Positions 1-64,000 of a stretch of DNA of 64,000 nucleotides are shown in pieces; within the stretch, counting starts at the first letter, position 1; every line of letters begins with the position of its first letter. The stretch comes from Flavobacterium branchiarum. GTDB taxonomy: Bacteria > Bacteroidota > Bacteroidia > Flavobacteriales > Flavobacteriaceae. The stretch spans positions 1,302,001 to 1,366,000 of the forward strand of contig NZ_JAUFQQ010000005.1 in NCBI RefSeq assembly GCF_030409845.1, given 5' to 3'. The notes beneath the pieces were generated by a model. The model worked only from the letters and a program-made list of their open reading frames with translations, made no database searches and was not told the origin of the DNA. The translations under genes were made by a program, and so were the position numbers.

Positions 1-360
1 AATTGTCATTGCTTCGGCAGAACGGTTAATTGCCATTCTCCATCGTTGACGGAAAAGCAATAATACTGCTGAAATCAAAGTTCCGGCGTGACCAATACCT
101 ACCCACCAAACAAAGTTTGTGATATCCCAAGCCCAACCAACTGTTTTATTTAATCCCCAAGTTCCGATACCTGTAGATACGGTGTAAAATATACAACCTA
201 ATCCCCAAAGGAAAGCTGTTAATGCGATTGAAAATACAATCCACCAATGTTTATTTGCCTTACCTTCAACAGGCGCAGCTACATCTACAGTTACATCGTG
301 ATAAGATTTATCACCTATAACTAAAGGTTTTCTAATGGGTGCTTCGTAGTGAGACGACAT
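1..360 (-). CDS. actC: Alternative complex III subunit ActC (NrfD-like), N-terminal part
   Basis: Partial gene; it runs off the left edge, so only about 120 N-terminal residues are visible. The start ATG is at 358-360 and gives MSSHYEAPIRKPLV. After a short cytoplasmic leader there is a first membrane segment (HWWIVFSIALTAFLWGLG) and then WVGIGHAGTLISAVLLLFRQ, typical of NrfD/PsrC-type quinol-binding membrane subunits. It lies 38 bp downstream of actB in the same direction, which fits the actA-actB-actC order of the alternative complex III operon. The complex oxidises menaquinol and passes electrons to cytochrome oxidase. The identification rests on context plus the NrfD-like start and is strong. 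Confidence 0.9.
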   Translation of the reverse strand, partial: MSSHYEAPIRKPLVIGDKSYHDVTVDVAAPVEGKANKHWWIVFSIALTAFLWGLGCIFYTVSTGIGTWGLNKTVGWAWDITNFVWWVGIGHAGTLISAVLLLFRQRWRMAINRSAEAMTI

Positions 361-398
361 AATCCTTTATATTGTTTCTTAATTAATAATTTTTTGTA

Positions 399-3300
399 CT
401 AAGTATTTCTAACTTTAACGTGATAAATCACATTAGGTTTTGTTCCGACATGCTCCAATAAATGATACATTCTATCATCAGCAGCTAATTTAGTCACTTG
501 ACTATCTTTATCATTTACATCACCAAATATCATTGCTCCAGATGAACAAGCGTTAGAACAAGCTGTTTGGAATTCACCATCAACTATTGATCTACCTTCA
601 TTCTTAGCTTTTAATATTGTAGCTTGTGTCATTTGAATACACATAGAACATTTCTCCATAACTCCACGAGAACGAACGTTTACGTCTGGATTTAATACCA
701 TACGTCCTAAATCGTCATTCATGTGATAATCGAATTCACTGTTTTTGTTATACAAGAACCAGTTGAAACGACGTACTTTGTACGGACAGTTATTAGCACA
801 GTAACGAGTACCAACACATCTGTTGTAAGCCATTTGGTTTTGTCCTTGACGACCGTGTGAAGTTGCTGCAACTGGGCAAACAGTTTCACAAGGAGCGTGA
901 TTACAATGCTGACACATTACTGGTTGGAAAGAAACTTGTGGATTATCTCCCGCTTTTTCCATTTCGTTAAATGTAGACAATGAACTTGACAATCCCGCAA
1001 TATTATCTTTTCTTTCGTTATCTCCTGCAAAAGTACTTTCTGATGAGTAATATCTATCGATACGCAACCAGTGCATATCACGACTTCTTCTTACTTCAGA
1101 TTTACCAACAACTGGTACATTGTTTTCAGCGTGACAAGCTATAACACAAGCCCCACATCCAGTACATGCATTTAAGTCAATTGAAAGATTAAAGTGATGT
1201 CCTGTTGAACGGTCAAATGAATCCCATAAATCTACAGATGTAGCATTTACTTCATTGTGATCCAAAGATACTTTTGGTTGTTCGTTCCAAAATTCAGCAT
1301 CTTTAGTATTGAATATTTCAAGAGAGGTTTCTTTAATAATATCTCCTCTTCCCATTAATGTTTTTTGACCTTGTACACAAGCAAACTCATGTTCACCGCT
1401 AGCTTTTGCAAGTTTCACAGATTGTATGTCATTAAAACCTTTATATAAAGAGTAAGCATTTAAACCTACAATCATTTCTTCTTTTAGAGCCGCTTTACGT
1501 CCATAACCTAAAGCTAGTCCAATTGTACCTACTGCTTGTCCAGGTTGAACAATAACTGGTACATTTTCAAGCTTAAGTCCATCAGCAGTAGTAATAGTAG
1601 CATAACTTCCGTTTAATCCACCATTAGCAACAATTTCGTTACTCATGTCCAATGCCTTAGCATCTGCATTAGAAACAGTCACATAGTTATCCCAAGAAAC
1701 TCTTGTGATTGGATCAGGAAACTCTTGTAACCAAGGGTTGTTTGCTTGTTGCCCATCACCCATTCCAGTTTTAGTATACAATACTAATTCGAAATCACCT
1801 AAAGCTTTTGATTGTGATACAGCATTTGCAGCCGCACTATAGTCAACAGAACCTGCAGAAAGAGCCGTAGAGCTTCCAACAAAAATTCCATCGTGTAATA
1901 CTTTATTCCAACTAGAACCAGCAATTATCCCAGAAGCATTTGCTTTGATATAATCATAAAAAGTTCCAGAAGCTCCTGTTAGAGATAATAAAACATCTTG
2001 AAATTGTTTTGTGTCAAATATAGGACGAATAGTCGGTTGAGTAAGACCATAAGTTCCTTTTGTAATAGATACATCATTCCAAGACTCTAAATAATGAGGA
2101 ACTGGAGCAGCAATTGTAGAAAGTAAAGCAGTTTCGTCTTCTTTTAAAGAAAAAGCAACTGATGTTTTAACTTTTTTCAATCCTGTAGCGAAAGATTCGC
2201 TATCTGCCAATGTATAAATTGGATTAACACCACTCATAAGTAAAGTATGAACGCTTCCTGCTTTCATATCATTAATTAACTGAGCAACTTTAGCGTCAGA
2301 TCCTTTTCTAATTTGTCTTGTCTCAGAAGTAGTAAAAGCTTCACTTGCCAACACTTGGTTAATAGCCAAAACTAATAACTGAGCATTTTTATCTTGAATA
2401 CCAGATACTAATACTCCTTTTGAACCAGCAGCTTTTAATTGTTGAGCTGCTTTAGTAACTTCAGCTTTAAACTGAGCGTCTAAATTAACAGCAACAGATG
2501 AACCTGTTACAATATTATATATATGTACTAATGCTTGTTTTTGATTTGCAGTTGACATAGGCAAACGCTTATCAGCAGCAGCACCAGACAAAGTCATGTT
2601 TGCTTCTAATTGGAAGTGACGAGACATTTTTCCATTTCTTGGAATACGTCCTTGTGCATAAGCAGCGTCATACCCTCCTCCTTGCCAATCTCCTAAAAAG
2701 TCAGCTCCTACCGAAACGATAAGTGATGCTTTTGAGAAATCGTAATTAACTAAAGCTCTTTCACCATAAACCGTTTCAAATGCATCTAGAGCAGATGATG
2801 ACGAAACCGCATCATATACAACATGTTTTGCATTAGGGTTTTTAGCTATAAACTCAGCTATTAATTTTTCAGTCGATGGACTTGCTAAAGTATTTGTTAA
2901 CAAAACAATTTGTCCACCTTTAGCATTTGCCTCAGCAATACTAGATTTAATTTTCAAATCAACAGCAGACCAAGTTGCATTTTTCCCTTCCAACTTAGGT
3001 TCTTTCAAACGCATACTATCGTATAACGATAATATAGACGCATGAATTCTAGCATTGGCTGAAAATTTCGCTCCTGAAATTGTGTTATTGTCAATTTTAA
3101 TAGGACGCCCTTCACGTGTCTTTACTAAAAGATTAGCAAAATCGAAACCATCAAAAACAGTAGTAGCATAATAATCTGCTATTCCTGGTATGATTTGTTC
3201 TGGTTGAAGTACATAAGGTATCGATTTGTGAACAGGGCCTTCGCAAGCTGCAAGCGTAACTGCTGCAGTACTAAACCCAACGTACTTTAAAAAGTCACGA

Positions 3301-3455
3301 CGCGATGTCGAAGACGAAGCTAAAGCTCCTTCATTTCCTAAAAATTCATCAGTAGGAATTTCTTCAACAAATTCGTTATTTCTAAGCGCCTCAACAATAG
3401 AACTATTTTCGTCTAGCTCTTCAACACTTTTCCAGTATTTTTTGTTTGATGACAT
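399..3455 (-). CDS. actB: Alternative complex III subunit ActB (molybdopterin-fold and Fe-S protein)
   Basis: 1018 residues. The N-terminus carries a Tat-type motif (SRRDFLKYVGF) followed by a lipobox-like LAAC, so the protein is probably exported folded and lipid-anchored. The central region is a molybdopterin-oxidoreductase-like fold that in this family binds no cofactor. The C-terminal third has ferredoxin-type clusters: CTGCGACVIAC, CQHCNHAPCETVCP, CVGTRYCANNCP and CSMCIQ...CSNAC. This matches the fused B1/B2 ActB of Bacteroidota, which carries electrons from quinol towards the haem subunits. It sits 32 bp downstream of actA and 38 bp upstream of actC, so one transcript is likely. Confidence 0.95.
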   Translation of the reverse strand: MSSNKKYWKSVEELDENSSIVEALRNNEFVEEIPTDEFLGNEGALASSSTSRRDFLKYVGFSTAAVTLAACEGPVHKSIPYVLQPEQIIPGIADYYATTVFDGFDFANLLVKTREGRPIKIDNNTISGAKFSANARIHASILSLYDSMRLKEPKLEGKNATWSAVDLKIKSSIAEANAKGGQIVLLTNTLASPSTEKLIAEFIAKNPNAKHVVYDAVSSSSALDAFETVYGERALVNYDFSKASLIVSVGADFLGDWQGGGYDAAYAQGRIPRNGKMSRHFQLEANMTLSGAAADKRLPMSTANQKQALVHIYNIVTGSSVAVNLDAQFKAEVTKAAQQLKAAGSKGVLVSGIQDKNAQLLVLAINQVLASEAFTTSETRQIRKGSDAKVAQLINDMKAGSVHTLLMSGVNPIYTLADSESFATGLKKVKTSVAFSLKEDETALLSTIAAPVPHYLESWNDVSITKGTYGLTQPTIRPIFDTKQFQDVLLSLTGASGTFYDYIKANASGIIAGSSWNKVLHDGIFVGSSTALSAGSVDYSAAANAVSQSKALGDFELVLYTKTGMGDGQQANNPWLQEFPDPITRVSWDNYVTVSNADAKALDMSNEIVANGGLNGSYATITTADGLKLENVPVIVQPGQAVGTIGLALGYGRKAALKEEMIVGLNAYSLYKGFNDIQSVKLAKASGEHEFACVQGQKTLMGRGDIIKETSLEIFNTKDAEFWNEQPKVSLDHNEVNATSVDLWDSFDRSTGHHFNLSIDLNACTGCGACVIACHAENNVPVVGKSEVRRSRDMHWLRIDRYYSSESTFAGDNERKDNIAGLSSSLSTFNEMEKAGDNPQVSFQPVMCQHCNHAPCETVCPVAATSHGRQGQNQMAYNRCVGTRYCANNCPYKVRRFNWFLYNKNSEFDYHMNDDLGRMVLNPDVNVRSRGVMEKCSMCIQMTQATILKAKNEGRSIVDGEFQTACSNACSSGAMIFGDVNDKDSQVTKLAADDRMYHLLEHVGTKPNVIYHVKVRNT

Positions 3456-3487
3456 TGTATATAAATATTAAAATCTTAATAATTTGA

Positions 3488-4813
3488 TTAATAGTGGCAT
3501 TTACCACACTCTAAACCTCCCATTTGCGCTGCAGTCAATTTCTCTACACCGTATTTTTTAGAAAGCTCTGCGTGTATTTTAGTATAATACTCATTTCCTT
3601 CCATCTTAACATCAGTTTTTCTATGGCAATCAATACACCATCCCATTGTTAACTTAGAATACTGCTTCATGATTTCATACTCTTGTACTGGACCGTGACA
3701 AGTTTGACATTCAATACCAGCAACAGTAACGTGTTGTGAGTGATTAAAATAAACGAAGTCAGGTAAATTATGAATACGAACCCATTTTACTGGTTGCGTT
3801 TTCCCTGTATACGTCTGAGTTGTTTTATCCCATCCAACAGCGTTGTATAATTTTTGAATTTGCTCATCGTAAAATGCTTTGCTGTACTCTGGAGTAGCAG
3901 TAGTTTCAGCAACTTCAGAAATGTTTTTATGACAGTTCATACAAACATTTAAAGATGGAATACCAGCAGTTTTACTTACACGTGAAGCAGAGTGACAATA
4001 TTTACAATTGATCTCGTTATCACCTGCGTGAATTTTGTGTGAATAATGTATTGGCTGAATTGGCTCATAATTCTGATCAACACCTACTTGCATTAAGTAA
4101 CCGTAAACAAAATAACCACTTGCCAACAATAATATTATTGAAGAAACTAAAACCAAAAATTGATTTCTAGCAAATGCTTTCCATAAAGAAACTCTAGGCT
4201 CTTTTGGCGCAACGTCAATCCCATTTGCCTTAGCAACTTTTCTTAAAACGTTGTTTACTAAGTAAAGCATCACTACCAGCATACCCATTACAAGAGCAAG
4301 AGCACCTAGGATAACATTATTAGAGATAGAACCACTTTCTCCTCCTGTACCAGGTACAGCTGTAGTAGCCGTTGCTACTGGAGCAGCAGCTTTAGGAGTA
4401 GACGTATAAGCAATAATATTATCTATATCTCCCTCTGATAATTGAGGAAAAGAAGTCATTACAGCTTTGTTGTGATCTGCAAAAAGCTTTACAGCTACAG
4501 GATCACCAGACTTAATCATGTCAGAACTATTATGAATCCACTTGTAAAGCCAAGCTTTATCATGTTTTTCCGCCACGCCCCTTAATTCAGGACCTGTCGA
4601 TTTTCCATCTAGTTTGTGACATGCAGCACAATTTGCATTAAAAAGTTCTTTACCCTTTACCGGATCACCTCCTTGAGTTGCTACAGGAGCAGCTTCAGGC
4701 GCTGCTGCAGTAGCAGCATCTTGTGCAAATGAACTTAGCGAGAAAATTAACGTTAGCCCTAAGCTTAAAAATAATTTCCTTGAGATCGAATTATGGTTAC
4801 CCACCTTTTCCAT
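3488..4813 (-). CDS. actA: Alternative complex III cytochrome c subunit ActA with fused monohaem domain
   Basis: 441 residues with a signal sequence (FLSLGLTLIFSLSSFAQ). Six CxxCH haem c sites are visible: one N-terminal (CAACH) in a class I cytochrome c domain, then two membrane segments (about residues 165-185 and 215-240), then five in a c7-like multihaem domain (CKYCH, CMNCH, CQTCH, CIDCH, CGKCH at the very C-terminus). The pentahaem part is ActA. The N-terminal monohaem domain resembles a separate cytochrome c of the complex (compare ActE) joined to it. It is the first gene of the visible operon. A TAnnTTTG promoter motif lies about 100 bp upstream. Confidence 0.9.
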   Translation of the reverse strand: MEKVGNHNSISRKLFLSLGLTLIFSLSSFAQDAATAAAPEAAPVATQGGDPVKGKELFNANCAACHKLDGKSTGPELRGVAEKHDKAWLYKWIHNSSDMIKSGDPVAVKLFADHNKAVMTSFPQLSEGDIDNIIAYTSTPKAAAPVATATTAVPGTGGESGSISNNVILGALALVMGMLVVMLYLVNNVLRKVAKANGIDVAPKEPRVSLWKAFARNQFLVLVSSIILLLASGYFVYGYLMQVGVDQNYEPIQPIHYSHKIHAGDNEINCKYCHSASRVSKTAGIPSLNVCMNCHKNISEVAETTATPEYSKAFYDEQIQKLYNAVGWDKTTQTYTGKTQPVKWVRIHNLPDFVYFNHSQHVTVAGIECQTCHGPVQEYEIMKQYSKLTMGWCIDCHRKTDVKMEGNEYYTKIHAELSKKYGVEKLTAAQMGGLECGKCHY

Positions 4814-4911
4814 ATTGTATAATGATTATCAACTAAAATTTGGTACGGTTTTTTCTGTATATTAATTACACAAAATAGAATACCTTCTTTTAAAACTTGC
4901 ACAAAAATACG

Positions 4912-4919
4912 ATTTAAGA
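4912..4919 (-). promoter_or_regulatory. -7 promoter motif for the act operon
   Basis: Minus-strand TATTTTTG fits the Bacteroidota -7 consensus TAnnTTTG. It lies about 100 bp upstream of the actA start codon in the divergent intergenic region. No clear -33 element was picked out. Confidence 0.5.
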
Positions 4920-5007
4920 ACTATTCTCAAAACCTTAAAACATCCTTAAATACCAATTTATATCAATTCTAAATAATTTTTCCGATATCCATTTATTTAT
5001 TAAACAC

Positions 5008-5015
5008 TATTTTTG
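5008..5015 (+). promoter_or_regulatory. -7 promoter motif for the SPOR-domain gene
   Basis: TATTTTTG matches TAnnTTTG, with 18 bases between it and the ATG at 5034. This supports 5034 rather than the in-frame TTG at 5013, which would fall inside the promoter. Confidence 0.6.
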
Positions 5016-5033
5016 CATAAAAACCATCACATT

Positions 5034-5423
5034 ATGAGAATTTTAACTCCTAGAAAAAAAGCACTTTACACATTATTACTATTAATTACGGCATGCAACA
5101 TTAATGCACAACAACAAAACATTACATTAAATCAAGACCCTAAATTCGAGCAATTACTGAATGAAAAACGTAAAATTAACGCGTCAATTAGCGTTAACGA
5201 CAGCTATAAAATCCAAATTTTTAGTGGCAAGAGTGAAGATGCAAAAAAGACGCTTAGCGATTTCAAACAAGAGTTCAAAAACATAGATGGTACTATAATT
5301 TTCAACACGCCAAACTATAAAGTTATGGTTGGTAATTTTAAAAGCAGAATTGAAGCCGAAAGAAACTTAATTGAGATAAAAAGAAGATTCAAAAACGTAT
5401 TCCTCATTAAACCAAGTAAATAA
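5034..5423 (+). CDS. SPOR-domain exported protein
   Basis: 129 residues from ATG 5034 (MRILTPRKKALYTLLLL). A signal peptide of about 25 residues ends near NINAQ. The remainder is a single SPOR domain: VNDSYKIQIFSGKSEDAKKTLSDF...IIFNTPNYKVMVGNFKSRIEAERNLIEIKRRFKNVFLIKP, with the usual two beta-alpha-beta repeats. SPOR domains bind denuded peptidoglycan glycan strands, often at division sites. The protein is too short to hold any other domain. It is monocistronic, divergent from actA, with its own promoter and a strong terminator. Confidence 0.85.
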   Translation: MRILTPRKKALYTLLLLITACNINAQQQNITLNQDPKFEQLLNEKRKINASISVNDSYKIQIFSGKSEDAKKTLSDFKQEFKNIDGTIIFNTPNYKVMVGNFKSRIEAERNLIEIKRRFKNVFLIKPSK

Positions 5424-5460
5424 AACTCAAACACATTCAAAGAAATATTTTTTCACAAAA

Positions 5461-5493
5461 AAAAAGCCATTCAAACAGAATGGCTTTTTTTTT
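5461..5493 (+). terminator. Rho-independent terminator
   Basis: AAAAAGCCATTC and GAATGGCTTTTT form a 12-bp stem with loop AAACA, followed by a T run. It is 38 bp after the SPOR gene stop codon. Confidence 0.85.
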
Positions 5494-6800
5494 GTTATCA
5501 AAATATCGAAGAACATACTTTTAATAAACTAAACTGTACTATTAGGCCAACAATGCGATAAAGACATTATCACAAAGCAATAAATCTTAAAAAAATGTAA
5601 ACACTTTTACAAGAAACACCTCCAAGAACTATCCCTAGAATTTTCCCAATAATTTTAAAACTTAAAAACTATAAAACCCTAAAAAAAAAAATTAAAAACT
5701 AGAAAATACACTTTAGAGAAATAACGTTTATACTAAGAATAATAGACCCAAAACAAAACCAATTCTCAAACAAAAAATTTATGTTTTCCATTATACATCA
5801 CAAAAAAAAACAAAAAACCAAGAACAATATCCCATTGAAATTTTAGAAGAAAAGCACAAATACCGACAAGCTTAAAGATAAAAAAATCATTTTTCTTTAT
5901 CAAAATAAAAATTGGATTCTGATGCAAATGCAAACTAACCTATGCACTCAAAAAAATAAAAACACCATTATTAACAATAAAAAAACTGCATCAGGTATAA
6001 GAAGAAAAAAAGAAAAACATAAAAATAAGACAGCCATCCAAAGCAAGTAGAAAACTTTTAAAAAACACTCTACATAAAAAACACTTTACAAAAAGACAAT
6101 ACCAACATAAAAAAGCAACCAACATAATAAAACCCTAAATAAAAAAAAAACTAGGTAAAACAAAATAATCTTTTTAACCTATTGATCACTATTAATTGCC
6201 AACAATAGAAAAAAACTTCAAAACAATAAGATATTCACCAAAAAAACAAAAACAACAAGTACTCTTCAAAAAAGACATCAATTTGCGAAACCACATCAAT
6301 ATAGCAAAATGAAAAATTAACGCCTTATTCAGTAAAATACAACCTTTATATTCATCATCACAAACTCCTAAGGACTAAAAAAATAACCCAAGCTATCATA
6401 AGTAACTTTATGAAAAACCAAAATCATCGATTAATCCAAAAACAATCCTTTCCCCTCTTCCAAAAAGCACACTGATTTAAACATGCCGAAATCAACAAAC
6501 ATTTTTTTTTCACGAAACCTACCTAATAAAAAGAAACAACACGAATAAAATAATCAATTTTAAAACTTTATTCCAATACACAAAAAATCAAAGTTGAATA
6601 CAAACACTCACCCTTATAAATTTTAAGTAAAAACAGTTCAACGCTTAATAACATAAGCTAACAAATATTTGGCTTTAGCTAAAAAAAAATTGGCTAATCA
6701 TTCTTGTTCCGACACGAATAAAATCGCAAATCTATTATTTAAAGTCTTTTTTACAAATCACACACAAGAAGTAAATCAACACGAAAACCTGTGGGGAGAC
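5494..6800. other. A-rich, gene-free stretch
   Basis: No open frame with coding character was seen on either strand. The plus strand is dominated by A and strikingly poor in G by eye, with repeated A runs of 6-10. There is no clear repeat unit, hairpin array or tRNA. It may be decayed former coding DNA or a non-coding spacer; nothing supports a function. Confidence 0.5.
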
Positions 6801-6810
6801 AAAAATCGAA

Positions 6811-6969
6811 TCAAGTAGCTAACACAAAACAGTTTTTTTTATAGCATCCTGCATTGCCCCAATCTTGACCCTCCAAAGGTTCTTCTTGATCCCAAGCTTG
6901 TCCTTTTAAGGCATGAAGACCTGAGCGATAGTGAATAGATAAAGTAATCGCATCTAATAGTTCGACAAT
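6811..6969 (-). pseudogene. Short orphan reading frame, possible gene remnant
   Basis: A stop-to-stop frame of 52 codons reads like protein (VELLDAITLSIHYRSGLHAL, then KGQAWDQEEPLEGQDWGNAG) but has no ATG; an in-frame TAG lies just upstream at 6970-6972. The base composition is far more balanced than the A-rich DNA to its left. It may be the tail of a decayed gene or part of a dispersed element. The product is not recognised. Confidence 0.3.
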
Positions 6970-7035
6970 CTAGGAATACTTTGATTAGCTTCTTATGGAG
7001 ATTCTTCCTTCGTCAGAAAGACAAGATTGTGGTTA
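6964..7035 (-). repeat. Candidate dispersed intergenic repeat
   Basis: Read on the minus strand it contains TTGTCTTTCTGACGAAGGAA followed by GAATCTCC, resembling short dispersed intergenic elements of the GTCATTC-GACGAAGGA-GAATCTC type common in Bacteroidota. A single copy is present here, so the repeat nature comes from general recollection and is not shown by this window. Confidence 0.3.
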
Positions 7036-7186
7036 AAAAAAATTTCGAACAAAAGAAAACCTTACTACTCCACAGGTTTTGGTATTGATCCCAAGAAGTA
7101 TCATAACTAAAATTAAATATGAAGATCACAAAAAAACGACTCTTTACATTTATAAAAGATCTTTAGCAATTTCAATATTAAACAAA

Positions 7187-7213
7187 AAAAAATCCCGACA
7201 AGTCGGGATTTTT
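7187..7213 (-). terminator. Terminator of the rimP-nusA-infB operon
   Basis: AATCCCGAC and GTCGGGATT pair as a 9-bp stem with a very short loop. On the minus strand it is followed by a long T run (8 A on the plus strand). It is 20 bp beyond the infB stop codon. Confidence 0.85.
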
Positions 7214-7232
7214 AATTTGAAATCTATAAATT

Positions 7233-10130
7233 TTATTTCAATTTCTTTTTTATTGCTACTTCATGGTAAGCTTCAATTACATCACGCTCTTCGATATCAT
7301 TAAAGTTTTTAATTTGAATACCACAATCGTATCCTTTACTAACTTCCTTAACATCGTCTTTGAAACGTTTTAATGCTAATAACTCTCCAGTAAATACAAC
7401 AACACCATCTCTGATAACTCTAATTTTAGAGTTTCTTGCTATTTTACCATCCATTACCATACATCCTGCAATAGAACCAACTTTAGAAATTTTGAATATC
7501 TCTCTAACTTCTGCGGTACCAAGAACTTCTTCTTTCATCTCTGGAGCTAACATTCCTTCCATTGCATCTTTTAAGTCGTCGATAGCAGCATAGATAATAG
7601 AGTAGTAACGGATATCGATTTCTTCTTTATCTGCTAATTGTCTTGCATTACCAGCTGGACGAACATTAAATCCAATAATAATCGCATCTGATGCAGAAGC
7701 CAACATAACGTCAGTTTCTGTAATTGCTCCAACACCTTTATGGATAATATTAATTTGAATTTCTTCAGTAGATAATTTAGAGAACGAATCAGATAACGCC
7801 TCAACAGAACCATCCACATCTCCTTTAAGAATCACGTTCAATTCTTTAAATTGACCAAGAGCAATACGACGTCCAATTTCATCTAACGTAATATGTCTTT
7901 GTGTACGTACAGATTGTTCACGCATTAACTGAGAACGTTTTGAAGCAATTTGTTTTGCTTCTTTCTCATCTGCAAATACATTAAATTTATCACCTGCCGT
8001 TGCTGCACCATCTAGACCTAAAACTGATACAGGAGTTGATGGCCCTGCTTCAAGAACTGTATGCCCTCTTTCATCATGCATGGCTTTAATTTTACCATGA
8101 TGCTTTCCAGCTAACATATAATCTCCAATTTTAAGTGTTCCGTGTTGAACTAAGATAGTCGAAACATATCCTTTTCCTTTATCTAAGAAAGCTTCAACAA
8201 CAGTTCCTTGTGCTGGTTTATTTGGGTTTGATTTTAAATCTAAAATCTCAGCCTCTAATAATACTTTTTCTAATAATTCTTTAACTCCTAATCCAGTTTT
8301 TGCAGAAATATCATGTGATTGGATTTTTCCTCCCCAATCTTCAACAAGTAAATTCATACTTGCTAATTTTTCTTTTATTTTCTCTGGATTAGCATTTGGC
8401 TTATCAACTTTATTGATAGCAAATATGATTGGTACTCCAGCTGCTTGCGCATGGCTGATAGCCTCTTTTGTTTGTGGCATGATATCATCATCCGCAGCAA
8501 TTACGATAATAGCAACATCGGTAACTTGAGCTCCACGTGCACGCATCGCTGTAAACGCTTCGTGACCTGGTGTATCTAAGAATGCAATTTTTTGACCATT
8601 ATCTAATGTTACTCCGTATGCTCCAATATGTTGTGTAATACCTCCAGACTCACCAGCGATAACATTTTCTTTACGAATATAATCTAGTAAAGATGTTTTA
8701 CCGTGATCGACGTGACCCATTACAGTAACAATTGGCGCTCTAACCACTAAGTCTTCTTCTCTATCTTCAACTACTTCAATAGCTTCCTCGATATCTACAG
8801 TAATAAACTCAACTTCATAACCAAATTCATCAGCTACGATTGTTAATGTTTCTGCATCAAGACGCTGATTCATGGTAACCATGATTCCAAGTGACATACA
8901 AGTACCAATAACTTTAGTAATTGGCACATCCATCATGATAGCAATTTCACCTACAGTAACAAATTCAGTAACTTTAATAGTTTTACTTCCTTCGTCTAAA
9001 GCTCTTTGCTCATCATCAGATTTCTGACGGTGCGTATCTCTTTTATCTCTACGGTATTTAGCAGCTTTTGATTTACCACCTTTACCTTGTAATTTCTCAA
9101 GCGTCTCTCTAATTTGGTTTTTTACTTCCTCTTCAGTAGGCTCAACCTTAGCTACAATTGCAGGACGGTTTCCTTTTACGAAACCTGGTCTAGAACTTCT
9201 GTTAGCATTAAATCCTCCTCCAGCTCCTCCTGTATTAGGAGTAATTTTATTAGGATTAGGTGTTCCTGGTGGCACAGCCGGTCTAGTCGCACCTGGTTTA
9301 GGAGCAATTCTTTTACGCTTATTTTTGTTAGCATTATTAGCTGCTGCTCCTGGAGCTCCTGGTTTATTAGGAGTTATCTTTGGATCTTCTTTCTTCTTTT
9401 TAGGCTTATTAAATTGAGATAAATCAATAGTTTGCCCCGTAAGAGTAGTTCCAGATAATTTCTGATATTGTGTTGTTATAGATTCTTCGACAGGAGGTGT
9501 AACTACAGCAGGCTCCGCTTTTACAACAGGCTCTACTTTTACTACAGGTGCTTTTTCTACTGGCACCACTACTTCTTGCTTAATTTCCTTTTTCTCTACA
9601 ACTGGTTTTTCTTCTTTTTTCTCAGTAACAACAACTGGTGGTTGTACAGGTTGAACTACCTCTTTTTCAACAGGTTTTTCTTCTTTTACAACTTCCTTAG
9701 GTGTTTCAACTTTTATTGGCTCTGCTGCTACTGAAGGAGTGTTTGGAATAATTGCAGGTTTTTTCGGATTTAGATTTATTTTACCAACTTGAACTGGAGC
9801 AGTTACAACAGCTCTCGCTTTTATAACCTCTTGTTGTTTTTGGCGCTCTTCGTCTTGCTTGCGTTTGTCTTCAATTTCTTTTTCGCGTTCTACACGCAAT
9901 GCTTCTTTCTCTTTTCTCTTTTCCTCACCAACTTCTTTAGAAGCCTCCTTATTTCCCTTATCGCCCGCAAATTGGCTTTGTAGGATATTAAATTCCTGAT
10001 TAGAAATTTTTGCGTTTGGATTTGCATCAATAGCAATTCCTTTATCTTTTAGATAATCCACAGCTCTTTCTAATGAAATATTTAATTCCCTTAAAACCTT
10101 GTTTATTCTTATTACTCTCTCTTCAGACAT
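7233..10130 (-). CDS. infB: Translation initiation factor IF-2
   Basis: 965 residues. The N-terminal IF2_N-type helix region ([20 protein letters not shown]) is followed by a long low-complexity K/E/P/V-rich linker to about residue 330. The GTPase starts near residue 468 with [15 protein letters not shown] (G1), then DTPGHEAF (G3) and NKVDKP (G4), and domains II-IV follow. It delivers initiator tRNA to the 30S subunit. It is the last gene of rimP-nusA-infB, 47 bp after nusA. The long linker creates several spurious frames on the opposite strand. Confidence 0.98.
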
Positions 10131-10177
10131 AAAACCTTTTTATTATTACCTATTCGTTGTGTTGTGAGAAAGATAGA

Positions 10178-11425
10178 CTAACTATCAAACTCTTCTTTTA
10201 GTATACGCATTACATCTAGAATTGTTTCCTCTTCTAAGTCTGTTCTTCTTACTAAATCTTCTACTTCTTGTTTTAAAATACTTTTTGCAGTATCCAATCC
10301 TATTTTAGCAAACTCCTCGATAACCCATCCTTCGATTTCATCAGAGAACTCAGTTAATTCGACATCGTCGTCTTCACCACTTGCTACATCTCCTTCTCTA
10401 ATAACATCAAGCTCGTAGCCTGTTAATTGACCAGCTAGTTTAATGTTATGACCACCTCTACCGATAGCTTTAGAAACTTCCTCTAATTTCAAGAAAACTT
10501 CGGCTCTTTTTGTTTCTTCATTAATTTTTATTGAGGAAACTTTTGCAGGACTTAAAGCCCTAGTAATATATAATTGAATGTTACTAGTATAATTAATAAC
10601 ATCTATATTCTCATTTCCTAATTCACGAACAATTCCGTGAATACGTGAACCTTTCATACCAACACAAGCTCCAACAGGATCAATTCTATCATCGTAAGAA
10701 TCTACCGCTACTTTTGCTTTCTCTCCTGGTATTCTAACTACATTTTTAACTGTAATCAATCCGTCGAATACTTCAGGAATTTCTTGTTCAAATAATTTCT
10801 CTAAAAACTTCTCAGAAGTTCTAGACATAATAATTTGTGGCTTGTTCCCTTTTAATTCAACGCTTTCAATAATTCCACGAACGTTATCTCCTTTACGGAA
10901 AAAGTCAGATGGAATTTGTTTTTCTTTTGGCAATACAATTTCATTTCCTTCATCATCCACCAAAATTACAACTCTTGGACGAACATGGTGCACTTCGGCA
11001 GTATAAATATCGCCAATAATATCTTTAAATTGCTTATAAAGATTTGTGTTATCGTGTTCGTGTATTTTAGAAATTAAATTTTGGCGTAAAGCTAATATAG
11101 CTCTTCTACCTAAATCAATTAATTTTACTTCTTCAGAAACTTCTTCTCCAATTTCAAAATCCGCCTCAATTCTTCTTGCTTCTGTCAAAGTAATTTCCTC
11201 ATTTTCAAAATCAAGATCTTCGTCAGCAACAATTACTCTCCTTCTCCAAATTTCCATATCTCCCTTATCAGGATTTATGATAATATCGAAGTTATCATCT
11301 GAACCGTATTTTTTCTTCAATGCATTTCTAAATACATCTTCTAAGATTGCCATAAGCGTTACACGATCAATAAGTTTATCATCTTTAAACTCTGAGAATG
11401 AATCGATTAATGCTAAATTTTCCAT
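10178..11425 (-). CDS. nusA: Transcription termination/antitermination factor NusA
   Basis: 415 residues. The order is an N-terminal RNA-polymerase-binding domain (about 1-125), an S1 domain (about 130-200, YTAEVHHVRPRVVILVDDEG), then two KH domains (GACVGMKGSRIHGIVREL and AIGRGGHNIKLAGQLTGYELDVI). It ends with an acidic helix and lacks the extra C-terminal acidic repeats found in enterobacterial NusA. It modulates pausing, termination and antitermination. It is 13 bp downstream of rimP and co-transcribed. Confidence 0.98.
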   Translation of the reverse strand: MENLALIDSFSEFKDDKLIDRVTLMAILEDVFRNALKKKYGSDDNFDIIINPDKGDMEIWRRRVIVADEDLDFENEEITLTEARRIEADFEIGEEVSEEVKLIDLGRRAILALRQNLISKIHEHDNTNLYKQFKDIIGDIYTAEVHHVRPRVVILVDDEGNEIVLPKEKQIPSDFFRKGDNVRGIIESVELKGNKPQIIMSRTSEKFLEKLFEQEIPEVFDGLITVKNVVRIPGEKAKVAVDSYDDRIDPVGACVGMKGSRIHGIVRELGNENIDVINYTSNIQLYITRALSPAKVSSIKINEETKRAEVFLKLEEVSKAIGRGGHNIKLAGQLTGYELDVIREGDVASGEDDDVELTEFSDEIEGWVIEEFAKIGLDTAKSILKQEVEDLVRRTDLEEETILDVMRILKEEFDS

Positions 11426-11438
11426 GCGAATTCTTTAA

Positions 11439-11903
11439 TTAAAATGTTACTGTAACAATTGCCTCTTTAATTTCTGTATAAGGTATTTGCTGCTCTTTAC
11501 GAACTGTTTCTTTTCCTTTTCCTATTTTCTTAGGCTCCCTTGCTTCCCAAGACAAAATTATGAAATCTTCATTAGCATCAACCAACTCAGCCTCAATTTT
11601 TTCACCATTAGCATTAACAATTAATGTTCTACCAATGTTTTTCTTGTACTGTCTCACCATCTTCAATGGTGACCCAACTCCTACCGAAGCAACTTCCAAA
11701 GAAAAATCCTGTTCTTCTCTGTCCAAATTATTCTCGATAGCGCGACTTACATCAATACAGTCTTGCAAGAGCACACCATTATCTCCATCCAAAGATACAA
11801 TTATCTTGAAAGCATCGGTAATGGTTAAGTCAGTTAAAAAAATTGATGGTTTTTCTAAAAGACCCTCAGCTATTAATACGTTTACTTTTTCTTTAAATGT
11901 CAT
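11439..11903 (-). CDS. rimP: Ribosome maturation factor RimP
   Basis: 154 residues from ATG 11903 ([20 protein letters not shown]). A longer frame opens at 11939, but its extra 12 codons fall inside a GC-rich hairpin, so 11903 is preferred. RimP binds the 30S subunit and assists its late assembly. The conserved [14 protein letters not shown] and [13 protein letters not shown] segments are recognisable. It is first in the rimP-nusA-infB operon, the usual bacterial arrangement. Confidence 0.95.
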
Positions 11904-11908
11904 ACTTT

Positions 11909-11937
11909 TATAAAAAGAGGGGACATTTAGTCCCCTC
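11909..11937 (-). terminator. Terminator-like hairpin in the rimP leader (candidate attenuator)
   Basis: On the minus strand GAGGGGAC, loop TAAAT, GTCCCCTC, then TTTTT. The stem is a perfect 8 bp and ends about 14 nt before the rimP start codon. It lies between the promoter motif at 11966-11973 and the gene, so it is inside the leader and not downstream of another gene. Confidence 0.75.
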
Positions 11938-11965
11938 ATTATTTAGATTTTAATAAATAACGGTG

Positions 11966-11995
11966 CAAATATAGTGTTTTTTTTGTAAATCAAAA
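11966..11995 (-). promoter_or_regulatory. Promoter of rimP-nusA-infB
   Basis: Minus-strand TATATTTG (11966-11973) fits TAnnTTTG. A TTTTG at 11991-11995, 17 bp upstream, fits the -33 TTTG element. Predicted leader is about 55 nt. Confidence 0.7.
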
Positions 11996-12079
11996 TAAAT
12001 TGATTGCTCTAAAAATATTACTTATCTTTATATGAGCATCAAAACAGCCCATTCTTCAAATAATTTAACACTCAAGATC

Positions 12080-12904
12080 ATGAAACGCATATTAGTTCCT
12101 ACCGATTTTTCTGAACATGCAGAAAACGCTTTAAAAGTCGCCGCTCAGATCGCAAAAAAAAATAACTCCGAAATAATTCTGCTCCACACGCTAGAATTAC
12201 CTAGTCAAATGAACGACGCCGTTACTGGAGGAATCAGCATTCCCGAGAGCATGCTTTTCATAAAAAAAGCCAACGAAATGCTTTCTAAAACCGCTGACAG
12301 CGCCTACCTAGACGGACTTACAATAATCGAGATAGCAAAACTCGACAGACCCACTGAAGGAATTATAAAAACCAGCAAAGAGCACGAAATAGACTTAATT
12401 ATCATGGGCTCACATGGGGTTTCAGGATTTGAAGAATTAGCTATTGGATCAAACACCGAAAAAGTAGTTCGCCATTCAGAAGTACCTGTTTTAGTAATAA
12501 AACAACACATAAAAGATTTCAAAACTAAGAATTTTGTTTTTGCTTCAGATTTTTCAAAAGAAATCGAAAAACCTTTTAAAAAATTGATTGAGTTTGTAAA
12601 AATCTTTGATTCTAAATTACATTTAGTAATGATTTGCACTCCAAACAGCTTCAAACCAACTCATGTTGCTCAAAAAACAATGGAAGATTTCATTACTCCG
12701 TTTAATTTAAAAAACTATTCAACCTATATTTATAACGACACAAATATTGAAAACGGAATTATAAACTTCTCCAATAGCATTAACGCAGATTTAATCGGCA
12801 TGTGCACACACGGAAGAACTGGATTTGCACATTTTTTCAACGGAAGCCTCAGCGAAGATATAGTAAATCATGCAGTACGTCCGATACTGACTTTTAAGAT
12901 CTAA
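12080..12904 (+). CDS. Universal stress protein, tandem Usp domains
   Basis: 274 residues from ATG 12080 (MKRILVPTDFSEHAENALKV). A frame extends upstream to 12032, but the Usp fold starts exactly at MKRIL and a promoter-like TATCTTTA lies just before 12032. Domain 1 ends with the ATP-binding signature GSHGVSGFEELAIGS...VPVLVIK. Domain 2 ends with GMCTHGRTGFAHFFNGSLSE...RPILTFKI. Two-domain Usp proteins of this size are usual in Bacteroidota and bind ATP under stress or growth arrest. It is divergent from rimP and monocistronic. Confidence 0.9.
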   Translation: MKRILVPTDFSEHAENALKVAAQIAKKNNSEIILLHTLELPSQMNDAVTGGISIPESMLFIKKANEMLSKTADSAYLDGLTIIEIAKLDRPTEGIIKTSKEHEIDLIIMGSHGVSGFEELAIGSNTEKVVRHSEVPVLVIKQHIKDFKTKNFVFASDFSKEIEKPFKKLIEFVKIFDSKLHLVMICTPNSFKPTHVAQKTMEDFITPFNLKNYSTYIYNDTNIENGIINFSNSINADLIGMCTHGRTGFAHFFNGSLSEDIVNHAVRPILTFKI

Positions 12905-12970
12905 TCAAACAACAACACTACAAATCACCTAAAAAAGAAAAACTAAAAACAACCTACAATTTATTGCATA

Positions 12971-12998
12971 AAAAAAGCCTCTCAATTGAGAGGCTTTA
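12971..12998 (-). terminator. Terminator of tRNA-Gln copy 1
   Basis: AAAGCCTCTC-AATT-GAGAGGCTTT, a perfect stem, with a seven-base T run on the minus strand. It could also end the Usp transcript from the other side. Confidence 0.8.
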
Positions 12999-13000
12999 TG

Positions 13001-13071
13001 TTGGTCTACAAGGACTCGAACCTTGAAAGACTGCACCAAAAACAGTTGTGTTACCATTACACCATAGACCA
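13001..13071 (-). tRNA. trnQ: tRNA-Gln (anticodon TTG), copy 1
   Basis: The minus strand folds as a cloverleaf. Acceptor stem TGGTCTA/TAGACCA (U1-A72, typical of Gln), D arm GTG-TAATGGTAA-CAC, anticodon arm ACTGT-TTTTGGT-GCAGT with TTG at positions 34-36, T arm CAAGG-TTCGAGT-CCTTG. CCA is not encoded. It is identical over its full length to copy 2, 180 bp away. Confidence 0.95.
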
Positions 13072-13091
13072 GCAGTGCTGTTAAGCGAGTG

Positions 13092-13099
13092 CAAATTTA
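13092..13099 (-). promoter_or_regulatory. -7 promoter motif of tRNA-Gln copy 1
   Basis: Minus-strand TAAATTTG fits TAnnTTTG, 20 bp upstream of the mature tRNA 5' end. The same motif is at the same place in copy 2. Confidence 0.65.
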
Positions 13100-13147
13100 A
13101 AGCTTTTTTTGGTTTACACAAACTTTTTTAAAAAAACTTTTTTAAAT

Positions 13148-13178
13148 AAAAAAAGCCTCTCGATTGAGAGGCTTTTTA
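13148..13178 (-). terminator. Terminator of tRNA-Gln copy 2
   Basis: AAAAGCCTCTC-GATT-GAGAGGCTTTT with a T run on the minus strand. It matches the copy 1 terminator apart from the loop. Confidence 0.8.
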
Positions 13179-13180
13179 TG

Positions 13181-13251
13181 TTGGTCTACAAGGACTCGAA
13201 CCTTGAAAGACTGCACCAAAAACAGTTGTGTTACCATTACACCATAGACCA
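13181..13251 (-). tRNA. trnQ: tRNA-Gln (anticodon TTG), copy 2
   Basis: Sequence identical to the tRNA at 13001-13071, with the same cloverleaf and TTG anticodon. It has its own promoter motif (13272-13279) and terminator (13148-13178), so the unit of duplication is promoter plus tRNA plus terminator. Confidence 0.95.
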
Positions 13252-13271
13252 GCAGTGCTGTTAAGCGAGTG

Positions 13272-13279
13272 CAAATTTA
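13272..13279 (-). promoter_or_regulatory. -7 promoter motif of tRNA-Gln copy 2
   Basis: Minus-strand TAAATTTG, 20 bp upstream of the tRNA, same arrangement as copy 1. Confidence 0.65.
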
Positions 13280-13496
13280 GAGCTTTATTTAGTTCGCACA
13301 AGCTTTTTGAGCAAAAATTTTAAAAAAAAATCATTTTTTATTCAACAAATCTCAACGCCAACACAGAACACATTAACACACAGTTAATTAATCTAAAGAA
13401 TTACTTTTATAGAAAAATTTGTTAATGCTGGTTTGGTTACACAAAAAAACATTTTCTTTGTATGATTAAATATGGACAAATTTTTAACACCTAAAT

Positions 13497-16400
13497 ATGG
13501 CACAATTCAACTTTAATAAATGGAATACAATTATTGGTTGGTTAACTTTTACAATCGCTTTAATAACTTACACACTTACTGTCGAACCCACAATGAGTTT
13601 TTGGGATTGTGGTGAATACATCGCTACAGCCGCTAAACTTGAAGTAGGTCACCCACCTGGAGCTCCTTTATACCAAATGATGGGCGCTTTCTTTGCAATG
13701 TTTGCAATGGATGATCAGCATGTGGCCTTAATGGTTAATATGATGTCGGTGTTCTCTAGTGCATTCACAATATTATTCATGTTTTGGTCTTCTTCTATTA
13801 TTCTAAAAAAAATGATCTCACGCTTTTCTGAGATCAATACAAACAATTCAATTGTTATCTTAGGAAGCTCTTTTGTTGGAGCACTAGCTTATACTTTCTC
13901 AGACAGCTTCTGGTTTAATGCTGTTGAAGCAGAGGTATATGCTATGGCATCCTTATTAATAGCCTTACTATTCTGGCTAGGATTGCGTTGGGAACAAGAT
14001 ATGAATACTCCTAGAGGCAACAAATGGTTACTAATTATATCCTTAGTAGTTGGCCTTTCGTTTGGAGTACACTTCATGGCATTGCTTACAATTCCTGCAA
14101 TTGGATTCCTTTATTTCTTTAAAAACTACGAAAAAGTTACAATAAAAAACTTCATTATCGCTAATATAGTGGTAGTAGCAGTCTTATTGTTCATTTTCAT
14201 ATTACTACTTCCGTTAACAATGGCTTTCTTTGGTAAAACCGAAATCTACATGGTTAACGAAATGGGAATGCCTTTTAACTCAGGAACTATATTTGTAGCT
14301 TTAGTTCTTATTGCTTTCTTTTATTTTGGATTACGCTACACCAGACAAAAAGGACTTGTTTTCTATAACACAATAATTCTTTGTATCTTATTTATTTTAA
14401 TTGGATTCTCTACTTGGTTAATGCTACCTATTAGAGCCAATGCTAATACCGTGATTAATGAAAATAAACCTTCGGATGCAACCGAAGTACTTGCTTATTA
14501 CAATCGTGAACAATACGGTGTAAACCCATTGTTTTACGGACCTCAGTATACAGAAATGTTTGCAGGATTAGACAAAAACACTCCTTATCTTGACAAAAAA
14601 CCTAATTACGAAAGAGACTATACAACTGGTAAATATATCATTACCAATAATTATAAAAATGCTGTACAGAATATGGATGATGCTCAAAAAGCATTTTTAC
14701 CTAGAATGTGGAGTACCGATCACGCAGAAAACTACGCAAACTTTACAAATCCTCCTGCCTTTAAGATAAATCCAAACTATCCTTACGAGGATGACTTGCA
14801 AAAATACGGCATCGACCCAAGTCAACTAACTGAAGAAGAATACAATAAAGCAACTTCCCAACTAAGACATGAGGTTGAAAAAACTGTCATGGATTTTAAA
14901 AAGGCATATGCTCAAAAACAAATTGACAACGAAGGATACATAAAATTCTTAAAAAGCTACCAAGACTACTTAATTGTTGAAAAACCAACAACAGCAGACA
15001 ATTTTAGTTTTATGTTCGAATATCAATTCGGCTATATGTACTGGAGATATTTAATGTGGAATTTTGTTGGTCGTCAAAGCGATGTTCAAGGAAAATATGA
15101 CAACTTAGACGGTAACTGGATTAGTGGAATCAAATTCATGGACTCTATCCATTTACTTTCTCAAGATAACTTACCATCTGATGTTTTAAACAACAAAGGA
15201 AGAAACGTTTATTTCTTTTTACCATTTATTCTTGGTCTAGTTGGACTGATGTACCATGCGAATAAAGACATAAAAAGCTTCTATGTCTTACTTGCCTTGT
15301 TCCTATTTACAGGTTTTGCATTAAAAATATACTTAAACGAAAGACCTTTTGAACCTCGAGAAAGGGATTATGCACTTGTAGGATCCTTTTATGTATTTGC
15401 TATCTGGATTGGATTTGGAGTATATGCCCTCTACGAAACTCTGCAGAAATACTTAGCCCCAAAAATTGCTGGACCCGTAGTTATCGTAGCCAGCTTACTT
15501 GCCGCACCAGTACTTATGGCTTCTCAAAACTGGGACGATCACGATAGATCAAACAAGTACACTGCTGTAGCAATGGCAAAAGCTTATCTAAGCTCTTGTG
15601 ATCCAAATGCTATCCTATACACCATTGGTGATAACGACACATTCCCTTTATGGTATATTCAAGAAATTGAACACTTTAGAACCGATGTTAAAATTGTAAA
15701 CACCAGTTTATTCATGACTGATTGGTACATTGATCAGATGAAAATGAAAGCTTACGAATCAGATCCGTTACCAATTTCATTTACACATGATGAATATGTG
15801 GGGGATAACCGCGATTATGTAGCTCACATTCCGAAAATTGATAACCGATGGGATATTAAAGATTTCATAAACTTTATAAAAAATCCAAAGTCTACCGTTG
15901 AAATGCAAAATGGACAAACAATTCATTTCTACCCAACTAATAAAATTCGTCTTACTATAAACAAAGACAATATTATTAAGAACAAAGTAGTTGCACCAAA
16001 GTATTATGACTCGATCGTTCCTTATATCGACATTGACATTAAAGGAAGCGCTATATACAAGAACCGCTTAATGATGCTTGATATACTAGCTAACAATGAC
16101 TGGAAAAGACCAATTTATTTTAGCGGCGGAGCATTTGATGACGAGGATTATCTATGGCTAAAAAGCTACCTTCAACTTGATGGTATGGCATACAAACTTG
16201 TACCTATTAAAAATGTTCCTTCTAAAGAAGGTGGACCAATGGATATGGGACAAATTGACAGTGAAAAAATGTACAACATCGTAATGAAATGGGACTGGGG
16301 TAATAGCGATAGTGATAAAATCTATCACGATCCTGAAACTAGAAGAAACAGTATCACATACCGTACTAATCTTTCTCGATTAATGAAACAATTAATTGCT

Positions 16401-16772
16401 GAAGGTAAAATTGACAAAGCTAAAAACATCATCAATTTAGCAATGACTAAAATGCCTTTAGACAAATTTGGATATTACTCATTAGTAGAACCTTTTGCTA
16501 AAGGATATTATGATGTTGGTGAAAAAGCCAAAGCACATGATTTATTAGAAAAACTAATAAACAAATACAAAGAGAATCTTGAATACTATAGTCATTTAAC
16601 GCCTTCTGAGCAATCTAGCCTTGCCATTGATATTATTACTGATATCGAAAGATACAGAAGCTTATTGCAAGTAATGAAAGAAAGCAAAGACTTACCTTTC
16701 TACAATAAACAAAAGACTATCTTTAATACTTATGTAAATGTTTTTGAGCGATTTGGTCGCGAAAAGGAATAA
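13497..16772 (+). CDS. DUF2723 / glycosyltransferase family 117 membrane protein
   Basis: 1091 residues. The N-terminal part is polytopic, with an early acidic luminal motif (LTVEPTMSFWDCGEYIATAAKLEVGHPPGAPLY) typical of GT-C-fold protein O-mannosyltransferase-like enzymes. About ten hydrophobic segments follow to roughly residue 660 (including NERPFEPRERDYALVGSFYVFAIW), then a soluble C-terminal domain with helical repeats near the end. The family is large and common in Bacteroidota and is thought to transfer sugars from lipid carriers to exported proteins. The exact substrate cannot be read from sequence. It has its own transcript, ending at a hairpin near 16820. Confidence 0.85.
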   Translation: MAQFNFNKWNTIIGWLTFTIALITYTLTVEPTMSFWDCGEYIATAAKLEVGHPPGAPLYQMMGAFFAMFAMDDQHVALMVNMMSVFSSAFTILFMFWSSSIILKKMISRFSEINTNNSIVILGSSFVGALAYTFSDSFWFNAVEAEVYAMASLLIALLFWLGLRWEQDMNTPRGNKWLLIISLVVGLSFGVHFMALLTIPAIGFLYFFKNYEKVTIKNFIIANIVVVAVLLFIFILLLPLTMAFFGKTEIYMVNEMGMPFNSGTIFVALVLIAFFYFGLRYTRQKGLVFYNTIILCILFILIGFSTWLMLPIRANANTVINENKPSDATEVLAYYNREQYGVNPLFYGPQYTEMFAGLDKNTPYLDKKPNYERDYTTGKYIITNNYKNAVQNMDDAQKAFLPRMWSTDHAENYANFTNPPAFKINPNYPYEDDLQKYGIDPSQLTEEEYNKATSQLRHEVEKTVMDFKKAYAQKQIDNEGYIKFLKSYQDYLIVEKPTTADNFSFMFEYQFGYMYWRYLMWNFVGRQSDVQGKYDNLDGNWISGIKFMDSIHLLSQDNLPSDVLNNKGRNVYFFLPFILGLVGLMYHANKDIKSFYVLLALFLFTGFALKIYLNERPFEPRERDYALVGSFYVFAIWIGFGVYALYETLQKYLAPKIAGPVVIVASLLAAPVLMASQNWDDHDRSNKYTAVAMAKAYLSSCDPNAILYTIGDNDTFPLWYIQEIEHFRTDVKIVNTSLFMTDWYIDQMKMKAYESDPLPISFTHDEYVGDNRDYVAHIPKIDNRWDIKDFINFIKNPKSTVEMQNGQTIHFYPTNKIRLTINKDNIIKNKVVAPKYYDSIVPYIDIDIKGSAIYKNRLMMLDILANNDWKRPIYFSGGAFDDEDYLWLKSYLQLDGMAYKLVPIKNVPSKEGGPMDMGQIDSEKMYNIVMKWDWGNSDSDKIYHDPETRRNSITYRTNLSRLMKQLIAEGKIDKAKNIINLAMTKMPLDKFGYYSLVEPFAKGYYDVGEKAKAHDLLEKLINKYKENLEYYSHLTPSEQSSLAIDIITDIERYRSLLQVMKESKDLPFYNKQKTIFNTYVNVFERFGREKE

Positions 16773-16800
16773 ATAAGATTCAAAATATAATAATTAAAAA

Positions 16801-16840
16801 ATGTAGCGCTATTGAAAAATACCGCTACATTTTTTATTTT
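16801..16840 (+). terminator. Terminator after the GT117 gene
   Basis: ATGTAGCG ... CGCTACAT pairs over 8 bp across a loop of about 13 bases and is followed by TTTTTTATTTTT. Confidence 0.75.
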
Positions 16841-16857
16841 TACATAATCTAAAATTT

Positions 16858-17508
16858 ATGAAAATGAGTTTTTATTGGATCAAAACAAATAAGCTAATCA
16901 AACATATTTTCTCTAACTATTATTGGGACATTCCTAATAAGGAGAATAAAATATACTTGACTTTTGATGACGGCCCTACTCCCGAAATCACCGAATGGGT
17001 TTTATCTGAACTAAAAAAACGAAATGCCAAAGCAACTTTCTTCTGCATCGGAAACAACATAGAGAAACACCCTGCTATTTTCAAAAAAATAATTAACGAG
17101 GGGCATGTTATAGGAAATCACACTTACGACCATTTAAAAGGATGGAAAACACCCACAGAGACCTACTTAAAGAATAGCCTTTTATGCGCCAAACAAATTC
17201 AAGAGTCATCTGCTAAAACCATTCAGCCAAAGATTTTTCGTCCTCCTTATGGAAAAATCACAAAATCCCAATCGACACAATTACGCCAATTTGGATATAA
17301 AATAATAATGTGGGATGTTTTAAGTGCCGATTTTGACCGAAATATATCTCCTGAAAAATGCTTGCAGAATGTAATCAAAAATGTAAAACCAGGAAGCATA
17401 ATAGTTTTTCACGATAGCGTAAAAGCATCGCAAAATCTTAAATTTGCATTACCAAAAACATTAGATTATTTAAAGGATAACAATTTTATATTTGATGTTA
17501 TTTATTAG
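16858..17508 (+). CDS. Polysaccharide deacetylase (NodB/CE4 family)
   Basis: 216 residues with a complete NodB homology domain. Motif 1 YLTFDDGPTPE (catalytic base and metal Asp), motif 2 GNHTYDH (HxxxH metal ligands), motif 3 FRPPYGK, motif 4 MWDVLSADFD, motif 5 IIVFHDS. No signal peptide is obvious, so it may act on a cytoplasmic or membrane-associated substrate. CE4 enzymes remove N-acetyl groups from peptidoglycan, chitin or similar glycans. It follows the GT117 gene after a terminator, so it is probably transcribed separately. Confidence 0.9.
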   Translation: MKMSFYWIKTNKLIKHIFSNYYWDIPNKENKIYLTFDDGPTPEITEWVLSELKKRNAKATFFCIGNNIEKHPAIFKKIINEGHVIGNHTYDHLKGWKTPTETYLKNSLLCAKQIQESSAKTIQPKIFRPPYGKITKSQSTQLRQFGYKIIMWDVLSADFDRNISPEKCLQNVIKNVKPGSIIVFHDSVKASQNLKFALPKTLDYLKDNNFIFDVIY

Positions 17509-17564
17509 ACATAGAACATCCTGTAAAGTATAAAATACCACAAGTTTGTGGCATATAGAAGATA

Positions 17565-17861
17565 TTAGAGTTGTTCTTGTACAATCCCAATAATAGTATT
17601 TGCATCCAATTCGCCGGATTGCCTCCAAATCATTTGACCATCTTTGTATATCATCAAAGTAGGAAGGCCTTTAATCCTAAGAGCATCGGCTAATTCCTGA
17701 TTTTTATCCACATCTATTTTTATCACCTTGGCTTTATCGCCTAGCGCTGCTGCAACATCCTTAATTACAGGATGCATTGAAATAGAAGATTCGTTCCAAT
17801 CGGTGTAAAAATCTATTAACACTGGAACTTGAGCATTTATAAGTTCTCCAAATTTTGACAT
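17565..17861 (-). CDS. Thioredoxin-fold protein lacking the redox cysteines
   Basis: 98 residues, the length of a single thioredoxin domain. The fold is recognisable (VLIDFYTDWNESSISMHP, KIDVDKNQELADALRIKGLPTLMIYKDG with the cis-proline), but the WCGPC active site is replaced by WNESS and there is no cysteine in the protein. It therefore cannot do dithiol exchange. It may be a binding or chaperone-like member of the family. It is 73 bp downstream of the metallophosphoesterase on the same strand. Confidence 0.85.
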   Translation of the reverse strand: MSKFGELINAQVPVLIDFYTDWNESSISMHPVIKDVAAALGDKAKVIKIDVDKNQELADALRIKGLPTLMIYKDGQMIWRQSGELDANTIIGIVQEQL

Positions 17862-17934
17862 ATAACCGAAAATTTAATCTTTTTAAATCTACTAAAAAGA
17901 ATTTATTATATACAAATGTAGCATTTTTAACTAA

Positions 17935-19194
17935 TTATGCCACATTCTTACCTTTTTTTAGTTCAATCACGGTAATCTCAGGCATTATACCTACCCTTCC
18001 TGGATAAGCATGAAAACCAAAACCACGATTTACATATACATAGCGACCTGCATTTTCATACAAACCGGCCCATTGTTTGTACACATATTGTGCCAAACTC
18101 CATTTAAAATAACCTGGAATTTCAATTCCAAATTGCATTCCGTGTGTATGACCTGATAATGTAAGATGAAAATTCTTAGGATGCTCTTTTATTTCATACT
18201 CCCAATGACTTGGGTCATGGCTCATTAAAACTTTAAAATCATCTTGATTAACATTTTGTGATGCCTTATTTAAATCGCCTGCTTTTTTAAAATTATGTCC
18301 CCAATTTTCTACGCCAACTAAAGCAATTTTGTCATCTCCTTTTTGAATGTAAGTATGTTCATTCAATAACAATTGAAAACCTATTTGTTCGTATAATTTT
18401 TTTATAGCTTCAAAATTCTCTTCTTTCTTTTCCTCAGATGGCCAAGTAACATACTCCCCGTAATCATGATTTCCTAAAACGGAATACTTACCGTACTTAG
18501 GTTTTTTGATTTTATTGAATGTTTCCAGCCAAGGATGCATCTCGGTAGCATGGGTATTAACGATATCTCCTGTAAACAAAATCATATCCGAATTTTGCTC
18601 GTTTATCAAATCAATGGCATAGCTTATCTTCTCTGGATTATCAAAGCTTCCGGAGTGTACATCCGAAATTTGTGTAATCCTAAATCCATCAAAAGCATCT
18701 GGTAAATCTGGAAAAAATACTGTTTGCTTGAATACTTTAAAATTATACCTTCCTTCAAAAATCCCATAAATAAGAGATAAAAAAGGAACTGCTGCTAAAC
18801 CTACAGCCAATTGGCTTACAAATTTTCTTCGGCTAGGAATTACACTATTTGTTGTAGTATTTGGATTTTCGATGAAATAATTAACTATTCCAACTCCTGC
18901 ACGAAAAATATCTTCGCCCAAAAGCACTAATGTTATTACAATTTTTGGTACATAAACCAATAACATTAACCCCATAGTAAACATGGTTTGCTTAGTTTGC
19001 CCAACAGATCGATCAAATTGCGTAAAAGAATATATTATAAATATAAAAAGCAGTAAACTTATTACTTGGTAACTTATCAAGAGCCATCTTAATTTGATCA
19101 ATGTTCTGACAGCCTGAAAAGAATATAACTCTATAAATAAAAAAAGAGCACAAATAATTATAAAACGAATGACCATTGGTAATTTTTTAGGCAA
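17935..19194 (-). CDS. Membrane-anchored metallophosphoesterase (YkuE-like)
   Basis: 419 residues. Three to four hydrophobic segments occupy about residues 5-110, then a calcineurin-like phosphoesterase domain with all metal motifs: ISDVHSG (DxH), FTGDIVN (GD), LGNHDYGE (GNHD), MSHDPSHW and SGHTHGMQFG (GHTH). Related YkuE-type proteins hydrolyse phosphoesters at the membrane; the substrate here is unknown. No other gene lies upstream on this strand until the small peptide at 19372. Confidence 0.9.
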   Translation of the reverse strand: MPKKLPMVIRFIIICALFLFIELYSFQAVRTLIKLRWLLISYQVISLLLFIFIIYSFTQFDRSVGQTKQTMFTMGLMLLVYVPKIVITLVLLGEDIFRAGVGIVNYFIENPNTTTNSVIPSRRKFVSQLAVGLAAVPFLSLIYGIFEGRYNFKVFKQTVFFPDLPDAFDGFRITQISDVHSGSFDNPEKISYAIDLINEQNSDMILFTGDIVNTHATEMHPWLETFNKIKKPKYGKYSVLGNHDYGEYVTWPSEEKKEENFEAIKKLYEQIGFQLLLNEHTYIQKGDDKIALVGVENWGHNFKKAGDLNKASQNVNQDDFKVLMSHDPSHWEYEIKEHPKNFHLTLSGHTHGMQFGIEIPGYFKWSLAQYVYKQWAGLYENAGRYVYVNRGFGFHAYPGRVGIMPEITVIELKKGKNVA

Positions 19195-19254
19195 AGAAAC
19201 AAAGAATGAAAATGCAAAAACTTTTAATTATCAAAAATTTAACGCAAACAATAA

Positions 19255-19283
19255 CAAAAAAGCTGGCGAATAAATTCACCAGC
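19255..19283 (-). terminator. Terminator of the small Lys/Ala-rich peptide gene
   Basis: GCTGGcGAAT and ATTCaCCAGC form an imperfect 10-bp stem; on the minus strand a T run follows (AAAAA plus strand, 19257-19261). Confidence 0.7.
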
Positions 19284-19371
19284 CTTTCACCTATTAAAAC
19301 TATTATCCTGCTTACCCCCTTATATAAATTATTATGTCTAATTTACAGTAAGCAAAATACCAATCAAACCC

Positions 19372-19566
19372 TTATTTTTTTGCTTTTGCAGCTTCTGGCT
19401 TAGCTGTTTCCATTTTTACAGAATCTGCTTTTTTATCTGCTTTCTTTTTAGCATGTTTAGTTGCTTTTACTTCTTTTGCTGGTGTTGTTTGTGCTGGTGT
19501 TGTTTGTGCACTTACCATTGCTGTTGTTCCTAAAACTGCTATAGCTAGCATTAATACTTTTTTCAT
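19372..19566 (-). CDS. Small secreted Lys/Ala-rich peptide, paralog 1
   Basis: 64 residues. Signal peptide MKKVLMLAIAVLGTTAMVSA, then a disordered mature part of about 44 residues made of T, P, A and K with repeated KK/AKK, including KEVKATKHAKKKADKKADS. It is very basic, has no cysteine, and cannot fold as a globular domain. Composition and layout resemble enterobacterial acid-shock protein Asr, but no homology is claimed. It lies next to a two-component system with a paralog on the other side; both share the same upstream direct repeats. Confidence 0.8.
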   Translation of the reverse strand: MKKVLMLAIAVLGTTAMVSAQTTPAQTTPAKEVKATKHAKKKADKKADSVKMETAKPEAAKAKK

Positions 19567-19606
19567 GATTGTGGTTTTTATGATTATTAACTCATTATTT
19601 ATAGGT

Positions 19607-19614
19607 CAAAGATA
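19607..19614 (-). promoter_or_regulatory. -7 promoter motif of the small peptide 1
   Basis: Minus-strand TATCTTTG fits TAnnTTTG, about 40 bp upstream of the start codon and 8 bp from the direct repeat at 19623-19641. Confidence 0.65.
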
Positions 19615-19622
19615 TCTTCACT

Positions 19623-19641
19623 AAATGAAGATTAAATGAAG
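19623..19641 (-). promoter_or_regulatory. Candidate response-regulator operator (direct repeat)
   Basis: Minus strand CTTCATTT-N3-CTTCATTT, two 8-bp half sites spaced 11 bp start to start. It covers the expected -33 region. An identical repeat in the same position precedes the paralogous peptide at 21879. OmpR/PhoB-type regulators bind such 11-bp-spaced direct repeats. Confidence 0.65.
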
Positions 19642-19672
19642 TTTTGCCCTACCCGAAAGTTTTAACTTTTAA

Positions 19673-21007
19673 TTAAGCTTTAATACCATTTGGAAATAAT
19701 AATAAAAACGTTGTTCCTTCATTTGGACTTGAAGTTACTTTAATATCTATATGATGAAAGGATGCAATACTATCTGCAATAGCCAAACCTAAACCTTGCC
19801 CGTCTTGATCGGAACTAATACGTGTAAATCGATTAAATATATTTTCGATCTGAGATTCATTCATTCCTATCCCTGAGTCGGAAATAGATAAATAATACCG
19901 TTGTTCTAGGAATCCATCGCTAATAATTATGCTCCCATTTTCTTTATTGTACTTTATTGCGTTTGTTACCAAATTGTACAATAAAATATGAAGGAGTGTT
20001 TTATTGCCTCTAAAATCAAAATCATGCTTCATATCATTAGAGAACTCTAATCCTTTATCTTCAATTCTATCTTGAAGATCTTCATATAATCCATTTACGA
20101 TTTCATGAAAATCAATAACTTCATTGGCTACATATTGATTATTCTCTATTCTGGAGATTAGCAATAAATTATTGATTATTTTCTTCAACATATCTAGTGT
20201 CTTGAGCGAACTGGCTATTTTATCTATTGCATTATCATCTAAAGATTCATTTTGCAATAAATTTTCGAATTTATTTTTCAATAAAGCTATTGGCGTTAAT
20301 AACTCATGGGAAACATTGGATATAAATTGTTTTTCTTTTTTAAACAATTCTGCTATCCTATCCATCATTTGATTTAAAACCGAATCTAATTCTCTAAAAT
20401 CGGTAGAATGTGCTTTAATCGGAGTATGATCAAAAGCTTCGGGCTCATTAACTCGCCTAATTTTTGTATCAATTATTTTATAAAAAGGCTTGAGTAAATA
20501 CTCGATATAAAAAGTATCTGCTAAAAATGTTATCAAAACTACCACAACCAAAACTACAATTATAAAGAGCTTAATAATAAAAGTAAGGTCTTTTATCTCT
20601 GCCAAACTGCTTCCTATCTCTAACTCATACCCTATATTTTCATAAGTAAAATGATATTGCAAGATTCTGTACTCATTTTCTTCACCTTCTATAATCCTAT
20701 TTTCATTAACAAATGAGGTTTTTTCTTGATTTGGTAATTTTGGCAATCTCGAAAGAACTAAAAACTCACTGTGTAAGCTAGAAAACTGCGAATAAGTTTC
20801 GGTAGAATCTGCTGCATTTTCGATAAAATCATCAATCTCATTTTGATTTAAATGCTCTATAAACTTTTTCTTCTTTTCTATAAGACCATTATTAATGTGC
20901 CTGTAAACTACATTTTGAATCAAAATCGGCAACATTAGCCATAGAACTAAAATCAACAACAATCGTGTTAATGCATTAAAGATGGCTAATTGATGTTTTA
21001 TTTTCAC
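19673..21007 (-). CDS. Sensor histidine kinase
   Basis: 444 residues. TM1 at about residues 10-32 and TM2 at about 145-168 enclose an extracytoplasmic sensor region of about 110 residues. A HAMP-like linker follows, then HisKA with FISNVSHELLTPIALLKNKF (His near residue 232; Leu replaces the usual Arg of HELRTP), then HATPase_c with NLVTNAIKYN (N box), DSGIGMN (G1) and GLGLAIA (G2). It is downstream of its response regulator with a 10-bp gap, so they form an operon. Confidence 0.93.
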   Translation of the reverse strand: MKIKHQLAIFNALTRLLLILVLWLMLPILIQNVVYRHINNGLIEKKKKFIEHLNQNEIDDFIENAADSTETYSQFSSLHSEFLVLSRLPKLPNQEKTSFVNENRIIEGEENEYRILQYHFTYENIGYELEIGSSLAEIKDLTFIIKLFIIVVLVVVVLITFLADTFYIEYLLKPFYKIIDTKIRRVNEPEAFDHTPIKAHSTDFRELDSVLNQMMDRIAELFKKEKQFISNVSHELLTPIALLKNKFENLLQNESLDDNAIDKIASSLKTLDMLKKIINNLLLISRIENNQYVANEVIDFHEIVNGLYEDLQDRIEDKGLEFSNDMKHDFDFRGNKTLLHILLYNLVTNAIKYNKENGSIIISDGFLEQRYYLSISDSGIGMNESQIENIFNRFTRISSDQDGQGLGLAIADSIASFHHIDIKVTSSPNEGTTFLLLFPNGIKA

Positions 21008-21017
21008 GTTGATTTAT

Positions 21018-21692
21018 TTAAGTATTAATACGATACCCGACATTTCTTACTGTTTCAAACCAATCTATTGTTGTGTGTTTGTCTAGTTTTTTTCGAAGAT
21101 TACGAACGTGAACATCTATAAAATTAGAATCTGAATTGATTTCTAGAATATCTCCCCAAATATGCTCTGTTAATTGTAATCGTGTGATCACACGATTTTT
21201 ATTCAGTACTAAATACTGAAAAATATCAAATTCTTTTTTGGTTAGATTAATCGGTGTTCCATCATAACTCACCTTATAATCTTGCAATTGCAAAGAAAAT
21301 CCATGCACTACCAAATCATTTAGTGTATATCCATGCATTCTACGAATAACAGCAAACAAACGCGCACTTAATTCTGTCAATGCAAAAGGCTTTGTAAGAT
21401 AATCATCGGCTCCAAGATGCAAACCATCTATCCTGTCATCTAACTCTCCACGGGCTGTTATAACTATTACTGCTATTTTAGATTTGGTTTTTCGAACTGC
21501 TTTTAGAACATCAAAACCATCACCATCAGGCAAACCCAAATCGAGTAGCATCGCATCATAATCATTTCCTCCTATTTCATCTAATGCCTCATTACAAGTA
21601 TTTGCAATTTTACAGACATAACCACCGTTACTCAAAAAATCACGAACCTCGATAGCCAGCTCTTTGTTATCTTCGACAATCAGAATATTCAT
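21018..21692 (-). CDS. OmpR/PhoB-family response regulator
   Basis: 224 residues. The receiver domain (1-120) has the acidic pocket EDN near residue 7 and the phospho-acceptor Asp51 in AMLLDLGLPDGDG, plus the Lys of DDYLTKPFA. The C-terminal winged helix (about 130-222) is of Trans_reg_C type (LTKKEFDIFQYLVLNKNRVI...DVHVRNLRKKLD...VRNVGYRI). It is the first gene of the pair with the kinase. The likely targets are the two flanking small-peptide promoters. Confidence 0.95.
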   Translation of the reverse strand: MNILIVEDNKELAIEVRDFLSNGGYVCKIANTCNEALDEIGGNDYDAMLLDLGLPDGDGFDVLKAVRKTKSKIAVIVITARGELDDRIDGLHLGADDYLTKPFALTELSARLFAVIRRMHGYTLNDLVVHGFSLQLQDYKVSYDGTPINLTKKEFDIFQYLVLNKNRVITRLQLTEHIWGDILEINSDSNFIDVHVRNLRKKLDKHTTIDWFETVRNVGYRINT

Positions 21693-21777
21693 AGAATGTA
21701 TTTTTATTAATTAAAAGTAAGCAAATAATGAAAACGTAATTTTTAATTTATTAAAAAATTTAACGCCTGTCTGAACA

Positions 21778-21807
21778 CAAAAAGAGCTGATAAATTTCTT
21801 TATCAGC
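21778..21807 (-). terminator. Terminator of the small peptide 2 gene
   Basis: GCTGATAAA, loop of 4, TTTATCAGC forms a 9-bp stem; the minus strand continues TCTTTTTGT. It lies 70 bp past the stop of the gene at 21879. Confidence 0.75.
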
Positions 21808-21878
21808 CTCATCAATAATTATCCTTTTTGTTTTGTCGACCATTATCAATCCAATCGAAAACAAAACAAAAACGACTT

Positions 21879-22121
21879 CTATTTTTTTGTTTTCATTGGT
21901 TCTGCTTTTGAAGCTGTTGCTTTTACAGTTTTCGCTTTTTTATCTGTTTTTGTTTTTGGATGTTTGGTTGCTTTAACCTCTTTTACAGGAGTTGCTTTTA
22001 CTGGCATTGGAGCTGCATTAACCATTGCACTTGTTCCTAAAACTGCTACTAATAACATTGCTAAATTTTTACTCAAGTTTTGCAGTCTGCTTTTTCTGTT
22101 TTCGTGAATCTGTGATTTCAT
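21879..22121 (-). CDS. Small secreted Lys/Ala-rich peptide, paralog 2
   Basis: 80 residues from ATG 22121 (MKSQIHENRKSRLQ). A frame extends upstream to 22172, but that part overlaps the predicted promoter (22162-22169), so the internal Met is preferred. A signal sequence (LAMLLVAVLGTSAMVNA) is followed by a basic disordered tail containing KEVKATKHPKTKTDKKAKT, closely matching KEVKATKHAKKKADKKADS of the peptide at 19372. The two genes bracket the two-component system. Confidence 0.8.
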   Translation of the reverse strand: MKSQIHENRKSRLQNLSKNLAMLLVAVLGTSAMVNAAPMPVKATPVKEVKATKHPKTKTDKKAKTVKATASKAEPMKTKK

Positions 22122-22161
22122 GATTTCAATATTTAAATTAATTATCTCCTTATTTATACAC

Positions 22162-22169
22162 CAAATGTA
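22162..22169 (-). promoter_or_regulatory. -7 promoter motif of the small peptide 2
   Basis: Minus-strand TACATTTG fits TAnnTTTG. It is separated from the direct repeat at 22178-22196 by 8 bp, exactly as for the paralog. Confidence 0.65.
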
Positions 22170-22177
22170 CATCTGTA

Positions 22178-22196
22178 AAATGAAGACAAAATGAAG
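22178..22196 (-). promoter_or_regulatory. Candidate response-regulator operator (direct repeat)
   Basis: Minus strand CTTCATTT-N3-CTTCATTT with 11-bp spacing, same half-sites, same spacing and same distance to the -7 motif as at 19623-19641. The surrounding sequence is otherwise different, which argues for selection on the sites. Confidence 0.7.
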
Positions 22197-22426
22197 ATTA
22201 AAAGGATGTGATATTTTTAACTTGTTATTAACTATAAGTATTTAACGCAACATAAAACTTAAAAAAAAGAACCTTACCCATATTGCTTTACTCAACTTAT
22301 GCATCTACAAAAAAACCTCATAAAGAATACTTTAACCTAAACACAAAACTTATCTGGATTAAATTTCGAATAACAGAATCGTTATTAAAACCCAATTGTT
22401 TATTTTTACAGACTAATATTTTTTTT

Positions 22427-25276
22427 ATGTCAACTCAAAAACGTCTTTTCTTACTTGATGCCTACGCCTTAATTTTCCGTGGTTATTATGCTTTTATAAA
22501 AAACCCTCGTATTAACTCCAAAGGAATGGATACCTCTGCAATTATGGGATTTATGAACTCCCTTCTGGATGTAATAAAAAGAGAGAGACCGGATCATTTA
22601 GCAGTAGCTTTTGATAAAGGAGGTAGTGCTTTACGAAATGAAATATTCCCTGAGTACAAAGCTAATCGCGATGTAACTCCCGAAGCTATAAAAATTGCTG
22701 TGCCTTATATTCAAGAATTATTAAAAGCAATGCATATTCCGATTATAGAAGTTGCCGGTTACGAAGCCGATGATTTAATTGGAACTATTGCTAAGCAAGC
22801 CGAAAAAGAAAACTACAAGGTTTTTATGGTTACGCCTGATAAGGATTTTGCACAATTGGTTTCTGATAATATTTTTATGTACAAACCTGCCCGAATGGGT
22901 AACGGAATTGAAATATGGGGAGTTCCTGAAGTATTAGCAAAATTTGAAATAGAACGTCCTGAGCAAGTAATTGACTTTTTAGGGATGATGGGGGATGCTG
23001 CCGATAATATCCCTGGACTTCCAGGAGTTGGAGAAGTTACTGCCAAAAAACTATTAAAAGAATATGGCTCTATGGAAAATCTTTTAGCAAATACGGACAA
23101 GCTAAAAGGAAAAATGAAAGAAAACATTGAGGCTAACGTTGAGAAAGGATTACTATCAAAAACATTGGCAACTATTCTATTAGATTGCCCTGTAACCTTC
23201 AATGAATCTGATTATGAACTAACTCGTCCTGATATCGAAAAAACGGATGCTATTTTTCAAGAATTGGAATTTAGAAGAATGGCAGAGCAATTTGACAATC
23301 TTTTTAAAACTGACGGAAGCGGATCAACAGCTACAACAACTCCAGATACTTCTGATCCAAAATTATACAAGAAGCCACAAGCCAAAAACGAAGATCAATT
23401 TGACCTTTTTGGAAGCGCTACTACAGATGAAAATCCTGAAGCAAACAGAACTCCTTTTTATAGTAATTTAGAAAACACACCTCACTCCTACCAAATTATA
23501 CAGGGAGATTTAGGATTGAAATTACTTTTACAAAATTTACAAAATCAATCTTCTGTTTGCTTCGATACAGAAACCACCGGATTAAATGCCTTGCATGCTG
23601 AATTAGTTGGAATTTCATTTTCTTATGAAAAAGGAAAAGGATTTTATGTGCCGTTTCCAGAAAACCAAGATGAAGCAAAAACATTAATCGAAAAGTTTGT
23701 TCCATTTTTTGAAAATGAAGCTATTGAAAAAATTGGTCAGAACTTAAAATACGATTTAAAAATACTATTGAATTATGGTGTTTCGGTAAAAGGGAAGTTA
23801 TTCGACACTATGATTGCGCATTACCTGATTAATCCAGATATGCGCCATAATATGGATATTCTATCTGAAACTTATTTAAAATATACACCAAAATCGATTG
23901 AAGATTTAATTGGCAAAAAAGGAAAGAATCAAAAATCGATGCGCGAAGTTGCACTCGAAGATATAAAAGAATATGCTGTTGAGGATGCCGATGTAACATT
24001 ACAACTGAAAGAAATATTCACAACCGAATTAGACAAAACCGAAACTAAAAAGTTATTCGAAGAAATCGAAATTCCATTAGTTAGTGTTCTTGCCGCAATG
24101 GAAACCGAAGGGATCCGCCTTGACGTTGACTTCTTAAAATCACTATCCGAAGAATTAGGCAATGATATTAAAACATTAGAAGCTAAAATTTATGAAATTG
24201 CTGGAGAACAATTCAACCTTGCCTCTCCAAAACAATTGGGTGATATTTTATTTGATAAATTAAAAATTGGTGGAGCAAAGCAAAAGAAAACCAAAACAGG
24301 TCAATACGCAACTGGTGAGGAAGTATTAAGCTTCCTAGCTAAAGACAACGAGATTGTTGCTGCAATTCTAGATTGGCGTTCTCTTGTTAAATTACAGAAT
24401 ACTTATGTAGATGCTTTACCATTACAAGTAGACCCTGTATCTAAAAGAGTCCATACCGATTATATGCAAACGGTAGCTGCAACAGGCCGTTTAAGCTCAA
24501 ATAATCCTAACTTACAGAATATTCCAATTCGTACCGAAAGAGGAAGGCAAATACGTAAAGCATTTATTGCACGTGACGAAAATTACACTTTAATCTCTGC
24601 CGATTACTCTCAAATAGAATTGCGCATCATTGCTGCTTTAAGTGGCGAAGAAAATATGATTAAAGCGTTCCAGAATCATGAAGACATTCATAAATCTACG
24701 GCTTCTAAAGTATTTAATGTTCCATTAGAAGAAGTAACTCGTGAACAACGTAGTCATGCTAAAACGGTAAACTTTGGTATTATCTACGGTGTTTCGGCTT
24801 TTGGACTAAGCAACCAAACTTCATTATCAAGAAGCGAAAGTGCTACTTTGATTGAAGCATACTATAAAACATACCCAAGATTAAAATCATACATTCAGGA
24901 ACAAATAGATTTTGCTAGAGAGAATGGTTATGTACAAACTATTTTAGGCCGTCGCCGTTATTTAAAAGATATTAATTCACAGAATGCAATTGTACGCGGT
25001 GGAGCCGAAAGAAACGCTGTAAATGCACCAATTCAAGGAAGCGCTGCTGATGTTATCAAAATTGCAATGATTAACATTCATAAAAAATTGATTGACGAAA
25101 ATTGGAAATCTAAGATGTTGCTTCAAGTACATGATGAACTTGTGTTTGACGTACACAATGAGGAACTTGAAAAAATTCAACCAATGATTAAACATGAAAT
25201 GGAAAATGCATTTATAATGGCAGTTCCATTAGAAGTTGAATTAGGTTTAGGTAGAGATTGGTTAGAGGCACATTAA
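22427..25276 (+). CDS. polA: DNA polymerase I
   Basis: 949 residues from ATG 22427 (MSTQKRLFLLDAYALIFRGYY); an in-frame extension to 22283 has no coding look. The 5' nuclease domain (about 1-290) carries GYEADDLIGTIA and GDAADNIPGLPGVGEVTA. The 3'-5' exonuclease is intact: DTETTG near residue 379, NLKYDLK, and YAVEDADVTLQL. The polymerase domain has SADYSQIELRI near residue 725 and QVHDELVFDV at the C-terminus. It repairs DNA and removes Okazaki primers. All three activities appear preserved. Confidence 0.98.
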   Translation: MSTQKRLFLLDAYALIFRGYYAFIKNPRINSKGMDTSAIMGFMNSLLDVIKRERPDHLAVAFDKGGSALRNEIFPEYKANRDVTPEAIKIAVPYIQELLKAMHIPIIEVAGYEADDLIGTIAKQAEKENYKVFMVTPDKDFAQLVSDNIFMYKPARMGNGIEIWGVPEVLAKFEIERPEQVIDFLGMMGDAADNIPGLPGVGEVTAKKLLKEYGSMENLLANTDKLKGKMKENIEANVEKGLLSKTLATILLDCPVTFNESDYELTRPDIEKTDAIFQELEFRRMAEQFDNLFKTDGSGSTATTTPDTSDPKLYKKPQAKNEDQFDLFGSATTDENPEANRTPFYSNLENTPHSYQIIQGDLGLKLLLQNLQNQSSVCFDTETTGLNALHAELVGISFSYEKGKGFYVPFPENQDEAKTLIEKFVPFFENEAIEKIGQNLKYDLKILLNYGVSVKGKLFDTMIAHYLINPDMRHNMDILSETYLKYTPKSIEDLIGKKGKNQKSMREVALEDIKEYAVEDADVTLQLKEIFTTELDKTETKKLFEEIEIPLVSVLAAMETEGIRLDVDFLKSLSEELGNDIKTLEAKIYEIAGEQFNLASPKQLGDILFDKLKIGGAKQKKTKTGQYATGEEVLSFLAKDNEIVAAILDWRSLVKLQNTYVDALPLQVDPVSKRVHTDYMQTVAATGRLSSNNPNLQNIPIRTERGRQIRKAFIARDENYTLISADYSQIELRIIAALSGEENMIKAFQNHEDIHKSTASKVFNVPLEEVTREQRSHAKTVNFGIIYGVSAFGLSNQTSLSRSESATLIEAYYKTYPRLKSYIQEQIDFARENGYVQTILGRRRYLKDINSQNAIVRGGAERNAVNAPIQGSAADVIKIAMINIHKKLIDENWKSKMLLQVHDELVFDVHNEELEKIQPMIKHEMENAFIMAVPLEVELGLGRDWLEAH

Positions 25277-25415
25277 TTTAATTTTAGATTTCTGATTTCT
25301 TAATTCAAAAATCTTCCTTTTGTTTAATTTAGCATTAGAAAACAATACATTATTATGTATCATACTATATAAATGATGTTTTTTACCTATTATCAATTTT
25401 CTTATTCTTAATGAT

Positions 25416-25423
25416 TATCTTTG
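25416..25423 (+). promoter_or_regulatory. -7 promoter motif almost touching an XRE start codon
   Basis: TATCTTTG, four bases, then ATG (25428). The predicted transcription start would fall at or very near the ATG, implying a leaderless or near-leaderless mRNA. The same 15-base arrangement precedes the paralog at 62719. Confidence 0.55.
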
Positions 25424-25427
25424 AATT

Positions 25428-25850
25428 ATGAGCACAGCAACAAAACCAAACCATATAGGACGACAAATTAGCCGTATTCGCGAACTAAAAGACATGAAAC
25501 AGGAAGCTTTGGCACAAGCTTTAGGTGTATCTCAACAAAGCGTTTCTGCTATAGAGAACAGCGAAACTATAGACGACGAAAAACTAAAAGATGTGGCAAA
25601 AGCTCTGGGAGTAAGTGTAGAAGCTATAACGAATTTTTCAGAAGAAAATGTAATTAATTATTTTAACAACTTCTACGACAACAGTAGTGGCGGAAACGGA
25701 ATATTCAATTCCAATAATTACAATTGCACATTTAATCCATTAGATAAATTAATGGAAGCTGGTGAGGAAAACAAAAAACTTTACGAACGCTTACTTCAAT
25801 CTGAAAAAGACAGAAACGAAGATTTGATGAAATTATTAAAAGGAAAATAG
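25428..25850 (+). CDS. XRE-family helix-turn-helix regulator, paralog 1
   Basis: 140 residues. The HTH_3 domain spans about residues 10-70 (ISRIRELKDMKQEALAQALG...SQQSVSAIENSE). A conserved linker follows (KALGVSVEAITNFSEENVINYF), then a Gly/Asn-rich spacer and a C-terminal helix (CTFNPLDKLMEAGEENKKLYERLLQSEKD) that may dimerise. The protein at 62719 is a clear paralog with the same architecture. Targets are unknown. It ends before a bidirectional terminator. Confidence 0.88.
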   Translation: MSTATKPNHIGRQISRIRELKDMKQEALAQALGVSQQSVSAIENSETIDDEKLKDVAKALGVSVEAITNFSEENVINYFNNFYDNSSGGNGIFNSNNYNCTFNPLDKLMEAGEENKKLYERLLQSEKDRNEDLMKLLKGK

Positions 25851-25911
25851 TCCTTTATATAGGATATAAAAAACCTCAAGATTTTCAAACTATCTAAATT
25901 ATACATAGAGC

Positions 25912-25949
25912 AAAAAAAAATCCGTTCAATAAACTGAACGGATTTTTTT
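25912..25949. terminator. Bidirectional terminator between convergent genes
   Basis: TCCGTTCA / TGAACGGA stem with A run on the left and T run on the right. It serves the XRE gene (plus) and the LacI-type gene (minus). Confidence 0.85.
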
Positions 25950-25953
25950 GTTA

Positions 25954-26979
25954 TTATTTTTTTCGAGTTGACTCTCTTTCTTTTAGTACTGTTTTGATTA
26001 CTATGGTTTCGTAATCGCTAGTCTCTCCTTCTTTTTCTTCTAATCTCGAAATTAATCGTTTAGCAGCTACTTCTCCAATTTCTATTCCGTGTTGACTTAT
26101 TGTAGTCAGACTTGGTGATAATCGTCTTGAAGCCAAAATTCCATCAGCAAAGCCTATTATTGATATATCTTCTGGAACTCTATATCCTTTTTTCAGACTA
26201 ACTCTTAAAGCTGCTACCGAATCATTTTCGTCTAGAGCAAAAATAGCATCGATTTTATTGTCGAAAATAGCATCGATTTTACTTTTCATATCCTCTTCTG
26301 AATCTGTACGAAGAATGATATTTTCATTTACAGGAATATTATTGTCTGCTAATGCTTTCAAATAACCGTCTGCTCTTAATTTCCCAACACTTAAATTATC
26401 TACAGAAGAAATCAAAGCGATGTTTTTACATCCTAAATTAATTAAATGTTGTGTTGAGTTTAAAGCTGAGTCAAAATCATCAACTATTACTTTATCACAT
26501 TCTACACCTTCTGCAATTCTGTCGAACATTACAATTGGTGTTCCATCATTTATTATTTCTTTAAAGTGATTGTATTCTTGTAATTTTTGAGCTTCTTCTG
26601 AAACTGACAATATAAATCCATCGATAGTTCCATTGCTCAACATTTCTAGTGTATGAATTTCTTTTTCTAAAGACTCATTCGAAATACAAGTAATCACATT
26701 ATATCCTTTTTTATCTGCTACTTTTTCGATACCACTAAAAACTTTAGCGAAAAATGAGTTTAATATATTAGGTATAATAACTCCGATCGTTTTTGTTTTA
26801 CGGTTTTTTAAATTCAAACCAATAACGTTCGGTTTGTAATTTTTTAGTTTGGCATACTCTTTAATTTTAATTTTAGTCTGTTCACTAATTTCAGGACTAT
26901 CATTAAGTGCCTTAGAAACTGTAGACACGGAAACATTAAGTTCTTTTGCGATTTGTTTTAGAGTTGCTTTAGCTTTCAT
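25954..26979 (-). CDS. LacI-family transcriptional regulator
   Basis: 341 residues. The N-terminal LacI HTH is TLKQIAKELNVSVSTVSKAL followed by the hinge helix region (NYKPNVIGLNLK). The rest is a periplasmic-binding-protein-like effector domain (TIGVIIPNILNSFFAKVFSGIE ... PEDISIIGFADGILASRRLSPSLTTI). Such regulators usually sense sugars. No carbohydrate genes adjoin it, so its regulon is elsewhere or the neighbouring ferritin-like genes, which are divergent from it. Confidence 0.93.
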   Translation of the reverse strand: MKAKATLKQIAKELNVSVSTVSKALNDSPEISEQTKIKIKEYAKLKNYKPNVIGLNLKNRKTKTIGVIIPNILNSFFAKVFSGIEKVADKKGYNVITCISNESLEKEIHTLEMLSNGTIDGFILSVSEEAQKLQEYNHFKEIINDGTPIVMFDRIAEGVECDKVIVDDFDSALNSTQHLINLGCKNIALISSVDNLSVGKLRADGYLKALADNNIPVNENIILRTDSEEDMKSKIDAIFDNKIDAIFALDENDSVAALRVSLKKGYRVPEDISIIGFADGILASRRLSPSLTTISQHGIEIGEVAAKRLISRLEEKEGETSDYETIVIKTVLKERESTRKK

Positions 26980-27210
26980 TATTAAGATAATTTTATTGAA
27001 TTAATACAAATATAGTAGAAATACGGAAATTAAAATAATAAACCGACAAAACATGCTTTAAAATTTCAAGTAATTACACCACTCTCATAAAAATCTTAAA
27101 ATTCTTAAAAAAAAGCAAAAAAATTAAAACCGCCCTTCTAAAAATTTCGTTTATAACTATTTACGCATGATTATAATTACTATTAATAACCATTTTAAAG
27201 AAATTGAATT

Positions 27211-27963
27211 ATGAAAAATGAAGTTAAAATTCACGAAGTTAACCCCCTATTAAATAACAGGAGGAGTTTCCTTAAGATCAGTGGCCTAACACTTGTTACT
27301 ACCGGCTTACTTTTGGCTGGATGTAGCCACGATGATGATAATGATGATATTCCAATTGACGACACTTCGTTACCTGGAATTAGAAATGGTGTCTTCGATC
27401 TAGGATCTGGAGATTTTGGCGTTTTAACATACGCATATGCATTGGAACAACTAGAAGCAGATTTTTACACTAAAGTTGTAAATGGATCAAGCTTTAATTC
27501 TGTTTTTAACGATATCGAAAAACAAGTACTTACTGATTTATATCATCATGAAGTAATTCATAGAGATTTTTTTAAAGCTGCTTTAACAGGAGCCCTTCCT
27601 AACCCAAGTAAACAATTACTTCCTACTTTATCTTTTAACTATGGAGCTCTAAACTTTAACAGCCGTACAGATGTACTTGCAACTGCTAAAGCGCTTGAAG
27701 ATACAGGAGTTGCCGCATATAATGGTGCAGGAAAATTAATTAAGAGTGCAGACTATTTAGTATTAGCGGGAAAAATTGTTTCTGTTGAAGCAAGACACGC
27801 ATCGGCTATTAGAAGCTTAATCAACCCTAATTCCGCAGATTTTGCGGGTGACGACATTGTAAATCCAACCACTGGATTAGATGTAGCGAAAGACCCTTCA
27901 AAAATTCTTCCTATTGCTGGCAGTTTTATAACAACTCCATTTACTGCTAAATACTTACCTTAA
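27211..27963 (+). CDS. Exported ferritin-like lipoprotein
   Basis: 250 residues. The N-terminus has a Tat-like RRSFLKISGL motif and a lipobox LAGC followed by an acidic DDDNDD stretch. The mature part is a Ferritin_2-type four-helix bundle with LEQLEADFYTKV, HHEVIHRDFF, ALEDTGVAAYNGAG and VEARHASAIRSL carrying the Glu/His ligands. It is paired with the next gene, 28 bp downstream. Proteins of this family occur as pairs in many Bacteroidota and Proteobacteria; their role (oxidative stress or metal handling) is not settled. Confidence 0.88.
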   Translation: MKNEVKIHEVNPLLNNRRSFLKISGLTLVTTGLLLAGCSHDDDNDDIPIDDTSLPGIRNGVFDLGSGDFGVLTYAYALEQLEADFYTKVVNGSSFNSVFNDIEKQVLTDLYHHEVIHRDFFKAALTGALPNPSKQLLPTLSFNYGALNFNSRTDVLATAKALEDTGVAAYNGAGKLIKSADYLVLAGKIVSVEARHASAIRSLINPNSADFAGDDIVNPTTGLDVAKDPSKILPIAGSFITTPFTAKYLP

Positions 27964-27991
27964 ATCCAAACCTTTTTAAATCTTAGAAATT

Positions 27992-28804
27992 ATGAATATA
28001 TTAAAATTTATAGAAACCTTTGCCGACGAAAGCGCAATGAGAAGTACAGGTTCAAGAAGAGATAGCTTTACACAATTTGGAAACATCGGAAAAACTTTAG
28101 CAATAGCCTCCATCCCATTCGGATTATCTTCATTAGCAAATAAAGCCTTGGCCAAAGATATAACTGCAACTCCTGCAACTCCAGTAGGAGCGTTGCAATT
28201 TGCATTAACATTAGAATATCTAGAAGATGAGTTTTATACTATGGCATTAGATTCAGGAGTAATACCTGCCTCTGAAAATGGAGGTCGCGATTTAAAAGTT
28301 TTCCAACAAATTGCAGCTCATGAATCTGATCATGTAAAATTTTTAATTGCAGGATTGGGCGGAACTGCAAGTGCCAACTTTGTACCAAAACCTACATTTG
28401 ACTTCACAGTTGGAGGAGCATTTGATCCATTTAATGATTATCCAACATTTTTAGCATTAGCACAAGCCTTTGAAGATACAGGAGTAAGGGCCTATAAAGG
28501 GCAAGCAGGAAATTTAATTTCAACACCCGATTTACTAACTGCTGCGTTACAAATACACTCTGTAGAGGCACGCCATGCATCAGAAGTACGTCGATTACGC
28601 GGACTAAAGGGATGGATTAGCGGTAATGAAAGAGGAGCAGGAATGCCTCCAGCTACTCAAGCAGTATATGATGGGGAACAAATTACAATGCAAGCAGGAT
28701 ACAATACAGCTACCTTATTTGGAGCTGCGGCAGGATCAGAAGCATATGATGAACCGCTTACAACACAACAGGTTGTAGACATAGCAAATTTGTTTATTGT
28801 GTAA
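27992..28804 (+). CDS. Ferritin-like domain protein, second of pair
   Basis: 270 residues. The N-terminus has an SRRDSF motif and a hydrophobic stretch (LAIASIPFGLSSLANKALA) that looks like a Tat-type signal without a lipobox. The four-helix ferritin-like core has LEYLEDEFYTMAL, AAHESDHVKFLI, AFEDTGVRAYKGQA and VEARHASEVRRL, aligning helix by helix with the preceding protein. It is co-transcribed with it and probably acts in the same envelope compartment. Confidence 0.88.
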   Translation: MNILKFIETFADESAMRSTGSRRDSFTQFGNIGKTLAIASIPFGLSSLANKALAKDITATPATPVGALQFALTLEYLEDEFYTMALDSGVIPASENGGRDLKVFQQIAAHESDHVKFLIAGLGGTASANFVPKPTFDFTVGGAFDPFNDYPTFLALAQAFEDTGVRAYKGQAGNLISTPDLLTAALQIHSVEARHASEVRRLRGLKGWISGNERGAGMPPATQAVYDGEQITMQAGYNTATLFGAAAGSEAYDEPLTTQQVVDIANLFIV

Positions 28805-28828
28805 CAAAATTTACTCCAAAATATCCGA

Positions 28829-28863
28829 ACCATCTCTACTTAATTGTAAAGGTGGTTTTTTTA
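28829..28863 (+). terminator. Terminator of the ferritin-like pair
   Basis: AACCATC and GGTGGTT pair (one G-T) over a loop of about 16 bases, followed by a T run, 25 bp after the stop codon. Confidence 0.6.
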
Positions 28864-28922
28864 TTCTTTTAAATAAAAACATATCACCTGATTTTCAGCA
28901 TTTAAAATAATCTTTTAAGGTA

Positions 28923-28953
28923 TTTGTATTTAAAATAATTAATTGTACTTTTG
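28923..28953 (+). promoter_or_regulatory. Promoter of rplM-rpsI
   Basis: TTTG (28923-28926), 19-bp spacer, TACTTTTG (28946-28953): a full -33/-7 Bacteroidota promoter. Just after it CCCC-TTTATT-GGGG (28957-28970) could fold at the 5' end of the leader. Confidence 0.75.
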
Positions 28954-28996
28954 CAACCCCTTTATTGGGGATGGAATGTTTAATTAAAATAATATT

Positions 28997-29452
28997 ATGG
29001 ACGCATTAAGCTACAAAACAGTTTCAACTAGCAAAGCCACTGTAACGAAAGAGTGGATTGTTGTAGATGCTGATGGTCATAACTTAGGTCGTCTTGCTTC
29101 AAAGGTTGCAATGATCTTAAGAGGTAAGTACAAGCCAAGTTACACACCACACGTTGACTGTGGAGATAACGTAATTGTTATCAACTCAGAAAAAATTAAC
29201 CTTACAGGTAAAAAAATGGATGACAAAATTTACATGCGTCATACAGGTTACCCAGGAGGACAAAGAACTTTAACTGCTAAAGTATTGCAATCAAAAAACC
29301 CTGCATTATTAGTAGAAAAAGCAGTAAAAGGAATGTTACCTAAGAACAAATTAGGAGCTGAACTTTTCAGAAATTTAAATGTTGTTGTAGGATCTGAGCA
29401 CAAACAAGGAGCTCAAAAACCTAGAACTGTTAACCTAAACGATCTTAAGTAA
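28997..29452 (+). CDS. rplM: 50S ribosomal protein L13
   Basis: 151 residues, the usual length. Recognised by WIVVDADGHNLGRLASKVA, GKYKPSYTPHVDCGD, TGYPGGQR and AVKGMLPKNKLG. Its stop codon overlaps the rpsI start by one base (TAATG), so the two are translationally linked, the standard rplM-rpsI pair. Confidence 0.98.
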   Translation: MDALSYKTVSTSKATVTKEWIVVDADGHNLGRLASKVAMILRGKYKPSYTPHVDCGDNVIVINSEKINLTGKKMDDKIYMRHTGYPGGQRTLTAKVLQSKNPALLVEKAVKGMLPKNKLGAELFRNLNVVVGSEHKQGAQKPRTVNLNDLK

Positions 29453-29838
29453 TGGGAGTTATTCACAAAATCGGTAGAAGAAAAACCGCTGTTGCACGTG
29501 TTTATGTTTCAGAAGGAACAGGAAAAATCACTGTAAACAAAAAAGAATTCGCAACCTATTTCCCAACTGCAACTTTGCAATACAAAGTTTTACAACCAAT
29601 GTCTATGACAGAAAATGTAAACAACTTTGATGTAAAAGTAAACGTTTACGGAGGTGGTTCAACTGGTCAAGCAGAAGCTGTAAGAATGGCATTAGCACGT
29701 GTTATGTGTGAAGTAAATGCTGAAAACAGAGCTATCTTAAAACCAGAAGGTTTATTAACAAGAGATCCAAGAATGGTTGAACGTAAGAAATTCGGTCAGA
29801 AGAAAGCTCGTAAGAGATTCCAATTCTCTAAACGTTAA
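29452..29838 (+). CDS. rpsI: 30S ribosomal protein S9
   Basis: 128 residues ending in the hallmark basic tail VERKKFGQKKARKRFQFSKR. The start IHKIGRRKTAVARVYVSEGTG and the core VYGGGSTGQAEAVRMALAR are typical. Its C-terminal tail reaches into the P site of the ribosome. The start codon overlaps the rplM stop. Confidence 0.98.
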   Translation: MGVIHKIGRRKTAVARVYVSEGTGKITVNKKEFATYFPTATLQYKVLQPMSMTENVNNFDVKVNVYGGGSTGQAEAVRMALARVMCEVNAENRAILKPEGLLTRDPRMVERKKFGQKKARKRFQFSKR

Positions 29839-29848
29839 TATTACCTGT

Positions 29849-29867
29849 CTTGTTCATTACGAACAAG
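29849..29867 (+). other. Hairpin after rpsI
   Basis: CTTGTTC / GAACAAG, 7-bp stem, with no following T run. It may be a processing or 3'-protecting hairpin, or the first element of the rpsB leader. Confidence 0.45.
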
Positions 29868-29910
29868 GCATCTCAATTATTATTGAATTTAAAAAAAACA
29901 GTTGTTGTTG

Positions 29911-29986
29911 CTCTCCTATCGAGGTAGGAAATAGTTTAGCATCTAAATGTATAAAGCCTGGGAAACCGCCATTTATGCATTGCTAA
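29911..29986 (+). ncRNA. Candidate structured leader of rpsB-tsf
   Basis: Several helices can form in order. Hairpin CCTA-TCGAGG-TAGG (29915-29928). Then a two-part stem TTAGCA/TGCTAA (29936-29941 with 29981-29986) and TAAATG/CATTTA (29944-29949 with 29970-29975), enclosing GG-GAAA-CC (29960-29967). It ends 26 bp before rpsB. Leaders binding the ribosomal protein they encode are common for ribosomal operons, so an S2-binding autoregulatory RNA is a reasonable guess. Confidence 0.55.
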
Positions 29987-30012
29987 TCAACAGAACGTAA
30001 ACTAGTACAAAA

Positions 30013-30795
30013 ATGGCAAACAAAATAGACGTAAAAGAATTACTAGAAGCAGGTGTTCACTTTGGACACATGACTAGAAAATGGGATCCAAACATGGCTC
30101 CTTACATTTATATGGAGCGTAATGGTATTCACATTATCAATCTATATAAAACTGCAGCAAAAATTGAAGAGGCTAATGAAGCTTTGAAAAAAATCGCTGC
30201 ATCAGGTAGAAAAATATTATTCGTAGCTACCAAAAAACAAGCTAAAGACATCGTTGCTGAAAAAGCAAAAGCTGCTAACATGCCTTACATCACTGAAAGA
30301 TGGCCTGGTGGAATGCTAACTAACTTCGTAACTATCCGTAAAGCTGTTAAAAAAATGGCTACTATTGATAAAATGAAGAAAGACGGTACTTTCATGACAC
30401 TTTCTAAGAAAGAGCGTTTACAAGTAGATCGTCTTCGTGCTAAACTAGAGAAAAACTTAGGTTCAATCGCAGACATGTCTAGACTACCTGCAGCATTGTT
30501 CGTAGTAGATATTAAAGCTGAACATATCGCAATAAAAGAAGCACAAAAATTAAACATTCCAGTTTTCGCAATGGTGGATACTAACTCTGATCCTAGAGAA
30601 GTAGAGTATGTTATCCCATCAAATGATGATGCTTCTAAATCAATTGATAAAATTTTATCTTTAGTTACAGCTGCTATCGTTGAAGGTCTTTCTGACAGAG
30701 GTTCTGACAAAGAGACTGAAGCGTTATTACCTGCTACAGAAGAAGCTGCTCCTGCTGCTGAAGCTGTTGAGGCTCCTGCTGAAACAAAAGAATAA
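30013..30795 (+). CDS. rpsB: 30S ribosomal protein S2
   Basis: 260 residues. Typical start VKELLEAGVHFGHMTRKWDPNMAPYI, then FVATKKQAKD, ERWPGGMLTNF and FVVDIKAEHIAIKEA. The C-terminus is extended by an Ala/Glu-rich tail (TEEAAPAAEAVEAPAETKE), frequent in Bacteroidota S2. It is followed by tsf, the usual pairing. Confidence 0.98.
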   Translation: MANKIDVKELLEAGVHFGHMTRKWDPNMAPYIYMERNGIHIINLYKTAAKIEEANEALKKIAASGRKILFVATKKQAKDIVAEKAKAANMPYITERWPGGMLTNFVTIRKAVKKMATIDKMKKDGTFMTLSKKERLQVDRLRAKLEKNLGSIADMSRLPAALFVVDIKAEHIAIKEAQKLNIPVFAMVDTNSDPREVEYVIPSNDDASKSIDKILSLVTAAIVEGLSDRGSDKETEALLPATEEAAPAAEAVEAPAETKE

Positions 30796-30800
30796 ATAAA

Positions 30801-30905
30801 CATTTAAATTCCAATTTTTAAATTCCAAATCCCATAAAGAATTAGAAACATTACGTTGATAATTTGATAAAATTGGAATTTGAGATTTAAGGATTGGAAT
30901 TTTTA
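30801..30905 (+). repeat. Imperfect inverted-repeat element between rpsB and tsf
   Basis: Left arm AAATTCCAATTTTTAAATTC and right arm TGGAATTTGAGATTTAAGG, then ATTGGAATTT, are imperfect inverted copies built from TTCCAA/TTGGAA units. This looks like the dispersed short repeats seen between flavobacterial genes. It does not contain a T-run terminator. Confidence 0.5.
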
Positions 30906-30930
30906 CTTTTAACTCATAAAAACACACAAT

Positions 30931-31893
30931 ATGGCAACAATTACTGCTGCAGACGTAAATAAATTAAGACAATCTACAGGTGCTGGAATGATGGACTGTA
31001 AAAAAGCTTTAGTTGAAGCTGATGGAGATTTCGATAAAGCTATACAAGTTCTTAGAGAAAAAGGACAAAAAGTTGCTGCTAACCGTTCTGACCGTGAGTC
31101 TTCTGAAGGAGCTGCTGTTTCTTTCATCAATGCTGACAAAACTAGAGGAGTTATCATAACTTTAAACTGTGAAACTGACTTCGTAGGTAAAAATGAGGCT
31201 TTCGTAACTTTAGCAAAAGAATTAGTAGAAAAAGCGATCAACTTCTCTTCTAAAGAAGAATTTTTAGCTTCTGACTTCAACGGAATGACTGTTGCTGAAA
31301 AATTAATTGAGCAAACAGGTGTTATCGGTGAGAAAATCGAAATCGGTGGTTTCGAAATTTTAGAAGGTGCTTTCGTTGGATCTTACGTTCACGTTAACAA
31401 AATTGCTGCTTTAACTGCAATTTCTGCTCCAGTTGCTAACGCTGAGACTTTAACTAAAGATATCTCTATGCAAGTTGCATCTATGGGTGCTGATACATTA
31501 TCTTACAAAGATTTTGATCCTGCTTTTGTTGAATCTGAACTTGCTGCTCGTATTGCTGTAATCGAAAAAGATAATGAAGAAGCTAAACGTTTAGGAAAAA
31601 CTTTAAAAAATGTTCCTAAATATATCTCTTTCTCTCAATTGACTCCAGAAGTTATCAAACAAGCTGAAGAAGATGCTAAAGCTGAATTAAAAGCTGAAGG
31701 TAAACCAGAACAAATCTGGGATAAAATTATTCCTGGAAAAGTACAACGTTTCATCTCTGACAACACTACTTTAGATCAAGAAAAAGCTTTATTAGATCAA
31801 AACTTCATCAAAGATGACAGTAAAAAAGTTAGTGATTATGTTAAAGGATTCAACGTTGAAATTACAGGTTTCAAAAGAGTTTCTTTAGGATAA
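30931..31893 (+). CDS. tsf: Translation elongation factor Ts
   Basis: 320 residues. UBA-like N-terminus VNKLRQSTGAGMMDCKKALVEADGDFDKAI, then the TDFVxxN motif (CETDFVGKNEAF) and dimerisation/core domains. It exchanges GDP for GTP on EF-Tu. It lies 135 bp after rpsB with a repeat element in the gap; the pair is probably still one operon. Confidence 0.98.
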   Translation: MATITAADVNKLRQSTGAGMMDCKKALVEADGDFDKAIQVLREKGQKVAANRSDRESSEGAAVSFINADKTRGVIITLNCETDFVGKNEAFVTLAKELVEKAINFSSKEEFLASDFNGMTVAEKLIEQTGVIGEKIEIGGFEILEGAFVGSYVHVNKIAALTAISAPVANAETLTKDISMQVASMGADTLSYKDFDPAFVESELAARIAVIEKDNEEAKRLGKTLKNVPKYISFSQLTPEVIKQAEEDAKAELKAEGKPEQIWDKIIPGKVQRFISDNTTLDQEKALLDQNFIKDDSKKVSDYVKGFNVEITGFKRVSLG

Positions 31894-31917
31894 TCTATAT
31901 TCTAAATGATATATAAA

Positions 31918-31947
31918 AAAGGTTGGAAGAAATTCCAACCTTTTTTT
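31918..31947 (+). terminator. First terminator after tsf
   Basis: GGTTGGAA-GAAA-TTCCAACC followed by seven T. Confidence 0.9.
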
Positions 31948-31972
31948 AGTTTAAACAATAACTGTGTGAATT

Positions 31973-32008
31973 AAAAATGATGGCATTTTAAAATGCCATC
32001 ATTTTTTT
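31973..32008 (+). terminator. Second terminator after tsf
   Basis: AAATGATGGCATTTT with its exact inverse, followed by a T run. Tandem terminators insulate the ribosomal operon. Confidence 0.85.
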
Positions 32009-32072
32009 GTTTTACTATATTCAACCCATCAAGAGTTCGCCTGAACAACAAATTTCTTTATATAAAAAAGAT

Positions 32073-32080
32073 TATATTTG
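32073..32080 (+). promoter_or_regulatory. -7 promoter motif
   Basis: TATATTTG, 22 bp before the start codon at 32103. Confidence 0.6.
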
Positions 32081-32102
32081 GAAATAACACTTATAAAATA
32101 AA

Positions 32103-32666
32103 ATGATGAGGATAAATTATTTTTTAGTCATTCTGCTTTCTGCAATGGGTTCCGTTATTGCGCAAAATAAGAATGCTCAAGATGACTTTTGGAAACAATT
32201 ACAAGCACATTGTGGTAAAGCTTACTCAGGTAAATTAAGCACAGAGCCTGCACCCAAAGATTTTGCAGACAAAAAACTATCTATGTACGTAATGAGTTGC
32301 TCAGATATAGAAATTAAAATTCCTTTTTATGTAGGCGATGACCATTCTAGAACTTGGGTATTTACTAAAACAAAACATGGAATTCAATTAAAACACGACC
32401 ATCGCTTAAAAGATGGATCTGAAGATAAGATTACACAATACGGAGGTACTACAACAAATACAGGCGCAAAAGATATTCAATTCTTTCCAGCTGATCAGGA
32501 AACTACTGACTTAATTCCTGCTGCAGCCGCTAATATTTGGTGGGTAACAATAGACGGAAATGAATATACATACAATTTAAGAAAGGCCAATTCTCCAAAT
32601 CATTTTCAAGTCCGTTTTGATTTAAGCAAAGCCATTCCTGTACCCGAAAGACCTTGGGGACACTAA
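32103..32666 (+). CDS. Conserved-looking exported protein of unknown function
   Basis: 187 residues. Signal peptide MMRINYFLVILLSAMGSVIA. The mature part begins QDDFWKQLQAHCGKAYSGKL and contains two cysteines (HCGKAY and MSCSDIE) that could form a disulfide, then a beta-rich stretch (IPFYVGDDHSRTWVFTKTKHGIQLKHDHR...). No family is recognised. It has its own promoter and is insulated from tsf by two terminators. Either of the first two ATG codons could be used. Confidence 0.75.
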   Translation: MMRINYFLVILLSAMGSVIAQNKNAQDDFWKQLQAHCGKAYSGKLSTEPAPKDFADKKLSMYVMSCSDIEIKIPFYVGDDHSRTWVFTKTKHGIQLKHDHRLKDGSEDKITQYGGTTTNTGAKDIQFFPADQETTDLIPAAAANIWWVTIDGNEYTYNLRKANSPNHFQVRFDLSKAIPVPERPWGH

Positions 32667-32784
32667 GCAAATAAACATGCTTACAGACTAGATATTTAAA
32701 ACCAGCCCGATATAAAAGCTGCTTTTATTTATTTATTTATTTATGGCTACACCAACAATGGTGGCAACCAAAATTAAAGTCAAT

Positions 32785-32812
32785 AAAAAAGTCGGAAGAA
32801 GAATCTTCCGAC
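32785..32812 (-). terminator. Terminator of the M3 peptidase gene
   Basis: GTCGGAAGA / TCTTCCGAC, 9-bp stem, with six T on the minus strand. Confidence 0.8.
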
Positions 32813-32847
32813 TTTAACTAGACATAAAAGTCTCGTATTCTCAATAA

Positions 32848-34983
32848 TTATTTTTTTGACTTTGCAACAGGAGCATCAAAACCTCTTGCTTTCATTAAAG
32901 CATTAATCTCAGGGTTATGCCCCCTGAAAGATTTGTACGCTTCTTCTTGATCTGTTGTATTACCAACACTAAAGATCTTATCATGTAATCTTTTTGCTAC
33001 CTCTTTATCGTAAGGTCCTTTTGCATCAGTAAATGCATCGTAAGCATCTGCACTGATAACATCTGCCCATAGATAGCTATAATATCCACTAGCATATCCA
33101 TCACTTGAGAAAATATGTCCAAATTGCGGAATACGATGACGCATTACGATTTCTTTAGGCATTTTAAGTTTTGTCAATGTTTCTTTCTCAAAGGCAGTAG
33201 GATCAATAACTGCATCACCAGCTAAGTGCAATTTCATATCTATAAGTGAACTTGAAATTGTTTCTACAGTAGAAAAACCTTCATTAAATGTCGCTGCTTT
33301 TGCAATACGATCTACTAAATCTTTAGGAATTGGCTTGCCTGTTTTATAATTTAAAGCAAATTTATTCAACACTTCTGGAGTTTCTAACCAACGCTCTAAA
33401 ATTTGAGATGGAAACTCTACATAATCTCTAGCCACAGCAGTTCCTGAAAGAGTTGGATAAGTTACATTCGAACATAAACCATGTAATGCATGACCAAATT
33501 CATGAAATAAAGTCGTTGCATCTGTCCACGAAATCAAAACTGGCTCATTATCATTTCCTTTAATAAAATTACTATTATTAGAAACAATCGTAAGAACTTC
33601 ACCATCCATTTTTTGTTGCTGTCTATACGCATTCATCCATGCCCCAGAACGCTTTCCTTTACGCGCATATGGATCAAAATACCATAAGCCTACTACTTTA
33701 CCAGTTTTTAGATTAGACACCTCCCAAACTCTTACATCTGGATGATACACTGGAACATCAGTTATTTGTTTAAATTTCAAATCAAATAATTCACCTGCAA
33801 CCCAAAACATTCCTTCACGCAATTTTTCAAGCTGAAGGTATTCTTTTACCTCATTTTGATCTAAATCGTATTTTGCTTTTCTAACTTTTTCAGCATAATA
33901 ACGATAATCCCAAGGTTCTATTTCAAACTTACCCCCTTCGGCTACTACAATCTTTTGCATGTCTGCAACATCTTTATGAACTTGAGCCACAGCAGGCTCC
34001 CAAACAGCCTCCATTAAAGCCATAGCTCTATCTGGTGTTTTTGCCATTCTATTCGTTAAATTCCAATGTGCAAAAGTAGGATAGCCCAAAACTTTTGCTT
34101 TTGCAGCACGAAGCTGTAATATTTCGACCAAAGTCGATTTATTATCATGTTCATCACCATTGTCTCCTCTGTTTACAAACATTCTCCAAACTTTCTCTCT
34201 TAATCCTCTATTAGTAGAAAAAGTCAAAAAAGGCTCTACAAAAGAACGCGTATTGGCAATGCATCCTAAATTGGAAAGTTTTCTTTCTTTGGCTTGAGCC
34301 ATAGCAGCTTTTTTTATCTCTTCTGGCAAACCATCAAAATCAGCTTCACTTGATAAGGCAACATATTGGTCATTTTCTTCTGCCAATAAATTTTGACTGA
34401 ATCGTGAAAACAGCGTTGACAATTGTTTGTTGATTGCACCAACTTTAGCCTTATCAGCATCACTTAAATTAGCTCCTTGCTTATTAAATTCAGTATGATA
34501 TACCCATATAAGTCGTTGTTGCTCGCTAGTTAATTTCTTTTTATCTGGAGAGTTATAAAGTTTTTCAATTCTACCAAACAATTTTCTATTTTGATAAAAA
34601 TTGGTGGATTGCGCGGCTAACAATGGCTCAATATCTTTTTTTATTGATAGTAATTCTGGAGTACTACTATTCGAAGAAAAAATTCCGTAAACGGTCATTA
34701 CCCTTGATAACGTTTTTCCAGAACGCTCTAATTGAGCAATTGTATTAGCAAAAGTTGCAGGCTTTGTGTTGTTTGCGATAGCATTAATCTCATCGTTCTT
34801 TTGCTTAATAGCTACATCAAAAGCAGACTTAAAATCAGCCACTTTATACTCAGTAAATGCTGGTACACCACCATACGGTCCTGTCCAGTTTTGCAATAAT
34901 GGATTTGTAGCGTTTGTTTGTGCTTGAACAGAAGTTAAAGAAGTAGCCATAATTAGAATTGTAACAATTTTTTTCATGTGCAT
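32848..34983 (-). CDS. M3-family metallopeptidase (peptidyl-dipeptidase Dcp type)
   Basis: 711 residues (709 if the second ATG at 34977 is used; it fits the signal peptide KKIVTILIMATSLTSVQAQ best). The signal peptide suggests a periplasmic enzyme. The zinc motif TLFHEFGHALHG is near residue 492, with the third ligand region FPSQILERW downstream. Dcp enzymes remove C-terminal dipeptides from oligopeptides. A TATATTTG promoter is at 35002-35009. Confidence 0.93.
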   Translation of the reverse strand: MHMKKIVTILIMATSLTSVQAQTNATNPLLQNWTGPYGGVPAFTEYKVADFKSAFDVAIKQKNDEINAIANNTKPATFANTIAQLERSGKTLSRVMTVYGIFSSNSSTPELLSIKKDIEPLLAAQSTNFYQNRKLFGRIEKLYNSPDKKKLTSEQQRLIWVYHTEFNKQGANLSDADKAKVGAINKQLSTLFSRFSQNLLAEENDQYVALSSEADFDGLPEEIKKAAMAQAKERKLSNLGCIANTRSFVEPFLTFSTNRGLREKVWRMFVNRGDNGDEHDNKSTLVEILQLRAAKAKVLGYPTFAHWNLTNRMAKTPDRAMALMEAVWEPAVAQVHKDVADMQKIVVAEGGKFEIEPWDYRYYAEKVRKAKYDLDQNEVKEYLQLEKLREGMFWVAGELFDLKFKQITDVPVYHPDVRVWEVSNLKTGKVVGLWYFDPYARKGKRSGAWMNAYRQQQKMDGEVLTIVSNNSNFIKGNDNEPVLISWTDATTLFHEFGHALHGLCSNVTYPTLSGTAVARDYVEFPSQILERWLETPEVLNKFALNYKTGKPIPKDLVDRIAKAATFNEGFSTVETISSSLIDMKLHLAGDAVIDPTAFEKETLTKLKMPKEIVMRHRIPQFGHIFSSDGYASGYYSYLWADVISADAYDAFTDAKGPYDKEVAKRLHDKIFSVGNTTDQEEAYKSFRGHNPEINALMKARGFDAPVAKSKK

Positions 34984-35001
34984 TATTTAATATTTTAAAA
35001 A

Positions 35002-35009
35002 CAAATATA
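35002..35009 (-). promoter_or_regulatory. -7 promoter motif of the M3 peptidase gene
   Basis: Minus-strand TATATTTG about 20 bp upstream of the start codon. Confidence 0.6.
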
Positions 35010-35114
35010 ACAATCAAATATTACTAATGATTGATTTTAACAGAGAGATAGAAATCATTTGAAAACTCATCCCAACTATCTATTTTATAAAAATAAATAC
35101 TCAGAATATTATCT

Positions 35115-35122
35115 TAAATTTG
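35115..35122 (+). promoter_or_regulatory. -7 promoter motif of the transporter gene
   Basis: TAAATTTG, 18 bp before ATG 35141. It overlaps the alternative TTG start at 35120, which it therefore excludes. Confidence 0.6.
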
Positions 35123-35140
35123 AAAAGTAAAACTTTATTT

Positions 35141-35821
35141 ATGTTTAAAACAAAAAAAGAGATTGTTTTTGTAATCCTTGCCGGAATTTTTATTACCAAT
35201 GCCGTTGTGGCTGAATTAATTGGAGGAAAACTAATTCAAATTGGTCCATTTGTAATGAGTATTGGAATCTTGCCTTGGCCTATTGTTTTTTTGACAACCG
35301 ACCTAATCAATGAGTATTTTGGAGAAAAAGGCGTTAAAAAACTCTCACTTATAACTGCTTGTTTAATTGCTTATGCCTTTATTATATTATTTATGGCAAT
35401 GGTAGTTCCAGCCGCAAAAGGAATAAGCCCGGTAAACGACGAACAATTTCAAGCTGTATTCGGACAAAGTATGTGGATTATTGTAGGTAGCCTTATTGCA
35501 TTTATGGCATCACAATTAATAGATGTTTGGATATTCTGGTTTTTCAAAAAAAGAACAGGTGAAAAGAAAATTTGGCTTAGAACTACTGGATCAACGGTAA
35601 TCTCACAATTATTCGATTCTTTTATTGTTTTAGGAATTGCATTTTGGTTGCCTGGAAAAATAGATTTTGACACTTTTATTTCATCAGGATTAACTGGTTA
35701 TACATTTAAACTTGCTGTTGCCGTTTTACTAACCCCATTAATTTATCTTGGTCATCATTTAATTAAAAATTACTTGAAAGAAGATCATCCAAAAGAAAAA
35801 AAAGAGAATAAAGTCGCATGA
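35141..35821 (+). CDS. Queuosine precursor transporter (YhhQ/VUT family)
   Basis: 226 residues from ATG 35141 (MFKTKKEIVFVILAGIFITN). About six membrane segments; typical motifs are the N-terminal AELIGGKLIQIG and FLTTDLINEYFGEKGVKKL, and TTGSTVISQLFDSFIV later. E. coli YhhQ imports the queuosine precursors preQ0/preQ1. The next gene overlaps its stop codon by 4 bp (ATGA). Confidence 0.88.
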   Translation: MFKTKKEIVFVILAGIFITNAVVAELIGGKLIQIGPFVMSIGILPWPIVFLTTDLINEYFGEKGVKKLSLITACLIAYAFIILFMAMVVPAAKGISPVNDEQFQAVFGQSMWIIVGSLIAFMASQLIDVWIFWFFKKRTGEKKIWLRTTGSTVISQLFDSFIVLGIAFWLPGKIDFDTFISSGLTGYTFKLAVAVLLTPLIYLGHHLIKNYLKEDHPKEKKENKVA

Positions 35822-36462
35822 AACATTATATTACCTTTTTATTGATTTCAATTATATGCTTGCAATTTAGCTGTAATAAAAACGATAGAGAACAATTATT
35901 AAAATCAACATCAAACGTTACCGAAAGAATAAAAAACATTTCAAAAAGTACAATAGAAACAATAAGCTCTGTTAAAGATTCAATTACAAAAACGATAATA
36001 ACATCTGTCAAGACAAATAGCTATAAAACACTTGAAGAAGAAACTACCGTCTCAAAAGATAGCATACAAATAGAAAATCTAGAAAATGAAAATCTTAAAG
36101 GTTTTATCTATTTCAAAAAATTGCTCGCTACTTGTAAAACAGGCGAAACGCTAACACAAAAAGAGTTAATCGAAAACCATAATATTCCAAAAGATGGAGT
36201 TAAATTAATAAAAAGCATTACCAAAACTGCCGAGGATGAAATCGATATCAAGTGGAACAACACTTGGTTTATTGAAAAAATTTCGGATGCTAAATTTGCC
36301 GATGCACGAATAAAAATAAAGTTTGAAGCTAACAAAATGTATACTTCTGGAAAAGCTATTGGAATAAAATACAATAAGAAAATTTACAACGACCTAACAA
36401 TCATTGGGACTTCTGCCTACATCCCTTCTGTAAAAGGCTACCACTGGAAAATTGGAAAATAA
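35818..36462 (+). CDS. Lipoprotein of unknown function
   Basis: 214 residues. Lipoprotein signal FLLISIICLQFSC with the lipid-modified Cys near residue 19. The next 60 residues are rich in S/T/K (TERIKNISKSTIETISSVKDSI), perhaps a helical linker. The C-terminal half (about 95-214) looks globular with a beta-rich end (KGYHWKIGK). No family is recognised. Its start overlaps the end of the transporter gene, so the two are translationally coupled, perhaps by chance. Confidence 0.75.
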   Translation: MKHYITFLLISIICLQFSCNKNDREQLLKSTSNVTERIKNISKSTIETISSVKDSITKTIITSVKTNSYKTLEEETTVSKDSIQIENLENENLKGFIYFKKLLATCKTGETLTQKELIENHNIPKDGVKLIKSITKTAEDEIDIKWNNTWFIEKISDAKFADARIKIKFEANKMYTSGKAIGIKYNKKIYNDLTIIGTSAYIPSVKGYHWKIGK

Positions 36463-36483
36463 ACAACAAAGTAAAAAATCAAA

Positions 36484-36936
36484 ATGAAAAAATTAGGTAT
36501 TCTTCTTTTCTTCTTAATAACAATAGGATTAACTTTCTTGAGCTGTAGCAACGACGATAATAACAATGTGAGCAATGCATCAATTTTTGGTAAATGGGAG
36601 TTTTCTCAACATGGAATCGGACCTGTTGGTAAAGAAATTTTTACAGATCGTGTAAATACTACTGAATGTGGCAACGATTATATGGAATTTCTCTCTGATG
36701 AAACATATAAAGTTGTACTATTTAGAAAAGACAATGGACAATGTAGTACTTCTGAAGACAATGGAAAATACACAAAAATCGGATCGACTCTTTCTCTTAA
36801 AAAGGGTAACATCGAAAATTTGGAGCCAGCAAATTCAGAAATTATAGCACTAAATAAAACTACTTTAAAGATTAGAGTTATATCTCAAGTCGAAAAAGAG
36901 ACTGTTTCACAAATTGTAATATTTAAAAAAATATAA
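36484..36936 (+). CDS. Lipocalin-like lipoprotein
   Basis: 150 residues. Lipoprotein signal ending LTFLSC, then an acidic/Asn spacer (SNDDNNN) and a domain opening IFGKWEFSQHG, typical of the lipocalin-like families of Bacteroidota lipoproteins. Two cysteines (TTECGND and NGQCSTS) may pair. It is 21 bp from the previous gene and 10 bp from tag, so a four-gene transcript is possible. Confidence 0.75.
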   Translation: MKKLGILLFFLITIGLTFLSCSNDDNNNVSNASIFGKWEFSQHGIGPVGKEIFTDRVNTTECGNDYMEFLSDETYKVVLFRKDNGQCSTSEDNGKYTKIGSTLSLKKGNIENLEPANSEIIALNKTTLKIRVISQVEKETVSQIVIFKKI

Positions 36937-36946
36937 TTTAAATAAA

Positions 36947-37507
36947 ATGGATCTAATAAGATGCGGCTGGTGTTCATCCAGCGATTTATACAAAAAATAT
37001 CATGATGAAGAATGGGGAGTTCCTGTCTATGACGATGCTTCCTTGTTTGAATTTTTAATTCTTGAAACTTTTCAAGCAGGATTAAGTTGGATAACCATAT
37101 TAAACAAAAGAGAGAATTTCAGAAATGCTTTTGATCATTTTGATTACAAAAAAATAGCACATTACTCTGAAGACAAAATAGAATCACTACTACAAGATGC
37201 TGGGATTATTCGTAACAAATTAAAAATACGTTCGGCTGTAACCAATGCGCAGGCATTTATAAAAATACAGGAAGAATTTGGAAGTTTTTCTGATTATATC
37301 TGGAAATTCACTGATGGCAAACCCATCGACAATAACCCCAAAACTTTGAAAGACGTTCCTGCCACTACTCCTCTTTCTGATGCTATTAGTAAAGATTTAA
37401 AAAAAAGAGGATTTAAGTTTGTAGGTTCAACCGTTATTTACGCAAATATGCAAGCTACTGGAATGGTTAATGATCATATCGAAGATTGCTGGACACGAAC
37501 CAAATAA
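36947..37507 (+). CDS. tag: DNA-3-methyladenine glycosylase I
   Basis: 186 residues. Zinc-snap N-terminus RCGWCSSSDLYKKYHDEEWG and the family core FEFLILETFQAGLSWITILNKR; the C-terminal ligands are in MVNDHIEDCW. Tag removes 3-methyladenine from alkylated DNA as the first step in base excision repair. It is the last gene of the plus-strand run. Confidence 0.95.
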   Translation: MDLIRCGWCSSSDLYKKYHDEEWGVPVYDDASLFEFLILETFQAGLSWITILNKRENFRNAFDHFDYKKIAHYSEDKIESLLQDAGIIRNKLKIRSAVTNAQAFIKIQEEFGSFSDYIWKFTDGKPIDNNPKTLKDVPATTPLSDAISKDLKKRGFKFVGSTVIYANMQATGMVNDHIEDCWTRTK

Positions 37508-37585
37508 AAGAATTTTCAGTCGCAGTTTTAGTCGTTTTTTAGGAATTAAACTAAAGATGAGTTGAACAAACATTTTAAAGTACAA

Positions 37586-38227
37586 TCATATCTCATTATT
37601 CAAAATTTGCATGAAGACCTCACGGTCTATCTCTCGGCATCCTAAACTTTCCAGATGCGGATTATAAACCTGACAATCTAAAAGCTCATAATTTTCTTCT
37701 TTTAATTTATCTACTAAGGCTATAAAGGCTACTTTGGATGCATTGGACACTTTTGAGAACATACTCTCTCCACAAAAAACATGTCCTAAATCTACTCCAT
37801 ATAAACCACCTACTAACGCATCGTTTTCCCATACCTCAACAGATTTTGCAAAACCCATTTCATGAAGTTTACAATAGGCTTCGATCATATTATTAGAAAT
37901 CCATGTTCCATTTTGACCATCGCGTTTTATCTTTTGGCAATTTGAGATTACATCTCTAAAATTCTGATTGAACGTAATCTTAAAACTATTTCTATTAAGA
38001 ATGTTACGCATGCTTTTAGACACTATTAATTCATCCAAAAACAAAACCATTCTAGGATCAGGTGACCACCAAACGATAGGCTCACCTTCATTAAACCAAG
38101 GAAAAATTCCGCTACGATAAGCCAATTGTAATCGTTCGGTTGATAAATCACCTCCAATAGCCAAAACCCCTTCATAATTGGCTTCTGATACTGGTGGAAA
38201 AAACAAAACTTCAGATAAATGATACAT
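37586..38227 (-). CDS. aat: Leucyl/phenylalanyl-tRNA-protein transferase
   Basis: 213 residues. The family motifs FFPPVSEANYEGVLAIGGDLS, GIFPWFNEGEPIVWWSPDPRMVL, ESMFSKVSNASKVAFIAL and LLDCQVYNPHLESLG are all present. It adds Leu or Phe to N-terminal Lys/Arg of proteins and marks them for ClpAP degradation (N-degron pathway). Convergent with tag. Confidence 0.96.
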   Translation of the reverse strand: MYHLSEVLFFPPVSEANYEGVLAIGGDLSTERLQLAYRSGIFPWFNEGEPIVWWSPDPRMVLFLDELIVSKSMRNILNRNSFKITFNQNFRDVISNCQKIKRDGQNGTWISNNMIEAYCKLHEMGFAKSVEVWENDALVGGLYGVDLGHVFCGESMFSKVSNASKVAFIALVDKLKEENYELLDCQVYNPHLESLGCREIDREVFMQILNNEI

Positions 38228-38240
38228 TTTGAGTAAAATA

Positions 38241-38271
38241 TAAAACCCGACAAATTTAAAAAATGTCGGGT
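38241..38271 (-). terminator. Terminator between the DUF3127 gene and aat
   Basis: ACCCGACA / TGTCGGGT, 8-bp stem; on the minus strand it continues TTTTA. It separates the upstream DUF3127 gene from aat and is only 14 bp before the aat start, so aat may rely on read-through or start inside it. Confidence 0.65.
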
Positions 38272-38298
38272 CGTTATTATAAAATCAGAACCTATTGA

Positions 38299-38670
38299 TT
38301 AAAATGGTAAATCGTCTGGTTCGTCTTCATTTAAGTTTGTTGCTGGAGCAAAAGCTTCTGCAGCTGGCATCGGAGGCGTTTGAGCTGGAGCAGCAGTATC
38401 TAATTTTTCAATTCTCCATCCTTGAATACTGTTAAAGTATCTTGTTTCTCCTTGTGGATTAACCCATTCTCTTCCTCTTAAGTTAATTGAAACTTTTACT
38501 GGATCTCCTGTTCTATAATTACTCAACAAATCGCATTTATCTTGAGTAAATTCGATCATGATATGTTGAGGATATTGCTCTTCTGTAGTTACAACAAGTT
38601 CTCTTTTCTTGAATGATGCACTAACTTGTTGTTCTGGATTAACAACTTTTACTTTTCCTGTAACTTCCAT
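38299..38670 (-). CDS. DUF3127 protein with SSB-like acidic tip
   Basis: 123 residues. The N-terminal ~85 residues look like an OB-type beta fold (VTGKVKVVNPEQQVSASFKKRELVVTT...KVSINLRGREW). A Pro/Ala linker follows, and the protein ends DEDEPDDLPF-like: the last residues are NEDEPDDLPF, closely resembling the SSB C-terminal tip (DDDIPF). DUF3127 proteins are common in Bacteroidota. A single-stranded-DNA-binding or partner-recruiting role is inferred from the tail only. Confidence 0.82.
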   Translation of the reverse strand: MEVTGKVKVVNPEQQVSASFKKRELVVTTEEQYPQHIMIEFTQDKCDLLSNYRTGDPVKVSINLRGREWVNPQGETRYFNSIQGWRIEKLDTAAPAQTPPMPAAEAFAPATNLNEDEPDDLPF

Positions 38671-38693
38671 CTCCGTTTTTATTTAATTGTTAT

Positions 38694-39578
38694 TTATTTT
38701 TTTATTTTTTTAGCCAAAAGTACTTTCCAAGCCGATATTACATCGTTTTCGTCTAGATACTTTTTAGCTTCTTGGTGTACTTTTACGGCATCATCTGAGC
38801 TCAATACTCCTTTCACAGAAAAGTTTTCTTTCACAAATATACTAACTTCTTCTGTTGTAGGCAAGGCTTCTATATTACCAAGTTTACCTAAATCGTTCCC
38901 ATCAAAAACAGGGCTTGTTTTTACAAAATCTGGCACAGCGTCCACTCCTACTCCTAAGGTTGTAAGCGGTTTTTCGACTTCAAAAAGCCCTTGATTTGAT
39001 CTTGAATACCAATTACTTCCTAGACGAGAAACCAAGTCTATTTTATATTGATCTATTGCTCCATTTTCATCTAATATCTCCTCGTGAATATGAATTTTAA
39101 CTACTTCACAAAGAATCAGATTCCCTGCTCCCCCTTCTGTCCCTAATGGAATTATTTGGGTTACTTTACATTCAAATTGTACAGGAGATTCTTTGACTCT
39201 ATACGGTTTAACAATATCTGATGCTATTTGTGTTAATCCCGCTTTTATAAATTCATTTACTCCATCACCATATTCTGTACTCGCCAATGATGTTTGTTGT
39301 ACAATATCATAATTAACAACATTTATAACTACTTCGCGCGTTACTTCGGCATTTATTAAAGTGTGTTTTATAGAATTATCACGTACTCTTCGAGATGGTG
39401 AGAAAACTAAAATTGGCGGATTAGCACTAAAAACATTAAAAAAACTAAATGGAGACAAATTCGGATTTCCGTCTTTATCTACAGTACTTGCAAAAGCAAT
39501 AGGCCTCGGTCCAACCGCACTTTGTAAATAGCCTTGCAATTTTGCTGTTGGAATTTCCTTTGGATCGATACTAATCAT
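38694..39578 (-). CDS. Flavin reductase-like FMN-binding protein
   Basis: 294 residues. The flavin_reductase split-barrel fold is indicated by VGPRPIAFASTVDKDGNPNLSPFSFFNVFSANPPILVFSPS and NVVNYDIVQQTSLAS. The extra C-terminal ~90 residues have a short helical region (VHQEAKKYLDENDVISAWKVLLAKKIKK) of unknown role. Members reduce or bind FMN; the partner enzyme is not evident. It is 23 bp upstream of the DUF3127 gene and likely co-transcribed. Confidence 0.88.
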   Translation of the reverse strand: MISIDPKEIPTAKLQGYLQSAVGPRPIAFASTVDKDGNPNLSPFSFFNVFSANPPILVFSPSRRVRDNSIKHTLINAEVTREVVINVVNYDIVQQTSLASTEYGDGVNEFIKAGLTQIASDIVKPYRVKESPVQFECKVTQIIPLGTEGGAGNLILCEVVKIHIHEEILDENGAIDQYKIDLVSRLGSNWYSRSNQGLFEVEKPLTTLGVGVDAVPDFVKTSPVFDGNDLGKLGNIEALPTTEEVSIFVKENFSVKGVLSSDDAVKVHQEAKKYLDENDVISAWKVLLAKKIKK

Positions 39579-39735
39579 AGTCTTGTTTTTCTAATCGTTT
39601 TTAGAAGACAACAAAAGTACATAAATCGTTTAAGTTTCAAAAGAAGTCTATTCATTTTAAAAATAAAAATCTTTGTTTGCATACAAAATATATAGTGTGT
39701 TTATTTCGTTATATTTATACCTCAAAATTTAATTT

Positions 39736-40890
39736 ATGTTTTTTTCAGAAAGAAGAAATACAACCCGCTGGATCATTATTTGCGCTTCCTTTTTGATTAT
39801 TTCCTTAATCCTTTGGAACACTTACACCTTTTTTCAGATTTTTAAAAACGAAGAACGGCTAAAAATGAATCTTTGGGCAAATGCTCAAAAAACGTTGATT
39901 AATGCTGATGAGAATAGTGATATGGAGTTACCATTACTAATCTTTAGCAACAACACTTCAATTCCTATTATTTTAACTGAAAAAGACAGCATTATAAGTG
40001 CAATAAACATTGATGAAGCTATCATAAAAGATAAAAAAGGAGCAACATCGATTTTAAACAAATTAAAACGAGAAAATGAAGCAATTGTAATCGAATATGC
40101 TCCTGGGAAACATCAAGAACTTTATTATGGTAATTCGGAACTATTGAATAAACTAAAGTATTACCCAGTTGCTTTGCTATTGATTATTTTCTTATTTGCA
40201 GGTTTGGTATACAATTTTTATAGAAGTACAAAAATGGCTACCCAAAATAAGCTTTGGGCAGGAATGGCTAAAGAAACAGCCCATCAAATAGGAACTCCCC
40301 TGTCTTCATTGATTGGTTGGGTCGAATTATTAAAGACTGAAAATATTGATGAATCAATTACTTCTGAAATTGAGAAAGATATTGAACGCTTACAAACTAT
40401 TACGGATCGTTTCTCGAAGATAGGATCTACTCCTGTACTTGAAAACAAAGATATTATTCAGGAAACGTTAAACACCTATGATTATCTACAATCTCGTTTT
40501 TCTAAACAAGTTAATTTTACTTGCCAGATGCCCGACACTCCAATTATGGTTATGATTAATCCAATTCTTCATAGTTGGACTATCGAAAATCTAGTAAAAA
40601 ATGCTATTGATGCTATGAAAGGAAAAGGTAATTTGACATTAAAAATTGAACAAGATGGTGAGGTCGTAAAAATAAATGTTTCGGATACTGGAATCGGAAT
40701 TCCCAAGAGCCAATTTAAAACCATATTCGAACCTGGTTTTACAACCAAAAAAAGAGGTTGGGGATTAGGACTTTCGTTGACAAAAAGAATTGTTGAGGAA
40801 TACCATAGCGGTAAAATAAAAGTCCTACAATCTGAAGTAGGCAAAGGAACAATCATTCAGTTGAACTACAGAATAAATTCTCCTTCATAA
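39736..40890 (+). CDS. Orphan sensor histidine kinase
   Basis: 384 residues. TM1 about residues 12-32 and TM2 about 140-160, with an extracytoplasmic region between. The dimerisation His is in AKETAHQIGTPLSSLIGWVE (near residue 180), a variant H box without the usual E. The ATPase domain has NLVKNAIDAMKGKG, DTGIGIP and GWGLGLSLTKRIVEEYH. No response regulator gene is adjacent. Confidence 0.92.
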   Translation: MFFSERRNTTRWIIICASFLIISLILWNTYTFFQIFKNEERLKMNLWANAQKTLINADENSDMELPLLIFSNNTSIPIILTEKDSIISAINIDEAIIKDKKGATSILNKLKRENEAIVIEYAPGKHQELYYGNSELLNKLKYYPVALLLIIFLFAGLVYNFYRSTKMATQNKLWAGMAKETAHQIGTPLSSLIGWVELLKTENIDESITSEIEKDIERLQTITDRFSKIGSTPVLENKDIIQETLNTYDYLQSRFSKQVNFTCQMPDTPIMVMINPILHSWTIENLVKNAIDAMKGKGNLTLKIEQDGEVVKINVSDTGIGIPKSQFKTIFEPGFTTKKRGWGLGLSLTKRIVEEYHSGKIKVLQSEVGKGTIIQLNYRINSPS

Positions 40891-40892
40891 AA

Positions 40893-40938
40893 ACAAAAAA
40901 CCACAAACTCATTTATTGAATTTGTGGTTTTATTTTAT
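40893..40938. terminator. Bidirectional terminator
   Basis: AAACCACAAA / TTTGTGGTTT, 10-bp stem, loop about 13 bases, A run on the left and T-rich on the right. It lies between the convergent kinase and HIT genes. Confidence 0.75.
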
Positions 40939-40958
40939 TTAAAACTTGCTAATTAAGT

Positions 40959-41345
40959 TTATAAGTTCGCCTGAATACTTTTGGCTAAATCTTCAAATTC
41001 TTCTTTAGTAAGTGTTACTTTATTATGGAAACGCATTTCATCCATTTCGTTAAGCGGAATCAAATGTACGTGTGCATGAGGCACTTCAAGTCCTACTACA
41101 GCCATTCCTACTCTTTTACATGGAACTGTTTTTTCTAATGCAATAGCTACTTTTTTAGAAAACTGCATTAAGCCAAGATATAGTTCGTCATCCATATCAA
41201 AAATCTTGTCGATCTCTTGTTTTGGAATACATAGCGTATGTCCTTTGGCATTTGGATTTACATCTAGAAAAGCCAAGAAATTAGCGTCTTCAGTAATTTT
41301 ATAACTTGGAATTTCTCCGTTTACTATTTTGGTAAATATGCTCAT
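40959..41345 (-). CDS. HIT-family nucleotide hydrolase (Hint-like)
   Basis: 128 residues. The histidine triad HAHVHLIPL and the N-terminal SIFTKIVNGEIPSYKITEDANFLAFLD are diagnostic. These enzymes hydrolyse nucleoside phosphoramidates and acyl-adenylates. It is 44 bp downstream of greA on the same strand, and the two are often neighbours in Bacteroidota. Confidence 0.95.
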   Translation of the reverse strand: MSIFTKIVNGEIPSYKITEDANFLAFLDVNPNAKGHTLCIPKQEIDKIFDMDDELYLGLMQFSKKVAIALEKTVPCKRVGMAVVGLEVPHAHVHLIPLNEMDEMRFHNKVTLTKEEFEDLAKSIQANL

Positions 41346-41389
41346 TTTTTTAGATTATTAGACTTCTTAGATTGTTAGACAATTTAGAC

Positions 41390-41866
41390 TTAGTCTCTTG
41401 TGATTTCAAGGATTTCAAATTTTAAAACTCCATTAGGAACAGTGATTTCAGCAACTTCTCCAACAGATTTACCAAGCAATCCTTTTCCTATTGGAGAAGT
41501 AACTGATATTTTCCCTGATTTTAAATCTGCTTCACTTTCTGCAACAAGCGTATAGGTCATTTCCATACCGTTGCTTTGGTTTTTAATTTTCACATTAGAA
41601 AGCACCAATGCTTTAGAAACATCTAATTGCGACTCATCGATTAATCTAGCGTTTGAATACACCTCTTCTAACTTAGAAATTCTCATTTCAAGCAAGCCTT
41701 GGGCTTCTTTAGCCGCATCATATTCGGCGTTTTCAGATAAATCACCTTTATCTCTTGCTTCGGCTATATCTTGAGATGCTTTTGGACGCATTACACTTTT
41801 TAAGTGTTCCAATTCATCTTTTAATTTTTTTAATCCTTCTGCTGTATAATAAGATACTTTACTCAT
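41390..41866 (-). CDS. greA: Transcription elongation factor GreA
   Basis: 158 residues. The N-terminal coiled coil (SYYTAEGLKKLKDELEHLKSVMRPKASQDIAEARDKGDLSENAEYDAAKE) carries the conserved acidic tip DKGDLSENAEYDAAK. The C-terminal FKBP-like domain ends VLKFEILEITRD. GreA rescues backtracked RNA polymerase by stimulating transcript cleavage. A terminator-like hairpin lies in its leader. Confidence 0.98.
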   Translation of the reverse strand: MSKVSYYTAEGLKKLKDELEHLKSVMRPKASQDIAEARDKGDLSENAEYDAAKEAQGLLEMRISKLEEVYSNARLIDESQLDVSKALVLSNVKIKNQSNGMEMTYTLVAESEADLKSGKISVTSPIGKGLLGKSVGEVAEITVPNGVLKFEILEITRD

Positions 41867-41888
41867 AACTTCATCGTTTATATAAATA

Positions 41889-41913
41889 GAAAAAATCCCA
41901 TCGGGACGGGATT
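41889..41913 (-). terminator. Terminator-like hairpin in the greA leader
   Basis: Minus strand AATCCC-GTCCCGAT-GGGATT followed by TTTTC. A 6-bp stem with an alternative inner pairing TCCC/GGGA. It falls between the promoter motif (41921-41928) and the start codon (41866), with no gene upstream on this strand. Confidence 0.65.
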
Positions 41914-41920
41914 CTTATTA

Positions 41921-41928
41921 CAAATATA
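41921..41928 (-). promoter_or_regulatory. -7 promoter motif of greA
   Basis: Minus-strand TATATTTG, 54 bp before the start codon; the hairpin at 41889-41913 starts within a few bases of the predicted transcription start. Confidence 0.6.
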
Positions 41929-41989
41929 CTATTATTTTTAATAGTACATAATTATATGTTAATCATATAGATTTCAAATCTAATTAAAT

Positions 41990-41997
41990 TATTTTTG
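41990..41997 (+). promoter_or_regulatory. -7 promoter motif
   Basis: TATTTTTG, 23 bp before the ATG of the Rieske-like lipoprotein at 42021. Confidence 0.55.
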
Positions 41998-42020
41998 TTT
42001 CACTAATTCTTTTTACAATA

Positions 42021-42437
42021 ATGAAAAAAATCTGGCTTTTACCCCTGTTTATCATCTTACTAGTATCTTGCAGCAATAGCCGTGAGAGAACCAAGAACCC
42101 AAATATTCCAAATTATTCGGTGAATCTTACTGTAGATACAAATTTACCTTTGTATAGTAACTTAAAATTTCCTAGCAGTCCTGTTTACATTCCTAATTAT
42201 GGTGCAAAAGGTATAATTATAATGAGAACTGGCGAAGGAACGTATAATGCTTTTGATGCCGCCTGCCCCAATCAAGCCTTAGCAAGTTGCAAAGCTATGA
42301 CTGTTGATGGTATAATGGCCGTTTGCTCTTGCGATAAAAGCAAGTACAATCTATATACAGGATTAGGCGATCTTGAGTATCCTATGAAACAATATCGTGT
42401 CGACGCCGCCGGAAATGTATTGCGCATCTACAATTAA
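42021..42437 (+). CDS. Rieske-fold-like lipoprotein with altered cluster ligands
   Basis: 138 residues. Lipoprotein signal LLPLFIILLVSC. The C-terminal ~75 residues follow the Rieske pattern: YNAFDAACPNQALASC ... GIMAVCSCDKSKYNLYTGLGD...YPMKQYRVDAAGNVLRIYN, as in CPH...C-C-x-x-H-x-x-F-D-x-x-T-G. The two histidine ligands are replaced by Asn (CPN) and Asp or Lys (CSCDKSK), so a normal [2Fe-2S] cluster is unlikely. Four cysteines remain and could bind another metal or pair. Confidence 0.75.
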   Translation: MKKIWLLPLFIILLVSCSNSRERTKNPNIPNYSVNLTVDTNLPLYSNLKFPSSPVYIPNYGAKGIIIMRTGEGTYNAFDAACPNQALASCKAMTVDGIMAVCSCDKSKYNLYTGLGDLEYPMKQYRVDAAGNVLRIYN

Positions 42438-42441
42438 AACC

Positions 42442-42477
42442 AAAAAAGCCTGAAAGTTTAAAATTTTCAGGCTTTTT
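42442..42477. terminator. Bidirectional terminator
   Basis: AGCCTGAAA / TTTCAGGCT with A run left and T run right, between the convergent Rieske-like gene and the TonB-type gene. A near copy is at 51915-51949. Confidence 0.85.
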
Positions 42478-42497
42478 ACATTTTAACGAAATACGGT

Positions 42498-45170
42498 TTA
42501 AAGTTTATAGTTTACCGAAAACAGAATAGCTCTAGGCAAAATATATGTATTTTGCTCACTGATCATATAATCCGAAAAGGAATAGCTGTTTTTATTTTTT
42601 ACATCAAACAAATTATTAACTGATAGTTCAAAACCAAATGGGTTATTTTTCTTTTGATAAAAAAGTGATGTATTTGCTATATCATAGAAATTAGATTGTT
42701 TAACATTATTTGTATTTTTTAAATACTCATAATCTATTTTATATGTCCAAAACTTCAAAATTGTTATTTCGAATGCAGTTTTTAGGACATCTGTTTGATA
42801 TTTAGATTTTGTCAAACCTGAAAACTCACTAAAACCTTTCTCATAACCTATACTCAAATCTGGCCATTTTCTAAAGACTGTTTTTAAAACTAACCCTACA
42901 TTCTGACTATTTCTTTCATTGTTTGTGGTAACATCATTTAGAGTCTGAGAATATTTAAACAATGACAGCCTTGTATTAAATTTTAAATTAAATCGATAAA
43001 TTTTTTTAGATACAGAACCCGTAAAACCAGCATTAGTCTCTGGATTATCTGTTAAAATCGGAGTATTGAATTGGTCTATACCATCCAATTGAACTTCGTT
43101 TCTAATTACTTTTACTTTCTTAGAATAATTTAATATTCCGTTCCAGATAATTCCTCTATAAGAATTTATTTTTGAGTATCGTAAACTTGCCGAATGGTAT
43201 TTTTCATTTTCTAACAATGCATTTCCTTTATATACTGCATTGTAAAATTCTAAAGTATATCTATCTGCTAGTTGATTTACGCTAGGGAATTTATTTTCCA
43301 ACTTATAAACAAAACTTAAGGTTTCAGACTTATTAAACTCGTAATCACTATTCCATTGTGGTTGAAACAATGCTTTGGAAACAGTATTACTACCGCTATT
43401 TTGATTTGTAATTAAATGGTACCAATGCAAATAAAGCCCTGGCTTATTTATCCATTTACCTATCTTAAACTTATATTCAACGCCAACATAAGCATCATTT
43501 AATTTGTAGCTAATATCATTACCAAAGCCCGCAGTTGCAAAATCATTAATAGAACCATTTGTTAAAATTTGTTTCTCGGATGTTATGAAATTAGATTTCT
43601 CAAAATTATTACCAACATTAGTATATAAATGATTGGAATTATTGATAATCCAATAATGTTTAAAAAGAGCATCTATACTATTTACCTCAGATTTTTTTAC
43701 TTGATTAATCGTATAACTTTCATCTTTAATTAATGGTATTAGCCCTTGTAAGAAGGGTTGATCTGTAAACCAGTTATTTGTTGGAGTAATTTTATCATAA
43801 GCCTGATTGACCACAAAAGTTGTTGTATGATGTGCATTATGACTTTTATGCCATTCGATATATTGTTTAACTGATGCGTTATCTGCTTTATTGATTGTTT
43901 CAAAAACACTGGAACCTAAATTAGTAACAGAATTCAAAACGCTTTTTAAATCGTTAGTACTAGACTGATATTGCCCGTTATAATACCATTTTTCTTTATT
44001 AGTGGGAGAATAATCTAATTTTATATTCCCTATTCCTAATACAGTGGTATTATCGGCATTCCTTATTTTATTTTCATAATCAACGGTACTATTGCTATTC
44101 AAATATTCAATGTTATTATCAATTCTTGAAACTGTAAAAACTTTAGAAAGTATTCCGAACCCGGATACGATAAGTTTTGGTGAAAAATCATGACTAAAAT
44201 TAAAAGCACTAAATTGTGATTTACTTTGAACTACATCTGTATTATCTTTAGCTAAAGAATATAAGTTTGTTAATTGTTTTCGACCTGAAAGAAAACTACT
44301 AAAACCTCCACCAAAACGCATTAAATCATCAAAAGCAAAAGTGCTTTTCCCAACATTATTGGCATCACCGATAAAACTAAAATTTGTTTTTGGAGCATAA
44401 TAGAACAAAGAAGCGTGAGCTAAATAAAAACCGTTATCTCCTGCCCCTGCCTCGACACCAGCTTGTAAATCTCCAAAAACAAATTTTTTCTTATCTTCTT
44501 TTAGCTTTACATTAATAGCCAAATCATCACTGTCTGAGACTTGCTTCATAAATCCAACTTCGTTAAAATTGTCAATTACTTCAATTTTATCCAATGCATT
44601 CGCTGGAATGTTCTCTACCGCGAGTTTAGTGCCACCACCAAAGAATGATTTCCCCTCCACCAACATTTTAGTTACTGGTTTTCCCTGAACTGTAACGTTA
44701 CCTTTTTTATCAACCTCAACACCAGGAAGTTTTTCTAGAATTTCTTTCATTTTGCGCTCATTACCATTCGAAAAGGCTTTGACGTCAAAAATCAGAGTGT
44801 CTTTTTTTACTATAATTGGCTTAAAATCATGTTTAATCACAATTTCCTTAAGATTTTCTCCCGAAAATTTTAATTTAAAATCATGTGATTTTTTTTCAGA
44901 TTCAGGTTCTAAAATAAAGACTTCTTCTAAGAACCCAATATAAGAAACTGTGATTTCGTATTTTACATTTTTTTCGAGCTCTAATCTATAGCGCCCTTTA
45001 TTATCTGCAATAGCAAATTTTAGGCTGGCTTTTTCTTGCAATGGTTTTGCAATTACATTAGAAGATTCTAGGGGCTTATTAGTTTCGTCAGAAACTATGC
45101 CTTCAAATGTTTTCGTTTGGGAAAATGAAAAAACAGAATAGAAAAATAAAAGTAGTACGAGTTTATTCAT
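42498..45170 (-). CDS. TonB-dependent-receptor-like outer membrane protein with carboxypeptidase-like domain
   Basis: 890 residues from ATG 45170 (MNKLVLLLFFYSVFSFSQ, a signal peptide); an in-frame start at 45203 adds an unlikely 11 residues. Residues about 20-105 are a carboxypeptidase-D regulatory-like beta domain (FEGIVSDETNKPLESSNVIA...KGRYRLELEKNVKYEITVSYIGF). A plug-like region follows (ILEKLPGVEVDKKGNVTVQG...AVENIPANALDKIEVIDNF), then a long beta-barrel. No TonB box is obvious. It closes the run of GLPGLI genes and probably works with them at the cell surface. Confidence 0.88.
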   Translation of the reverse strand: MNKLVLLLFFYSVFSFSQTKTFEGIVSDETNKPLESSNVIAKPLQEKASLKFAIADNKGRYRLELEKNVKYEITVSYIGFLEEVFILEPESEKKSHDFKLKFSGENLKEIVIKHDFKPIIVKKDTLIFDVKAFSNGNERKMKEILEKLPGVEVDKKGNVTVQGKPVTKMLVEGKSFFGGGTKLAVENIPANALDKIEVIDNFNEVGFMKQVSDSDDLAINVKLKEDKKKFVFGDLQAGVEAGAGDNGFYLAHASLFYYAPKTNFSFIGDANNVGKSTFAFDDLMRFGGGFSSFLSGRKQLTNLYSLAKDNTDVVQSKSQFSAFNFSHDFSPKLIVSGFGILSKVFTVSRIDNNIEYLNSNSTVDYENKIRNADNTTVLGIGNIKLDYSPTNKEKWYYNGQYQSSTNDLKSVLNSVTNLGSSVFETINKADNASVKQYIEWHKSHNAHHTTTFVVNQAYDKITPTNNWFTDQPFLQGLIPLIKDESYTINQVKKSEVNSIDALFKHYWIINNSNHLYTNVGNNFEKSNFITSEKQILTNGSINDFATAGFGNDISYKLNDAYVGVEYKFKIGKWINKPGLYLHWYHLITNQNSGSNTVSKALFQPQWNSDYEFNKSETLSFVYKLENKFPSVNQLADRYTLEFYNAVYKGNALLENEKYHSASLRYSKINSYRGIIWNGILNYSKKVKVIRNEVQLDGIDQFNTPILTDNPETNAGFTGSVSKKIYRFNLKFNTRLSLFKYSQTLNDVTTNNERNSQNVGLVLKTVFRKWPDLSIGYEKGFSEFSGLTKSKYQTDVLKTAFEITILKFWTYKIDYEYLKNTNNVKQSNFYDIANTSLFYQKKNNPFGFELSVNNLFDVKNKNSYSFSDYMISEQNTYILPRAILFSVNYKL

Positions 45171-45235
45171 TTTTTTGTTATTTAACCAGATCATAGCAAT
45201 CATTTTCTCTTGGTTGTTTCGTAGAGAGATAAGAC

Positions 45236-45976
45236 TTATTTTTCACTATCTCTTTTTTTACTCAATCTTATTGCACCTGCACTGTTTTGTGATTTCTGCT
45301 TGTATTCTTTTTTTGTTACCGATTTTCCTTTTGGAAAAATAATATCCAAATATTCTTTCTCGATGGTGATTTTAGTTGCAATAAAAGTGGTTAACTTATC
45401 AGCTACCAGTTCTAAAATAAGCCCTGGCAATCCACAAAACTCTTTGGGGCCAAAAGAATACGGCAAACTAGGCGCAAACCAAGCTTCCGTTTTTGAAATT
45501 CTTGATTCCCCATATCTATTAACATAAGGCGTACTTAGAATTGCTTTATAACACAAATAATTGCCTATTTTTTTTGATTCGTTTAAAATTTCCCAATTTT
45601 TATTAATACTATCATGAACCAAAGTTCCATCGTGCATTTTTCTCAACTCGATGTTAGCGCTTAAATTAATATATACATCGTCAGCAGAAGTATAGGATAA
45701 TTTTGCTAACGTATTTGTTTTTTCATCAAAACTTGGATCAGAATTCAAACTCTCAATATTTTTAAAACTTGATTCATTTTTGTTAAATCTTAATTCAAAT
45801 TGTTGCTTTCTTGCATACTCTATTGATTTTTGAAATAATTCAGCCCATTCGCCTGTTAATTCAGACTTAGCTTTATCATCATCTATGATATTTAATTGTA
45901 TCGAATAGACAACGATACCTGATTGTGCAAATAAAAGATTTGTAAATAGTAGTAAGAAATAAAATGTGTTTTTCAT
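45236..45976 (-). CDS. GLPGLI-family protein, copy 1 of tandem trio
   Basis: 246 residues. Signal peptide MKNTFYFLLLFTNLLFAQ; core IVVYSIQLNIIDDDKAK, INLSANIELRKMHDGTL, NWEILNESKKIGNYLCYKAI, EAWFAPSLPYSFGPKEFCGLPGLILELVAD carrying the family signature, then KEYLDIIFPKGKSVTKKEY. The function of the family is unknown. It is the most diverged of the three tandem copies and the one directly upstream of the TonB-type gene. Confidence 0.92.
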   Translation of the reverse strand: MKNTFYFLLLFTNLLFAQSGIVVYSIQLNIIDDDKAKSELTGEWAELFQKSIEYARKQQFELRFNKNESSFKNIESLNSDPSFDEKTNTLAKLSYTSADDVYINLSANIELRKMHDGTLVHDSINKNWEILNESKKIGNYLCYKAILSTPYVNRYGESRISKTEAWFAPSLPYSFGPKEFCGLPGLILELVADKLTTFIATKITIEKEYLDIIFPKGKSVTKKEYKQKSQNSAGAIRLSKKRDSEK

Positions 45977-45984
45977 AAATAATA

Positions 45985-46060
45985 TTATTTTTCGAGCTCT
46001 AATCTGTAGAGCTTTTTATTATCTGTAAAAGCAAATTTTAGGCTGGCTTTTTCTTGGTTG
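45985..46060 (-). pseudogene. Fragment of the TonB-type gene in the GLPGLI spacer (1)
   Basis: The spacer between GLPGLI copies 1 and 2 contains TTTTTCGAGCTCTAATCT and AAATTTTAGGCTGGC, matching 44975-45030 inside the carboxypeptidase-like domain of the adjacent TonB-type gene. It then jumps to CTTGGTTGTTTCGTAGAGAG, matching 45211-45230 upstream of that gene. It is a residue of the duplication event. Confidence 0.8.
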
Positions 46061-46079
46061 TTTCGTAGAGAGATAAAAC

Positions 46080-46820
46080 TTATTTTTCACTATCCCTCAT
46101 TTTACTCAATCTTATTACACCTTCACTGTTTTGTAGTTTCTCCTTGTATTCTTTTTTTGTTACCGATTTCCCTTTTGGAAAAGTAATATCCAAATATTCT
46201 TTTTCAATGGTGATTTTAGTTGCAATAAAAGTGGTTGCCCTATCTGCTAACAGTTCTAAAATAAGTCCTGGCAATCCACAAAACTCTTTGGGGCCAAAAG
46301 AATAAGGCAAACTGGGCGCAAACCAAGCTTCCGTTTTTGAAATTCTTGATTCCCCACTTCCATTAATAAAGGGTCTACTTAGAATTGCTTTGTAACACAA
46401 ATAATCGCCTATTTTTTTTGATTCGTTTAAAATTTCCCAATTTTTATTAATACTATCACGAACCAAAATTCCATCGCGCATTTTTCGCAACTCGATGTTA
46501 GTGCTTAAATTAATGTATACATCGTCAGCAGAAGTATAGATTGATTTAGCTAATGAAATTATTGATTCATCAAAATTTGAATCAGAATTCAAACTCTCAA
46601 TATTTTTAAAACTTGATTGATTCTTGTTAAATCTCAATTCAAATTGTTGCTTTATTGCATACTCTTTTATTTTTCGATCTGTTTCAACCCAATAGTCTGT
46701 TAATTTAGACTTCATTTTTTCATTTCCTGTAGTGTCTAATTGTATCGAATAGACAACAATACCTGATTGTGCAAATAGAAAATTTGTAAATAGTAGTAAG
46801 AAATAAAATATGTTTTTCAT
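46080..46820 (-). CDS. GLPGLI-family protein, copy 2 of tandem trio
   Basis: 246 residues, nearly identical over long stretches to the copies on both sides; for example FGPKEFCGLPGLILELLADRATTF and the shared signal peptide MKNIFYFLLLFTNFLFAQ. Differences cluster at about residues 30-55 (DTTGNEKMKSKLTDYWVETD) and 70-85. It lies exactly 844 bp from copy 1 and from copy 3. Unknown function; secreted or outer-membrane-associated. Confidence 0.92.
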   Translation of the reverse strand: MKNIFYFLLLFTNFLFAQSGIVVYSIQLDTTGNEKMKSKLTDYWVETDRKIKEYAIKQQFELRFNKNQSSFKNIESLNSDSNFDESIISLAKSIYTSADDVYINLSTNIELRKMRDGILVRDSINKNWEILNESKKIGDYLCYKAILSRPFINGSGESRISKTEAWFAPSLPYSFGPKEFCGLPGLILELLADRATTFIATKITIEKEYLDITFPKGKSVTKKEYKEKLQNSEGVIRLSKMRDSEK

Positions 46821-46828
46821 AAATAATA

Positions 46829-46900
46829 GTATTTTTCGAGCTCTAACCGATAACGTTCTTTGCTATCAGCAATAGCAAATTTTAGGCTGGCTTTTTCTTG
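46829..46900 (-). pseudogene. Fragment of the TonB-type gene in the GLPGLI spacer (2)
   Basis: The second spacer has TTTTTCGAGCTCTAACCGAT, CAATAGCAAATTTTAGGCTG and then TTCTTGGTTGTTTCGTAGAG. It shares the junction with the first spacer, showing both arose from one founding rearrangement. Confidence 0.8.
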
Positions 46901-46923
46901 GTTGTTTCGTAGAGAGATAAAAT

Positions 46924-47664
46924 TTATTTTTCACTATCCCTTTTTTTACTCAACAATATTGCACCTGCACTGTTTTGTAATTTCTCCTTGTATTCTTTTT
47001 TTGTTACCGATTTTCCTTTTGGAAAAGTAATATCCAAATATTCTTTCTCGATGGTGATTTTAGTTGCAATAAAAGTGGTTAACTTATCAGCTACCAGTTC
47101 TAAAATAAGCCCAGGCAAACCACAAAACTCTTTGGGACCAAAAGAATACGGCAAACTGGGCGCAAACCAAGCTTCCGTTTTTGAAATTCTTGATTCCCCA
47201 CTTCTATTAATAAAGGGCCTACTTAGAATTGCTTTGTAACACAAATAATCGCCTATTTTTTTTGATTCGTTTAAAATTTCCCAATTTTTATTAATACTAT
47301 CACGAACCAAAATTCCATCGCGCATTTTTCTCAACTCAATGTTAGTGCTTAAATTAATGTATACATCGTCAGCAGAAGTATAGAGTGCTTTTGCTAATGA
47401 ATTTATTTTACCATCAAAATTTGAATCAGAATTCAAACCCTCAATATTTTTAAAACTTGATTGATTCTTGTTAAATCTCAATTCAAATTGTTGCTTAGTC
47501 GCATACTCTTTCATTTTTTCAAATGTATCTAACCATTCGCCTGTTAATCCTGACTTCATTTCTTCATTTCCTATAGTATCTAATTGTATCGAATAAACAA
47601 CGATGCCTGATTGTGCAAATAGAAAATTTGTAAATAGTAGTAAGAAATAAAATATGTTTTTCAT
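46924..47664 (-). CDS. GLPGLI-family protein, copy 3 of tandem trio
   Basis: 246 residues. Same organisation as copies 1 and 2 with signature FCGLPGLILELVADKLTTF. The variable segment near residues 30-50 reads DTIGNEEMKSGLTGEWLDTF. It is first of the three in transcription order and follows the two-cysteine peptide at 47731 by 66 bp, so peptide, three GLPGLI proteins and TonB-type protein form one directional block. Confidence 0.92.
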   Translation of the reverse strand: MKNIFYFLLLFTNFLFAQSGIVVYSIQLDTIGNEEMKSGLTGEWLDTFEKMKEYATKQQFELRFNKNQSSFKNIEGLNSDSNFDGKINSLAKALYTSADDVYINLSTNIELRKMRDGILVRDSINKNWEILNESKKIGDYLCYKAILSRPFINRSGESRISKTEAWFAPSLPYSFGPKEFCGLPGLILELVADKLTTFIATKITIEKEYLDITFPKGKSVTKKEYKEKLQNSAGAILLSKKRDSEK

Positions 47665-47730
47665 AAATAATAATGTTATGCATTAAAAAACACTACCAAA
47701 TTTATTTTGATAGTGTTTTAATTTATTCGT

Positions 47731-47982
47731 TTAATGACACTTTGCTATAAGCTCATTTAAAAGATTAATATCTTCTTCTTTGTCTTGCACTTTAAGACTC
47801 TTTACATAAAGATCGATTGCAGCAAGTTCACAAGCTCTAACTTCATCCCCACCATAAAAGACTTTAATTTTATTTTCTAGGATTGTTGCCCCTTTTACTT
47901 CAACACCTACCTCAAGGGTATTTGCCATCGAAACTCCACAAAACGCTACCACTGCCAGAGCGGTAAATACTAATTTCTTCAT
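47731..47982 (-). CDS. Small secreted two-cysteine peptide, variant A
   Basis: 83 residues. Signal peptide MKKLVFTALAVVAFCGVSMA is almost identical to that of the peptide at 49630, but the mature part differs (LEVGVEVKGATILENKIKVF ... ACELAAIDLYVKSLKVQDKE ... LIAKCH). It has two mature cysteines and ends Cys-His. No family is named here. It precedes the GLPGLI trio as its counterparts precede their GLPGLI genes. Confidence 0.8.
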   Translation of the reverse strand: MKKLVFTALAVVAFCGVSMANTLEVGVEVKGATILENKIKVFYGGDEVRACELAAIDLYVKSLKVQDKEEDINLLNELIAKCH

Positions 47983-48284
47983 AATTAAATTGGTTTAAAT
48001 TTATATGCTTTTTTTTGGTTAACCATTATAAATATCATAAATAATTAACACAAAAAGAAACATGGCTTCGTTTAATTAACAATTAATTAACATTACGATA
48101 CTTGCTAAATTAACATTTGACCATCATTACATTGTTTAACATATTAACTCACAAGTGATTATACTTAATTATTGTTAAAAAACAAATATAACTTACAAAA
48201 CATCTAGGATATGTAATAAAATATCTCATTAATGTATGATTAAAATCAAATAAATCTGAAAGTTTAAACCTTTTTTTATTTCTT
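47983..48284. other. AT-rich intergenic region upstream of peptide A
   Basis: No gene. Just upstream of the peptide are segments shared with the other two peptide genes, including GGTTAACCATTATAAATATC and ATTAATTAAC stretches. These probably hold the promoter, though no TAnnTTTG was found. A decayed TCTGAAAGTTTAAACC element near 48256 resembles half of the terminator at 51915-51949. Confidence 0.5.
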
Positions 48285-48440
48285 AAAATTCTTTTCAAAA
48301 TCTCAAAGTCAATTCTGCTAAAAAGTTAATTCTTACTTGAAGATAAGACGCTGGAGAAATATCCAACATATCTTCGTTTGAAACATATTTTCAAACCGAA
48401 TATTAGATATAAACCTGTAATAAAAAATTGATTTTTTGGA
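48285..48440 (-). pseudogene. Remnant of a TonB-receptor 3' end, unit A
   Basis: The plus strand reads CTCAAAGTCAATTCTGCTAA, AAGTTAATTCTTACTTGA and GAAATATCCAACATA, matching with many changes the 3' end of the intact TonB receptor gene (from 51975 on). It contains frameshifts and no start. A cognate remnant is at 50155. Confidence 0.8.
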
Positions 48441-48600
48441 TTTAAAAGAAGGGGAATATTTAACACTAAACTCAAAATATAAACTTGATTTTTAGCAACT
48501 ATTTTTGCTTCTAACATTAATCTAGTTCCTTCATCCTTTATTGTTTTCTTATGTACTGGCAATAAAGGCGTATAAGAGATACTACCCGATTTTCTAGATT
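48441..48600 (-). pseudogene. Unidentified reading-frame remnant, unit A
   Basis: The minus strand can be read as PLLPVHKKTIKDEGTRLMLE then AKIVAKNQVYILSLVLNIPL, protein-like but with no recognised family. The frame runs on at its 3' end into the receptor remnant at 48285-48440. A copy is present about 1.86 kb away (50310-50465). Confidence 0.4.
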
Positions 48601-48612
48601 CTATGAACTATT

Positions 48613-48783
48613 TTATCTCGGTATAAAAGTTGAATTTTTCATATACTCATCAACTGTAATAACTTTGCCTTTTGGAAATTTAATCTCAATTGGATGCTGC
48701 TTTATATCTATGCTTTTTATAATCGTTGTAGTTCCTTTATCTACATCAAATAGCTCTAATACCAAACCGGGTAAGCCAATAGT
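48613..48783 (-). pseudogene. GLPGLI-family C-terminal fragment, unit A
   Basis: The minus strand encodes TIGLPGLVLELFDVDKGTTT followed by a segment with IKFPKGKVITVDEYMKN and a stop. This is the C-terminal third of a GLPGLI protein including its signature. A stop codon lies immediately upstream, so the first two thirds are gone. Confidence 0.85.
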
Positions 48784-48851
48784 TTAAACAGAAAGTTATT
48801 TTATCGAAACAAAAAAAACACAAAATTGTTTCTAATTTAACATACAAATCC

Positions 48852-49568
48852 TTATTTTCTTAAATTATTAATATTATTATCGTTCGTTTTCTCGACTATT
48901 TTATAAAAGTCATCCTGCGAAATTATTTTCCCTTCTATTTTATTAATTTTAATTTTTAATTTTTTACTAATCTCTATTCTTGAAGCTAAATAAATCATTT
49001 TATCATCTTGTAATTCTAATATTAAACCTGGCAATCCACCAAATCCTTTTGGTCCAAAATTCATTGGAATAGTAGGACAATACCATGCAATTACTTTTGC
49101 AACATTATCTGTTTTTTTTAACCAAATCTTCCTTTCAGTGATTGCTTTATAACATTTGTAACCATTAATTAATTTTGTTTCATTAACTAATTCCCATTCT
49201 TTATTTATATCTCCCCAAACATTGAAAAATTCTCCTGAAAATTCGATAACCTCTATTAATTCTTTTTTATCATTATCTCTATAATACTCCTTACGACCAG
49301 CGAAAGACCTTGCTAATCTTGCAGCCCTTTCATTAAAATCAAGATTTGCGATTAAATGAAAATAGGAATTATTATTACTTACCAACAACTCATATTCTAA
49401 TTTTTTTATAGCATCATCAACGCCATTAAACGAAACACTCAGTTTCTTTAAAGCTTCTCTATTTTCTATTGATCCATCAGTTGGCAAAACTATATAATTT
49501 ACTTTGGCTAGATTTTGTGCTGTTAGTGCAAAAGAAAAGAAGATAAAAACAATATATATATATTTCAT
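48852..49568 (-). CDS. GLPGLI-family protein, unit A
   Basis: 238 residues. Signal peptide MKYIYIVFIFFSFALTAQ; core YIVLPTDGSIENREAL, YELLVSNNNSYFHL, WELVNETKLINGYKCYKAI, IAWYCPTIPMNFGPKGFGGLPGLILELQDDKM. It is nearly identical to the protein at 50716 and clearly distinct from the trio at 45-47.7 kb. It follows the peptide gene at 49630 by 61 bp. Unknown function. Confidence 0.92.
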   Translation of the reverse strand: MKYIYIVFIFFSFALTAQNLAKVNYIVLPTDGSIENREALKKLSVSFNGVDDAIKKLEYELLVSNNNSYFHLIANLDFNERAARLARSFAGRKEYYRDNDKKELIEVIEFSGEFFNVWGDINKEWELVNETKLINGYKCYKAITERKIWLKKTDNVAKVIAWYCPTIPMNFGPKGFGGLPGLILELQDDKMIYLASRIEISKKLKIKINKIEGKIISQDDFYKIVEKTNDNNINNLRK

Positions 49569-49629
49569 ACAATTTAATTTTAATCCGTTTAGATATATGA
49601 CCTAAACGGATTATTAATATCAATAAATT

Positions 49630-49851
49630 TTAGTGCCCCATACACTCTTTATAAGCTGCCCAAGCTTCGCCAGGAGCATCATAGTCAAAACCCTGGCTTG
49701 CAAATTCTATATATGTTGCATGATACACTCCAATACAATAATCACCTACAAGAAAAGAAGAATCCATCTCAGATTCTATATTATTTGTATTTGCCATCGA
49801 AACCCCACTAAACGCTACCACTGCCAGAGCGGTAAATACTAATTTCTTCAT
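49630..49851 (-). CDS. Small secreted two-cysteine peptide, variant B
   Basis: 73 residues. Signal peptide MKKLVFTALAVVAFSGVSMA, then a short acidic stretch and SSFLVGDYCIGVYHATYIEF ... EAWAAYKECMGH. Two cysteines lie about 30 residues apart; the last is four residues from the end and followed by Met-Gly-His. It precedes a GLPGLI gene by 61 bp and likely shares its transcript. Confidence 0.82.
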   Translation of the reverse strand: MKKLVFTALAVVAFSGVSMANTNNIESEMDSSFLVGDYCIGVYHATYIEFASQGFDYDAPGEAWAAYKECMGH

Positions 49852-50154
49852 AATTAAATTGGTTTAAATTTATAAGTTTTTTCGGTTAACCATTATAAAT
49901 ATCGCAAATAATTAACGCAAAAAAGAATACATCTTTGTTAATTTAACAATTAATTAACATGTGTGCGCTTATTAAATTAACATTTACTCATCGACACATC
50001 ATTCAACATGTTAAATTACAGGTAATTACATTTAACAATTACTAAAAAACAGATATAACTCACAAAAAAGTAAAAAATATTAAAAAAATACCTTGTTAAT
50101 ATGAAATTGAAACCAAATAAGTCTGAAAGTTTAAATCTTTTTTATTTCATAAAA
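49852..50154. other. AT-rich intergenic region upstream of peptide B
   Basis: Homologous to the region upstream of peptide A (GGTTAACCATTATAAATATC is shared) and to that upstream of the third peptide copy. No gene is visible. The conserved segment just upstream of the peptide is the likely promoter. Confidence 0.5.
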
Positions 50155-50305
50155 AAACTTTAAACTTTCAGAGTCAATCCTACTAAGTAGTCAATTCTTG
50201 CTTGAGGATAAGGCGCTAGATAAATATCCAACATAGCTTTGTTTGAAGCATATTTGGTGTCCAAAATATTATTTAGAAAACCTGTAATAAAAAATTGATT
50301 TTTGG
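50155..50305 (-). pseudogene. Remnant of a TonB-receptor 3' end, unit B
   Basis: The plus strand has TTCAGAGTCAATCCTACTAA and TTCTTGCTTGAGGATAAGGC, similar to 51980-52030 in the intact receptor and to 48300-48350. Truncated, no start. Confidence 0.8.
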
Positions 50306-50477
50306 ATTTAAACAAAAGGGATTATTTAACACTAACCTCAAAATACAAACTTGATTTTTAGCAACTATTTTTGCTTCTAACATTAATCTAGTTCCTTCAT
50401 CCTTTATTGTTTTCTTATATACTGGCAATAAAGACGTATAAGAGATACTACCCGATTTTCTAGATTCTATGAACTAT

Positions 50478-50648
50478 TTTATCTCGGTATAAAAGTTGAA
50501 TTTTTCATATACTCATCAACTGTAATAACTTTGCCTTTTGGAAATTTAATCTCAATTGGATGCTGCTTTATATCTATGCTTTTTATAATCGTTGTAGTTC
50601 CTTTATCTACATCAAATAGCTCTAATACCAAACCGGGTAAGCCAATAG
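50478..50648 (-). pseudogene. GLPGLI-family C-terminal fragment, unit B
   Basis: Same sequence as the fragment at 48613-48783, shifted by 1,865 bp, with the same flanking stop codons and signature GLPGLVLEL. Its near identity shows the fragment existed before the unit was duplicated. Confidence 0.85.
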
Positions 50649-50715
50649 TTTAAACAGTAAATTGTTTTGTCGAAACAAAAATGACAAAACTGATTCTGAT
50701 TTGATATACAAATAC

Positions 50716-51432
50716 TTATTTTGGTAAAATATTGATATTATAATCGTTCGTTTTCTCGACTATTTTATAAAAGTCATCCTTCGAAATTATTTTCCCTTCT
50801 ATTTTTTTAATTTTAATTTTTAATTTTTCACTAATCTCTATTCTTGAAGCTAAATAAATCATTTTACTATCTTGTAATTCTAATATTAAACCTGGTAATC
50901 CACCAAATCCTTTTGGTCCAAAATTCATTGGAATAGTAGGACAATACCATGCAATTACTTTTGCAACATTATCTGTTTTTTTCAACCAAATCTTCCTTTC
51001 AGTGATTGCTTTATAACATTTATAACCATTAATTAATTTTGTTTCATTAACTAATTCCCATTCTTTATTTATATCTCCCCAAACATTGAAAAATTCTCCT
51101 GAAAATTCGATAACCTCTATTAATTCTTTTTTATCATTATCTCTATAATACTCCTTACGACCAGCGAAAGACCTTGCTAATCTTGCAGCCCTTTCATTAA
51201 AATCAAGATTTGCGATTAAATGAAAATAGGATTTATTATTACTTACCAACAACTCATATTCTAATTTTTTCATAGCATCATCAACGCCATTAAACGAAAT
51301 CCTCAGTTCATTTAAAGCTTCTCTTTTTTCTATTGATCCATCAGTTGGCAAAACTATATAATTTACTTTGGCTAGATTTTGAGCTGTTAATGCAAAAGAA
51401 AAGAAGACAAAAACAATATATATATATTTCAT
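50716..51432 (-). CDS. GLPGLI-family protein, unit B
   Basis: 238 residues, differing from the unit A protein at only a small number of positions (for example KREALNELRISFNGVDDAM, QDSKMIYL, and the C-terminal NDYNINILPK). Signal peptide and signature GFGGLPGLILELQD are intact. It lies exactly 1,864 bp from its twin. The peptide gene in front of it is a pseudogene, so its expression may differ. Confidence 0.92.
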   Translation of the reverse strand: MKYIYIVFVFFSFALTAQNLAKVNYIVLPTDGSIEKREALNELRISFNGVDDAMKKLEYELLVSNNKSYFHLIANLDFNERAARLARSFAGRKEYYRDNDKKELIEVIEFSGEFFNVWGDINKEWELVNETKLINGYKCYKAITERKIWLKKTDNVAKVIAWYCPTIPMNFGPKGFGGLPGLILELQDSKMIYLASRIEISEKLKIKIKKIEGKIISKDDFYKIVEKTNDYNINILPK

Positions 51433-51493
51433 TAAATTTAATTTTAATCCGTTTAGATATTTAACCCAAACGGATTATTAATACCAATAAATT

Positions 51494-51702
51494 TTAGTGT
51501 CCCATACACACTTTATAAGCTGCCCAAGCTTCGCTAGAAGCATCATGTTCAAAACCCTCGTTTACAAATTCTATATTTATATCATGATACACTGCAATGC
51601 AATAATCACCTACAAGAAAAGAAGAATCCATCACAGATTCTATATTAATTGTATTTTTCATTAATAACCCACTGAAGATTAGCACTGTTAAAGTGGTAAA
51701 TA
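51494..51702 (-). pseudogene. Small two-cysteine peptide gene, third copy, start codon deleted
   Basis: The mature part (SSFLVGDYCIAVYHDINIEF ... EAWAAYKVCMGH) matches variant B, but the first 14 bases of the gene, including ATG, are missing relative to the intact copy (the plus strand goes from GGTAAAT straight to AATTAAATT). The remaining signal region is also altered. An internal ATG gives only a peptide without a signal sequence. Confidence 0.8.
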
Positions 51703-51914
51703 ATTAAATTGATTTAAAATCATGTCCTGTTTTGTTAACCATTATAAATATCATAAACAATTAACGCAATAAGAAGTATAAACATATTAAATTAACCGTT
51801 AATTAACAAATGCATGCTTACTAAATTAACAAACAATAACCATACACTAAATGTACTTCACGAAAAATGCATTAATCCCAAAGAAAATATATTATTTGTA
51901 TTCCATTAAAACCA

Positions 51915-51949
51915 AAAAAGCCTGAAAGTTTAAAACTTTCAGGCTTACT
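51915..51949 (-). terminator. Terminator of the TonB receptor gene
   Basis: AGCCTGAAAGTT and its inverse AACTTTCAGGCT form a 12-bp stem, with six T on the minus strand, 23 bp beyond the receptor stop codon. It is nearly the same sequence as the terminator at 42442-42477. Confidence 0.85.
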
Positions 51950-51971
51950 ATTTTTTTCTTAAAAATTCTCT

Positions 51972-54155
51972 TTAAAATTTCAAAGTCAATCCTGCTAAGA
52001 AGTTAATTCCTGCTTGAGGATAATACGCTGGATAAATATCCCACATAGCTCCATTTGAAACATATTTTTTGTCCAGAATATTATTTACCAATCCTGTAAT
52101 CAGAATTGATTTAAAAATAGATTTTGGTTTTATCTCATAAGAGACATTAAAATCATTTACAAAATAATCCGCTAATTTAGCTTCTGGCAACTCTATATTG
52201 TTCATGTATTGTTCTCCAACAAATTTCTGCAATAAGGAAAGATGCAAACTCTTAATCGGACTATAAACTATAATATTTCCAACGATTACTGACGGAGAAT
52301 AGGCAATATCTGTTGTTCCGTAATTTTGACCTTCAACAGCCAAATCAACATTTTTATTACTGCTTAATGTAAAGTTTGGTCGAATTAAGAATTTTTCAGA
52401 CAATTTAATCGTCGCATCAACTTCTAACCCTAAACGGTAACTTTTATCCGTATTAGAGCGTATTGGCGCACCAACATCATCTAATCTTCCTGTTAGAATT
52501 AATTGATCTTTATATCCCATATAATAAACATTCGAGCTCAATTGAAATTTCTCTGAATTAAATCTCCAGCCTAATTCAAAATCATTTAATTTCTCAGGCT
52601 TGACATTTCCTCCTTCGTAATCGGTTCTGTTTGGCTCACGATTAGCTCTTGCATACGAAAAATACAAAGTGCTATTTTGATTTAGTTCATAATTTAAACC
52701 CGCTTTTGGGTTAAAGAAATTAAAAGTATCATCGACTACACCCGTATCATAACTGTTCGCTTTATAAGTAACTCGTCTGTATTGTAAATCTCCGTAAAAA
52801 CTTAATTTTTCTGTAACTTGATAATTCGCTTTCGCAAAAACATTTCCATCGGTCTTTGCCGAATAATCATCATAATAATGATCTCCTAACTCTACCTTTC
52901 CCATGTTTCGTGCCCAGATAACTTTTCCGAAATGATCGCCTTCGTACTTATTCCAGCCTCCACCCAAAATAACATCTAACTTATCGTCTTTATATTTTAC
53001 AGAAAAAGTGGTTCCGTAAAAGTCATTATCTAACCATTTCTGACGAATTAAATCTGTACCTGGAACTAATTCTCCTTTATCGTTTTCAACCATTTTAGTA
53101 GGCTCAATTCCTCCATAACCTTCAACAGCCGTGTTGTATTTATAATTCTCATAATAGCCCAATCCCTTAGTATAATGGAATGCTAAGTTTGTACTCCATT
53201 TATCAGAAACAGATTCGCTCCAATGCAACTGGTAATGGTCTTGCTTGTAATTATCGGTTTCATTATCATAAAAATGAACATTTCCAGCTTCATCTTTATA
53301 CTTTCCTGCAGAGTTATAAGTTCGGTCAGTATTTAGTTTTTCAGCATCAATTCCGTTCCAAGATTGATATGTTCTTTGATTTCCACCAAATACCAATGCT
53401 TTAATTAAAGTCGTTTTACCTACATAAGTTCCTTGCAAGAAATAAGATTTTAGATCTGAGCTTGCTCTATCCACATAACCATCCGATTTTATTACAGACA
53501 AACGTCCTGCGATTTCAAAATGATCATTTAATAAACCTGTACTAAACTTTACATTATGCTTATGAGAATTGAAACTACCGAAGGAATTTGAGATTTCTCC
53601 ATTGCCTTTTGAAGCATAATTATCTGTTAGCATATTTAAGCTGGCTCCAAAAGCTCCTGAACCATTTGTAGAAGTTCCAACACCACGCTGTAATTGCAGA
53701 CTCTCTACAGAAGAAGCAAAATCGGGCATATTAACCCAAAATGTACCTTGGCTTTCAGAATCATTATACGGAATCCCGTTGATGGTAACATTTACTCTTG
53801 TTGCATCGCTACCACGCACTCTAATACCGGTATATCCCATACCGTTTCCTGCATCGGAAGTAGTAACTACTGAAGGTAAATAATTCATTAAAATAGGAAT
53901 GTCTTGACCTAAATTTCTAAATTTGATTTCCTTTTTATCCATATTACTGAAGGAAACAGGCGTTTTTGTAGTAACACGAACTGCAGAAACCAAAACATCA
54001 TCAAGTTTATTGACTTTGGTTGTGTCTTGTACTTGTGCAAAAGAAAAAACAGAATAGAAGAAAGAGAATAGAAAAAAAAGAGATGGCTTATAGTTTTTCA
54101 ACTTTGAACCTTTGTGACATAGTACCTCAGTACTTTTTTGAAAAATAGTTTTCAT
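51972..54155 (-). CDS. TonB-dependent receptor, TPP-riboswitch controlled (thiamine uptake candidate)
   Basis: 727 residues. A signal region ends FFYSVFSFAQ. The plug domain is complete (DDVLVSAVRVTTKTPVSFSN ... GIRVRGSDATRVNVTINGIPYNDSESQGTFWVNMPDFASSVESLQLQRGVGTSTNGSGAFGASLNM), followed by a 22-strand-type barrel ending in an aromatic residue (AGLTLKF). The upstream TPP riboswitch assigns it to thiamine or thiamine-precursor import across the outer membrane, as for the OMR1 receptors described in Bacteroidota. pnuC nearby supports this. Confidence 0.9.
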   Translation of the reverse strand: MKTIFQKSTEVLCHKGSKLKNYKPSLFFLFSFFYSVFSFAQVQDTTKVNKLDDVLVSAVRVTTKTPVSFSNMDKKEIKFRNLGQDIPILMNYLPSVVTTSDAGNGMGYTGIRVRGSDATRVNVTINGIPYNDSESQGTFWVNMPDFASSVESLQLQRGVGTSTNGSGAFGASLNMLTDNYASKGNGEISNSFGSFNSHKHNVKFSTGLLNDHFEIAGRLSVIKSDGYVDRASSDLKSYFLQGTYVGKTTLIKALVFGGNQRTYQSWNGIDAEKLNTDRTYNSAGKYKDEAGNVHFYDNETDNYKQDHYQLHWSESVSDKWSTNLAFHYTKGLGYYENYKYNTAVEGYGGIEPTKMVENDKGELVPGTDLIRQKWLDNDFYGTTFSVKYKDDKLDVILGGGWNKYEGDHFGKVIWARNMGKVELGDHYYDDYSAKTDGNVFAKANYQVTEKLSFYGDLQYRRVTYKANSYDTGVVDDTFNFFNPKAGLNYELNQNSTLYFSYARANREPNRTDYEGGNVKPEKLNDFELGWRFNSEKFQLSSNVYYMGYKDQLILTGRLDDVGAPIRSNTDKSYRLGLEVDATIKLSEKFLIRPNFTLSSNKNVDLAVEGQNYGTTDIAYSPSVIVGNIIVYSPIKSLHLSLLQKFVGEQYMNNIELPEAKLADYFVNDFNVSYEIKPKSIFKSILITGLVNNILDKKYVSNGAMWDIYPAYYPQAGINFLAGLTLKF

Positions 54156-54221
54156 CCGTAAAAAAATTACGAATAAAAGGGGGAATTATTCTTTTTGTTA
54201 AATTAATAAATGTGTTTCTTA

Positions 54222-54255
54222 CGACAAAATAAAGTGTGCACGCTAAAATTTGTCG
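54222..54255 (-). promoter_or_regulatory. Candidate expression platform of the TPP riboswitch
   Basis: CGACAAA (54249-54255, the 3' strand of the P1 stem) can pair instead with TTTGTCG (54222-54228), a 7-bp alternative helix. Formation of P1 with ligand would exclude this pairing. Confidence 0.5.
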
Positions 54256-54342
54256 TTTTTTCCCTTAGCAACATTACTCGCTCAGGTTCTTTGGGTATGA
54301 TCTCAGCTCGTTATTTAGAGCACCCCTTTGAGACGTGACAAA
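54249..54342 (-). promoter_or_regulatory. TPP (thiamine pyrophosphate) riboswitch
   Basis: The minus strand carries the conserved THI-element blocks in order: GGGGTGCT, GAGCTGAGATCATACCC, AAGAACCTGAGCGAG, TAATGTTGCTAAGGGA. P1 can be closed by TTTGTC (54342-54337) with GACAAA (54254-54249). It lies about 94 bp before the TonB receptor start codon. Confidence 0.95.
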
Positions 54343-54415
54343 AGTAGAAAAGATTTTTACATTTTCAGACTCTTTCTGTATTAGATTTTTTAAATTAATT
54401 AAAATCGAAAAAAAA

Positions 54416-54820
54416 TTAATCTAAATTTGGTTTTTTACGAGATTGTTTAATATCTGAAACATTCTTTTTATCCTTAATTCTCTTGCGAATTACAGATTTA
54501 GGAATCTTTGTCGCTTTTCGAGGTTTCTGGATTATTAAAGCGTTTTTAATCAATTCTAAAAATCGTTTTGTTACAATACTTTTGTTTTTTAACTGACTTC
54601 TGTCCTCATCACAGGTCAGAATTAAAATAGCTTCTAATGTTAATCTTGTTGCTAACTTAGTTTCCAAAAGTATTTTTTCTTCATCTGATAAAGCTTGTGA
54701 GTTTCTTAAATCAAAAGTCAAAACCACCTTTGAGGATACTTTATTCACATTTTGTCCACCCGCACCACTACTACGAACGGCTTTGTAAGTTAACTCGGTA
54801 ACAATTTTTTCTATTTCCAT
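54416..54820 (-). CDS. arfB: Peptidyl-tRNA hydrolase ArfB (YaeJ/ICT1-like)
   Basis: 134 residues. Release-factor-like domain with the catalytic GGQ motif in SSGAGGQNVNKVSSKV, then a basic C-terminal tail (RKRIKDKKNVSDIKQSRKKP) that inserts in the empty mRNA channel of stalled ribosomes. It rescues ribosomes on non-stop mRNA. Its start overlaps the stop of the upstream fusion gene by one base (TAATG), so they are co-translated. Confidence 0.93.
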   Translation of the reverse strand: MEIEKIVTELTYKAVRSSGAGGQNVNKVSSKVVLTFDLRNSQALSDEEKILLETKLATRLTLEAILILTCDEDRSQLKNKSIVTKRFLELIKNALIIQKPRKATKIPKSVIRKRIKDKKNVSDIKQSRKKPNLD

Positions 54821-56928
54821 TATTGTGGCTGGTGTGCTGGTTTTAATAAATCATTTACCGTTTTTACAGGATTAAAAGTGATTATTGGTACTGCAACAAA
54901 AACGGTTAACCAATTTGCCATTGCTCCGTTCCATAAACCTGGTAATTCATATCCTTTTACAATATCCTTACCTATACTTTTCTCTACAATGAAACCAGCG
55001 TTTTTATTGACAAATTGCTTTAAATCAAATTTTTCATTTTTATAATTTTTTGTCCCACAAACTAAATCGACTGGATTAAAATGTGTCGCATTAGCTAAAA
55101 TTTCTGTTTGATTTTTATCTGTTAAATCTACTTGCGAAGTTTCAACAATTTGGGGTGATATTAGGCCTTTTTCATCCTTTACCCAAAATGGTCCTCCTCC
55201 TGGTTCTCCTTCATTTTTAACCATTCCACATACACGAATTGGCCTATCTAAAACTGCTTTTATTTTATCAACTTTATTCTCAAAAGTTAGACTTCCAAAA
55301 TTCATTTCTAAATTAAGATTTCCCTTTAAAAACAGTATGACATCTGCAACTCTATCCTCTGTAATTGTATTGTTTTCGATTTCGTGCAAATAACCAAAAA
55401 TCTTATCCTGTAATTCTATTAATATTCCTGCTAATGCTTTTTTGTATAAAGAAATTTCAACTATATGATTCTGAATTACATTATCTATATTCTTAATAAA
55501 AATAATATCTGCATCAAGATCATTTAAATTTTCAATCAAAGCACCGTGTCCACCTGGCCTAAAAATCAATTTTCCATCTTCTGTTTTAACTGGTTTATTC
55601 TCTAAATCAACCGTAATTGAATCTGTACTTTTATTTTGGTATGAATAACTAATATTAATTTTTGTTCCAGACTCTTTCTCTAATCTTTCTTTAACCGCAC
55701 TAACACATTTTTCAAATTGACTCTGATGTATTTCTGAAACTGTAAAATGTAAATTCGATACCGAATTTGAACTTGCATAATGAGCACATTCGTGCAAATG
55801 CTCCTCTATAGGATTTGCAATATGTGTTTTATATTGATGAAATGGTAAAACTGCTTTTGGCTTATTTGCAAAGTCAAAATAATCTGAAGCCAATAGCATT
55901 TTTATAAAATAATAATTTTTATGATCTACGCTTAGAAAATCAAAGTCAGGATATACCTCTTTTAATTTTTTATCCACAATTTCGAAAAAAGGAAACTTAT
56001 CCATGCCTATAATAAAAAGAGACAATTGACTTTCTTTCTTTCTGTTGATGTAGGCATTAATACTTTCTTTTTCGATATTGAAATCATTTAAAAAAGTACT
56101 CAAAAACTTAAACATTCTACTCGCAGCTCCCGATGCTGGAACAAACTTTTTTAATTTTAACTTTGATTTACTTGCATCAAACAAAGAAGCTTTTGCTTCA
56201 AAGTCAGCTTCTGACAAGCTCAAAATTCCATTTGAAACTGTTGCTGGACTTATTAGATTGCTTTTATTTATTCCATTTTTAAAAATCTGCAATTGTTCCT
56301 TTATCTTTTCAAAAGGAATACCATGCTCATAAATTTGCACAAAATCGGCAGAAGTAAAACCTAATTCTTTAGCAAGTACCAAGTTGTTAATAATTTCTAC
56401 TGCTTTAGCTAAGCGAAATTTTTTATTCCCCGAAAGGGTTATATATGGCTTTTTAGTTGCTATTAATGTTTCTTTAAAAACAGAAAAAACAGATTCTCTT
56501 TCTTTTGGACTATCCCGTATATCGTCTTTCTCCCAAGGAACATCGATATCCGTTAGAAAAAATAAATCGTATTCATGTTCTAATGCAGCCTCGTTTAACA
56601 ACGGATTACAGTAATTATAATACATCTCTGAGAATACCTTGGTCACCATAAGATTAGTATCGCAAAATAAAAATTTATTTGCTAAAACTAATTTATCGTT
56701 CTCTAATTTGGTTTGTCCATAAGCAATAGGCATCATATCTTCTTCTACACAAATGTGTTGGTTTTCTTCCCATTTTTCCTGAAGATAATCACGTGCAAAC
56801 TCAGGCACCCATTCTGTTTCATAATACGAAGCAAGTTGCTTAGCCAAAGTTGTTTTACCAGTACTCTCTGGACCGAATAAAGCAAATTTTAATATTCTTG
56901 TATCTTGTTGTCTAAGATTTTCTTCCAT
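54820..56928 (-). CDS. NadR-like kinase fused to a DUF4301 domain
   Basis: 702 residues from ATG 56928 (MEENLRQQDTRILKFALFGP); the longer frame to 57078 is inside pnuC. Residues about 15-185 are a NadR ribosylnicotinamide-kinase-like P-loop domain (FGPESTGKTTLAKQLASYYE, VPEFARDYL, CDTNLMVTKVFSE, DIDVPWEKDDIRD). From about residue 190 on is a DUF4301 domain with KFVPASGAASRM near 262, resembling the sugar-nucleotidyltransferase loop. It overlaps pnuC by 40 bp and arfB by 1 bp. Substrate unknown; a vitamin kinase role is inferred from pnuC. Confidence 0.85.
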   Translation of the reverse strand: MEENLRQQDTRILKFALFGPESTGKTTLAKQLASYYETEWVPEFARDYLQEKWEENQHICVEEDMMPIAYGQTKLENDKLVLANKFLFCDTNLMVTKVFSEMYYNYCNPLLNEAALEHEYDLFFLTDIDVPWEKDDIRDSPKERESVFSVFKETLIATKKPYITLSGNKKFRLAKAVEIINNLVLAKELGFTSADFVQIYEHGIPFEKIKEQLQIFKNGINKSNLISPATVSNGILSLSEADFEAKASLFDASKSKLKLKKFVPASGAASRMFKFLSTFLNDFNIEKESINAYINRKKESQLSLFIIGMDKFPFFEIVDKKLKEVYPDFDFLSVDHKNYYFIKMLLASDYFDFANKPKAVLPFHQYKTHIANPIEEHLHECAHYASSNSVSNLHFTVSEIHQSQFEKCVSAVKERLEKESGTKINISYSYQNKSTDSITVDLENKPVKTEDGKLIFRPGGHGALIENLNDLDADIIFIKNIDNVIQNHIVEISLYKKALAGILIELQDKIFGYLHEIENNTITEDRVADVILFLKGNLNLEMNFGSLTFENKVDKIKAVLDRPIRVCGMVKNEGEPGGGPFWVKDEKGLISPQIVETSQVDLTDKNQTEILANATHFNPVDLVCGTKNYKNEKFDLKQFVNKNAGFIVEKSIGKDIVKGYELPGLWNGAMANWLTVFVAVPIITFNPVKTVNDLLKPAHQPQ

Positions 56929-57512
56929 TCTAAATAAGCTGAAATAGCCAAAATTGTAAAAATTAAATATTGGAATGCTAACATTCCTAACCCACGATAA
57001 GCATATAAAGGCACTACAATAATGTCGCCAATAATCCAAAGAGTCCAATTTTCTATTTTTTTCTTTGCCATATACCACATTCCGGTAAAAAATATGCCCG
57101 AAGCCAGAATATCGACATAGTTATCTTTATGTAAGTCGTAATCAAAAAACTTATAGATTCCGAAAACTACAAAGACTGTAATACAAAATAGGGCAATACC
57201 TATTATCTTTTCTTTATTATTGGTACGTGTAATAGGTAAATTATCCTCTTGATCTGTTCCTTTTGACCAATTGTACCAGCCATAAATACTCATAATCGAG
57301 AAATACGCATTAATCATCATATCTCCCAAATAGCCGGCAATATAAAGCAAATAAACCGAAATTACCGTAGCGATTAATCCTGTAGGATATACCAAAATAT
57401 TTTCTTTTTTAGCAAACCAAACACTTAATATTCCAAACACAAAGACAAGAAACTCAAGTCCTATATGCCAAAGTGGAACATTTTTATACGCATTAAGAAA
57501 AAAATCAATCAT
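56889..57512 (-). CDS. pnuC: PnuC-family vitamin transporter
   Basis: 207 residues with about seven membrane segments. The conserved PnuC segments are visible (VFGILSVWFAKKENILVYPTGLIATVISVYLLYIAGYLGDMMINAYFSIMSIYGWYNW and WTLWIIGDIIVVPLYAYRGL). PnuC proteins carry nicotinamide riboside; the PnuT branch carries thiamine. The adjacent NadR-type kinase favours nicotinamide riboside, the TPP-riboswitch receptor nearby favours thiamine. No riboswitch precedes pnuC itself. Confidence 0.9.
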   Translation of the reverse strand: MIDFFLNAYKNVPLWHIGLEFLVFVFGILSVWFAKKENILVYPTGLIATVISVYLLYIAGYLGDMMINAYFSIMSIYGWYNWSKGTDQEDNLPITRTNNKEKIIGIALFCITVFVVFGIYKFFDYDLHKDNYVDILASGIFFTGMWYMAKKKIENWTLWIIGDIIVVPLYAYRGLGMLAFQYLIFTILAISAYLEWKKILDNKIQEY

Positions 57513-57530
57513 TGAGTTTGTTTGTTTTCA

Positions 57531-57659
57531 TTATATAATACTTTGCTTAGGATTCCTAAAACTAATGTCATTTTCAATAGCTTTCTGAATTTGCGACAAA
57601 GCTACAATTCCGCCGCCAACAATTAATAGGAATATGTAGATTTTAATACATAAATTGAA
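57531..57659 (-). pseudogene. Small membrane-peptide frame without start codon, before pnuC
   Basis: A 42-codon open stretch (IKIYIFLLIVGGGIVALSQI then QKAIENDISFRNPKQSII) ends 18 bp before the pnuC start. It has one hydrophobic segment but no ATG, GTG or TTG in frame. It looks like a small membrane protein whose beginning has been lost, or uses a rare ATT start. Confidence 0.4.
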
Positions 57660-57913
57660 TCATTTCTGACAGAACTGTCTGTTTTTATTCTACTTTCTAT
57701 TAAAAGTTATTCACTTAGTATAATTCCCAAATTCATTTATTTTTAATCGCTGTTGTTTGAACCTGAAATTTGCAGTGGATCTCCTTGGAAAAATTCAGAA
57801 TAGCAAATTAGTTTTTAGTTGAAAAGCTAAATCTTCTAAATGGTATTTTTTCAGCTCTATAACGAGTGTAAAAGTAAAAGTTTTTTAATGCAAGAGAACT
57901 ATTTTGAATCAAT
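57660..57913. other. Gene-free spacer before the Crp/Fnr gene
   Basis: No open frame, hairpin array or repeat was recognised between the pnuC-side remnant and the Crp/Fnr promoter. Confidence 0.5.
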
Positions 57914-57921
57914 TATATTTG
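57914..57921 (+). promoter_or_regulatory. -7 promoter motif of the Crp/Fnr gene
   Basis: TATATTTG, 34 bp before the ATG at 57956. Confidence 0.6.
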
Positions 57922-57955
57922 TGTACTCGCTTTCACTAACCAAAGAAACAAATCT

Positions 57956-58552
57956 ATGATTTCTACCGAATTGCTTGAAAAATATGGTGCAATACAAAAA
58001 TCTTATACTAAAGCAACTTCTATTTTTAATGAAGGAAAATTGCCAACGCATTATTATCAAATTCTTTCGGGCGAAGTAAAAATGAATAATTACAATGATG
58101 ACGGTCGGGAATTCATTCAAGGAATCTTTTACAAGAATCAATCTTTTGGTGAACCTCCTTTATTCTTAAATCAAAAATATCCTGCCAGTGCGGTGGTTGT
58201 AGAAGATGCCGAAATACTTTGTGTTTCTAAAGAAAACTTCATGAAACTACTCCATGAGAATCCAGCAATAAGTATTAAGATAATCGAAAATTTAGCACAA
58301 CGTTTGTATTACAAATCGGTTATGGCAGCTGAGATATCGACTCACGAACCCGAACATCGTGTGTTGCGACTGATAGATTATGCGATTGCTAATTTTAATT
58401 TTAAGAAAGACTCCAACGGCTACCTTATCAATTTTACCAGACAACAAATTGGAGATTTATCTGGACTTCGGGTCGAAACGGTAATACGCGCTATAAAATC
58501 ACTGGAGAAAAAAGGCGAATTAAAAATCATAAACCGAAAAGTATATCGATAA
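57956..58552 (+). CDS. Crp/Fnr-family transcriptional regulator
   Basis: 198 residues. Cyclic-nucleotide-binding-type beta roll (about 15-120: FNEGKLPTHYYQILSGEVKMNNYNDDGREFIQGIFYKNQSFGEPPLFLNQKYPASAVV), dimerisation helix, then a winged HTH (FTRQQIGDLSGLRVETVIRAIKSLEKKGELKII). No N-terminal cysteine cluster, so it does not sense oxygen by an Fe-S centre; a haem or other ligand is possible. It precedes a haemoglobin gene and a matching palindrome, suggesting local control of them. Confidence 0.93.
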   Translation: MISTELLEKYGAIQKSYTKATSIFNEGKLPTHYYQILSGEVKMNNYNDDGREFIQGIFYKNQSFGEPPLFLNQKYPASAVVVEDAEILCVSKENFMKLLHENPAISIKIIENLAQRLYYKSVMAAEISTHEPEHRVLRLIDYAIANFNFKKDSNGYLINFTRQQIGDLSGLRVETVIRAIKSLEKKGELKIINRKVYR

Positions 58553-58560
58553 TTATTTCT

Positions 58561-58578
58561 TTATGATTTGAGTCATAA
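58561..58578 (+). promoter_or_regulatory. Crp/Fnr-type operator palindrome
   Basis: TTATGA-TTTGAG-TCATAA, a perfect 6-bp inverted repeat with a 6-bp spacer, the geometry of Crp/Fnr sites. It is centred about 44 bp upstream of the predicted start site of the next gene, the usual activating position. Confidence 0.7.
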
Positions 58579-58599
58579 ATGCGTGCTGCATGATGAATG

Positions 58600-58607
58600 T
58601 AACTTTG
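58600..58607 (+). promoter_or_regulatory. -7 promoter motif of the small membrane protein and globin
   Basis: TAACTTTG fits TAnnTTTG, 20 bp before the ATG at 58628 and 21 bp after the palindrome. Confidence 0.6.
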
Positions 58608-58627
58608 CTATACTAAAATTATACATC

Positions 58628-58909
58628 ATGACACTTTATAACTCAACATTCGAAAATTTCAACAAAAGTTACATCGGTTCTGCAACTATGGCAATAATTG
58701 GACAAAGCTGTCTTGGTGCCGCCGCGGCAATGTTTATTCTTGCCAATGGAACATCGGTAACACAAATGATTCAGCTTGCTATAATTGTATTTACCAATAT
58801 TATTGCTAATACTTCTATTTTGGCACAAATGAGCCATAAAACGGTTTTCAACCTAATTATAACAAGCGTCTTTTTTAGTATCTTGTTCATTATTATAAAT
58901 AACATTTAG
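58628..58909 (+). CDS. Small membrane protein next to globin
   Basis: 93 residues from ATG 58628 (MTLYNSTFENFNKSYIGSAT); a longer frame to 58568 overlaps the operator and promoter and is rejected. Three hydrophobic segments: AIIGQSCLGAAAAMFILA, MIQLAIIVFTNIIANTSIL and VFNLIITSVFFSILFIII. No family is recognised. The globin start is 2 bp after its stop, so they are co-transcribed and perhaps functionally linked. Confidence 0.8.
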   Translation: MTLYNSTFENFNKSYIGSATMAIIGQSCLGAAAAMFILANGTSVTQMIQLAIIVFTNIIANTSILAQMSHKTVFNLIITSVFFSILFIIINNI

Positions 58910-58911
58910 TT

Positions 58912-59301
58912 ATGAAAAAACAAATAGAAAACAGAGAAGACATTTCGCTTCTGGTAAACACTTTCTATACAAAAATAAGAGCCAATGATGAAATTGGCTT
59001 TTATTTTAATGATATGATTAAAGATTGGGACGAACATTTAGAGAAGCTAACTGATTTTTGGGAAACCAATGTATTTGGTGGCAAAATATACAACGGCAAT
59101 CCCATCGAGGCGCATAATAAAGTCGACGATCATTTTAACCATCAGATTTCATCGCATGAATTTGGGATTTGGCTAAATATTTGGTTTGAAACGCTAGACG
59201 AACTTTTTGAAGGAGAACATGTAGATACTCTCAAACGAAGAGCTCGAAAAATGAGTACGTTTCTTTTTTTGAGTATGTTCGAAAACCGCTCGAAAAGCTA
59301 G
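58912..59301 (+). CDS. Group III truncated haemoglobin
   Basis: 129 residues. Globin helices are recognisable: SLLVNTFYTKIRANDEIGFYFNDMI, HLEKLTDFWETNVFGG, PIEAHNKVDDHFNHQISSHEFGIWLNIWFETLDELFEG; the histidine of the HNKVDDHF stretch or SSHEF region supplies the proximal ligand. Group III haemoglobins bind oxygen or NO. Under the neighbouring Crp/Fnr regulator and palindrome, a role in NO or low-oxygen response is likely. Confidence 0.9.
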   Translation: MKKQIENREDISLLVNTFYTKIRANDEIGFYFNDMIKDWDEHLEKLTDFWETNVFGGKIYNGNPIEAHNKVDDHFNHQISSHEFGIWLNIWFETLDELFEGEHVDTLKRRARKMSTFLFLSMFENRSKS

Positions 59302-59361
59302 GTATTTATTACGCTAAGATTCACAAAGAAATCGCTAAGACTCGCTAAAAGTTCTTAAAGT

Positions 59362-59490
59362 TGCGACTGAAAACTTCGACTGTAAAATTTTATTGCAAGT
59401 TTCACACTGCGACTGAAAACTTCGACTGCAAAATTTTGTTCCAAGTTTCACACTGCGACTGAAAACTGCGACTGCTTTTACCGCGACTGA
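59362..59490. repeat. 46-bp direct repeats
   Basis: GCGACTGAAAACTTCGACTG recurs at 59363, 59409 and (with one change) 59455, a period of 46 bp, with AAATTTT and AAGTTTCACAC in the spacers. A related inverted stretch (CAGTCGCAGTTTTAGTCG) is at 37519-37537 behind tag. No gene lies within it. Confidence 0.75.
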
Positions 59491-59507
59491 AAACTGAATA
59501 CTAAAAC

Positions 59508-60140
59508 CTAATCCTCAAAAGCATAAACTAAAGTAAAGTTTTCAATTTCTTGGTAATAGACATTAAAGTCAATTATTAAATCATCAAAATGCAGGCTGGC
59601 TTGGGTTTTATTTTCATTTAAAGAGAACTGATTTACACGAATATGATCTTTAAAACTGATTCCTTTTTCGTTTCGGATTTTAAAGATAGCTTCTTTCGCT
59701 CCCCAAATCACAGTGAGTTTTTTTATGTATTCTTCTAATGCATCTGGATTTAGATATTCGAATTCTTTATCGACAAACTTATCGGCAATTCTCAGGATTT
59801 TTTCACGTTGCAATTCCATGTCGATTCCTACCGTTTCTGCGCTGATTATGATAGCTGCAAAATTATGCGAATGCGTAATCGAAATATAATTGTCGCAACT
59901 TAAATAAGGCTTTCCGAATTCGTCGTAATGCAAATCATGATCCGTAAATCCCATTTCCTGAAGCAGCATACGGACACTTAAAAAAGCACGCTGATGCATT
60001 TCAGATTTCATTCCGTTTAACCTCAGTTGTGTTTTTTCTTTTAAGACTACTTTATCAAGCAACTCTTCAAAAGATTCGGTTATCTTCCAAACTAATATTT
60101 TTGTTGTGGCATTAAATTGTATGGTTTGATGTAGAGGCAT
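59508..60140 (-). CDS. 4'-phosphopantetheinyl transferase superfamily protein
   Basis: 210 residues of Sfp type. Motifs: DEFGKPYLSCDNYISITHSHNFAAI, the metal-binding VGIDMELQREKILRIADKF and WGAKEAIFKI. It would transfer phosphopantetheine from CoA to acyl- or peptidyl-carrier proteins. No fatty acid or NRPS genes adjoin it. The carrier protein target is not visible here. Confidence 0.93.
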   Translation of the reverse strand: MPLHQTIQFNATTKILVWKITESFEELLDKVVLKEKTQLRLNGMKSEMHQRAFLSVRMLLQEMGFTDHDLHYDEFGKPYLSCDNYISITHSHNFAAIIISAETVGIDMELQREKILRIADKFVDKEFEYLNPDALEEYIKKLTVIWGAKEAIFKIRNEKGISFKDHIRVNQFSLNENKTQASLHFDDLIIDFNVYYQEIENFTLVYAFED

Positions 60141-60215
60141 CTTTTTTAATTGCGATTTATGAGTTGTTAATTATGAATCGATTATGTTATTGAAAACACT
60201 AAAATATACATGTTG
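60141..60215. other. Short intergenic DNA before the repeat element
   Basis: AT-rich; no feature recognised. Confidence 0.4.
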
Positions 60216-60424
60216 GGTGTAATTATTTCAACACATAGTTCCGATAGCTATCGGAACATAGGATTTAGCAAAGTCCAAAAAAGACGTTTCACTTAAAATA
60301 AATAACATAAGGCTATGCGAAAAAAAAATATTTTTCTTGAATATCCTTATAATTATGAGTTCTATTCCGATAGCTATCGGAACTATGTCTCTATGTGTTA
60401 AATATCATTTTTGCGAATTACACC
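60216..60424. repeat. Inverted-repeat-bounded element, copy 1
   Basis: Outer ends GGTGTAATT and AATTACACC, and inner ends AACACATAG (60230-60238) and CTATGTGTT (60391-60399), are inverted. It contains two copies of the palindrome CCGATAGCTATCGG and a central CAAAGTCCAAAAAAGACGTT segment. A second copy of similar length and internal sequence is at 62121-62336. It encodes no protein and looks like a non-autonomous mobile or REP-like element. Confidence 0.75.
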
Positions 60425-60481
60425 AAACACCTTTAAATTATACTTTTCTTATTCTTACTATTAATATCGGTGCTATTTTCT

Positions 60482-60554
60482 AGCCCTGATGGTAACGGCA
60501 TCCTATTGTGGCGGGGTTCGCCGCAATAGATATAGTGAACAGCAGGAAATGGCT
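60482..60554 (+). repeat. Structured palindromic element upstream of ahcY
   Basis: AGCC (60482) pairs with GGCT (60551-60554), CCTG with CAGG (60543-60546), and the centre TATTG-GGCG...CGCC-CAATA forms a long hairpin. It lies upstream of the ahcY promoter, so it is not an ahcY leader. Resembles dispersed palindromic elements of flavobacterial genomes. Confidence 0.5.
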
Positions 60555-60648
60555 TCGAATAAAAATCATTTGGCTAATGTTCAAAAGATTAAGCAATTAA
60601 ACATTTCACAAATCTTTTAGAAATTAGTTAAATTATAAAGTTATTGCG

Positions 60649-60656
60649 TAAATTTG
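60649..60656 (+). promoter_or_regulatory. -7 promoter motif of ahcY
   Basis: TAAATTTG, 31 bp before the ATG at 60688. Confidence 0.65.
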
Positions 60657-60687
60657 CAAAAAAATTACAATTACAAATATACTATAA

Positions 60688-62004
60688 ATGAGTACTACAA
60701 CTACGCCTTTTGTGGCTTTCAAAGTAAAAGACATTTCTCTAGCGGCTTGGGGAAGAAAAGAAATTGAACTAGCTGAAGCTGAAATGCCAGGTTTAATGGC
60801 ACTTCGTTCTGAATATAAAGACGAACAACCTCTTAAAGGTGCTCGTATTGCTGGATGTCTACACATGACTATCCAAACTGCAGTTTTAATCGAAACTTTA
60901 ATTGCTCTTGGTGCAGAGGTTACTTGGTCTTCTTGTAACATTTTCTCTACTCAAGATCAAGCTGCTGCTGCTATTGCTGCTGCTGGAATTCAGGTTTACG
61001 CTTGGAAAGGTCTAGATGAGCAATCATTTGACTGGTGTATTGAGCAAACTTTATTCTTTGGTGAAGACAGAAAACCATTGAACATGATTCTTGATGATGG
61101 TGGAGATTTAACTAACATGGTTATTGACCGTTTCCCAGAATTGGTTCCTGGAATCAAAGGTTTATCTGAAGAAACTACAACTGGTGTTCACAGACTTTAC
61201 GAAAGAGTAAAAGCGGGAACTTTACCAATGCCTGCAATTAACATTAACGACTCGGTTACTAAATCTAAATTTGACAACAAATACGGTTGTAAAGAATCTG
61301 CTGTTGATGCTGTGCGTCGTGCAACTGATTTAATGCTTGCTGGAAAAAGAGTTATTGTTTGCGGATACGGTGATGTTGGAAAAGGAACTGCTGCTTCGTT
61401 TAGAGGTGCTGGATCTATTGTAACTGTTACTGAAATTGACCCAATTTGTGCGCTACAAGCTGCAATGGACGGTTATGAGGTTAAAAAATTAAACACTGTA
61501 ATTGCTAATGCTGATATCATCATTACTACTACAGGAAACAAAGATATCGTTCTAGGAGAGCACTTTGAGCAAATGAAAGACAAAACTGTTGTTTGTAACA
61601 TTGGTCACTTTGACAACGAAATTGATATGGCTTGGTTGAACAAAAACCACGGTGCATCAAAAATCGAAATCAAACCACAAGTTGACAAATATACTATTGC
61701 TGGAAAAGATATCATCATTCTTGCCGAAGGTCGTTTAGTTAACCTTGGTTGTGCTACAGGTCACCCAAGTTTTGTAATGAGTAACTCATTTACAAACCAA
61801 ACTTTGGCTCAAATGGAATTATGGAATAACAGCGCTGCTTACAACAATGACGTTTATATGTTACCTAAACATTTAGATGAAAAAGTTGCTGCTTTGCACT
61901 TAGCTAAATTAGGAGTTGAATTGGAAACTTTACGTGACGATCAAGCTGCTTATATTGGTGTTCCTGTCGAAGGTCCATTCAAACCAGAATACTACAGATA
62001 CTAG
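60688..62004 (+). CDS. ahcY: Adenosylhomocysteinase
   Basis: 438 residues, the usual length. Hallmarks: [20 protein letters not shown], the NAD-binding [22 protein letters not shown], and [21 protein letters not shown], with C-terminal PFKPEYYRY. It hydrolyses S-adenosylhomocysteine to homocysteine and adenosine, recycling the product of methylation. It has its own promoter and terminator; repeat elements lie on both sides. Confidence 0.98.
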
Positions 62005-62034
62005 TCAATACTAGATTTATCTATTACATACTTA

Positions 62035-62067
62035 AAACCCGACAGAATTTAAAAACTGTCGGGTTTT
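62035..62067 (+). terminator. Terminator of ahcY
   Basis: AAACCCGACAG and CTGTCGGGTTT pair over 11 bp, followed by TTG-TTTTT-like sequence. Confidence 0.8.
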
Positions 62068-62120
62068 GTTTTTAGTACAATTCCGGGAAGTAATTCCTTG
62101 ATTATATTTTAACCCGTTTG

Positions 62121-62336
62121 CGTAATTATTTCAACACATAGAAAGATAGATTTAGCAAAGTCCAAAAAAGGCGTTTCACTTAAAATAAATCACATAAGCC
62201 TATGCGAAAAAAATATATTTTTCTTGAATCTTCTTTGATTACCAATTCTATTCCGATAGCTATCAGAACTATGTCTCTATGTGTTAAATACCATTTTTAC
62301 GATCCAAACGAAGCCAATTAACGAAGTAATTACACC
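62121..62336. repeat. Inverted-repeat-bounded element, copy 2
   Basis: Inner ends AACACATAG (62133-62141) and CTATGTGTT (62277-62285) and outer GTAATT / AATTAC match copy 1. The interior shares TTAGCAAAGTCCAAAAAAGG, CGTTTCACTTAAAATAAATC and CTATGCGAAAAA with it. One of the two CCGATAGCTATCGG palindromes is missing and the other has a base change. Copies 1 and 2 flank ahcY. Confidence 0.75.
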
Positions 62337-62384
62337 CAAAGAGCTAATCTTTACACATTATATATTCAAACTCCGAATCCTAAA

Positions 62385-62515
62385 ATAATCAGGGCGTGCC
62401 ACCATTTAAAAAATGCCCCAATATACTTTGCCTTCATTGGTGCATTTCTTAAATACTGTCGGGCTATCCGCGCTACTTTGGTAGCTAGCTCCTATCCCTC
62501 ACGCGAGCTACACTT
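62385..62515. repeat. Palindrome-rich intergenic element
   Basis: On the minus strand several hairpins follow each other: TAGCTC...GAGCTA and GCTAC-CAAA-GTAGC, then GGGCA...TGCCC-type pairings (GGCGTGCC). No protein-coding frame. GC content is higher than in the flanking DNA. Resembles dispersed structured elements; function unknown. Confidence 0.5.
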
Positions 62516-62706
62516 TACGCAACTCATCCTGAAATAAATTTACCTATTTATACTTGGTCTCAAAACAGAAATATATTTTAAAAACCGTACTTTTGTTTTA
62601 CATTATATAAGATACAAACCCGCAGAGTGTTTTAAAACCTGTAAAATGTATCTTACAAAAAAATCATGTTTTTTACCGAAATCAATTTTCGTTTAAGAAT
62701 ATTAAA

Positions 62707-62714
62707 TATCTTTG
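62707..62714 (+). promoter_or_regulatory. -7 promoter motif almost touching an XRE start codon
   Basis: TATCTTTG followed after AATT by ATG at 62719, identical to the layout at 25416-25430. Confidence 0.55.
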
Positions 62715-62718
62715 AATT

Positions 62719-63129
62719 ATGAGCACACAAACAAAACCAAATCATATAGGACGAAAAATAAGCCGTATTCGTGAACTAAAAGACATGAAACAAGAAGCTT
62801 TAGCACAGGCAATGGGAACAAACCAGCAAGCTATTTCTATAATCGAAAACAGTGAAGTCATAGATGAAGATAAATTAATTCAAGTTGCAAAAGCGCTGGG
62901 CGTAAGCGTAGAAGCAATTAAGAATTTTTCGGACGAAGCTGTGTTTTCTTATTTCACTAATTTTTACGACAATAGTAATCAACAGGGTGCTTATTTTGGA
63001 CAACACGGAACAAATCAGAATCAATGCACTTTCAATCCGCTTGATAAAGTAGTTGAACTTTACGAGCGCTTGGTTCAAGCCGAAAAAGATAAAGTCGAAT
63101 ATTTAGAAAAAATAATAAAGGATAAATAA
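62719..63129 (+). CDS. XRE-family helix-turn-helix regulator, paralog 2
   Basis: 136 residues. HTH region (ISRIRELKDMKQEALAQAMGTNQQAISIIENSE) followed by KALGVSVEAIKNFSDEAVFSYFTNFYDNSN, a Gln/Asn/Gly-rich spacer and CTFNPLDKVVELYERLVQAEKDKVEYLEKI. It aligns along its length with the regulator at 25428. The C-terminal helix probably dimerises. No partner gene is obvious. Confidence 0.88.
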   Translation: MSTQTKPNHIGRKISRIRELKDMKQEALAQAMGTNQQAISIIENSEVIDEDKLIQVAKALGVSVEAIKNFSDEAVFSYFTNFYDNSNQQGAYFGQHGTNQNQCTFNPLDKVVELYERLVQAEKDKVEYLEKIIKDK

Positions 63130-63151
63130 TCTTTAATCCTTTGGGCGTAAA

Positions 63152-63266
63152 TTAGAACGCGGATAAAACAGATTTGCTCCGCAAAAACGCGGATTTATAT
63201 AAATAATCTAAAAAAATCCGTGTAAATCCGCGACTTCGTGATAACGAATCCGTCTAATCCGCGTTA
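63152..63266. repeat. Palindromic intergenic repeat
   Basis: AACGCGGAT (63152-63160) and ATCCGCGTT (63258-63266) are inverted ends, with further internal ACGCGGATTTATAT and AATCCGCGAC copies. This is the pattern of dispersed GCGGAT/ATCCGC repeats found between Bacteroidota genes. Confidence 0.65.
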
Positions 63267-63320
63267 AATAGTATCGTTTTTTTAATTACCCTCAACTGGT
63301 TAATCTTACACATCATATAT

Positions 63321-63358
63321 TCAAACCCGACAGATTTTAAAAACCTGTCGGGTTTTCT
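63321..63358 (+). terminator. Terminator hairpin
   Basis: AAACCCGACAG / CTGTCGGGTTT with a following T run (TTTTCTGTTTTT). Nearly the same stem as the ahcY terminator at 62035-62067. Confidence 0.75.
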
Positions 63359-63453
63359 GTTTTTAACACGATTGCAAAAACTAAATTGCAGATTATATTT
63401 ATATATTAGCTAAGAAACTGTCGGTAATTAAACCGATAACTACAAAATAAAAC

Positions 63454-64000
63454 ATGATTTCTACAAAAGATTTTAGATTACTACCCGATAAAAAAACATT
63501 ACAAAACAGATGCAAAGCAATTGCTGTTCTAGATGCAATTATTTGTCAAGAATGGGAATATCGTTATTATTTATATAATTCTAAATGGGCCGAAGATGAA
63601 GAGTATTTCGCAATGAGAGATGGATCTGGCGATTTAATGGATATTCTTTTTCTTGAAAACCATTCTGTAATTAGCGGTTTTGCACACGAGTTTCAGCATA
63701 ATCAAAAAAGTGATTTAACTACAAATCTACCCGAAATTTACAATCAGTTTATTTTTGATGAACCTGTTGCCACAAACGGAACAACATTTTGTTTATGGAC
63801 AAATGAAACCAATAATTGGGAAGTTGGAACGATTAACGATTTCAACGATAATTCGGAAGAATTACTAGCTATTTTTGATGGAAATCCTCAAACTTATATT
63901 GATTGGGCAAGTGAATACTTTGAAGAATCCTATAAAGAAACAGGAATTCCATTAAAAACGGTAACCGAAATTTATCAAGGTAAAACACTAACCAAAGAAA
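63454..64000 (+). CDS. Unidentified protein, 5' part only
   Basis: Open from ATG 63454 through the right edge (182 codons, no stop). MISTKDFRLLPDKKTLQNRC, then a tryptophan- and acid-rich sequence (CQEWEYRYYLYNSKWAEDEE, MRDGSGDLMDILFLENHSVI, FCLWTNETNNWEVGTINDF). No signal peptide, so a cytoplasmic protein is likely. No family is recognised; the C-terminus is outside the window. Confidence 0.75.
   Translation, partial: MISTKDFRLLPDKKTLQNRCKAIAVLDAIICQEWEYRYYLYNSKWAEDEEYFAMRDGSGDLMDILFLENHSVISGFAHEFQHNQKSDLTTNLPEIYNQFIFDEPVATNGTTFCLWTNETNNWEVGTINDFNDNSEELLAIFDGNPQTYIDWASEYFEESYKETGIPLKTVTEIYQGKTLTKE

What the first reader, a model, noticed from the sequence alone, without database searches (positions are those of the whole stretch)
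42498..51702. GLPGLI - two-cysteine peptide - TonB cassette: candidate undescribed envelope system
The repeated order is small secreted peptide, then GLPGLI protein(s), then a TonB-type outer-membrane protein or its remnant. Five intact GLPGLI genes, two fragments and three peptide genes are present. The peptides share one signal peptide but have different mature parts, both ending near Cys-His. A conserved leader with a variable mature region, a dedicated periplasmic partner and an outer-membrane barrel suggests a secreted or surface-displayed peptide with a cognate handling system. No function is known for GLPGLI proteins.
Basis: partly seen in the sequence, partly recalled or inferred. Interest (0 to 1): 0.8.

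Follow-up and report, generated by a model that had tools for sequence, protein, structure and literature searches.

The report
Diverse peptides paired with GLPGLI partners
In this Flavobacterium chromosome and in many of its relatives, genes for small, highly variable two-cysteine peptides that are predicted to be secreted lie directly in front of GLPGLI genes of matching type, followed by one gene for a predicted outer-membrane protein; together they likely carry the peptides out of the cell, which would give the GLPGLI proteins a first testable job.

Summary
The "TonB remnants" are not partners but scars of a ~1866-bp tandem duplication that copied the 3' end of the upstream TonB receptor gene.

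Across Flavobacteriaceae the peptide-GLPGLI pairing is specific. In 78 loci fetched by GLPGLI alone, 89 of 181 GLPGLI genes have a small signal-peptide-like ORF with two or more cysteines directly upstream, against 1 of 387 other genes. In a search blind to GLPGLI, 13 of 14 examined loci with a full-length peptide match outside the genus have GLPGLI within 1.5 kb. Mature peptides vary with the GLPGLI downstream of them (r 0.52), not with the one upstream (r 0.08). The predicted peptide is an acidic helical hairpin with two cysteines. The GLPGLI model matches the N-terminal bowl domain of PNGase F-II and, weakly, LolA/RseB/MucB half-barrels.

Best reading: GLPGLI is a peptide-specific periplasmic carrier and the shared outer-membrane protein the gate. 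Secretion, binding and effect are untested; toxin-immunity is the main rival.

The parts
42498..45203 (-). CarboxypepD_reg-type outer-membrane protein (OMP), last gene of the array; proposed gate
   Evidence: 901-aa ORF; PF13715/PF13620 E about 1e-7, just under cut-off here, over cut-off in 7 of 8 relatives; a homologue lies within 600 bp downstream in 63 of 68 non-edge peptide-bearing arrays
45236..45976 (-). GLPGLI protein 1 (844-bp tandem copy)
   Evidence: TIGR01200 130.6 bits, cut-off 50; repeat D1
46080..46820 (-). GLPGLI protein 2 (844-bp tandem copy)
   Evidence: TIGR01200 in genome search; repeat D1
46924..47664 (-). GLPGLI protein 3, directly downstream of peptide 1
   Evidence: TIGR01200 in genome search; repeat D1
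47687..47719 (-). 14-bp RNA hairpin between peptide 1 and its GLPGLI gene
   Evidence: fold of the junction, -15.1 kcal/mol
47731..47982 (-). peptide 1 gene (83 aa; Sec-type leader, two cysteines in the mature part)
48018..48115 (-). repeated upstream block in front of peptide 1
   Evidence: repeat family D7, 79% to the reference copy
48274..48391 (-). duplication scar: copy of the 3' end of the upstream TonB receptor gene
   Evidence: repeat family D6
48613..48765 (-). GLPGLI fragment (50 aa)
   Evidence: within the 1866-bp repeat (D4)
48852..49568 (-). GLPGLI protein 4, downstream of peptide 2; the protein modelled
   Evidence: TIGR01200 127.0 bits; model mean pLDDT 87.5
49581..49613 (-). 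14-bp RNA hairpin between peptide 2 and its GLPGLI gene
   Evidence: fold of the junction, -16.3 kcal/mol
49630..49851 (-). peptide 2 gene (73 aa; Sec-type leader, two cysteines)
   Evidence: model pLDDT about 95 over residues 41-70, mean 74.2 over the whole chain
49885..49982 (-). repeated upstream block in front of peptide 2
   Evidence: repeat family D7, reference copy
50139..50256 (-). duplication scar: copy of the 3' end of the upstream TonB receptor gene
   Evidence: repeat family D6
50479..50631 (-). GLPGLI fragment (50 aa), same protein sequence as 48613-48765
   Evidence: D4
50716..51432 (-). GLPGLI protein 5, next to the broken peptide 3
   Evidence: TIGR01200 128.3 bits
51445..51477 (-). 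14-bp RNA hairpin between peptide 3 and its GLPGLI gene
   Evidence: fold of the junction, -16.9 kcal/mol
51494..51685 (-). peptide 3 remnant: mature part open, leader and start broken
51734..51831 (-). repeated upstream block in front of peptide 3
   Evidence: repeat family D7, 78% to the reference copy

Best explanation
The window holds an array of cassettes, each a gene for a small two-cysteine peptide predicted to be secreted followed by a GLPGLI gene, closed by one gene for a predicted CarboxypepD_reg-type outer-membrane protein; the GLPGLI protein likely binds its own peptide in the periplasm and would hand it to that outer-membrane protein for release or display outside the cell. Shown by sequence: gene order, close linkage, matched variation of peptide and downstream GLPGLI, one OMP per array, an RNA hairpin at the peptide-GLPGLI junctions, gain or loss of whole cassettes between close genomes. 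Predicted: Sec export, hairpin fold with one disulfide, bowl/half-barrel fold of GLPGLI. Inferred and untested: binding, direction of transport through the OMP, and that the diverse peptides act on neighbouring cells as competition or recognition molecules. The diversity likely arises by exchange and duplication of cassettes at the repeated leader and upstream sequences.
Against: No experiment shows secretion, disulfide, binding or export; signal peptides were called by a simple hydrophobicity rule. LolA/RseB/MucB similarity is at a Z (7-8) that can be a common arrangement; only the PNGase F-II bowl match stands clear, and that domain has no known function (PMC9522356, passage). The OMP does not reach the Plug cut-off in any of 9 proteins scanned, so TonB dependence is unproved. 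Matched inheritance shows that cassettes travel as units; it does not by itself prove binding, and with close pairs removed the downstream correlation falls to 0.22-0.12 (upstream about -0.02). OMP similarity also correlates with peptide similarity (r 0.27, 0 of 1000 shuffles as high). In many loci the peptide start or leader is damaged while GLPGLI stays open, as expected of toxin loss with immunity kept. Other same-strand junctions often have hairpins too (74 of 125), and a looser hairpin count does not separate the sets (93 of 99 against 110 of 128). In the window itself the broken peptide 3 against peptide 2 shows dN above dS.
Confidence: 0.5

Rival explanations
1. Toxin and immunity: the peptide is a narrow-spectrum bacteriocin and GLPGLI is its periplasmic immunity protein; the OMP is either the exporter or the receptor by which the toxin enters kin.
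For: Cognate pairing and high variability; where a GLPGLI gene with room upstream was scored as lacking a peptide, 36 of 60 still show peptide sequence, by eye mostly with a damaged or unusual start or leader; 119 of 119 intact peptides have GLPGLI sequence downstream (loci partly chosen for this); close genomes differ by whole cassettes.
Against: GLPGLI stands next to the same OMP type in genomes and loci without any peptide, so immunity cannot be its general job; the peptides are acidic (median net charge -7), unusual for membrane-acting bacteriocins (recalled). Two peptides of L072 look intact beside GLPGLI reading frames that look broken. No killing data.
Confidence: 0.27
2. Scavenging or signalling: the peptide goes out, binds a metal, nutrient or kin cue, and the OMP brings it back in, with GLPGLI as the periplasmic binding protein that receives it.
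For: The OMP resembles TonB-type proteins in its N-terminal domain; GLPGLI has a bowl-like predicted fold; acidic two-cysteine peptides could bind metals (inference).
Against: A shuttle for one ligand should not need such diversity or several different peptides per array sharing one OMP; apart from the two cysteines no side chain is conserved across the mature parts of the 54 aligned peptides.
Confidence: 0.13
3. Envelope plug or receptor guard: the peptide stays in the periplasm, binds the OMP or GLPGLI and modulates it, for example to block phages or colicin-like proteins.
For: Fixed neighbourhood of peptide, GLPGLI and OMP; high variability suits an arms race.
Against: The peptide varies with GLPGLI and hardly with the OMP once GLPGLI is accounted for; no match of two peptides, one GLPGLI protein and the OMP in the PADLOC defence models.
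Confidence: 0.06
4. Nothing but a tandem duplication of a fast-evolving family with spurious short ORFs.
For: Two tandem duplications explain the repeated order inside this window.
Against: The same order with unrelated mature sequences recurs at other loci and in other genera; dN<dS in 28 of 31 peptide comparisons.
Confidence: 0.03

Closest known systems
GLPGLI family (TIGR01200; Pfam PF09697 Porph_ging)
   Same: Three of the five window proteins were scanned and pass both cut-offs; all five hit TIGR01200 over the cut-off
   Different: The peptide-linked proteins lie in a shorter clade (median 241 aa) apart from the best-scoring canonical members (median 282 aa), which have no two-cysteine signal-peptide ORF upstream in 62 of 64 genes. 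I found no function or partner in print: full-text search for GLPGLI gave 3 papers, seen as passages only
N-terminal bowl-like domain of PNGase F-II (PF22252)
   Different: No N-glycanase domain is attached (the ORFs end after about 240 aa); that domain itself has no known function (PMC9522356, passage)
LolA / RseB / MucB half-barrel carriers
   Same: Weaker fold resemblance; entries include LolA with a lipoprotein and MucB with the periplasmic part of MucA (titles)
Oar and PopC secretion in Myxococcus xanthus
   Same: An outer-membrane protein with a CarboxypepD_reg domain is needed for release of a periplasmic protein (PMC6434023, passages)
   Different: Plug and barrel cut-offs are not reached here; cargo is a small peptide with its own partner protein
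Bacteroidetocins
   Same: Small cysteine peptides of the same phylum
   Different: They have a double-glycine leader, four cysteines, a peptidase/transporter and thiol oxidoreductase gene nearby and no obvious immunity protein (PMC6671954, passages); here Sec-type leader, mostly two cysteines, and a GLPGLI partner
Type XI secretion (Slam/DUF560) with soluble cargo
   Same: One outer-membrane protein encoded with the cargo it exports (PMC8406197, passages)
   Different: No DUF560 row among the Pfam matches of the window OMP; structurally known cargo there carries a C-terminal eight-stranded barrel

Membership tests
GLPGLI family TIGR01200 | whole-protein score over the curated cut-off of 50 bits | tested here: met
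   127.0-130.6 bits for the three window proteins scanned; all five over the cut-off in the genome search
PNGase F-II N-terminal domain PF22252 | whole-protein score over the Pfam gathering score of 27.6 | tested here: not met
   26.2, 24.2 and 17.6 bits; many relatives carry the domain in the precomputed column
PNGase F-II N-terminal domain PF22252 | bowl-like fold | tested here: met
LolA/RseB-type carriers | half-barrel fold clearly above unrelated folds | tested here: inconclusive
Oar-type TonB-dependent transporter | N-terminal CarboxypepD_reg domain | tested here: met
   E about 1e-7 but just under cut-off in the window OMP; over the cut-off of PF13715 or PF13620 in 7 of 8 relatives
Oar-type TonB-dependent transporter | plug domain PF07715 and TonB-type barrel | tested here: inconclusive
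   Plug E 0.03-0.24 in 7 of 9 OMPs, no Plug row in the other 2, never over cut-off; barrel only in L058 (PF14905, E 1e-4, below cut-off)
Bacteroidetocin / class IIa-like peptides | double-glycine leader and four cysteines | tested here: not met
   Sec-type leader without a double glycine in the window peptides; two cysteines in 69 of 109 distinct mature parts, four in 22
RiPP precursor | modification or processing enzyme gene beside the precursor | tested here: inconclusive
   only 1 of 142 neighbouring GLPGLI pairs has another ORF of 120 aa or more between them; flanking genes were mapped but not scanned by profile
Bacteriocin with immunity protein | peptide inhibits kin and the partner protects | not testable with these tools
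   needs growth assays
Known anti-phage defence system | match to a PADLOC model | tested here: not met
   0 families for GLPGLI 4, both intact peptides and the OMP

The most novel reading that the evidence does not exclude
A family-wide, previously undescribed export and display system in Flavobacteriaceae: a hypervariable acidic disulfide hairpin peptide, a peptide-specific GLPGLI carrier that evolved from an older GLPGLI-OMP pair, and one shared outer-membrane gate, with cassettes swapped at repeated leader sequences to change the peptide repertoire that neighbours meet.
Probability: 0.42. Interest if true: 0.92.

Novelty: categorically new. Interest (0 to 1): 0.84.

Why it matters
GLPGLI proteins are widespread in this phylum (51 of 198 sampled phylum genomes over the cut-off) and I found no function for them in print. 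A matched small peptide supplies a first concrete partner. It also exposes a large, mostly unannotated class of predicted secreted peptides whose diversity, pairing and cassette turnover look like the result of a biological conflict, and it turns the question of what GLPGLI does into a simple binding and release experiment.

Tried and rejected
Idea that the upstream TonB receptor (51972-54155) belongs to the system: rejected. An ORF of like length, place and start stands upstream in syntenic genomes (L044, L045, L047, L050, L053, L055; judged by eye from the ORF maps, not by profile), none is seen in front of the arrays of L046, L052 and L058, and the window gene ends in its own terminator-like hairpin.

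Idea that the leader itself marks the system: rejected. Partial, mostly leader-only matches occur away from GLPGLI (0 of 15 loci near GLPGLI).

Idea that every GLPGLI has a peptide: rejected. Canonical, best-scoring members have a two-cysteine signal-peptide ORF within 250 bp upstream in only 2 of 64 genes, and a tree puts 65 of 65 canonical rows outside the peptide-bearing clade, with 7 peptide-less rows of my other set among them (FastTree, midpoint root).

Search outside the family: in 247 class genomes none of the 21 loci examined outside the own genome had GLPGLI within 1.5 kb. No plasmid match for peptide 2. Fold search with the peptide model: best E 6.3. Profile A3 hits designed alpha-hairpin toroids in the PDB, which I take as an artefact of shape. 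Profile A2 has no sequence match in the PDB at E 0.01. PHROGs: one match at E 0.097 of unknown function.

Looser hairpin counting did not separate peptide-GLPGLI junctions from other junctions; I rely on the z-scores.

Limits of the counts. 15 of the 97 loci were fetched because they hold a leader peptide; one search gives the GLPGLI-fetched loci apart. L044/L062 and L049/L063 are the same genomes. Of 16 full-length matches outside the genus, 14 had a locus and were examined. A3 has 54 rows: 48 of the 68 references with cysteine spacing 30-34 printed, and 6 database proteins; its invariant cysteines are thus partly by choice. The 31 peptide pairs (GLPGLI similarity 0.55 or more) share sequences, one genome appears twice, and one identical pair was dropped. 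The nearest GLPGLI is also the nearest peptide in 45 of 109. The 36 peptide remnants include at least three intact ATG genes that the first scan missed because the GLPGLI start was set too far upstream.
Full report
What is there. The window lies on contig C5 of a 5.0-Mb genome. The genus is Flavobacterium by inference: a contig of a same-genus genome (G004:C2, 379099 bases) has the same length and the same peptide as NZ_JSYP01000002.1 of Flavobacterium sp. KMS. On the minus strand, in transcription order: a TonB-type receptor (51972-54155), a peptide remnant, GLPGLI 5, a GLPGLI fragment, a receptor scar, peptide 2, GLPGLI 4, a fragment, a scar, peptide 1, GLPGLI 3, 2 and 1, and an OMP. Two tandem duplications explain the repetition inside the window: a unit of about 1866 bp that includes about the last 100 bp of the receptor gene, and an 844-bp unit. 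The first looks younger than the second (dS 0.05 between GLPGLI 4 and 5, 0.17-0.18 among GLPGLI 1-3).

The genome holds eight GLPGLI genes, five of them here. With the wider peptide profile it has four peptide genes, three here and one at C5:986062-986280, each next to a GLPGLI gene.

The pairing beyond this genome. Leader-peptide matches in 249 genomes of the genus fell in 15, the own one included. Outside the own genome, 23 of 25 matches have a same-strand GLPGLI gene within 500 bp downstream, one more at 569 bp; the last stops 3 bases from a contig end. A scan that starts from GLPGLI (78 loci) finds a small signal-peptide-like ORF with two or more cysteines within 200 bp upstream of 89 of 181 GLPGLI genes and of 1 of 387 other genes. 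Many GLPGLI genes counted as lacking a peptide either follow the gene before them too closely to hold one (gap under 150 bp in 51 of 108 with a measurable gap) or, where there is room, still show peptide sequence, often with an unusual or damaged start (36 of 60). A profile search that knows nothing of GLPGLI, in 199 Flavobacteriaceae genomes, gave 16 matches over the full peptide outside the genus; 14 loci were examined, 13 have GLPGLI within 1.5 kb, and the exception (L203) is an acidic ORF without the cysteine pair. Partial matches (15 loci) are never near GLPGLI.

Matched variation. Over 109 distinct peptide-GLPGLI pairs, similarity of mature peptides follows similarity of the GLPGLI protein downstream (r 0.546; rank correlation only 0.14, so the signal lies in the more similar pairs). 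Shuffling partners within each locus, which keeps relatedness of genomes, gives mean 0.339 and never reaches it in 2000 trials; leaders show it weakly if at all (0.205, reached by 214 of 2000). For 54 peptides that have GLPGLI on both sides, r is 0.52 with the downstream and 0.08 with the upstream gene; without close pairs it is 0.22 to 0.12 and about -0.02. So the unit is peptide plus the next GLPGLI. This shows common inheritance as a cassette; cognate binding is the simplest reason but is inferred. Among 33 arrays whose last GLPGLI has a peptide, the peptide varies little with the OMP once GLPGLI is held constant (partial r 0.11; plain r 0.27), which fits one shared gate served by several specific partners.

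The peptide. Mature parts (counted from residue 21; median 61 aa, n 109) are acidic (median net charge -7; 7 of 109 positive), with two cysteines in 69, three in 16, four in 22 and five in 2; the commonest distance from first to last cysteine is 32. dN is below dS in 28 of 31 pairs (one reversed, two with saturated dS), and mature dN exceeds GLPGLI dN in 26 of 31 with one tie: constrained, likely translated, and changing faster than the partner. The window's peptide 2 against the broken copy 3 is different (dN 0.126, dS 0.086), as expected if the broken copy is drifting. The model of peptide 2 has mean pLDDT 74.2 and pTM 0.47, with two helices (31-52, 59-71) and pLDDT about 95 over residues 41-70; C39 and C70 would pair (inferred). 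Only 1 of 142 GLPGLI neighbour pairs has another ORF of 120 aa or more between them, so no modification enzyme sits inside the arrays.

RNA hairpin. The 97 distinct junctions of 30-140 nt between peptide and GLPGLI have a median folding z of -4.8 and a stem of 8 or more in 90; other junctions of GLPGLI genes have median z 0.1 and 10 of 53; other same-strand junctions have median z -1.2 and 74 of 125. In the junctions printed, the hairpin sequences differ from locus to locus. All three window junctions have 14-bp hairpins. Only 18 of 93 carry a T-run, so most are not plain terminators. A looser count of hairpins does not separate the sets (93 of 99 against 110 of 128). A higher level of peptide than GLPGLI transcript is the likely purpose; this is untested.

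Cassette turnover. L108 (Flavobacterium turcicum) and L048 each hold one extra stretch of about 1.3-1.5 kb with a GLPGLI gene and peptide sequence relative to L050, with aligned flanks on both sides. Stretches near these borders also match the leader and upstream region of another peptide gene, as between peptides 1 and 2 of the window (96% over leader and 5' flank, unrelated mature parts).

Mechanism. I favour a peptide-specific carrier with a shared gate at about 0.5. Toxin with immunity protein is the main rival and could be true together with it, since a carrier that holds a toxin would also protect. GLPGLI kept beside damaged peptide genes speaks for immunity; peptide-less GLPGLI-OMP pairs speak for the carrier. 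Neither has been tested by experiment.

Literature. Full-text search for GLPGLI returned 3 papers; their passages give only expression changes or annotation: PhoP-dependent GLPGLI genes in Riemerella anatipestifer (PMC9603813), two changed in a Porphyromonas gingivalis mutant (PMC8757827) and a mention in a reannotation (PMC5771137). Searches for the Pfam and NCBIfam accessions and for secreted peptides with GLPGLI found nothing; searches for Flavobacterium bacteriocins and hypervariable secreted peptides were seen as capped listings only (8 of 8, 12 of 17 and 10 of 343 papers) and no title fits. Subscription journals and bioRxiv are not in that library, so absence from print is not established.

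Noticed in passing
L045, L049 (same genome as L063), L061, L070, L076, L128: upstream of GLPGLI genes: Seven distinct peptide genes in six genomes have ATA where ATG is expected, with the rest of the frame open. Silent alleles or weak ATA starts; unexplained.
   Followed up: partly
L050, L108 and other loci: Other start or leader lesions in peptide genes (short A-run changes, stops) next to GLPGLI genes that stay open.
   Followed up: partly
L061:4716-7290 (own genome, C5 about 983.7-986.3 kb): A lone GLPGLI gene with an ATA-start peptide is followed on the same strand by a 440-aa ORF that looks like a transposase (by eye, not searched), so an OMP gene may have been lost there.
   Followed up: no
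L072:2328-3683 and downstream: Two intact peptides stand beside GLPGLI sequence that hits the profile in two or three frames, so GLPGLI looks broken there, the reverse of the usual pattern.
   Followed up: no
L164 (another family of the class): A GLPGLI gene of the canonical set is preceded by a 111-aa signal-peptide ORF with two cysteines that looks unlike the hairpin peptides; perhaps another kind of cargo.
   Followed up: no
L052, L056, L057, L065, L082: Two or more peptide genes in a row before one GLPGLI gene, sometimes with different leaders.
   Followed up: no
window 45988-46056 and 46832-46900: Pieces of the OMP 5' coding region (family D10) stand between the three tandem GLPGLI copies, scars of the 844-bp amplification.
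   Followed up: yes
window 42021-42437: Small lipoprotein-like protein with a sub-threshold Rieske match; a similar ORF stands beside the OMP in syntenic genomes (by eye).
   Followed up: no
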